Below, one piece after another: positions 1 to 32,460 of a DNA stretch of 32,460 nt. The notes beneath the pieces are model-generated. The model ran no database searches. It was not told where the DNA came from and worked only from the letters and a program-made list of their open reading frames with translations. A program made the translations under genes and the position numbers. Within the stretch, counting starts at the first letter, position 1. Each line of letters starts with the position of its first letter. Source of the stretch: Nitrospirota bacterium (GTDB lineage Bacteria; Nitrospinota; Nitrospinia; SZUA-224); assembly GCA_003229375.1 (NCBI GenBank), contig QIDP01000012.1, positions 1-32,460 of the forward strand, in the 5' to 3' direction.

Positions 1-60
1 ACCTGAATAGTTACCCTAAAAGTATGATAACAGTTTAGATAATCGTGCATTACTGTTCAT

Positions 61-2265
61 TTAAAACCCTCCCTGAATGGTCATCTTGCCCCTTATTGCT
101 GCCCCATTAAGATCAGTAATTGTCAATACATCAAAACTAATACTATCGCCTGCTGCGATATCAGGATCTCCGGATGGCGAATTGGCAATAAATATTGTAA
201 TGATCAGCACATTATCGGTTTTCCCATCTGTATCAGACCAAACTGCTGTTAACTGGCCGGTCTGCCCTCCTTTATCGCTATCAATCCAGCTATGACCACC
301 TGAAAGCTGTAATACAGTGTCAATATTAGTTTCATCAATTACAGGCCCATTGGTTGAATCAGAAAAATATATGGTAACAGTGTCTCCGCTCTCTAATCCC
401 ACCCCGCCTGAAGTGTTGCCTGCAGTTGCCTTTGCCTCATTGAAAGGGGATCTCGGATAGCGATAATTTCCATCCCAATGGCAATTACCGCTGCAGAATT
501 CAGGGTATCCTTTTCCGGTAAAATCTCCATCCGCCACTTTACCATATTCAGTTCCTGAATCGTATTCTATAGAAAAGTTCCATTCATCCCATAAGTAATA
601 ATATTGACCATCAACCCCATGAACATTATGACAGGTGACACAACCTGGAATTCCATTGGTGGAACCTCCCCTGTAATACCACCCTTCCATTGATTCGATT
701 AAATGGTACAAATGAAGATTAAATTGACGGTCCATATTATAGCTATAATAATCATGAAAACCTGAGACCATAAAGTCAACAGTATAAGGCCACTGGTTAT
801 AATTTGGCCTGGATTGTGCATAATTACCACCTGCAGCCACCCCGGCTAATTCAGATATGGTAAGCACGGATGGATCATTATTATGACAGTCAAGACACAG
901 CTTATACCTGGACTCATCCCATGTGGAGGAGGTTATTGGCAGTGTAAGCTTATTGGTTAGAAGCCCCTTGTTGTCTGACCCATGTGCATTGATAGAACCG
1001 TCCCCTGTTCCTGAGTTGTAATTTCCATGACAACCTGTTCCTGCTGTGCCATCTCCCACACAGGTTAGCCCCTCTCTTCGATGACCGTATTGTTTTTCCC
1101 AGCTCTCTTTAATCTTAATGCCAGCTATATTTGGCGCTGTCCCCAGGGTGTTACCACTTGAAAACGGCTTTAGTGCAACAGCTTCAGTAGTTGCTCCGTC
1201 TGAGTCATGACAGCTCAGGCAAAAAGGCTCAAGGCTTGCCGGATTATTAGTCTGATAAACGATGATCTGACCTGCCGCATCCTTGTTTTTTAATCTCACT
1301 GTTCCGCTCATGTGATTGTCCATATCATGGCAGATAAGGCAATCATTCTGTGTTACTATTTCATTATTTCTGTTATTATAATCAATAACATGATGGGATT
1401 CCTTATCAAAATCTCCTCCTGAGCCAAATACCTGCCGTATTGTTCCTATAGCTAAAGTATGGCAATATGTGCAGGCCGGCAATGTCCATCCTCCTGTTCC
1501 ATACCAGTCAAGGGTATCTGTCCCGTGACAGTTAAGAGAAGAACAGTTTCCGGTTTGAGGGCCTGTATCGTTAATCCACTGTCCGTTTGGATTAGCTAAA
1601 TCAAAATTGACTATGTTAATGTCAGGATCCTCTGTGTCCAGTTGCCCATTCGCATGTGTATTATTATCCGTATAATCAAAATGGCATCTTTGACAGTCAA
1701 AACCCTTATCGCTGACATGAGTAATATGCTTTCCGGCTGCAGCCTGACCATTTGTTGTCAGCGGATCAGGAGACAGCAAACTTCCGGATAAATGGCATGT
1801 TGTTGTGCAATTCGTAAAAGTTCCGCCTCCTCCATACCAATTGATAATATTTGTTCCATGACAGTCAAGAGAAGAACAGCTTCCTGTTTGGAGGCCTGTA
1901 TCGTTAATCCATTGTCCGGTTGGATTAGTTGAATCAAAATTGACTATGTTAATGGCAGGATTCCCTGTGTTCAGTTGTCCATTCATATGTGTATCATTAT
2001 CCGTATAATTAAGATGACATTCTGCACAGTCAAAACCCATATCATTGACATGAGCAATATGCCTTCCTGCTGTACCCCGGCCATTTGTTGTTAATGGATC
2101 GGGAGACATAGAACTCTCAGGGGAATGGCATTTTGTGGTGCAATCTGACACGAGACCACTGTTTGGTTTGTGCGAGGAGATAGAATCCGGCCCTTCATCT
2201 AAACCACAGTCAAAAATCAGTATAGGCATTAACAATAACACTAACCATTGTATCTTTGTCTTCAT
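61..2265 (-). CDS. Multiheme c-type cytochrome, probable surface lipoprotein (about 13 hemes)
   Basis: A 734-residue exported cytochrome, likely carrying electrons at the cell surface or in the outer periplasm. An N-terminal hydrophobic stretch ends at Cys20 (LIFDC), an imperfect lipobox. I count 13 heme-binding candidates: seven CXXCH, three CX3CH (CTTKCH, CTTTCH, CSGNCH), two CX4CH (CSSLDCH, CSSLNCH) and one CX9CH near residue 400. The CX4CH/CXXCH mixture is typical of the Geobacter-type multiheme family. Residues about 41-146 and 152-257 are a tandem duplication with a period of about 111 residues. The last 120 or so residues contain no heme motif and look like a beta-sandwich domain. It is the last gene of the barrel/7-heme/13-heme operon, 61 bp after the preceding stop. 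The family call is firm; the cellular location and partner are inferred. The non-CXXCH sites may not all bind heme. Confidence 0.85.
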   Translation of the reverse strand: MKTKIQWLVLLLMPILIFDCGLDEGPDSISSHKPNSGLVSDCTTKCHSPESSMSPDPLTTNGRGTAGRHIAHVNDMGFDCAECHLNYTDNDTHMNGQLNTGNPAINIVNFDSTNPTGQWINDTGLQTGSCSSLDCHGTNIINWYGGGGTFTNCTTTCHLSGSLLSPDPLTTNGQAAAGKHITHVSDKGFDCQRCHFDYTDNNTHANGQLDTEDPDINIVNFDLANPNGQWINDTGPQTGNCSSLNCHGTDTLDWYGTGGWTLPACTYCHTLAIGTIRQVFGSGGDFDKESHHVIDYNNRNNEIVTQNDCLICHDMDNHMSGTVRLKNKDAAGQIIVYQTNNPASLEPFCLSCHDSDGATTEAVALKPFSSGNTLGTAPNIAGIKIKESWEKQYGHRREGLTCVGDGTAGTGCHGNYNSGTGDGSINAHGSDNKGLLTNKLTLPITSSTWDESRYKLCLDCHNNDPSVLTISELAGVAAGGNYAQSRPNYNQWPYTVDFMVSGFHDYYSYNMDRQFNLHLYHLIESMEGWYYRGGSTNGIPGCVTCHNVHGVDGQYYYLWDEWNFSIEYDSGTEYGKVADGDFTGKGYPEFCSGNCHWDGNYRYPRSPFNEAKATAGNTSGGVGLESGDTVTIYFSDSTNGPVIDETNIDTVLQLSGGHSWIDSDKGGQTGQLTAVWSDTDGKTDNVLIITIFIANSPSGDPDIAAGDSISFDVLTITDLNGAAIRGKMTIQGGF

Positions 2266-2326
2266 ATTGTCAGCATTTTAAAAAGATTCATTAGTTTTGG
2301 TTCAAACACGGGTTTTCGTTCAGACA

Positions 2327-2941
2327 CTAATTATGACAAAGTGTACAGTCCAACTTCCCATTTACCGAATGCGGAGCTGACGTATGCGGAGCCTGGCGGT
2401 GGCATACCACACAGTTGCTCTCAGGAGTAATATTCGAACCAAAATGACACCACGAACAATGCCTTTCTACCCAGTTTCCAGTATGATTGCGCGGTGCTGT
2501 TTCATTATGGCAGCTAACGCAATAGTCCTGCCTGTGACATGTCAAACATCGCTCACGATTTCCGCTTGCCATAAATCCATGACTCCGTGTCCGCCACATG
2601 TTCGTATGATCACGGGGCGGACGGATATTATGGCACTCAATACAGTCATTCCTCTCATGGCAGGTGAGACAGGTCTTCCCCCGCTGCCCTGCCTCATTCA
2701 TATTCAGGTCTGCCAATGCACCATGATACTCAAGCCAGTTAGCCTTGTGAGAGTTCGGTTTGGGATAAGGGATTTTTCTTTGTGTAATCGATGCGGTGTT
2801 ACGCTGAACAGAATTATCACCCTCTTTGTTTCTTTCCCATCCCCATGTACAACTGCTCAACAATCCCGTGACTGCCAGCATAAGGCCAATATTTAATAAA
2901 CTCTGAAAACATCCTATTACGGTATGATTCTTAAAAGACAT
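2327..2941 (-). CDS. Periplasmic heptaheme c-type cytochrome lipoprotein
   Basis: Seven CXXCH motifs (CLTCH, CIECH, CLTCH, CVSCH, CSWCH, CVVCH, CTLCH) are packed into the C-terminal two thirds of about 204 residues. I chose the ATG at 2941, which starts MSFKNHTV, over the upstream in-frame ATG. It gives a normal signal peptide with a good lipobox (GLLSSC), and it overlaps the stop codon of the upstream barrel gene by 11 bp, which suggests translational coupling. In porin-cytochrome conduits (Omb/Oma/Omc of Geobacter, Mtr of Shewanella) a small periplasmic multiheme protein sits inside or beneath the barrel and passes electrons to an outer multiheme protein. Gene order here (barrel, small cytochrome, large cytochrome) matches that plan. 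The role is inferred from the neighbourhood; the cytochrome assignment is direct. Confidence 0.85.
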   Translation of the reverse strand: MSFKNHTVIGCFQSLLNIGLMLAVTGLLSSCTWGWERNKEGDNSVQRNTASITQRKIPYPKPNSHKANWLEYHGALADLNMNEAGQRGKTCLTCHERNDCIECHNIRPPRDHTNMWRTRSHGFMASGNRERCLTCHRQDYCVSCHNETAPRNHTGNWVERHCSWCHFGSNITPESNCVVCHRQAPHTSAPHSVNGKLDCTLCHN

Positions 2942-4349
2942 AGCGCAATCCCAGTTTAAATGTTTGATAATTTTCGATAGTATCCTCGTATTCATAACTG
3001 CTGTTAGCGCTGAAATGCCTGTTTAACGGGACATCTATCTTAACATAGTAGGTTTGAACCTCATCCCTCTCCCCGCGTTCAATGTAATAGTCGTATTTAT
3101 AGAGACTGTAATATGTCCCCCCATTGATTTTAGCACCTTTCATTACATTATTGAATTTGTATCCCATATCCAATCCTGCAGAATTAAACTCCTTATCATC
3201 GGTCTCCCAATGCTCTCCGATGAGTGAAAATGACAATCCATCATACAAGATATCGTTCACATCAAGAATGGTAAAGATACGCTTATACCCGCGATTAAAA
3301 GCACTTTCACTCCGGCTCCCGACAAGTTCACGTTGGAAATAGCCGATATCCAGCGCATAATGCGGACCAAACAGTTTACGTACCTTTATATCGAAACTGT
3401 GGTATGGAAAGGACTCTCCAAGCACATCGTAGTAATAAGAGAGCTCATTAGATAACTCTTTTTGGGTGCTGAGCTGCCTGAGATAACTCATGCTCAATTC
3501 AATATCCGCATCAATGAATGTATTAACAGCCCGTATCTTAATGTCCCGTGCTTCACCATTTACATATCTCAGTCTTGTCATGGCCTTAAGGAAAGAGGAA
3601 AAACGCTGCCATACCTTAAAGGAAAGGAGCTGGTCGTCCTGATCAGAGTCTGAGAAAAGGTTACGTTTGTCATGCACATAAAGATAATCCATGCTTAATG
3701 AAGTAATATCAAGAGGTGAGTAGTCAATACCAATTCCGCTCAGTGTATCTGTCCCCCAATCGTGATCTATTTCATAAAAATGGGCAGCGACACCTCCATA
3801 AACTGTCAGGTTCAGCTTCCAGGATGCCTCGATATCTGCTGCAAACCCGTCAAAAAAAAATGGTTCATCCCTGGTACTGGCCTGCCGGCCCACCCGAAGT
3901 TGTGTTAGATACGGAATCAGATGATTCATATCAAAATGCGCCTCATAGAGATATACAGTCGAACTGGAATCTTGCATATTACCTATATCCTCAAAAGGAA
4001 AATAGGTCTTCCTATCCTGATCGCCATCCACGTCCTCCCTTGCTGTTCCGAAAAAGTGAAATTCATATCGCTCTTCCTCAGGCATCGTCAAATCGAACCG
4101 CATTTGTTCGTAAAAATCCTGGTCACTTATACGCTCACCAGAGATACGTGTTGTCCGAAAGACGTATTTAGTTGATATGTATCCTTTAAGACTGTATATC
4201 TTAGGAGTATTCTTCGGTTGAGAAGTCTTTTCATAATAAGGACTTGCGTCAGCAGCCCACATACGACATGGAAACAAAATGGCCATACCAAGGAGAATAG
4301 AGAAATACACAAAAAAGATTTTGCGAAACATTATCTTTTTGTATTGCAC
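2931..4349 (-). CDS. Outer-membrane beta-barrel protein of a putative porin-cytochrome complex
   Basis: About 472 residues. After a signal peptide (MFRKIFFVYFSILLG, probable cleavage near CRMWAADA) the protein is a series of alternating amphipathic strands rich in Tyr, Phe and Arg. It ends in LGLRYVF, a terminal aromatic of the kind used as the BAM beta-signal. There are no heme motifs. I place the start at the GTG at 4349 because GGAGG lies 7 bp upstream; the longer frame starting at 4388 has no such site. The gene is followed at once by two multiheme lipoprotein genes, the arrangement of outer-membrane electron conduits. Sequence alone does not show homology to OmbB or MtrB, so the family is given only as an outer-membrane barrel. 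It could also be a general porin co-opted into this operon. Confidence 0.7.
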   Translation of the reverse strand: MQYKKIMFRKIFFVYFSILLGMAILFPCRMWAADASPYYEKTSQPKNTPKIYSLKGYISTKYVFRTTRISGERISDQDFYEQMRFDLTMPEEERYEFHFFGTAREDVDGDQDRKTYFPFEDIGNMQDSSSTVYLYEAHFDMNHLIPYLTQLRVGRQASTRDEPFFFDGFAADIEASWKLNLTVYGGVAAHFYEIDHDWGTDTLSGIGIDYSPLDITSLSMDYLYVHDKRNLFSDSDQDDQLLSFKVWQRFSSFLKAMTRLRYVNGEARDIKIRAVNTFIDADIELSMSYLRQLSTQKELSNELSYYYDVLGESFPYHSFDIKVRKLFGPHYALDIGYFQRELVGSRSESAFNRGYKRIFTILDVNDILYDGLSFSLIGEHWETDDKEFNSAGLDMGYKFNNVMKGAKINGGTYYSLYKYDYYIERGERDEVQTYYVKIDVPLNRHFSANSSYEYEDTIENYQTFKLGLRYVF

Positions 4350-4370
4350 ATCAAATCCTCCCTTTGTATA

Positions 4371-4399
4371 ATGATAATAGTTGAGCACTGAAAAGTCAA
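4371..4399 (-). promoter_or_regulatory. Candidate sigma70 promoter for the barrel/cytochrome operon
   Basis: On the minus strand, TTGACT (4399-4394) and TATCAT (4376-4371) are separated by 17 bp. Transcription would start near 4365, a short leader before the GGAGG and GTG start at 4349. Assigned by eye against the consensus. Confidence 0.45.
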
Positions 4400-4410
4400 T
4401 TGATAGAATG

Positions 4411-4439
4411 TTTTGTCAGGCAATAATGTAGGATATAAT
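4411..4439 (+). promoter_or_regulatory. Candidate -10 region for the 9-heme cytochrome
   Basis: A perfect TATAAT lies at 4434-4439. The upstream hexamer is weak: TTTTGT at 17 bp or TTGTCA at 15 bp. The expected start point is only 1-3 bp before the ATG at 4448, so transcription from here would give a nearly leaderless mRNA. Confidence 0.3.
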
Positions 4440-4447
4440 AGCGGATA

Positions 4448-5203
4448 ATGATGAAAAAGCACATCTTCCTTGGTATATTGCTATTCCTGTCGCAATCTAT
4501 CTGGCCCCTTCCTGGTCCGGTTTATACACTTGTATCTGCCGGGGAACTTCCCTGTCTTAGATGTCACAAGTCAAAAAAGGCTGGAAAGGTTGTTCATCCT
4601 GCCCTTGAGATGGGCTGTTCCACATGTCATCTGTCTCCCCACGAAGAGGAAAAGCCAGAGCTTTCCCTTATGTCTGATCCTCCAGGCCTCTGCTTTAACT
4701 GTCATGACCAGGGGGGATTTACGAAGAAACATCAGCATACTGCTGTTGCCTTAGGCATGTGCACTTCGTGCCATAATCCTCATTCAAGCAACAATGAAAA
4801 TCTCCTTGCAGCAGATATCCCTGACCTGTGTTATACCTGCCATGATAAAGGGATATTTACCAAAAAAACTGTTCACCCGCCGGTTGCATCAGGACAATGT
4901 TCCATATGCCATAATCCCCATTCCTCGGACAATATGTTTAATCTTGAGAATCCGATATGGGACATGTGTGTTACCTGTCATGATGACAAGTCTTCCGGCA
5001 AGCATGTTATCGGCGGTTTTGGATTTGGTGACATGCACCCTACCAGGGGAATACCCGATCCTGTTCGGGATGGGAGAGAGCTTTCCTGTACGAGCTGCCA
5101 TAACCCTCATTCCTCAAACTTAAAACACCTCTTTGTCAATAATACACTTTCTCCGGGTAACCTGTGCTCGATGTGTCATAAGAAAATAACTATTCAGCCC
5201 TGA
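4448..5203 (+). CDS. Nonaheme periplasmic c-type cytochrome (doubled CXXCH family)
   Basis: A 251-residue secreted protein with an N-terminal signal peptide (MKKHIFLGILLFLSQ) and nine CXXCH motifs: CLRCH, CSTCH, CFNCH, CTSCH, CYTCH, CSICH, CVTCH, CTSCH, CSMCH. Three copies of SCHNPHSS or ICHNPHSS show the repeated doubled-CXXCH unit found in many periplasmic decaheme-like cytochromes. It is transcribed divergently from the barrel/cytochrome operon with a spacer under 100 bp, so the two units may share regulation. Its likely job is to shuttle electrons across the periplasm between an inner-membrane donor and the outer-membrane module, which is an inference. Two consecutive ATGs (4448 and 4451) are both possible starts, and neither has a clear Shine-Dalgarno sequence. 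Confidence 0.88.
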   Translation: MMKKHIFLGILLFLSQSIWPLPGPVYTLVSAGELPCLRCHKSKKAGKVVHPALEMGCSTCHLSPHEEEKPELSLMSDPPGLCFNCHDQGGFTKKHQHTAVALGMCTSCHNPHSSNNENLLAADIPDLCYTCHDKGIFTKKTVHPPVASGQCSICHNPHSSDNMFNLENPIWDMCVTCHDDKSSGKHVIGGFGFGDMHPTRGIPDPVRDGRELSCTSCHNPHSSNLKHLFVNNTLSPGNLCSMCHKKITIQP

Positions 5204-5276
5204 CTTTTCCACCTATATGTAATTTTTTGCACGAAAGAGATAAAAGAGAGTCAATTAGCCGGTCCCCTTTCCCCTA

Positions 5277-5320
5277 GGGGAGGGAGTCAAATAGTATTCT
5301 CTCTCCCCTTTATCTTTTTC
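5277..5320 (+). terminator. Candidate rho-independent terminator after the 9-heme gene
   Basis: GGGGAGGGAG (5277-5286) pairs with CTCTCTCCCC (5299-5308) with one mismatch around a 12-nt loop. A T-rich stretch (TTTATCTTTTTC) follows. An overlapping palindrome CCCCTAGGGG (5271-5280) could form an alternative fold. The spacer lies between two convergent genes. Confidence 0.45.
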
Positions 5321-5384
5321 TCGACCTATGGCTCTTTATTCTTGATGAGATTCTCTTTGGAAAGGAAGGGGAGTTTTAAGAAGG

Positions 5385-6254
5385 CTATAACCCGGCCAGA
5401 TCGAGTAATAGAGGGAGATGGGCCTCTGATCCTATAGGCATGATGTGGATGCCATCTACCATCATATCCTTTGTCCTGTGAACGAATTCCGAGGCCAGTT
5501 CAATCCCTTCACGGACAGGGTCATCAGCAGATTCCAGTTTAGAGATAATATTATCAGGGATTGGCCTGGTAAGCACCTTCTCATTCAAAAAATGTATCAT
5601 CTTTGCCGATCTCAAAGGGGTCACTCCTATAAGTATCTTTGTATTAATATCCTTAACCCTGTCAAGGAATTCCTTTAGTGATTCTATATCGAAGAATGGC
5701 TGTGTCTGAAAAAACTCTGTCCCTGCCTCTATCTTTTTCCTAAGTTTCATTAATTGCAGTTCAAAAGGGGCTGCAAATGGATTTAACACCCCTCCTAAAA
5801 AAAACTCTGGTGATCCATTCAACCTTTTGCCAATCATACTCTCCCCTCTCTGAAGCCTGCTTATGATATCTATAAGTTGAACAGAATCCAGATCAAATAC
5901 CGCTTTAGCATCAGGATGGTCACCCAATGAGGGGTGATCTCCTGTCATCACGCAGAGATTCTCGATACTTAGGGCAGCCGCCCCAAGCACATCTGATTGA
6001 AGAGCGAGTCTGTTTCTATCACGGCAGGTTATCTGCATAATAGGTTCATGCCCGGATTCCTTGAGTAGATGGCTGAAGGCAAGGGAACTCATCCTCATTA
6101 TACCACGCTGATTATCTGTTACATTGATAGCATCAATTCTATCGCCTATCTTTTCAGCAATAGCCAGGGCATCTCTGACATTTGTTCCCCTTGGCGGAGG
6201 AATTTCAACTGTAACCACAAAATCCTTCTTATTGAATGTATCACGCAGTTTCAT
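5385..6254 (-). CDS. metF: 5,10-methylenetetrahydrofolate reductase
   Basis: A 289-residue protein close to the usual MetF length of about 290-300. It catalyses reduction of methylene-THF to methyl-THF, supplying methyl groups for methionine or the methyl branch of the Wood-Ljungdahl pathway. Visible family features are the N-terminal VTVEIPPPRG (residues about 15-24), INVTDNQRG, MTGDHPS (flavin/folate site region) and FFQTQPFFD, all in the expected order of the FAD TIM barrel. The EIPPPRG form resembles the MetF half of YitJ-type proteins rather than the EFFPP form of enterobacterial MetF. The start ATG is 1 bp after the fliE stop, so it is probably translated from the flagellar mRNA. No metV or corrinoid genes are adjacent, so the pathway cannot be chosen. 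Confidence 0.9.
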   Translation of the reverse strand: MKLRDTFNKKDFVVTVEIPPPRGTNVRDALAIAEKIGDRIDAINVTDNQRGIMRMSSLAFSHLLKESGHEPIMQITCRDRNRLALQSDVLGAAALSIENLCVMTGDHPSLGDHPDAKAVFDLDSVQLIDIISRLQRGESMIGKRLNGSPEFFLGGVLNPFAAPFELQLMKLRKKIEAGTEFFQTQPFFDIESLKEFLDRVKDINTKILIGVTPLRSAKMIHFLNEKVLTRPIPDNIISKLESADDPVREGIELASEFVHRTKDMMVDGIHIMPIGSEAHLPLLLDLAGL

Positions 6255-6255
6255 A

Positions 6256-6573
6256 TTATACCTGCATCCTCACGACCTCCTTGTATGCCTCAATGATCTT
6301 ATTCCTTACCTCCATGGTTAACCGGAAGGCTATATCTGCTTTGCCTAGAGCTATCATGGTTTCATGGATATTCTTGGTATCACCTGTGACCATCTCCTCA
6401 ATTGCCTTATCCGCCTCTTTCTGAAGCTCATTCACCTTTTGGAGAGACTCTACCAGGGTCTCTCCAAAGCTCTTTTCTCCCTCTGCCGGTGACTGTACAG
6501 AGGTTCCATCTCTATTATTAATAGAAGGGGTAAGTATTGACTCTATATGATCCTTACTAGGTATATCGTTCAT
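6256..6573 (-). CDS. fliE: Flagellar hook-basal body protein FliE
   Basis: About 105 residues from the ATG at 6573 (MNDIPSKD), the normal FliE size. The C-terminal half carries the family signature: SFGETLVESLQKVNELQKEA followed by the MVTGDTKNIHETMIALGKA region and a final RNKIIEAYKEVVRMQV helix. FliE joins the MS ring to the proximal rod. An in-frame extension to 6636 exists but it reads through an inverted repeat (MEYNLLTL), and the same residues appear in the repeat-derived extension upstream of the ferredoxin gene, so I reject it. No Shine-Dalgarno is visible before 6573; the repeat abuts the gene. It sits after flgB but flgC is missing between them, and metF rather than fliF follows. 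Confidence 0.9.
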   Translation of the reverse strand: MNDIPSKDHIESILTPSINNRDGTSVQSPAEGEKSFGETLVESLQKVNELQKEADKAIEEMVTGDTKNIHETMIALGKADIAFRLTMEVRNKIIEAYKEVVRMQV

Positions 6574-6586
6574 AATAGAAAAGTTA

Positions 6587-6669
6587 AGTGATCTAAAGTG
6601 CCTAAAGTGATCTAAAGTTAAAAGATTATATTCCATTAACTTTAGGCACTTTAGATCACTTTAGGCACT
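6587..6669. repeat. Family A inverted repeat, full copy (between flgB and fliE)
   Basis: Left arm 6587-6621 and right arm 6636-6669 are inverted copies around the loop core AAGATTATATTCC. Each arm is built from three short tandem units of CTAAAGTG followed by CC or ATC. Within an arm the CC and ATC variants alternate, and the alternation is out of phase between the arms. The element fills the flgB-fliE spacer where flgC would be expected. Related copies lie near 9273, 13430, 13651 and 23960. Confidence 0.85.
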
Positions 6670-6677
6670 CTTTCTCC

Positions 6678-7103
6678 TTATCTTCCCTGTTCAACAGCGT
6701 ATTTTATCAATCCGCCTCTTTTAGTCATTGCCCTGATAGTTGCACTGTACATCAACTGATTTTCAGCAAGCTTTGCCATCTCCCTGTCTATATCCACGTT
6801 GTTGCCATCAACTCTGGATACCCCTTTCTCCGGTACTATTTCAGGTTTTATCCCCTTAAAGTCCTTGTTCTTTCCACCTATATGTCCGGGATTGGTTGTC
6901 TTCATGACCAGGGTATCTCCTGAACCTATTGCGGTTCTTAATTCCTTCTCAAATTTTATGTCAACAGCCTTATAACCTGGGGTATCAACGTTTGCGATAT
7001 TACTCGAGATAATGGTATGTCTCATTGACTGGAAATCAAGCGCCTTCTTCAGCATTTGAGGTAGGGGATCAGAAAAGAGTATCTTATCTACGACTGTTGG
7101 CAT
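6678..7103 (-). CDS. flgB: Flagellar basal-body rod protein FlgB
   Basis: A 141-residue proximal rod protein. The N-terminal flagellar rod motif is clear (SSNIANVDTPGYKA at about residues 34-47), as is the C-terminal region beginning NNVDIDREMAKLAENQLMY. The start ATG at 7103 has AAGGAG 7 bp upstream. FlgB builds the flagellar rod with FlgC, FlgF and FlgG. In most bacteria flgC follows directly; here the next gene is fliE and the 104-bp gap holds a repeat. The rest of the flagellar genes are not in the window. Confidence 0.93.
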   Translation of the reverse strand: MPTVVDKILFSDPLPQMLKKALDFQSMRHTIISSNIANVDTPGYKAVDIKFEKELRTAIGSGDTLVMKTTNPGHIGGKNKDFKGIKPEIVPEKGVSRVDGNNVDIDREMAKLAENQLMYSATIRAMTKRGGLIKYAVEQGR

Positions 7104-7378
7104 TCTAAATCTCCTTAAAAGTTGTGAGTTGCGAGCTTACGAGTTGCGAGCTTTATATCACCCGCAACCCGTATCCCATTACTTTATTAGCAAGCAATAT
7201 CTATGCCATGCAAGCCAGAAAAGATTTCTTTACTCTACCGCATTCTTGATTTATTGAAATATTTAGAGTTATACCTCATTACGGTCAAAATCATCTTCTT
7301 CCCAAGCCTGAGTATCTATATCTTACAGGAAAATTTTACCTATCTCTGTGTCAATTCTTTGACTGTGCTCTCCTTAAA
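7104..7378. repeat. Spacer upstream of flgB with 13-bp direct repeats
   Basis: GAGTTGCGAGCTT occurs at 7126-7138 and again at 7141-7153. A degenerate inverted copy, CCCGCAACCCGT, follows at 7161-7172. The rest of the spacer (7173-7378) is AT-rich and shows no convincing gene, RNA or promoter. The unit resembles the interspersed element families elsewhere in the window but is a different sequence. Confidence 0.55.
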
Positions 7379-7732
7379 CTATTTGGCCGTATTATGACAT
7401 TTGTTACAACTCCCTTTGGCACTGAATGCTTTTTGGCCTGCACCATGACATACCCCGCAAAATTTGCCTTCATTGATACTTTTCATGGTCAAGGCGTTGT
7501 CCTTATCAGCAGAACCTTTTTTCATCTTAAATACCTTCGCATGGCAATCAGTACATTTATTCCCCTTATCCTGTACATGAGTCTTATGGCTGAAGGTTAC
7601 TGCCTTTTGTCCTTTTGTATCGCTGAAAAGGATATCTCCTCCTCCTACCTTTGCAAATCCTGTCTCGATCTGCAATAGACCGAATGCAAAAAGCACAAGG
7701 AATATAGCGGCTATCTTATACCATCTATTCAA
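7379..7732 (-). CDS. Triheme c7-type cytochrome
   Basis: About 117 residues with a signal peptide (YKIAAIFLVLFAFGLL) and three CXXCH motifs (CTDCH, CGVCH, CNKCH). The pattern TFSHKTHV, then CTDCHAKVFKMKKG, then GKFCGVCHGAGQKAFS and CNKCH is that of the single-domain c7 triheme family, in which His of SHKTH is a distal ligand. I favour the TTG start at 7732, which lies 8 bp from AGGAGG (7746-7741). GTG at 7741 and ATG at 7738 are in frame but overlap or touch that Shine-Dalgarno sequence. It lies downstream of the 12-heme membrane cytochrome and is a good candidate for a soluble periplasmic shuttle between that protein and the outer-membrane conduit. Confidence 0.85.
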   Translation of the reverse strand: MNRWYKIAAIFLVLFAFGLLQIETGFAKVGGGDILFSDTKGQKAVTFSHKTHVQDKGNKCTDCHAKVFKMKKGSADKDNALTMKSINEGKFCGVCHGAGQKAFSAKGSCNKCHNTAK

Positions 7733-7805
7733 TATCATCACCTCCTCTCAATTTAATATAAATGCATATTGTAATCTATTTTTCATAAAAGTCAATTATT
7801 GATTT

Positions 7806-7922
7806 CACTGAAACCTCAAAAACAGGGTAGCCGCAACCTTTAGGTTGCATAACTGGCTGATTTATAACAAGCTTTTTCGCAGGCTAAAGCCTGCGGCTAC
7901 CAATTTCGGGGTTTTTGCAGTG
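7806..7922. repeat. Cruciform-like inverted repeat between two cytochrome genes
   Basis: An outer stem GGTAGCC (7826-7832) / GGCTACC (7895-7901) encloses two internal hairpins: GCAACC-TTTA-GGTTGC (7833-7848) and CGCAGGC-TAAA-GCCTGCG (7878-7895). An outermost imperfect pair is CACTG (7806-7810) with CAGTG (7918-7922), with AAAAAC/GTTTTT pairing inside it. It would fold as a three-way junction. It sits between the 12-heme and triheme genes and could act as a processing or attenuation site, or be a mobile repeat. Confidence 0.75.
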
Positions 7923-7925
7923 GAG

Positions 7926-9143
7926 TCATTTTTTTTCTATCTTTGGAATCATCTTTTTTGCCTTTATAAGTCTTTTCCTGGCCTCTGAGATTAACATTCT
8001 TGAATATCTAAAATTATGAACCCCTTTACTCCCATCATTATCCACAATCTCTATTAAGGCCCTTGCCTCATTTATCAGAGGAGATACCCTGCTAACAACA
8101 TCAGGACTTGTTGAACTGATCTGTATATTTATCCAGGTAAGAAGCGCCATTGCACTACGATGATCATCAGATATCGCCTCCTGCCATAGATCTACTTTAT
8201 CGCTGTAAGTCTTCTCATGGCAGTTGACACAGGTAGTTTTGACCTCCTTTATAGAATGTCCTTCTGCTATCCCTGCATGACAGATGTCACACCCCACAGA
8301 TTCGGCCATCAAACCGGATTCACCTTTGACATCGGTCAAAGATTCACCCTTTCTGAATCTAACCTGATCTTCGTGACACCGGTCACACGAGGCTTTAACC
8401 TTTTTATGATGACAACCCAGACACCCTGCCCTGTCAAACAATATCTCTCCATGTGTCTCCTTATTAGAGTGACATCTGTCACAATATATAAGATTCTTCG
8501 GGTGACTCTGATGGGAAAAATTAATATCATATATCTTAAGTTTCTTAACCGCAAAACCGGCATGACATACCCTGCATTGAGATATAGAGGCGTGCTCTGA
8601 TTTTGGTAATTCTATAGAACCTTTAGGATGACATATCTTACAACTGGTTTCCTCTTTCACATGACACTTCAGGCATGTATCCATCCTGGGACGGTTTGTG
8701 GGTGGTCTTTCCCAATCATGAGCAATATTGTTGTGACAATCCACACATCCGGCTCCCACACTTTCTATATGAAATTTATGTGGAATCTTAATATTCAGTT
8801 TATTAAACTTATAGCCGGTTTGTTCATCAGTGATAATATCCTGATGGCAGCGTTCACAATTATGATTTACCCTTTCAGCATCTGCTGAAAACAGCGGATT
8901 ATAGCCTCCTGTTACAAACTGACCTTTTTGTGCATGACAATCATAACAACAGACAGTATCAGGATGAACTACTGACTTAATTCCAATATCCGGGGTCTCT
9001 CCTGTAGAGTGACAGGACAAACAGTAATTGCAACTCATTATGGTATAATAAGCCAGCATAGCTAAAGGGAGCATTCCTATTCCAACTCCCAAAAACCCCA
9101 CGACCAGCCATACCTTTAAAGAAAATTTCGGCATTTTAAACAT
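7926..9143 (-). CDS. Membrane-anchored dodecaheme c-type cytochrome
   Basis: A 405-residue protein with one N-terminal membrane segment (residues about 11-33) that anchors a periplasmic multiheme domain, in the manner of NapC/NirT-type quinol-linked cytochromes. Twelve CXXCH motifs occur between residues 41 and about 320: CLSCH, CYDCH, CERCH, CVDCH, CLKCH, CKICH, CRVCH, CDRCH, CLGCH, CDRCH, CDICH, CVNCH. An additional CNYC precedes the first heme. The last 80 or so residues have no heme and look helical and basic (ending KKMIPKIEKK). It lies directly downstream of the molybdopterin subunit, so it probably exchanges electrons with that complex or with quinol. The start ATG has no visible Shine-Dalgarno; a family B repeat lies just upstream. 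Confidence 0.87.
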   Translation of the reverse strand: MFKMPKFSLKVWLVVGFLGVGIGMLPLAMLAYYTIMSCNYCLSCHSTGETPDIGIKSVVHPDTVCCYDCHAQKGQFVTGGYNPLFSADAERVNHNCERCHQDIITDEQTGYKFNKLNIKIPHKFHIESVGAGCVDCHNNIAHDWERPPTNRPRMDTCLKCHVKEETSCKICHPKGSIELPKSEHASISQCRVCHAGFAVKKLKIYDINFSHQSHPKNLIYCDRCHSNKETHGEILFDRAGCLGCHHKKVKASCDRCHEDQVRFRKGESLTDVKGESGLMAESVGCDICHAGIAEGHSIKEVKTTCVNCHEKTYSDKVDLWQEAISDDHRSAMALLTWINIQISSTSPDVVSRVSPLINEARALIEIVDNDGSKGVHNFRYSRMLISEARKRLIKAKKMIPKIEKK

Positions 9144-9157
9144 ATATTTTAATGTAT

Positions 9158-9245
9158 CCGTTCACAGTTATCAGTTTACAGTTACAGTTTTTTCAATTTC
9201 TTTTTACTTTCTGTTTTCATTAACCGTTAACTGTAAACCGAGAAC
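9158..9245 (-). repeat. Family B interspersed repeat, copy 1
   Basis: Read on the minus strand, this matches the copies at 13754 and 17881. GTTCTCGGTTTACAGTTAAC is followed by the conserved core TGAAAACAGAAAGTAAAA, then GAAATTGAAAAAACTG, and then an inverted arm ending in CTGTGAACGG. The end arms are partly palindromic. Confidence 0.85.
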
Positions 9246-9270
9246 AAAGTTATTGAAAAATTCTTTATTA

Positions 9271-9299
9271 TCCATAACTTTAGCTCACTTTAGACACTA
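9271..9299. repeat. Family A half-site
   Basis: ATAACTTTAGCTCACTTTAG followed by ACACT is one arm of the family A inverted repeat without its partner. It lies between the molybdopterin gene stop and the family B copy. Confidence 0.6.
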
Positions 9300-9302
9300 T
9301 TT

Positions 9303-11624
9303 TTATACTTTCCTCACAGTCACAACCGTATCCATCCATGCCTGTCCACCACCAATGAAATCTGATCTGAGAGGGATAATAGGATTAGGGTGTTTACCAT
9401 TGCCTTGCTTCTCCCACCATATAAGTTGAGTATTCGGGTCTTTACTTTTAAAGTGTTTTGCCTGAGCGATCCTCCCATATCCCCAGTGTCCACAGCTATC
9501 AGAGATAGCCACTACATAGGGATGAATTCCATGGGTAACATGGGCCATGGTAATCAATCTCCCGATCCTGGATCTCACCTCTACTTTATCTCCATCCTTG
9601 ATTCCCCTTGACCTTGCAGTTTCTATGTTAATCCATATAGGGTTATTGTGAACTATCTCGGATAACCACATACAATTGGCAAGGTCCTGGTGAGTAAAGA
9701 CATTCCACTGAAAAGTGGTGAGGATCAATTCTCCCTTTATTATATCCTTATGCTCTGGAATCGCCACATATGCCGGCATAGGATCGAATCCATGTGCCTT
9801 CATCCTCTCCGAATATATCTCAAATTTACCTGAAGGGGTATTAAAACCATTTTTCTCGTAAGATCTATATACAGGTTTCTCATCCTTATCACACCAAACA
9901 CCTTTTTCCATAAGATAATAGAGCCCGCCGACATCTACCAATTTATCAATCTTTGATATGGCGGCATCCAGATAGTCCTCGGGTGTAGCAAAGTCAAAGT
10001 ACTTCTCCATTCCTCCACCAATCCTTTTTGCCAGTTCAATACATATCTCCATAAAGGATTTCACTTCGCCTAGTGGTTTTACCACAGGTTGTCGTATACT
10101 GATGAAAGGTACCATTTCAAAGGCAGGTGGAGACTCAAGCTCCCATCTCTCCAGATAGATCGCCTCTGGAAGAACAATATCAGCAAAAATTGTGCTCTCT
10201 GTCATGCTTGAATCAATGGCAACATAGTAGGGAATAATAGATTCGTCTTTCAGTATCTCTTCTGTCTGAGAACAATCCGGCCCGGCATAAACAGGATTAT
10301 GCTGATAGGTCATATAGATACCGGCCTTCTGTCTCCCGGCCTTGATCATCGGTAAAACAGCATATGGAATCTCATGAGGGGCAAGCGGGTAATCCCCGGG
10401 ATGTATAAGTTCGCTCTTGATTGATGGTAATGGAGGTGTTGGAAATGGTTCATTCAGTTGATAGGTACGGGGCAGACAAAATCCTCCTTCCACATCAATA
10501 TTACCTGTTATCGCATTAAGAAGCAGGATACATCTCTCATTATATGTCCCATTATAATGTTTTGTTAGTCCTCCTGTTGAAATCGTAGTAGCTGAATTAC
10601 TCGATGCAAACTCCTCTGCAATCCTCAGTATCTCCTCAGCAGGCACACCACTTATCATCTCTGCCATTTCAGGGGTATACTGGGAAAGGGATTTGATTAA
10701 CTCCTTAACAGAGACATTTGTCCATTTCTCAATAAACTCCCTGTCATATAATCCCCTCTTCATAATCACATTTGCCATGGCCAGTATAACTAAACCATCT
10801 GTACCGGATTTAATGGGAAACCACTCATCACTCTTACCTGCTGTCTGGGAAACACGGACATCAAAGGTAACCAGCTTGGCAGCATGATGCACCCTTTCCC
10901 CAACCACCCTGGTTATCCTTCCCTCCTGTATCCTCTGGGCAAAACTTGTACGCAGAAGATGCGCCTCATAGGGATTAGAACCAAAATTCAACATATAGTG
11001 AGTTCTGGCAACATCATTGACCTCTATCCCGGCCCCCCATGTGAGTTCCTGGGCTATCCTCTTGTTCTGTTTCCCTAAATCGGTATTAACAAGGCCATTG
11101 GGGGTTCCATAGGCATTTAAGAATCTCCTTGCAAAATCCTGTGTCGTTATATCCCTGGTACTCTGAAATATAAATTCCTCGGGATGTCCTTTTTCCATGA
11201 GTAATTTAAGCCTCGAAGCTATCTCGTTAAATGCCTCGTCCCAGGAGATCCTCTTCCATTTGCCCTCTCCACGTGCGCCGGCCCTCTTTAAGGGATAGAG
11301 GATCCTGTCAGGGTTATAGAGGAGATTAATACCTGCCTGTCCCTTTGCACACATCCTGCCACGGCTGTTCGGATGTTCCGGATTACCACCTATCTTCATC
11401 AGCAATCCATTCTCCACATAGCCATAGATTCCACATCTGGCATAACAGAGCAGACATGTACTTGGAATCGCCTTACGGAATTTACCGGTTGTCCTGGATA
11501 CCTGCCCCCCCCCCATAGTTAGCTCCAGGGCCTCTGAAAATAGCCCTGAATAGCTTCCTGCAGCAAGGATTGAAGCAGAAGCAGCGCCAATCTTTAAAAA
11601 CCTTCTTCGACTAATACTTGACAT
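9303..11624 (-). CDS. Tat-exported molybdopterin oxidoreductase, catalytic-type subunit (Psr/Ttr-like)
   Basis: About 773 residues from the ATG at 11624, which has AAGGAG 8 bp upstream; the longer frame from 11651 lacks this. The twin-arginine signal SRRRFLKIG is at residues 5-13. A [4Fe-4S] motif C57-x2-C60-x3-C64-x27-C92 is complete, followed by the DMSO-reductase-family domains: NFGSNPYEAH near 213-222, and a C-terminal pterin-binding domain with GIKDGDKVEVRS and SCGHWGYGRIA. At the place where PsrA/TtrA/Fdh relatives have the Cys/Sec Mo ligand (residues 178-188, LVNTDLGKQN) there is no Cys or Ser; Asp182 is the nearest possible oxygen ligand. With the FeS and NrfD genes upstream, the order FeS-NrfD-Mo matches ttrBCA. 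Substrate is unknown: tetrathionate, polysulfide, arsenate or an electron-transfer-only role like QrcB are all possible. Confidence 0.9.
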   Translation of the reverse strand: MSSISRRRFLKIGAASASILAAGSYSGLFSEALELTMGGGQVSRTTGKFRKAIPSTCLLCYARCGIYGYVENGLLMKIGGNPEHPNSRGRMCAKGQAGINLLYNPDRILYPLKRAGARGEGKWKRISWDEAFNEIASRLKLLMEKGHPEEFIFQSTRDITTQDFARRFLNAYGTPNGLVNTDLGKQNKRIAQELTWGAGIEVNDVARTHYMLNFGSNPYEAHLLRTSFAQRIQEGRITRVVGERVHHAAKLVTFDVRVSQTAGKSDEWFPIKSGTDGLVILAMANVIMKRGLYDREFIEKWTNVSVKELIKSLSQYTPEMAEMISGVPAEEILRIAEEFASSNSATTISTGGLTKHYNGTYNERCILLLNAITGNIDVEGGFCLPRTYQLNEPFPTPPLPSIKSELIHPGDYPLAPHEIPYAVLPMIKAGRQKAGIYMTYQHNPVYAGPDCSQTEEILKDESIIPYYVAIDSSMTESTIFADIVLPEAIYLERWELESPPAFEMVPFISIRQPVVKPLGEVKSFMEICIELAKRIGGGMEKYFDFATPEDYLDAAISKIDKLVDVGGLYYLMEKGVWCDKDEKPVYRSYEKNGFNTPSGKFEIYSERMKAHGFDPMPAYVAIPEHKDIIKGELILTTFQWNVFTHQDLANCMWLSEIVHNNPIWINIETARSRGIKDGDKVEVRSRIGRLITMAHVTHGIHPYVVAISDSCGHWGYGRIAQAKHFKSKDPNTQLIWWEKQGNGKHPNPIIPLRSDFIGGGQAWMDTVVTVRKV

Positions 11625-11642
11625 ATCGCTTACTCCTTCATA

Positions 11643-11786
11643 AAATATCAAATATCAAAATAAACATTTAAAAAGTAAATATATTTTTGAATATTTCTTT
11701 AGTCTTTTAAAGCCACATGAAAGTTGATTAAAAATATGCTTGTCTATAATTTACTTTTAAAATGTTTATTTTGATATTTGATATTT
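11643..11786. repeat. Family C AT-rich inverted repeat, copy 1
   Basis: Left arm 11643-11680 and right arm 11749-11786 are 38-bp inverted copies with one mismatch, beginning AAATATCAAATATCAAAATA. The 68-bp interior is AT-rich and non-coding. It fills most of the nrfD-like to molybdopterin gene spacer and ends 18 bp before that gene's start. A second copy is at 20678-20806. Confidence 0.88.
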
Positions 11787-11857
11787 ACTCCTGTTAGGTA
11801 ACTACTGGCTTACCTCTCCCGAGCACAAAAACTGCGAACTTATTTGGGAGCGAACTC

Positions 11858-12766
11858 TTAATGTAACGGTACACTCTGCCCCGCAATAACCACCACGACT
11901 CTCATTGAATAGACCCCTATAAGGGTTAGTATCGATGCAATAGTAACCCATGTTAGGCTTTTAGATGTTTTTTTGTTAAACACAAGAAAGAGAGGGACAA
12001 TACCTCCTAAAAATATCTCTATCCACAGAAATTCGAGACTGAAACTACCGAAAAGCATAAGCTTTACAACCTCATAGGCCTCTTTGGTCGACGTTAAAAG
12101 AACCAGAATCGCATTGAAGACCATAAAGAGATCCATTATTATAATTCCACCCATAAACTTACCCAGGCCCGTTATCAGTCCCTTATCCTTTTCCCTCTCT
12201 TCCGGGTTCTTTAAAAAGAATCTGTTTCTTATGGAGGCAATGAGTATAAGGAGGGCAATACCTGATACCATTGCTGATACAATAAATAACGAAGGCATCA
12301 GGGCTGTACTCCACAGGGCACGTCCCTTACCCAATGCAAGAATAAAACCTGTATATCCATGAGTACAGATCGCAAGGGGGATACCCAGTATTCCAAAAAA
12401 ATTGGCCATTTTCTGAGGGCCTTTAAATACAAACCATGCATATATAAGACCCGAGAGAGGATAAGCTGTCAAAAGAAAGGTTCCATACGTAATAGGAGAG
12501 GTAAAATTGAGGTATACAAAGAGGTGCCAGAATCTTAAAGGCCTCTCCAGGTCAAGAATCAGATTTATAGGGGCAAATATAAGCAGAATAGGCGCAAGGA
12601 CGGCGCCGATCTTTCCTAAAGGTTTATATTCAACCTTTCCACCGATTGTGGCTATAACCGAGACAACAAATGAACCAGCGCTCAGACCGGTTAAATAAAA
12701 GTAAGTCGCTATAAGATACCCAAGCGGTCTCTCATGCGGTATATTATAGATTATTTGGACATCCAT
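11858..12766 (-). CDS. NrfD/PsrC-family polytopic membrane subunit
   Basis: A 302-residue integral membrane protein with about eight hydrophobic helices. The first helix begins LGYLIATYFYLTGLSAGSF, the conserved NrfD/PsrC opening in which a small-residue-rich first helix lines the quinone pocket. LDLERPLRFWHLF after helix 2 is also typical. NrfD proteins exchange electrons and protons with menaquinol for an attached FeS/molybdopterin pair. It starts 3 bp after the ferredoxin gene ends, so the two are certainly co-transcribed. The shorter PsrC form is seen, not the ten-helix HybB/ActC form. No heme ligands are evident. Confidence 0.92.
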   Translation of the reverse strand: MDVQIIYNIPHERPLGYLIATYFYLTGLSAGSFVVSVIATIGGKVEYKPLGKIGAVLAPILLIFAPINLILDLERPLRFWHLFVYLNFTSPITYGTFLLTAYPLSGLIYAWFVFKGPQKMANFFGILGIPLAICTHGYTGFILALGKGRALWSTALMPSLFIVSAMVSGIALLILIASIRNRFFLKNPEEREKDKGLITGLGKFMGGIIIMDLFMVFNAILVLLTSTKEAYEVVKLMLFGSFSLEFLWIEIFLGGIVPLFLVFNKKTSKSLTWVTIASILTLIGVYSMRVVVVIAGQSVPLH

Positions 12767-12769
12767 CTA

Positions 12770-13399
12770 TCACTCTCCACCATCATCATGTCTCCAACCT
12801 TTCCAACCCTTCATAGGATCCATGACATCTAGATCTAAACCAATGTAATAGACCCTGGGCTCTGTAGCCAGCTCCGGTTTAAGGACCTGTACAGGATTTG
12901 TAGCAATAAGCTGGGCAATCTCGCTATTCGGATCGTTGATATCCCCGAATATCCTGGCTCTCCCTATACATACCTCTACACAAGCAGGTACCAGTTCTTT
13001 ATCTACCCTGTGATAGCACCAGTAGCATTTCTGTACATATTTTTTCAGCGGATTTATATGCCTTACATCGTAAGGACATGAGGCCATACAATACTTGCAG
13101 CCTATACAGCGATGTTCATCAATCATAACAATGCCGTCATTACGCTGCCATGTTGCCTTAACCGGACAGTTTTTCAGACAGATAGGGCTATCACAGTTAT
13201 TACAGAGTGAGGGGAGAAATGATCTGCTTACATTGGGATATTTACCTTTTTCTATTATCTTTACCCATGAGCGAAAGACCTTAAGAGGAACACCATTCTC
13301 AGCCTTGCAGGAGACTGAGCATGTATGACAACCGATGCATCGTCGAAGATCAATAAGAAAACCATATCTTTTCTTCCTTTTTTCTCCCTTTCTAATCAT
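12770..13399 (-). CDS. Four-cluster [4Fe-4S] ferredoxin subunit (TtrB/PsrB/DmsB type)
   Basis: About 209 residues with 16 cysteines arranged as four cluster motifs: C21-x2-C24-x2-C27-x3-C31, C66-x2-C69-x4-C74-x3-C78, C98-x2-C101-x2-C104-x3-C108 and C125-x2-C128-x11-C140-x3-C144. It conducts electrons between the NrfD subunit and the molybdopterin subunit. There is no signal peptide, as expected for a subunit exported by riding on the Tat signal of its partner. I start at the ATG at 13399 (MIRKGEKR). The longer frame to 13489 runs through family A and B repeats and is not credible. First gene of the FeS-NrfD-Mo-cytochrome operon. Confidence 0.93.
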   Translation of the reverse strand: MIRKGEKRKKRYGFLIDLRRCIGCHTCSVSCKAENGVPLKVFRSWVKIIEKGKYPNVSRSFLPSLCNNCDSPICLKNCPVKATWQRNDGIVMIDEHRCIGCKYCMASCPYDVRHINPLKKYVQKCYWCYHRVDKELVPACVEVCIGRARIFGDINDPNSEIAQLIATNPVQVLKPELATEPRVYYIGLDLDVMDPMKGWKGWRHDDGGE

Positions 13400-13429
13400 A
13401 CAGTTGATTCCTTTTTTAATTAAATGCCC

Positions 13430-13500
13430 CAACGTGCTTAAAGTCAAAAGATTATATTCCATTAACTGTAAACCGTGAACGGTTGACATTAACTTTAGGC
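13430..13500. repeat. Family A repeat interrupted by a family B fragment
   Basis: The family A core AAAAGATTATATTCCATTAAC is present, but 21 bp of family B-like sequence (13467-13487, containing TGTAAACCGTGAACGG) lies between ATTAAC (13461-13466) and a second ATTAAC (13488-13493). The A-type right arm TTTAGGCACT follows. In the intact copy at 6587-6669 ATTAAC occurs once and leads straight into TTTAGGCACT. Confidence 0.75.
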
Positions 13501-13558
13501 ACTACTGACATATTAGATATTTCTTATATATTTATATATGAATATTCTATTATACTAT

Positions 13559-13587
13559 ATAATATTGTAGGAAAAAACAAAAGTCAA
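13559..13587 (-). promoter_or_regulatory. Candidate sigma70 promoter for the FeS-NrfD-Mo operon
   Basis: On the minus strand TTGACT (13587-13582) and TATTAT (13564-13559) are separated by exactly 17 bp. Transcription would begin near 13552 and leave a leader of about 150 nt that contains the interrupted repeat. Confidence 0.55.
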
Positions 13588-13617
13588 GGCATTTTTAATT
13601 AATAAAATTTTATATGC

Positions 13618-13646
13618 TTGACAATACAGGGGGTTTATACGATATT
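13618..13646 (+). promoter_or_regulatory. Candidate promoter for the HEAT-repeat gene
   Basis: A perfect TTGACA (13618-13623) is followed 17 bp later by GATATT (13641-13646, four of six consensus positions). The leader to the ATG at 13870 would be about 215 nt and carries a family A and a family B repeat. Confidence 0.4.
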
Positions 13647-13650
13647 TATA

Positions 13651-13702
13651 AGTGTCTAAAGTGAACTAAAGATTATATTCCATTAACTTTCTTTAGGCAT
13701 TT
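13651..13702. repeat. Family A repeat, short copy
   Basis: AGTGTCTAAAGTGAACTAAA is followed by the shared core AGATTATATTCCATTAAC and an imperfect right arm TTTCTTTAGGCATTT. The 13400-13869 spacer otherwise holds divergent promoters and family B copies, and no gene. Confidence 0.75.
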
Positions 13703-13753
13703 AATAAATAAGCCAGTGCCTCTGATGATGGCAATTTGACTAAAAAATATCGT

Positions 13754-13852
13754 AACCGTTCACAGTTCACGGTTTACAGTTAACAGTTGATGAAAACAGA
13801 AAGTAGAAGGAAATTGAAAAAACTGATAACTGTAAACTGATAACCGTTAACG
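13754..13852 (+). repeat. Family B interspersed repeat, copy 3
   Basis: ACCGTTCACAGTTCACGG and GTTTACAGTTAACAG lead into the core TGAAAACAGAAAGTAGAAGG, AAATTGAAAAAACTG and a terminal arm ACTGTAAACTGATAACCG. It ends 17 bp before the start codon of the HEAT-repeat gene. Confidence 0.85.
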
Positions 13853-13869
13853 TTTACAAAATATCTGTC

Positions 13870-16200
13870 ATGCAATCAACTGAAAAGCTTGAGAATAAAA
13901 ATAAAGCGTTGGGCAGAGAATTTTATTCAGACAAGATTGCAAACGATATAATCAAGGCATTCAACATCACATTCAGGCAGTTCAGTATGTATCCAGCCGG
14001 TCATCCCTCACTCGATACCCCTATTGTCAAGCTGTTCAGGTTTATTGAGTCTTTCCTTATGGATTCTGACAATCTTGCTGTTGCCATTGCCCCTAACAGG
14101 ATCTACATTGGTGAAAAAATTATCAAAGAATTAAAGTCATCTCAACAATCCTTTATTAACTTTTTAGACCGGAGGAATATTTGCAAACTCCTGTTCCGAA
14201 AAGGTCTCACTCTAAACGAACTCAAGGAGTTTATGACAACCATAGCTGCTGATCCAAACAAATTTGAAAAGAGTGGCAAAATAGAAGAAATACTTTTATC
14301 AAAGGGGCTGAAATATGCCTCTGCTTTTTCTATTGATTACAAAAAATTGGTCGAAAAGGAGGCAAGTTTATCCTATCAGGGCGAACTGGAAGAAAATGGC
14401 CGATGGGATAATCTTTTTAAGGATTTTCTCCTCCATGACGGGGTACATATAGCAGGTGATGCCAAGAAAGCCATAGCAAAACAGGCCCAAAATTTTCATC
14501 TGTTACAGGGCATTATTAACAAAACCATAAATACAAAAGATACCGAAGAGACAAAGGACGAGGAGAAGGGAGAGGCAATTGCGAAGGCTGTAACACGAAT
14601 CGGGCAGGCAACCACTCAACAACCTGAAGAGGCAAAGGATAAAATAACAGACAATATAGCAAAGGTCCTGACCGATATTAAACCAACTATCAGAAATCAG
14701 GTCTTTTTGTCAAAGATTATATCTCTAAATGAAAACAAAGAATTTGTCAGTAGCATCGAATCAAAACTCTCTCCCAATGCAATAAGTGAAATTCTTGCTA
14801 CCCTTTTAATGGACAAATCTATCAGCGATGAAGATAAAATAGAGGTCTATAATCGTATAACACCTCAGGCCGCAAAGAGGGAAAGGATACTTTCTATCTT
14901 AAAAAGTAAGGTTAGTTCCCCGGCAATGGCCAAATGGGAAGATATCGCAACCCTTAGCAAGTCCTTAAATCTTCTCCTCGAATCCTCAGGAGATGAAAAA
15001 TTTATGTCTGATTCTTATCAAAGGTCCCTTGAACAGATGCAGTCAATAGCCACTCAAAAATTGTTTTCCCCGGAGGAGGAGAAGATATTTGAAAGATACA
15101 AAACGACTATTGAACCAGAAAATATACGAACTGCCAGGGAGGTTATTATTTCAGAGACCCTTATTAATAGTAAAGACCCTGTCGCTGACCGATTCCTGAT
15201 AGATGAGTTAGAACAGAACCTGATCTCTAATATAAAAAATGGGGAGCTCAATACCCTTAAAAAGGTGATGCCTCTTGTGGAGCAATACGGCACTGAAGCA
15301 GATATTGATATCCCTTGCTCAAATGAATTTAGAGGACTTGCTCAGAGGATAGTAAAAAATCCGAATTTTAAGGGGTTGATCTTTGCATACACCAAGACAG
15401 AGGAAGAGGAACGATCAATATATCTTGATATCATCCCTTCCTTTGGGGTACAGACAGTGCCCGTATTACTAGATATTCTAGAAAATCTCGAAGAGTATAG
15501 CCTTTACCAGCCAATCATAGGTATGATTGAGCGGTTCTATACAAAGGCTATACCACACTTAGAGGCTTATATCGAAAAGAAATGGGCAAGGATTGATCCA
15601 TTTTTAATCTATCTCCTGGGAAGGATATGGGGGCCATCACGGCCGGAGTTTATTCTGGAAAATTACCCATCAAAAGAACCCGATGTCAAGAAGGCATTAT
15701 TGGAAATATCTCCCAATGTATGGACAGATGATATCTTTGCCATTGTCAAGGAAGGATTGAGAGATGAATCAGAAGAGGTCAGGATCTCTGCCCTAAGAGC
15801 GCTCGGGGAAAATCGTAATGAGAAATCGCTGTCCCTCCTTCTTCGGATATTACAAGATCCTTTCATGTATGGGAAAGGGAGAGAATTTTTTAAAGAGGTT
15901 ATAAAGACATGTGCAACCCCTGGCTATTCAAAGGCGATCCCATATCTTAAAAAGGTCTTTAACCAAAAAAGCTGGTTTTTTTATAAAAAGAAAGAAGAAC
16001 TCAGACTCATAGCTGCCAGGTCTCTTGGCACTATTGGAACCAAAGAGGCACAAAGGATATTAGCTGTCGGTTTGAAGGATAAAAATCCTGAGATGAAAAT
16101 ACTTTGCCGGACACTTTTGAAACAAATGAAAACAACTGATGAGGATTCGCTTCAATCCGACATATCATTAATAGAGGACATAGAGGACATAACAGTTTAG
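13870..16200 (+). CDS. HEAT-repeat protein with an N-terminal domain shared with the adjacent HD-GYP protein
   Basis: A 776-residue soluble protein with no signal peptide or membrane segment. Residues about 25-165 (FRQFSMYPAGHPSLDTPIVK onward, through IYIGEKIIKE and LTLNELKEFMTTIAADP) resemble the N-terminus of the next gene's product. The middle is charged and helical. From about residue 580 there are HEAT-like alpha-hairpins: GLRDESEEVRISALRALGE, then a pair around RLIAARSLGTIGTKEAQRIL. HEAT arrays are usually protein-binding scaffolds. Its pairing with an HD-GYP phosphodiesterase gene suggests a signalling or motility-related partner role, which is inference. No Shine-Dalgarno is seen before the ATG; a repeat directly precedes it. 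Confidence 0.8.
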   Translation: MQSTEKLENKNKALGREFYSDKIANDIIKAFNITFRQFSMYPAGHPSLDTPIVKLFRFIESFLMDSDNLAVAIAPNRIYIGEKIIKELKSSQQSFINFLDRRNICKLLFRKGLTLNELKEFMTTIAADPNKFEKSGKIEEILLSKGLKYASAFSIDYKKLVEKEASLSYQGELEENGRWDNLFKDFLLHDGVHIAGDAKKAIAKQAQNFHLLQGIINKTINTKDTEETKDEEKGEAIAKAVTRIGQATTQQPEEAKDKITDNIAKVLTDIKPTIRNQVFLSKIISLNENKEFVSSIESKLSPNAISEILATLLMDKSISDEDKIEVYNRITPQAAKRERILSILKSKVSSPAMAKWEDIATLSKSLNLLLESSGDEKFMSDSYQRSLEQMQSIATQKLFSPEEEKIFERYKTTIEPENIRTAREVIISETLINSKDPVADRFLIDELEQNLISNIKNGELNTLKKVMPLVEQYGTEADIDIPCSNEFRGLAQRIVKNPNFKGLIFAYTKTEEEERSIYLDIIPSFGVQTVPVLLDILENLEEYSLYQPIIGMIERFYTKAIPHLEAYIEKKWARIDPFLIYLLGRIWGPSRPEFILENYPSKEPDVKKALLEISPNVWTDDIFAIVKEGLRDESEEVRISALRALGENRNEKSLSLLLRILQDPFMYGKGREFFKEVIKTCATPGYSKAIPYLKKVFNQKSWFFYKKKEELRLIAARSLGTIGTKEAQRILAVGLKDKNPEMKILCRTLLKQMKTTDEDSLQSDISLIEDIEDITV

Positions 16201-16223
16201 CTATCATAAGATATAGCTAAACT
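16194..16223. other. Perfect hairpin overlapping the HEAT gene stop codon
   Basis: AGTTTAGCTAT (16194-16204) and ATAGCTAAACT (16213-16223) form an 11-bp perfect stem with an 8-nt loop; the stop codon TAG lies inside the left arm. No T-tract follows, so it is a weak intrinsic terminator and perhaps an mRNA 3' stabiliser. Confidence 0.55.
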
Positions 16224-16259
16224 TCAATTCAACATGTAAAATTATATAGAATTATAAAT

Positions 16260-16440
16260 GCAAAAATAAAAAATCAAAATGCAAATTGACAGATCAAAAT
16301 TCAAAGATGAGTTCAAAAAGCGAGTTAATAGATTTGCTTTTGTAATAATCAAATAAGTCTCCAGTATACTCACTTTGAAATGCAAGAGATAATTTTTATA
16401 TTTTTATATGTATTTTTAATTTTTTATCTTTGATTTTTGC
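16260..16440. repeat. AT-rich spacer with imperfect inverted arms
   Basis: Left arm begins GCAAAAATAAAAAATCAAAA (16260 onward). The end of the spacer, read in reverse, gives GCAAAAATCAAAGATAAAAA, an imperfect inverted partner. It resembles families A-C in plan but not in sequence. There is no gene in the spacer. Confidence 0.45.
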
Positions 16441-16451
16441 TTTCTATAGTT

Positions 16452-17879
16452 ATGAATAACGAAACATTACAAAAAGAGGAACACGACAAACTTCCTGAGC
16501 CTGCACTAAATATCGGAGAAGAAGATATATCTAACCTCTTAAATTTTCTCAGCGCGGCCGTTTCACAAAAACATCTATATCCAACCTCTCATCCCATTTT
16601 ACAAAGATCTATCAAAATCCTTCTCAGTTTCCTTGATAGAAGACTTAGTAAAGGAAATACTGTCTCTCTCTCACTTGTTGAGGATCAGTTTATCATAGAT
16701 GGTAAGAGACTCAGCAAGTATGGTGATGGATTTGGACAACTAAAATCTGAACTGAAAAACTGGGGTATTGAAAAAATAAACTTCAAGGCAGGAGTCAATG
16801 CAAAGGAAGTGATGTCTCTCATAGAGGCCCTTGCTACTGATCCCAAAGATGCGGCTGCAATGGATGGTGCTGAGAGAGTTTTACACTACAAGGGTTCTGA
16901 TCATATCGACTTGAAAAAACTAAGTACCTCTTTATTAAGTGATATAGAAGGCTATTCTGATGCTACAGAGATCATCGAAAGCGGAATAGATATTTTAAAA
17001 GAGATCATACCGGATATTCGTAAACAGCATAAGATCAATTATAAGGGTGTCCATGAAATGGTCTACAGATTGTGTAACTTTTTGTGCGAAAAGAGATCCC
17101 CCCTGCTTGCTGTTACTACCTTTAAAAGTTATGATGAATACACCTTTACACATGCAACCAATGTAAGCACCCTTGCCATGATCATAGGACAAAGCCTTGG
17201 CCTTCCCAAGGATGTCGTATCTGATTTTGGTCTGGCAGGCCTCTTACATGATGTAGGAAAAGAGTCTATCCCGTCTGAGATCATAAATAAACCCGGCAAG
17301 CTGACCAATGAGGAATTTGAGATTATCAAGAGTCATTCAGTAAACGGGGCAAAGATTTTGATAAAGAACAAAGAGATCATTGATCTTGCTACGATTGTTG
17401 CCTATGAACACCATATCAAATTCTCAGGAGGGGGGTATCCGGAACTGCCCCGCAAGAGAAAGCTCAACCTATGCAGCATGATTGTGACCATCGCAGATGT
17501 CTACGATGCGTTACGCAGTATCAGGTCTTATCGGAGAGAGCTCTCTTTAAAAGATACGATCAATATTTTAAAAGAATCGTCAGGGCTAGACTTTGAACCA
17601 ATCATCCTGAAACGGTTCATAGGTCTCGTAGGGATATATATGGTAGGGGCTTTTGTCAGGCTCAAATCAGGCCACATTGGGGTAGTTCACGAATTGAATC
17701 CAAATGACCCATATTGCCCCCTGGTAAGGACTATCAAAGATCGTGACGGACAGACTGTAAAGAAGGAACAGATAATAGACCTGTCAGTAAAGGATGAAAA
17801 AGGCGAAGAAAACTTTATCGTTGAGGCAATGGAAGAAACAACAGAGGATAGACAGCCATGCTCAATGAAAAATGAGTAA
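16452..17879 (+). CDS. HD-GYP domain phosphohydrolase
   Basis: About 475 residues from the ATG at 16452; an upstream TTG at 16437 is less likely. Residues about 27-158 match the N-terminal domain of the preceding HEAT protein (YPTSHPILQRSIKILLSFLD, later EVMSLIEALATDP). The HD-GYP domain spans about 225-400 with H234, the H266-D267 pair in LLHDVGK, H295, H320-H321 and the GYP at 328-330, followed by IADVYDAL. HD-GYP enzymes usually hydrolyse cyclic di-GMP. The signature is HHIKFSGGGYP here, so the usual Glu and Asp of HHExxDGxGYP are replaced. The metal-binding His/Asp set otherwise looks intact. No receiver domain is present; the N-terminal domain may be the input module. Confidence 0.9.
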   Translation: MNNETLQKEEHDKLPEPALNIGEEDISNLLNFLSAAVSQKHLYPTSHPILQRSIKILLSFLDRRLSKGNTVSLSLVEDQFIIDGKRLSKYGDGFGQLKSELKNWGIEKINFKAGVNAKEVMSLIEALATDPKDAAAMDGAERVLHYKGSDHIDLKKLSTSLLSDIEGYSDATEIIESGIDILKEIIPDIRKQHKINYKGVHEMVYRLCNFLCEKRSPLLAVTTFKSYDEYTFTHATNVSTLAMIIGQSLGLPKDVVSDFGLAGLLHDVGKESIPSEIINKPGKLTNEEFEIIKSHSVNGAKILIKNKEIIDLATIVAYEHHIKFSGGGYPELPRKRKLNLCSMIVTIADVYDALRSIRSYRRELSLKDTINILKESSGLDFEPIILKRFIGLVGIYMVGAFVRLKSGHIGVVHELNPNDPYCPLVRTIKDRDGQTVKKEQIIDLSVKDEKGEENFIVEAMEETTEDRQPCSMKNE

Positions 17880-17880
17880 T

Positions 17881-17963
17881 AGTTCACAGTTCACGGTTTA
17901 CAGTTACTGAAAACAGAAAGTAAAAGGAAATTGAAAAAACTGTAAACCGTGAACTGTGAACGG
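17881..17963 (+). repeat. Family B interspersed repeat, copy 4
   Basis: AGTTCACAGTTCACGGTTTA leads to the core TGAAAACAGAAAGTAAAAGG, AAATTGAAAAAACTG, and the inverted arm TAAACCGTGAACTGTGAACG. The outer arms pair (TTCACAGTTCACGGTTTA with TAAACCGTGAACTGTGAA), so the transcript can fold into a long hairpin. It lies in the convergent spacer between the HD-GYP and lepB genes. Confidence 0.88.
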
Positions 17964-17989
17964 ATACCAAAAATGAAAAGTGCAACTTT

Positions 17990-18676
17990 TCAATGCAATA
18001 ATTTTGAAAATCTATCCCACCTTACGGCAAACCTATCCTTATCCCATGACCAGTATATAATAAATGCCTTTCCCTTGATTTCCCTTATATCCAGGAATCC
18101 CCAATAACGGCTATCCTGACTATTCTCACGGTTATCACCCATCACAAAGAGATTCCCTTCCGGTATGGTCACAGGGCCATAGTAATCCCTTGGTGAGGAA
18201 TGACCATAGGGATTGGGGTCTTTATGAATAACATAGGGGTCTTTCAGGAGTTCCCCATTTATATATACCTTCTGGTCCATTATCTCTAAACGTTCTCCTG
18301 GTAAACCTATGACACGCTTTATAAAGTCACGACTCTTATCCCCGGGGAATCTGAAGACAATAATATCCCCTCTTTTAGGATAGTGGGGAAAGAATTTAAT
18401 ATCGTTAAATAGCTTTATGTGTGTAAAGGGGATTTCATTCGGAATCTTGATTCCATATATAAACTTATTGACAAGGATATGATCCCCTACAAGGAGGGTA
18501 TTCTCCATTGAACCGGATGGTATCTTAAATGCCTGTACAACAAAGGTTCTTATAAAAAGGGCAAGGATAATGGCAATAACTATTGCCTCGGTATATTCCC
18601 TGACCCCTGACTTCTTTTTCTTCTTGTCACCAACGCCATTTTTTGTATCTTCTGTATCTTTCCCCTTTTTGTTCAT
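17990..18676 (-). CDS. lepB: Signal peptidase I
   Basis: 228 residues. After a charged, Lys-rich cytoplasmic N-terminus a single membrane helix (about 28-46) leads to the catalytic box IPSGSM with Ser56. The general base is Lys120 in SRDFIKRVIGLPGE. Box E is present as GDNRENSQDSRYWG. The enzyme removes signal peptides from secreted proteins, including the many cytochromes here. Start ATG at 18676 with GAGGG 7 bp upstream. Downstream of lepA, the common lepA-lepB order. Confidence 0.96.
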   Translation of the reverse strand: MNKKGKDTEDTKNGVGDKKKKKSGVREYTEAIVIAIILALFIRTFVVQAFKIPSGSMENTLLVGDHILVNKFIYGIKIPNEIPFTHIKLFNDIKFFPHYPKRGDIIVFRFPGDKSRDFIKRVIGLPGERLEIMDQKVYINGELLKDPYVIHKDPNPYGHSSPRDYYGPVTIPEGNLFVMGDNRENSQDSRYWGFLDIREIKGKAFIIYWSWDKDRFAVRWDRFSKLLH

Positions 18677-18745
18677 AAAAAAACCCTCTTAAAAATTTCG
18701 AATTTCGAATTGTTCATTTCACCTGAAAATATCCTTCGTTTCCGG

Positions 18746-18788
18746 AATGACAGCGCTTGCGCTGTCATTGACGCCACAAGAGGCGTCA
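18746..18788. repeat. Two back-to-back perfect hairpins between lepA and lepB
   Basis: AATGACAGCGC / GCGCTGTCATT (18746-18756 and 18759-18769) make an 11-bp stem with a TT loop. TGACGCC / GGCGTCA (18769-18775 and 18782-18788) make a second stem with loop ACAAGA. The second ends just past the lepA stop. They may act as a terminator/attenuator between the two genes, or be a REP-like repeat unit. Confidence 0.65.
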
Positions 18789-18792
18789 CTCC

Positions 18793-20589
18793 TTACTCTA
18801 TCTTTAGGATTGCCATAAATGCCTCCTGTGGTATAGATATTTTCCCTATCTGTTTCATCCTCTTCTTTCCCTCTTTCTGTTTCTCTAAGAGCTTTCTCTT
18901 CCTTGTAATATCACCACCATAACACTTGGCTGTCACACTCTTCCTGAGCGCTTTGATGCCCTGCTTTGCAATTACCTTACTTCCTATCGATGCCTGAATA
19001 ACCACCTCAAACATCTGTCTATGAATAATCTCACGTATACGCCTTGTCAGTTCCCGTCCCTGATAATATGCCTTATCCTTGTGGACTATAGTAGATAGGG
19101 CATCCACAGGCTCTCCATTGAGAAGGATGTCCAATTTTACCATTTTCGATTCTCTATAATCGAGATATTCATAGTCAAAGGAAGCATATCCCCTTGACAT
19201 GGATTTTAACTTGTCATAGAAATCGAGTAATACCTCATTAAAGGGGATCTCGTAGATTATCATGACCCTGCCATCACTCAGGTATTCCATCCCTTTTTGA
19301 ACACCTCTCTTTTCCTGAGCCAGTTTAAAAATCGCTCCAACATACTCATTGGGTACCATTATTGTGGCCTTAATAAAAGGTTCCTCTATCCTGGATATCT
19401 CATTAGGAAGGGGAAGCTTGGAGGGATTATCCACATATATCTCATTACCCTTTACACCTATTACCCTGTATACCACCGTTGGCGCAGTAGTAATCAGCAT
19501 GAGATTGAATTCTCTCTCCAGACGTTCCCTTATGATATCCATATGAAGGAGTCCGAGAAATCCACACCTGAAACCAAAACCGAGTGCCATGGATGTCTCA
19601 GGTTCATAGACAAATGATGAATCATTCAGATGGAGCTTCTCCAGCGCATCCCGTAAGAGTTCATATTGGACACTATCAACCGGATAGAGTCCGCTGAATA
19701 CCATAGGCTTTACCTCTCTGTACCCGGGTAATGGCGATGGGGTTGGATTGACTGAATCTGTGATAGTATCCCCTATCCTCGTATCCCCCATCTTCTTAAT
19801 GCCTGCAATGACATAACCGACATCACCGGTTGTCAGTATATCTGCTGCCTCTGCATCCGGGGTAAAGATACCTACCTCACTTACCTCATAGGATCTCCCG
19901 GTAGACATCATTCTGATACCCATACCGGCTTTAATTTTTCCATCAAACACCCTTACCAGGACAATAATCCCACGATAAGAATCATACCATGAATCAAAAA
20001 TAAGCGCCTTCAATGGGGCATCAGGTTTCCCCTTAGGAGGGGGGATTTCTGATACTATTGCCTCAAGTATATCAAGTGTGCCTGTACCCTCCTTGGCACT
20101 CGCCAGTATCGCTCCTGATGAATCTATACTCAGGATATCCTCGAGCTGAGCCTTTACACCTTCAGGATCGGCACTGGGAAGATCTATCTTATTTATTATC
20201 GGTATGATCTTAAGATTGTGCTCCATTGCCAGATTGATATTGGCTACGGTCTGTGCCTCGACACCCTGTGCTGCGTCTATCACAAGGAGCACGCCTTCAC
20301 AGGCGGCAAGGCTCCGTGAGACCTCATAGGAAAAATCCACATGTCCGGGCGTGTCAATAAGGTTGAGAATGTAGTCCCCGCCGTCTCGCCCCCTGTATCC
20401 GAGCCTGACAGTCTGTGCCTTGATGGTAATCCCCCTCTCCCTCTCGATAGGCATCTGATCAAGAACCTGATCTCTCATCTCCCTCTCATTCACTGCACCG
20501 GTAAACTCTAACATCCTGTCAGCAAGGGTAGATTTCCCGTGGTCAATATGAGCTATTATAGAAAAATTTCTGATATTTGATTGAGACAT
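18793..20589 (-). CDS. lepA: Elongation factor 4 (LepA) GTPase
   Basis: 598 residues, the usual LepA length. The G1 motif is AHIDHGKST (residues 13-21), then [10 protein letters not shown] (G2), [12 protein letters not shown] (G3) and NKIDLP (G4). The C-terminal LepA-specific region is present, ending in [20 protein letters not shown]. LepA acts on stalled ribosomes (back-translocation/biogenesis role). Upstream lies a family C repeat. No clear Shine-Dalgarno precedes the ATG at 20589. Confidence 0.97.
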
Positions 20590-20677
20590 AATTTTTTTTA
20601 TCTACCCTGATCTCCTCAGTTCGCATCCCATCTTCAGGTTATCTTTTTTTTATATCCTTTTTTTCACCCCATCCAGC

Positions 20678-20806
20678 TATCAAATATCAAAATTAAACAA
20701 ATTAAAAAGTAAATCTTCATTATCTGTAACAGATATTAACAATTGATTTAAGATATTTTTGCATATCAATTTACTTTTAAAATGTATATTTTGATATTTG
20801 ATATTT
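20678..20806. repeat. Family C AT-rich inverted repeat, copy 2
   Basis: Left arm about 20679-20714 (ATCAAATATCAAAATTAAAC...) and right arm 20769-20806, ending TTTTGATATTTGATATTT, are inverted. They match the arms of copy 1 at 11643-11786, while the interior differs. It lies in the spacer between the isomerase gene end and the lepA start. Confidence 0.85.
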
Positions 20807-20860
20807 AGTCCCGGGGTTTTGCTCAATCGGATCGGCCAAATCTGAGCTATTACAGATAGT

Positions 20861-21922
20861 CTATTGCGCCAATTCCTTCTTCAAACGATCTATGACCTTT
20901 ACAGGTGTGGGATCGATATTATTTAATATTGCCAGATAATAACTGGTAAAGTCACCAAGACAGATAAGGGAGAATATCCTCGCCAGCCTGGAATTGCCTT
21001 CAGACCATATCTCAGAGACATCACTAACATCCCCTGATATAAGTGACTTTGTAATATCTATCCGCATTTTGAGTCGATCTATATCGTCTTTACATCGTAA
21101 AAAGATTACAAAAAAATCCTTTGTAAGATGAGAAAGGGCCTTCCAACCAACCACCTCATTATGATCAAGCTCCGGGAGTATATTGCAGGATGCAAAGGTC
21201 TTACTGTTTTCATTGAACTGTCCCTTCCACCTCAGGGCTGCCGCGTCGGTATAACCGTGTACCCCATATATAATAGGCAGTTTCCCATATATATTGACAG
21301 CCATATCCTTTGCCTTATTGGCAGAGATATCAACCTCTATACGGTAGCTGTCACCAAGTTCCCGGAGCAACGTTATAGTCTCTGATATAGCATCATCCTG
21401 TTCATCTATTAGCCCTAACCTTTCCAGCACAATCAGTAGCGGGAAAAAGAGATAACCAAGACTTGCCCTCGGAGGTAAACCTTTTGGTATCCTGATAATA
21501 GGTATATCTTCCCTTAGTGCCACATCCTCTATTATCCCGCCACTTGTAATTGTGACTATCCGCGCTCCCATCTTACGGCCCTGCTCAAAGGAACTCAAGG
21601 TCTCCTCTGTATTTCCGGAATAGCTCACAACAAAGAGAAGGGTATACTTATCTACAAATCCGGGAAGTGTATAATCACGATTCACATATATTGGCAAATC
21701 TATTCTATTGCCAAGATATGATCTCAGGATATCTCCACCAATAGCAGATCCGCCCATACCTGCTATTACAATCTTCTGTAATCCCTTATCACCCCATGGA
21801 TCCTCAAACCCTTTACCCAGATCAACAGCATCCCTGCACTGCTGTGTAAAGCCAATCAGGTGATTAATCATATTAGATGTGTCTATCTTTCTTATAGCTT
21901 CCTGATCATCTATATCTATCAT
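20861..21922 (-). CDS. Bifunctional phosphoglucose/phosphomannose isomerase
   Basis: 353 residues with tandem SIS folds. The sugar-phosphate motif IAGMGGSAIGGD (residues about 52-63) and FVVSYSGNTEET (about 97-108) are characteristic. The later stretch NENSKTFASCNILPELDHNE carries the conserved Glu and His used as acid/base catalysts in the archaeal-type PGI/PMI family. It interconverts glucose-6-P, fructose-6-P and mannose-6-P, linking glycolysis to polysaccharide synthesis. The GGGGAG before the ATG at 21922 is a plausible Shine-Dalgarno and comes from a hairpin repeat. Confidence 0.9.
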   Translation of the reverse strand: MIDIDDQEAIRKIDTSNMINHLIGFTQQCRDAVDLGKGFEDPWGDKGLQKIVIAGMGGSAIGGDILRSYLGNRIDLPIYVNRDYTLPGFVDKYTLLFVVSYSGNTEETLSSFEQGRKMGARIVTITSGGIIEDVALREDIPIIRIPKGLPPRASLGYLFFPLLIVLERLGLIDEQDDAISETITLLRELGDSYRIEVDISANKAKDMAVNIYGKLPIIYGVHGYTDAAALRWKGQFNENSKTFASCNILPELDHNEVVGWKALSHLTKDFFVIFLRCKDDIDRLKMRIDITKSLISGDVSDVSEIWSEGNSRLARIFSLICLGDFTSYYLAILNNIDPTPVKVIDRLKKELAQ

Positions 21923-21943
21923 AATCTGCTCCCCTCACCTCAA

Positions 21944-21966
21944 TCCTCTCCCCCAAGGGGAGAGGA
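21944..21966. repeat. GC-rich hairpin repeat
   Basis: TCCTCTCCCC (21944-21953) and GGGGAGAGGA (21957-21966) form a perfect 10-bp stem with a CAA loop. It lies between the retropepsin-like gene and the isomerase gene on the same strand. It could separate their expression, and it also supplies the G-rich bases near the isomerase start. Confidence 0.7.
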
Positions 21967-22023
21967 AGTAATAATGGAAAAAATGTCAATTAATTATCTA
22001 AGGGTGAATATCCATGGTGAACT

Positions 22024-22410
22024 TTACTTCAAATCTAACGCCTTGACGTGTATCAAACGATGGCCTACCATATCGACTGCTGCTTGAGCCTGCTCAAGGA
22101 TAATGGAACCCAATAAAGGTTCAAAGATTCCTTCCTTGGGTTCCATATCCAGGAATACAACCTCGTTAAATATCGGCCTGAAACCCTCAATCTGTATCTT
22201 AACAGGTCCACATACCTCACCTGACACAAGTCTCTGATCAGCGGTCTCCATCTCTACTGTTCCTATAGTTTCGATCTCCCCTAATTTCCTTTTCCATGCC
22301 TTTGGCAATACAAGGGCACTTGCCCCCGTATCTACCAGAATATCACACTCAATCCTACTTTTTTTGTCAACAATGTTCATTATCTCGATAGGAACGACTA
22401 TTCTACCCAT
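22024..22410 (-). CDS. Small retropepsin-like (clan AA) aspartic protease domain protein
   Basis: 128 residues. The N-terminal half has ILVDTGASALVLP (D27-T28-G29), the catalytic loop and flap-side hydrophobic strand of retropepsin-like proteases. The C-terminal half has the expected PLLGSIILEQ region, which replaces the hydrophobic ILG motif before the last strands. Such single-domain proteins function as dimers with one Asp from each subunit. Shine-Dalgarno AGAGGA is 8 bp before the ATG at 22410. No signal peptide or membrane helix is seen, so the substrate is likely cytoplasmic and unknown. The fold assignment is good; activity is not proven. Confidence 0.75.
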   Translation of the reverse strand: MGRIVVPIEIMNIVDKKSRIECDILVDTGASALVLPKAWKRKLGEIETIGTVEMETADQRLVSGEVCGPVKIQIEGFRPIFNEVVFLDMEPKEGIFEPLLGSIILEQAQAAVDMVGHRLIHVKALDLK

Positions 22411-22776
22411 AATATCTTTCCTCTGAAAATACCCCTCTTATATATTCAAACTCTATCATAATAGATATTTAAAATCAAATAATTCCTCAGAATTTTGGAA
22501 ATAGAAAATTGACATCCTTTATTGTAATTGATAGTATTAAATGAGTAAATGAGGATAACACATCTCCTAATAAACTAATTTAGTAACTACTCGGGTGGAT
22601 AGTCTATAGGTATTTAGTCTGTAGGTATTTAGGTGGATAGTGAGGAAGAAATATGCGAGATCATACAAAGCTCAGAGCGGTTGGGAGCCTTGATTCGTTC
22701 TTTGCGCAGTCCTAACAGACTACAGTCCTACAGTCTAAACAACCTGTAGTAGTTACATTATTTTTTTATCTTTAAA
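22411..22776. repeat. Divergent spacer with imperfect inverted ends
   Basis: AGTAACTACT (22582-22591) and AGTAGTTAC (22748-22756) are inverted ends of a stretch rich in the partly repeated units TCTATAGGTATTTAG and TCTGTAGGTATTTAG, then AGACTACAGTCCTACAGTC. This looks like another interspersed element. The spacer contains no gene. Confidence 0.5.
22509..22537 (+). promoter_or_regulatory. Candidate sigma70 promoter for the arg cluster
   Basis: TTGACA (22509-22514) and TAGTAT (22532-22537) are separated by 17 bp. The start codon is 240 bp further on, past a repeat-like block, so a second promoter closer to argD cannot be excluded. Confidence 0.45.
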
Positions 22777-23979
22777 ATGACAAAAGACTTTATTGTACTT
22801 ACAGATAGATATATTGCCGCTACCTATGCCAGATATCCTATAGCACTTGTCAGAGGAGAAGGGTGCATGGTATGGGATTCAGAGGGGAAGAAGTACTGTG
22901 ACTTTGTCAGCGGTCTGGCGGTCAATAACCTGGGACACTCTCATCCACGGATCATTGAGGCAATCAGGAGACAGGCAGGGGAACTGATTCATGTCTCCAA
23001 CCTTTACCATATTCCTCAGCAGACAGAACTGGCAAGGATGTTAGTGGAGAACTCCTTTGCAGACAAGGTATTTTTCTGTAACAGCGGTGCTGAGGCAAAT
23101 GAGGCAGCTATAAAACTGACGAGGAGATATTACAATGACCGGGGCAAAGGAGATAGATACGAGATAATAACAATGACCAACTCCTTTCACGGGAGGACCA
23201 TGGCAACGATTACGGCTACAGGACAGGAAAAATTTCACAAGGGATTCGAACCCCTTGTGCCGGGATTCAAGTATGTGCCATTTAATGATTTATCAGCAGT
23301 AGAGGCGGCATTAACAAAAAATACATGTGCGGTAATGGTTGAACCGATTCAGGGCGAGGGGGGTGTGAATCTGCCTGCGGAAGGGTATTTGAAGGGATTA
23401 AGGGAGATATGTGATGCCCATAATCTTTTACTTATATTTGATGAGGTCCAGACAGGTATTGGCAGGACAGGGGAACTATTTGCATACGAAAACTACGGTG
23501 CAATACCGGATATCATGACATTGGCAAAGTCACTTGGTGGCGGGGTTGCCATCGGAGCCATGTTAGCAAAAGGGAATATTATTAAATCATTTATACCCGG
23601 GACACATGCTGCCACATTTGGTGGTAATCCCCTTGCATGTAGTGCAGGCATAGCAGCATTAAAGGCGATCATGGAAGAGGGGATTATTTCCAATTGCAAG
23701 CAGGTCGGGGCATACTTTATTAAAAGATTGACAGGACTCAAAGAGAGATACCCGTTTATCCTGGATATCAGGGGAAAGGGGCTTATGATCGGGTTGGAGC
23801 TCGATTTTCCCGGAAAGGATATAACAATCACCTGTATGGAAAAGGGATTCCTTATCAACTGCACAATGGAGAATGTCCTGAGGTTTTTACCGCCTTTAAT
23901 AATCGGTGAGAGGGAAGTAGATCAGTTGATAGATATACTTGATGAGATATTTAGGGGGAAAGTGCCTAAAGTGAGCTAA
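22777..23979 (+). CDS. argD: Acetylornithine aminotransferase
   Basis: 400 residues, class III PLP aminotransferase. Visible features: NSGAEANEAAIKLTR (cofactor phosphate region), NSFHGRTMAT, VEPIQGEGGVN, LIFDEVQTGIGRTG and the PLP lysine K251 in LAKSLGGG. The enzyme transfers an amino group from glutamate to N-acetylglutamate semialdehyde in arginine synthesis. Position before argF and argG fixes the ornithine/arginine assignment over GABA or lysine relatives. There is no visible Shine-Dalgarno before the ATG. Confidence 0.95.
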   Translation: MTKDFIVLTDRYIAATYARYPIALVRGEGCMVWDSEGKKYCDFVSGLAVNNLGHSHPRIIEAIRRQAGELIHVSNLYHIPQQTELARMLVENSFADKVFFCNSGAEANEAAIKLTRRYYNDRGKGDRYEIITMTNSFHGRTMATITATGQEKFHKGFEPLVPGFKYVPFNDLSAVEAALTKNTCAVMVEPIQGEGGVNLPAEGYLKGLREICDAHNLLLIFDEVQTGIGRTGELFAYENYGAIPDIMTLAKSLGGGVAIGAMLAKGNIIKSFIPGTHAATFGGNPLACSAGIAALKAIMEEGIISNCKQVGAYFIKRLTGLKERYPFILDIRGKGLMIGLELDFPGKDITITCMEKGFLINCTMENVLRFLPPLIIGEREVDQLIDILDEIFRGKVPKVS

Positions 23980-24060
23980 AGTTAAAGGTATTAAAAATTT
24001 TAACAAAAAAATAATTCCTTAACTTTAGGCACTTCAAACTTTAGATCACTTTAGGCACTT
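23960..24060. repeat. Family A inverted repeat between argD and argF
   Basis: GTGCCTAAAGTGAGCTAAAG (23961 onward) and the right part CTTTAGATCACTTTAGGCAC (near 24040-24059) are inverted family A arms, with an AT-rich middle. Its left end overlaps the last codons of argD, so the repeat codes for the argD C-terminus (VPKVS). Confidence 0.8.
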
Positions 24061-24079
24061 ATTTTTAAAGGAACTTACC

Positions 24080-25003
24080 ATGAATAAAGATCTGTTGACG
24101 ATATATGATCTAAAGAGGGATGATATAGAGGAAATCTTTCAGAAGGCAGATCATCTGAAACAGGTCCGGGAAAAAGGAACAACCTATCAACCTCTAAAGG
24201 GTAAGATACTGGGGATGATCTTCAAGAAGACGTCCACAAGGACGAGGATATCCTTTGAGGTAGGAATGTATCAGTTAGGCGGGAATGCCATCTATCTGAG
24301 TTCCGGTGATCTCCAGTGGGAGAGGGGTGAGAGCATAGCCGATACTGCAAAGGTCTTCTCTCAATATCTTGATGGTATTCTCATCAGGACTTTTGCACAT
24401 GAGGAGGCAGAAAAACTCGCTGTAAGTGCTGATATCCCGGTTATTAATGGATTGACAGATCTCCTTCACCCATGTCAGATACTCTCGGATATCTACACAA
24501 TCAGAGAGAGGTTAGGAGATATCAAAGGGGTAAAGATAGCCTATGTCGGAGATGGGAACAATGTAGCAAATTCATGGCTCCTCGGCGCATCAAAGATGGG
24601 CATGGATATATATATAGCTTCTCCTCAAGGATATCAGCCGAATAAAAAGATAGTGGAGAAGGCCCTGCTTATGGCAAAGGATAATGGAAGCGGGGTAGAG
24701 ATCATGGAAGACCCTTACAGATGTGTAAAGGATGCTGATATTATATATACAGATGTCTGGGTAAGCATGGGAAAAGAGGAGGAGAGCGAGAAGAGATGGG
24801 AGGTCTTCAAGGATTTTCAGGTAAATCTCGATTTGATTAAAAGGGCTAAGAAGAGTGTACTTATAATGCACTGTCTCCCTGCCCACAGGGGAGAGGAGAT
24901 CACCTCAGAGGTGATAGACAGTGAAAGGTCTATTGTCTTTAATCAGACAGAGAACAGACTTCATGTTCAAAAGGCAATATTGGAGATGTTGATTGGAAGG
25001 TAA
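24080..25003 (+). CDS. argF: Ornithine carbamoyltransferase
   Basis: 307 residues. The carbamoyl-phosphate site STRTR is at 52-56, HPCQ at 130-133, and the ornithine/catalytic HCLP in [11 protein letters not shown] near 270. It makes citrulline from ornithine and carbamoyl phosphate. AGGA lies upstream of the ATG at 24080. The stop is 4 bp before the argG start. Confidence 0.97.
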
Positions 25004-25007
25004 AATA

Positions 25008-26207
25008 ATGGATGATAATGTCAAAAAAATAGTCCTTGCCTATTCGGGTGGGCTGGATACATCTGTAATCATAAAATGGTTGAAGGAGAGATATGACTGC
25101 GAGGTCATCGCCTTCATAGCAGATATAGGGCAGGGGGAGGAGATCGAACCGCTGAGGGAGAAGGCCTTAAGTACAGGGGCTGATAAGGTCTATATCAAGG
25201 ATCTGAAAGGGGAATTTACAAGGGACTTTATATTCCCGATGCTGCGGGCAAATTCTGTATACGAAGGTGGTTACCTCTTAGGCACGTCTATTGCCCGGCC
25301 CCTTATTGCAAAGGAGCAGATCAGTATCGCAAATAAAGAGGGTGCGGATGCCGTCTCACATGGTGCCACAGGCAAGGGGAATGATCAGGTAAGATTTGAG
25401 TTAACCTATTATGCATTTAAACCGGATATAAAGGTTATTGCGCCATGGAGGGAATGGGATTTAAAATCGAGGAAGGCCCTTATAGAGTATGCAAAAAAGC
25501 ATGGTATCTCTGTACCTGTAACAAGAAAAAAACCTTACAGCTCTGATCGTAACCTGTTTCATATCAGCTTTGAAGGTGGTCTTCTGGAAGACCCCTGGGT
25601 AGAACCGCCTGAGGATATGTTTGTCCTTACCGTCTCCCCGGAGGATGCCCCTGATAGACCCACATATATAGAGATAGGATATGAAGGAGGAGACCCTGTG
25701 TCTGTTAATGGTGAGAAACTTCCACCTGATGACATCCTTTCAAGGCTGAACAAGGTTGGAGGGGATAATGGTATAGGTCGTATAGATATGGTAGAAAACC
25801 GCCTTGTCGGTATGAAATCGAGAGGCGTATATGAGACACCCGGAGGGACAATACTCCATATTGCCCATCGTGCCGTAGAATCGATAACAATGGATCGTGA
25901 AGTGATGCACCTTAGGGACTCTCTTATACCTCAGTATGCCAGTCTGATATATAACGGGTTCTGGTACTCACCTGAGCGGGAACTACTCCAGAAGACCATT
26001 GACGAATCCCAGAGTAATATTTCAGGTAATGTGAAACTTAAGCTATACAAGGGAAACTGTATAGTTGTAGGAAGAAAATCTGATAAATCTCTTTACAGCA
26101 AAGAATTAGCTACCTTTGAAGATGATGATGTTTATGACCCAAAGGCGGCAAATGGTTTCATACGGCTTAATGCACTTCGTATAAATGGAAGGATGAAAAT
26201 ATATTGA
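25008..26207 (+). CDS. argG: Argininosuccinate synthase
   Basis: 399 residues from the ATG at 25008, which has GGAAGG seven bases upstream. The ATP pyrophosphatase loop AYSGGLDTS is at 11-19. [20 protein letters not shown] binds substrate, and EGGLLEDPW follows. It condenses citrulline and aspartate. argH does not follow; a PHP gene does. An alternative start at 24993 would overlap argF and lacks support. Confidence 0.97.
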
Positions 26208-26228
26208 AGTTAGAAGGTACAATATAAA

Positions 26229-26852
26229 ATGGTGATTGATCTTCATATTCATACAAATAAATATTCCACGTGCAGCATCCTTGATCCGGTGGAGATGCTA
26301 AAAAGGGCACAGGAGCTTAAGCTGGATGGTATAGTCATAATAGAACATAACCATGTCTGGGCCAAGGATGAGATAGAGGAATTAAAAAAGGAGGCAGGGG
26401 TCGAGGAACTTATGGTTCTCAGGGGACAGGAGATAAGGGGACATAGAATAGATGGTTCTATCGATGGTGATTTTCTTGCCTTTGGATTCTACGAGACCAT
26501 TGATGAAGAATTACCCTCTACCGAAATCATCCACAGGGTCCACGATAATGGTGGGATTATAATAGCAGCACATCCTTACAGACATATCCTGGGTATAGGT
26601 GATCACCTATATGATCTTGATCTGGATGGAATAGAGGTATTAAACCCGCATCATAGCCCTTCTGATACTGAGAATGCTGAGAGGGCAAGGAAGATCATGG
26701 ATATTGCAGGTACAGGCGGAAGTGATGCACATAGACCCCTCCCCATAGGACATTACCTCACATCTTTTAAAGGAGATATAGCGACAGAAGATGATCTGAT
26801 TAAGGAAATCAGAGAGAAGAGATGCTCTCCGGTGAGGTATGAAGATATATAG
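26229..26852 (+). CDS. PHP-domain metal-dependent phosphoesterase
   Basis: 207 residues with the four PHP metal-binding motifs in order: DLHIHTN (H6, H8), IIEHNH (H40), AAHPYR (H115) and GGSDAH (D166, H168). The protein is short, a stand-alone PHP domain, closest in plan to the PHP phosphoesterases acting on nucleotides or sugar phosphates; histidinol phosphatase-like activity is possible but nothing proves it. It begins 22 bp after argG, so it is probably in the arg transcript. Confidence 0.88.
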   Translation: MVIDLHIHTNKYSTCSILDPVEMLKRAQELKLDGIVIIEHNHVWAKDEIEELKKEAGVEELMVLRGQEIRGHRIDGSIDGDFLAFGFYETIDEELPSTEIIHRVHDNGGIIIAAHPYRHILGIGDHLYDLDLDGIEVLNPHHSPSDTENAERARKIMDIAGTGGSDAHRPLPIGHYLTSFKGDIATEDDLIKEIREKRCSPVRYEDI

Positions 26853-26906
26853 ATTTTCGTAAGCGTTCACAGAACACTGAAATTTGAAATTGGAAATTAG
26901 AAAACA

Positions 26907-27055
26907 ATGAAAAGAGTTTACGAATTAGAGGTTTACAAACTAGCGAAAGAATTATCGGATTTGTTTGGTACGACTTTGACAAGTGGAACAAAAAGATTCA
27001 GAACACAGTTGGTTATCAGATTATACAATCATCTGATAGTATAGCTGCGATATGA
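26907..27055 (+). pseudogene. Truncated, frameshifted four-helix-bundle (S23/IVP-type) gene
   Basis: An ATG at 26907 opens MKRVYELEVYKLAKELSDL. A missing base near 26964 shifts the frame, after which WYDFDKWNKKIQNTVGYQII and then QSSDSIAAI continue in the next frame to a stop at 27053-27055. Together these match the first 50 or so residues of the small four-helix-bundle family found in 23S rRNA intervening sequences and as stand-alone genes; the C-terminal half (usually AEGYGR onward) is missing. In frame 0 a stop occurs at 27042-27044. AATTTGAAATTGGAAATTAG lies before it and CAAATTTC repeats follow, as inverted flanks. Confidence 0.8.
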
Positions 27056-28581
27056 TAACACAAATTTCAAATTTCAAATTTCAAACCGTAATTGATTATG
27101 ATGTCATTGTCATCGGTGCCGGTATCGGTGGTCTGACAACAGCTTCACTGCTTGCCAAACGTGGATTTAAGGTTGTAGTCTTAGAACAAAGCGACCATCC
27201 AGGTGGATACTGCAGCAGCCTGCCACAAAATGGCTATCTCTTTGACATAGGAGCATCTCTCTTCTGGGGATTTGATGAAGGGGGGGTCTTCTACTCTCTT
27301 TTCTCTGAACTGGGCATGATAGATGGCATGCTCAAAGGGGATAACATAAGAAAGATCGATCCGGGGTTGCAGATCGTCCTTCCAAACCATCGTATTGATC
27401 TCTTCTCCGAGAGGAGTAGATTCTTTGAGGAGATCAAAAGGGAGTTTCCGGGAGACCTTATATATCTTAAAAATTTCTATCAGGAGATAGACCATATCGA
27501 GGAGAAATTATATGAAATCGGAGGAACCAGACATCCCTTTGTTTATAACGGGAAAAATAGAGCAAAGATTAATCAGATAAAAAAATTCTTTCTTAACATT
27601 TATACATTGGTAAATAACAATAGATTTCTTGAGAACTACCTGAGGGGATGGGATAAAGGACTGGAGCTTGAAAGATTTATGGATTTGCAGACCATGTACT
27701 TTGGACAGAGGAGTGCTGCTGATTCTCCTATCCCCTTTCTGGCAATCATTTCAGGGATACCCAGGAGGGGAATATATTACATAGGTGGGGGTGCTCAGTT
27801 TATTGCAGATGAGATGGAAAAATCGATCAGGGAGTCCAAAGGGGAGATTATTTACAAAGCAAGGGTTGAAGAGATATTAACAAGAAAAGGGGGATGTGTA
27901 TTCGGAGTCAGGGCAAGGCATAAAGATATATCAATCGAGATATTTTCCCGTACAGTTATTTCCAATACCCCGACATTTAACCTTATGAGGACAGGTATTT
28001 CAAAGATAAGATACAAAAGGATGATCAAGAATCTACAACAGGGATGGGTCCCATTCTCTATACTCTTAGGTGTGGATGAAAAGGTGATCCCTGAACCCAT
28101 GAGAGAACATGTGTTGATGATGAGGGATTATAAACTCCCCCCTTATGGGGACAACCTCATATTTATATCTGTGAATCCGGCATGGGACAAGACAAGGGCG
28201 CCGGAAGGGAAGAGATGTATAACAGCCTCTATCCTCCTTCCATCGGATATCATGAAGAGTAGTAACATAAAAAGTGTATTAAAAGAGAAGGGAAAAGAGA
28301 TGATACAATATCTTGAGCAGGTAATACCCTTCTTATCCGATCATATCGAGTGTGTAATAGATGTTGATCCTTTGACCTATCAGGGTTTCACAATGCGGGA
28401 GGATGGGAAGATGGGTATGATAAAAGGGGGAGCAAATATGTATGGCTTCAGCGGTCTCTCCAACATCTCACCATCCCGGCAGCTCTTTCTGGTGGGGGAT
28501 ACCACATATCCCGGCCACAGCGCTGCAGCTACAGTAAAGTCGGGAATAAGGACAGCGGACTTGATAACGAGGAGGATGTAG
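27052..28581 (+). CDS. CrtI/phytoene desaturase-type FAD-dependent oxidoreductase
   Basis: 509 residues. The dinucleotide-binding motif VIVIGAGIGGLTTASLLA is at about 18-35, with VLEQSDHPGGYCSS completing the FAD site. The C-terminal FAD motif is LFLVGDTTYPGHSAAATVKSG. The set (PGGYC plus GDTTYPGHS) is typical of phytoene desaturase/carotenoid isomerase/retinol saturase relatives. It could desaturate or isomerise a polyprenyl chain; no other carotenoid gene is adjacent, so the substrate is open. The first 12 or so codons (MITQISNFKFQT) are derived from the CAAATTTC repeat and the ATG overlaps the decayed gene's stop, so the true N-terminus may have been replaced. Confidence 0.85.
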   Translation: MITQISNFKFQTVIDYDVIVIGAGIGGLTTASLLAKRGFKVVVLEQSDHPGGYCSSLPQNGYLFDIGASLFWGFDEGGVFYSLFSELGMIDGMLKGDNIRKIDPGLQIVLPNHRIDLFSERSRFFEEIKREFPGDLIYLKNFYQEIDHIEEKLYEIGGTRHPFVYNGKNRAKINQIKKFFLNIYTLVNNNRFLENYLRGWDKGLELERFMDLQTMYFGQRSAADSPIPFLAIISGIPRRGIYYIGGGAQFIADEMEKSIRESKGEIIYKARVEEILTRKGGCVFGVRARHKDISIEIFSRTVISNTPTFNLMRTGISKIRYKRMIKNLQQGWVPFSILLGVDEKVIPEPMREHVLMMRDYKLPPYGDNLIFISVNPAWDKTRAPEGKRCITASILLPSDIMKSSNIKSVLKEKGKEMIQYLEQVIPFLSDHIECVIDVDPLTYQGFTMREDGKMGMIKGGANMYGFSGLSNISPSRQLFLVGDTTYPGHSAAATVKSGIRTADLITRRM

Positions 28582-28591
28582 TAAAGATAGT

Positions 28592-30106
28592 CTAATTTCT
28601 ACCATTTACACTCTGTATCGCACCTATCATTCCCCTGGCCTTATTAAGAGTCTCTAAATACTCACTCTCCGGATCAGAGTCGGCGACAATCCCTGCGCCC
28701 ACAGATATATATCCTTTTCCATCCTTGATGAGGATCGTCCTGATGAGAATATTCAGATCTATATCACCCGCATAGCCGATGTAACCCATAGAGCCTGTAT
28801 AGGTTCCCCTTTGTGTTGGTTCCAGTTCATCGATGATCTCCATACATCTTACCTTGGGACAACCGGTAATAGTTCCCCCGGGGAAACATGAGCGGAGTAT
28901 ATCAAAAATATTTATAGAATTTCTCAATCTGCCACGTATGTTAGAGACAATATGCCACACATGGGAGTATGCCTCTAAAGACATCATCTCATCTACCTCA
29001 ACCGTCCCGTATTGACATATCCTCCCCAGATCATTCCTCTCCAGGTCTACTAACATAAGATGCTCTGCCCTCTCTTTCTCGTTCAGCAGGAGGTCTTTTG
29101 AGAGACGCTCATCCTCGATCCTGTCTCTCCCTCTTGGCCTTGTTCCGGCAATCGGTCTGGTCTCAATATGGTCTCCATCCACCTTAATCAGCCTCTCCGG
29201 GGAAGAACTTACTATAGATATATCTTTTAATCTCAAGAAACCTGCAAATGGCGAGGGATTAATATCCCTTAACTTCTTGTATAATCTCAGGGGATCCCCG
29301 CTGTAATCCATCTCCAGCCTCTGGGAGAGGTTTGTCTGATAGATATCGCCGTCAGCTATATACTCCTTTGCCCTTCTTACCATCCTTATAAAGTCATCTT
29401 TTGTGAGATTTGCTCTCAATCCATCTTTACCTATTGATACTGCCATAGAATCAGGAATAGCTGCTCTTCCTGAAACATCCCGGGCATAGGAATGGTTTTC
29501 TACTTTGGATATCAGTCTCTCTCTTATCTCTTCAATGCGCCTTGCACACCTTTTATAGCTATCACCTTCCCTTATGCAGACGATTATCTTAATGGTATCT
29601 TCTAAATGATCCACTACAATTACCTCATCCACAATGATAAAGAAGATATCCGGGAGACTCAGATCGTCCACGGTTGTCCTTGGTAAATCCTCAAATAGAT
29701 GACAGGTATCATAACTGATATACCCTACCCCTCCTCCCCAGAAATGTGAAAGATAGTCTATCTTTATAGTATTATTCTCATTCAGTAGCGTTGATAACAT
29801 ATTCATGGGATTCCCTTGATAGCTCTTTTTCTCCTTATCTGTTATGACCTCTATCAGATTTCCCTTGCTCTTAAATATCAAATCAGGATTACATCCAATA
29901 AAAGAATACCGTGCGATCCTGCTCCCACCTTTACCACTGTCTAAGAGAAAGGAGATATCCTCACCAGCGGTGAGCCTTTCAAAAAGAGCTGCGGGGGTTT
30001 CGTGGTTTAGAGGTATCTGACTAAAAAGCGGGATAATACCCCCTTTTCTCCTCAACCTGCAAAATTCTGCTTCACCCGGAAAAATGTCCATATTTAAATA
30101 AAACAT
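28592..30106 (-). CDS. pabB: Chorismate-utilising synthase component I, probably aminodeoxychorismate synthase
   Basis: 504 residues, anthranilate/ADC synthase component I family. Conserved parts: [49 protein letters not shown] and [17 protein letters not shown]. GGxITGCPK and the N-terminal FLLDSG favour PabB over TrpE, whose tryptophan-binding LLES is not seen. It makes aminodeoxychorismate from chorismate and ammonia for folate, linking to metF use of folate. No pabA/trpG is adjacent. It converges with the CrtI-like gene with only 10 bp between stop codons. The start is either 30106 or the Met five codons in. Confidence 0.85.
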
Positions 30107-30218
30107 AATTATAAATTTTTATTTGCGGGGCTACATCTTAAGACAAAACCTTTGTAACTCCTTAATAATATTGGTTTAACTTGATTGCGGACATGATAAT
30201 CCGGGAAGTTAAAAGTTC

Positions 30219-30246
30219 TTTACAGCTTGAAAAAAACAAATATAAT
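30219..30246 (+). promoter_or_regulatory. Strong candidate sigma70 promoter for prkA
   Basis: TTTACA (30219-30224) and a perfect TATAAT (30241-30246) are 16 bp apart. Transcription would start near 30253, giving a leader of about 90 nt to the prkA ATG. An alternative pair is TTGAAA (30227-30232) with TATACT (30251-30256). The 30107-30343 spacer holds nothing else I can identify. Confidence 0.55.
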
Positions 30247-30343
30247 ATATTATACTATAAGTAGGAATAAAATATGTCTAAGGATGCAGAATTTTTATGA
30301 TACAATGAACTCCAAAATAAACATTTTATCATAGGAGAAACAA

Positions 30344-32460
30344 ATGACAACTTCATCTAATAAATCGCAGATCGTATCATCAGAAGAAGAGGAAAAGAGG
30401 ACAGAAAGTTTTGTCTCTTTGATTGGAGAGAAACATGATGCAAAATTCTTTAAGGAGCAATACTGGGAAGGGAACCTTGAGGACTATATAGAAATTGTCA
30501 GGAAGAACCCTAAAGTGACAAGGTCTGCATTTCAGAGGGTCTATGACATGATCATGTCTTATGGTACCGAGGAATTTATAGAGCACAAGGAAAAATTTAC
30601 CAGGTATAAATTTTTTAATGATGAGAGGTTTGGTGGCAATGATGCGATATTCGGTCTGGATAGGCCCCTTATGAAGATGGCAAACATCTTCAAGTCTGCT
30701 GCCAACAGATATGGAACAGAAAAGAGGGTTCTGCTGCTTCATGGTCCTGTGGGAGGATGCAAGAGCACAATAGTCAGGTTGTTAAAGAAGGGACTAGAGG
30801 AATATTCAAGGACTGAAGAAGGGGCCATTTACACCTTTAGCTGGAATATGCCGGATGAGGGCGAAGGCAAGCATGCAGGGTCTTCCAGGACATCTGAATG
30901 GATGGACTGTCCCATGCACGAAGACCCCCTCCACCTGATCCCGCCGAATATAAGAAATGATGTCATCAGGGAGCTCACCAAGGGCCATAAGGATGAGGAT
31001 AGAATAATTATAGAGGGGAATCTCTGTCCTTCATGCAGGCAAAACTATCGCGAGCTAATGAAGAGATACAAAGGGGACTGGGCAAAGGTGATATTTCATG
31101 TAAAGGTCAGACGACTGATCCTATCTGAAAAGGACCGCGTCGGTATAGGGACATTTCAGCCAAAGGATGAGAAAAATCAGGATTCTACCGAGCTGACAGG
31201 GGATATAAACTACAGGAAAATAGCAGAATATGGTTCTGAATCAGATCCAAGGGCATTCAACTTTGATGGAGAGTTCAATATAGCCAATCGTGGCCTTATA
31301 GAGTTTATAGAGGTCCTGAAATTGGATGTGGCCTTTCTCTATGATCTCCTGGGGGCCTCACAGGAACACAAGATCAAACCAAAGAAGTTTGCCCAGACAG
31401 ATATAGATGAGGTCATCATAGGGCATACCAATGAACCGGAGTACAAAAAACTCCAGAACAACGAATATATGGAGGCGCTCAGGGACAGGACAGTAAAGAT
31501 CGATATCCCTTATGTTACTAAACTTGCTGATGAGATAAGGATATACAAGAAGGATTATGGTCAGGATAGGATAAAAGTCAAACACATAGCCCCGCATACA
31601 ATTGAAATGGCTGCAATGTGGGCGGTACTTACAAGGTTAGAGGATCCCAAGGATGCAAAGTTAACACTCCTTCAGAAACTTAAACTCTATAATGGAAAGA
31701 CCCTGCCAGGCTTCACAGAGGATAATATCAAAGAGCTGAAGTATGAGGCAAAGAGAGAGGGAATGGAAGGTATCTCACCGAGATATATACAGGATAAGAT
31801 ATCTAATGCACTGGTAACGGATGTGCATGAAGGATGTGTAAATCCGTTCATGGTATTGAATGAACTGGAAAATGGTCTGGAACACCACTCATTGATCTCT
31901 GATGAAGAACAAAAGAAGACATACAAGGATCTGCTGGCAGTGGTAAAGGAGGAGTATGAGGATATCACAAAGAATGAGGTACAGAGGGCAATAAGCGCTG
32001 ATGAGGAATCTATAAAGAAGCTGTGCGCCAATTATGTGGATAACATAAAGGCATATACACAAAAGGAAAAGGTCAAAAATAAGTATACAGGTCAGTATGA
32101 GGAGCCGGATGAGAGATTGATGAGATCTATCGAGGAGAAGATCGATATCCCGGATAGCAGAAAGGATGACTTCCGGCGAGAGATAATGAACTATATCGGC
32201 GCCCTGGCGGTAGAAGGGAAGACATTTGATTTTACAACCAATGAGCGCCTCCACAAGGCATTGGAGTTGAAGTTATTCGAGGATCAGAAGGATACCATAA
32301 AGTTAACCAGCCTGGTATCAAGGGTAGTGGATAAGGAGACCCAGGAGAAGATAGATGTGGTGAAAAGCAGAATGATAAAAAACTTTGGTTACTGTGAGAT
32401 CTGCTCTACAGATGTCCTGAATTTTGTTGCCAGTATCTTTGCCAGAGGAGATATAAAGGC
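30344..32460 (+). CDS. prkA: PrkA-type serine protein kinase (3' end outside window)
   Basis: At least 705 residues; the frame is open to the window end. AGGAG lies 6 bp before the ATG at 30344. The N-terminal AAA-type part has [18 protein letters not shown] and the Walker A variant [12 protein letters not shown] (about residues 127-138). The middle carries [15 protein letters not shown] and the [12 protein letters not shown] region. The PrkA C-terminal kinase-like domain includes [30 protein letters not shown] and [20 protein letters not shown], which is close to the usual end of the family. PrkA kinases respond to starvation or stress and are often followed by a DUF444 (YeaH) and SpoVR gene; that would lie outside the window. 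The Walker A normally reads GPVGSSKST. Confidence 0.95.

Follow-up and report, generated by a model that had tools for sequence, protein, structure and literature searches.

Loss of the Mo cofactor from a MopB subunit has been described for FhcB, Nqo3/NuoG and ActB (PMC10100899) and for QrcB (PMC6303296). QrcB is known as a cofactor-less subunit that occurs together with a 10-helix QrcD (PMC6303296, PMC13059093), and it has been described as being without redox cofactors (PMC13059093). The four QrcB sequences here that score above the model cut-off (L131-L134) keep the four FS0 Cys, which fits poorly with that description (PMC13059093). According to Duarte et al., ten-helix NrfD-family proteins accompany catalytic subunits that do not belong to the standard Mo/W type (PMC6303296). 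The MopB module of alternative complex III is derived near ArrA (PMC10100899), and a form with separate ActB1 and ActB2 exists (PMC9386147). In AioA and IdrA, no amino acid serves as a ligand of the bound Mo (PMC10100899).

The operon and its closest described relatives

The window, that is, the whole stretch of DNA that was analysed (32,460 nucleotides), contains an operon with the order FeS - NrfD - MopB - 12-heme cytochrome - c7. In the following list, "ligand-less" refers to the window MopB and its relatives without the Mo ligand (31 proteins) and "Cys-bearing" to 16 relatives that have it.

12770-13489, minus strand: four-cluster [4Fe-4S] subunit, PsrB/NrfC/TtrB-like (PF13247)
11858-12766, minus strand: NrfD/PsrC-like quinone-reactive membrane subunit of the short type, 302 aa (PF03916, E 1.7e-47)
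9303-11624, minus strand: MopB subunit without Mo/W ligand, 773 aa, with Tat signal
11349-11456, minus strand: FS0 [4Fe-4S] motif of MopB (C57, C60, C64, C92), unbroken in 31/31 ligand-less proteins
11073-11075, minus strand: Gly184, aligned with the Mo-ligand Cys of PsrA (alignments to 2vpw)
11064-11066, minus strand: Asn187, Asn in 31/31 ligand-less proteins versus 4/16 Cys-bearing relatives
10572-10574, minus strand: Gly351, aligned with Arg332 of PsrA (alignment to 2vpw)
7926-9143, minus strand: 12-heme cytochrome c with NrfH/NapC-like membrane anchor and c7-type heme repeats (12 CxxCH, PF14522)
7379-7741, minus strand: triheme c7-type periplasmic cytochrome (PF14522; TIGR04257 above cut-off)

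The MopB reading frame extends on the minus strand from an ATG at 11624 to a stop at 9303, and the coordinates given in the earlier note are right. A Tat signal, FeS cysteines at 57, 60, 64 and 92 and an intact domain layout had been read from the letters, and all were found: the N-terminus has the twin-arginine motif SRRRFLKIG, and the Pfam domains PF00384, PF01568 and PF04879, which together represent the molybdopterin, dinucleotide-binding and Fe4S4 parts of the protein, all matched. PhsA was the top NCBIfam model with 364 bits, not reaching the equivalog cut-off of 694. AlphaFold gave a good model (mean pLDDT 85, pTM 0.86), with low-confidence loops at 644-656 and 720-733, and PsrA (2vpw) is its best PDB match (TM 0.78, 29% identity). 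Judged by its sequence, MopB belongs near PsrA/PhsA and apart from QrcB.

The FeS subunit aligns with PsrB (2vpw_B; E 1e-52) over all four Cys groups and scores 237.6 bits with the TtrB model, which is under the model cut-off. The first ~30 residues of its open reading frame derive from an intergenic repeat, and the protein probably starts at the Met of MIRKGEKRKKRYGF. The operon is surrounded by intergenic repeats, both dispersed and inverted (9153-9298, 13439-13862, 6586-6669 and 11643-11786); the 61-nt arms of an inverted repeat at 9185-9245 and 13765-13825 are 92% complementary, and one repeat gives the identical residues MEYNLLTL at the ORF starts 13489 and 6636. For NrfD, a phmmer search against the PDB gave no match; in a simple hydropathy scan its short orthologues have 7-9 hydrophobic segments, whereas the QrcD-like protein of the same genome has 10. 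The 12-heme partner mentioned earlier is indeed there as the neighbouring gene, whose product aligns with 12-heme orthologues and matches the NrfH model weakly. Its last ~100 aa are similar to the helical C-terminus of MccA, an octaheme sulfite reductase (E 1.3e-05). The c7 gene adjoins the operon in a same-genus genome, too.

By sequence and fold, PsrABC/PhsABC are nearest to the window MopB, and the PsrB-like FeS subunit, the NrfD/PsrC-type anchor and FS0 are all retained in the window system. However, the window MopB is without equivalents of the Mo-ligand Cys and Arg332, and a multiheme cytochrome comes after MopB in the operon. QrcABCD resembles the window system in having a ligand-less MopB, an FeS subunit, an NrfD-family subunit and a membrane-bound multiheme cytochrome, but the window MopB falls into another clade than QrcB, its NrfD is short whereas QrcD has 10 helices, the cytochrome is 12-heme and NrfH-like instead of the hexaheme QrcA, and the gene order is a different one. 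The QrcB model gave 165 bits on the window MopB (cut-off 440) and the QrcA model 34.5 on the c7 protein (cut-off 180). Alternative complex III couples a cofactor-less MopB module to c hemes and functions as a quinol:cytochrome c system, as the window complex may do. In contrast to the window, where MopB and FeS are two genes (9303-11624 and 12770-13489), ActB is a MopB-FeS fusion; since the split into ActB1 and ActB2 is known, the unfused genes alone are not decisive. Further differences are the pentaheme ActA and the presence of two NrfD-like subunits (ActC, ActF) versus one NrfD gene in the window operon. AioA/IdrA share with the window MopB a Mo position without a protein ligand residue but belong to a distant part of the superfamily (AioA large-subunit model, 37.5 bits; cut-off 359) and have a Rieske partner and another FeS motif. 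Assignments of the window operon to Qrc, alternative complex III or AioA were considered and rejected, as model scores, tree or gene architecture did not fit. PMC8076601 tabulates NrfD-type complexes, and in the part of that table covered here no entry has the composition found in the window.

The former ligand position and the ligand-less clade

Searches of genomes, mostly metagenome assemblies (taxon names as in the records), yielded 31 ligand-less proteins, the window protein included, from several deep bacterial lineages. Gly occupies the former ligand position in the window protein and its counterparts from two genomes of the same genus (recorded as Nitrospirae and Nitrospinota), in four proteins from the class of Hainich H32-bin143 and in one from LacPavin proteobacterium; five proteins from the class of Deltaproteobacteria CG03_land have Glu, Asn or His, and Tyr, Phe or His is found in the 18 members that belong to the same class as bacterium BMS3Abin01. 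The ligand-less proteins form one clade in a 49-row tree (SH-aLRT 99). In a second tree with QrcB, in which 21 ligand-less rows were kept, they again form one clade (UFBoot 99/SH-aLRT 98), separate from QrcB. The nearest Cys-bearing relative (Bacillota, 52% identity) is placed as their sister, but this node is weakly supported (89/68). Proteins of the QrcB type branch elsewhere, with Cys-bearing lineages in between, and the ligand losses are therefore independent on this tree. Literature searches of open-licence papers found no description of the ligand-less clade.

As already noted from the sequence, the segment that should present the ligand (LVNTDLGKQN, residues 178-187) has no Cys, Ser or Sec. 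The ligand Cys of PsrA (2vpw) falls on Gly184 in the phmmer alignment as well as in a 34-sequence profile alignment, and the comparison with PsrA thus puts Gly, neither Cys nor Ser, at the ligand position. Column 184 is Cys in 16/16 Cys-bearing relatives; in the 31 ligand-less proteins it is Tyr (10), Gly (8), Phe (7), Glu (3), His (2) or Asn (1), and Cys, Ser and Sec are found in 0/31. When the 52 columns that are invariant in the Cys-bearing relatives were ranked by entropy in the ligand-less clade, column 184 came out highest with 2.26 bits, followed by a column with 1.33. Side chains of Phe and Gly are unable to coordinate Mo. Furthermore, most Cys-bearing relatives have Arg in column 351, which corresponds to Arg332 of PsrA, presumably a residue of its active site; in the ligand-less clade this column is mostly Gly, Ala or Ser. 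In the two same-genus genomes, whose MopB proteins are 90% and 87% identical, the segment reads NTDLGKQN and NTDLGREN; this agreement, together with the 31 relatives without ligand, rules out a sequencing slip at Gly184. On the other hand, the invariance of Asn187 indicates that the MopB pocket is not simply drifting. The window MopB keeps 93% of the positions conserved in the Cys relatives, which mutually mostly keep 85-96%, and QrcB controls keep 56-60%; as this share depends on divergence, and the QrcB proteins used as controls are much more distant, it does not discriminate as a test of cofactor loss.

The core of FeS, NrfD, MopB and multiheme cytochrome recurs across the ligand-less clade where the contig allows. 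In a uniform neighbourhood scan of loci with at least 1.5 kb of contig downstream, a codirectional multiheme cytochrome c gene lay within 1.6 kb downstream of MopB in 21/21 ligand-less versus 0/11 Cys-bearing loci (Fisher p 7.8e-9); the rows share ancestry, and the link is therefore strong as a pattern, yet close to one evolutionary event. These cytochromes have 12, 7 or 16 hemes; at a 22nd ligand-less locus, whose contig is shorter, the gene encodes 6 hemes. A NarJ/TorD-type chaperone gene (PF02613) is located beside MopB in 11/22 informative ligand-less loci and absent from the other 11, among them those of the window genus; since the absences sit in separate groups on the trees, the chaperone was probably lost more than once. 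No NarJ/TorD chaperone was found in the window operon, and the only PF02613 match of the window genome lies on contig C48, ~6.6 kb upstream of a Cys-bearing paralogue. Chaperone presence, being mixed within the clade, is evidence on both sides. MoaC was found in 26/31 genomes with a ligand-less MopB, so the cofactor is available, but this is uninformative on the MopB subunit itself.

The paralogue on C48 (6207-9542) is an FeS and MopB pair that retains the Mo-ligand Cys; in its MopB, Asp replaces the third FS0 Cys, a C-C-D-C pattern that is also seen in five other relatives. A distinct Qrc-like operon is located on contig C92 (4485-9390) of the same genome. It encodes a 5-heme cytochrome, a ligand-less MopB (760 aa), a QrcC-like FeS protein (306.7 bits, cut-off 400) and a 10-helix NrfD-type protein, and all four are under the equivalog cut-offs.

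A possible electron-transfer scaffold and competing readings

With moderate confidence, we propose that the product of the operon is a quinone:multiheme-cytochrome oxidoreductase of the membrane, whose MopB subunit no longer carries out Mo chemistry. This reading is suggested by the variability of column 184, which exceeds that of all other ranked columns, by the non-coordinating Phe and Gly, by the missing equivalent of Arg332, by the single clade apart from QrcB, by the multiheme link in every scanned ligand-less locus, by the unbroken FS0 Cys, by the lack of a NarJ/TorD chaperone in the window operon and by the distinct Qrc-like operon in the genome. The chaperone genes in half of the informative loci, the invariant Asn187 and the presence of MoaC in most genomes argue against it. 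In our model, a PsrA/PhsA-type reductase would have lost its substrate chemistry, retained the FeS chain and the quinone anchor, and gained a multiheme exit. MopB would then act as an electron-transfer scaffold between the four-cluster FeS/NrfD quinone module and the multiheme cytochrome, and electrons may pass along a chain that links menaquinone at NrfD, via the four FeS-subunit clusters and the FS0 cluster of MopB, with the 12-heme cytochrome anchored in the membrane and with the triheme c7. Their direction might be outward in this organism, from quinol oxidation to periplasmic and perhaps outer-membrane cytochromes, because the separate Qrc-like operon could provide for the entry of electrons and multiheme genes of the MtrC/DmsE kind are found downstream; this is the weaker part of the model. 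In function, the complex would correspond to Qrc and alternative complex III, but with an independent origin on an 8-helix-type NrfD. The earlier idea of a scaffold like QrcB that forms, with a 12-heme partner, a new type of quinone-cytochrome oxidoreductase gains indirect backing from the single clade, the released ligand position and the multiheme link; by its sequence, the protein sits near PsrA/PhsA and not with QrcB.

It is imaginable, though rather unlikely, that MopB binds Mo/W-bisMGD without a protein ligand, as AioA and IdrA do (PMC10100899), and turns over a substrate with electrons going to the cytochrome and quinone modules. Gly184 leaves space for such a site, half of the loci retain the chaperone gene, the conserved positions of the family are largely kept, Moco genes are present and Asn187 is invariant. 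However, Tyr or Phe occupies the position in 17/31 proteins and would be difficult to accommodate at a Mo centre, the Arg332 equivalent is gone, several subclades are without the chaperone gene, and a lost substrate better explains why a new multiheme subunit accompanies the ligand loss without exception; moreover, AioA/IdrA sit elsewhere in the superfamily, as the model score already indicated. Somewhat more doubtful still is the specific proposal that a clade within the PsrA/PhsA lineage binds Mo/W-bisMGD ligand-free and feeds or drains a multiheme cytochrome, which would be a second independent origin after AioA/IdrA. In that case, the site would possibly be arranged by Asn187 and would tolerate even Phe or Tyr where the ligand used to be.

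That another local residue, Asp182 or the clade-specific Asn187, serves as the Mo ligand seems improbable to us. Asp ligands exist in NarG-type enzymes, and Asn187 is found in the whole clade, but Asp182, the candidate of the earlier note, lies two residues before the ligand column and occurs in only 3/31 ligand-less proteins, all from the window's own genus; column 182 is Gly, Ser, Pro, Ala or Ile in most relatives. Asn187 is also present in 4/16 Cys-bearing relatives, and Asn is not known to act as Mo ligand in the MopB superfamily. We give very little credence to a true but diverged QrcABCD complex: the logic of ligand-less MopB, FeS, NrfD and multiheme cytochrome is shared, but the QrcB model score is far below its cut-off (165 vs 440 bits), the clade is separate, the NrfD is short rather than a 10-helix QrcD, there are 12 hemes instead of 6, and contig C92 has the better Qrc-like operon. 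A degenerate gene or an assembly error is as good as ruled out by the full-length frame, the pTM of 0.86 and the conservation both within the genus (three genomes) and across the 31 relatives, and no observation speaks for it.

If the loss of Mo chemistry is true, the clade adds a further independent case of cofactor loss, this time inside the PsrA/PhsA lineage: a substrate enzyme converted to a quinone-cytochrome wiring complex that still has the FS0 motif and a short NrfD. The window system, with its short NrfD and ligand-less MopB, would be a counter-example to the ten-helix rule of Duarte et al. (PMC6303296). Cys-bearing sisters in the same genomes as the clade make the transition from molybdoenzyme to scaffold directly testable. 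For annotation pipelines the clade is a caution, as its genes probably do not encode polysulfide or thiosulfate reductases.

A possible outer-membrane electron conduit is encoded a few kb downstream of the operon (61-5203). It comprises an MtrC-like multiheme protein with 12 motifs (61-2265), a 7-heme protein (2327-2995), a 485-aa protein that matches no family and may be a porin (2931-4388), and, on the opposite strand, a DmsE-like 9-heme protein (4448-5203); phmmer of the 734-aa multiheme protein against the PDB gave no match. The region that follows the operon (5385-7103) has genes for the flagellar basal body (rod protein, FliE) and one that resembles MTHFR, and genes of similar size come after the operon in a same-genus genome.
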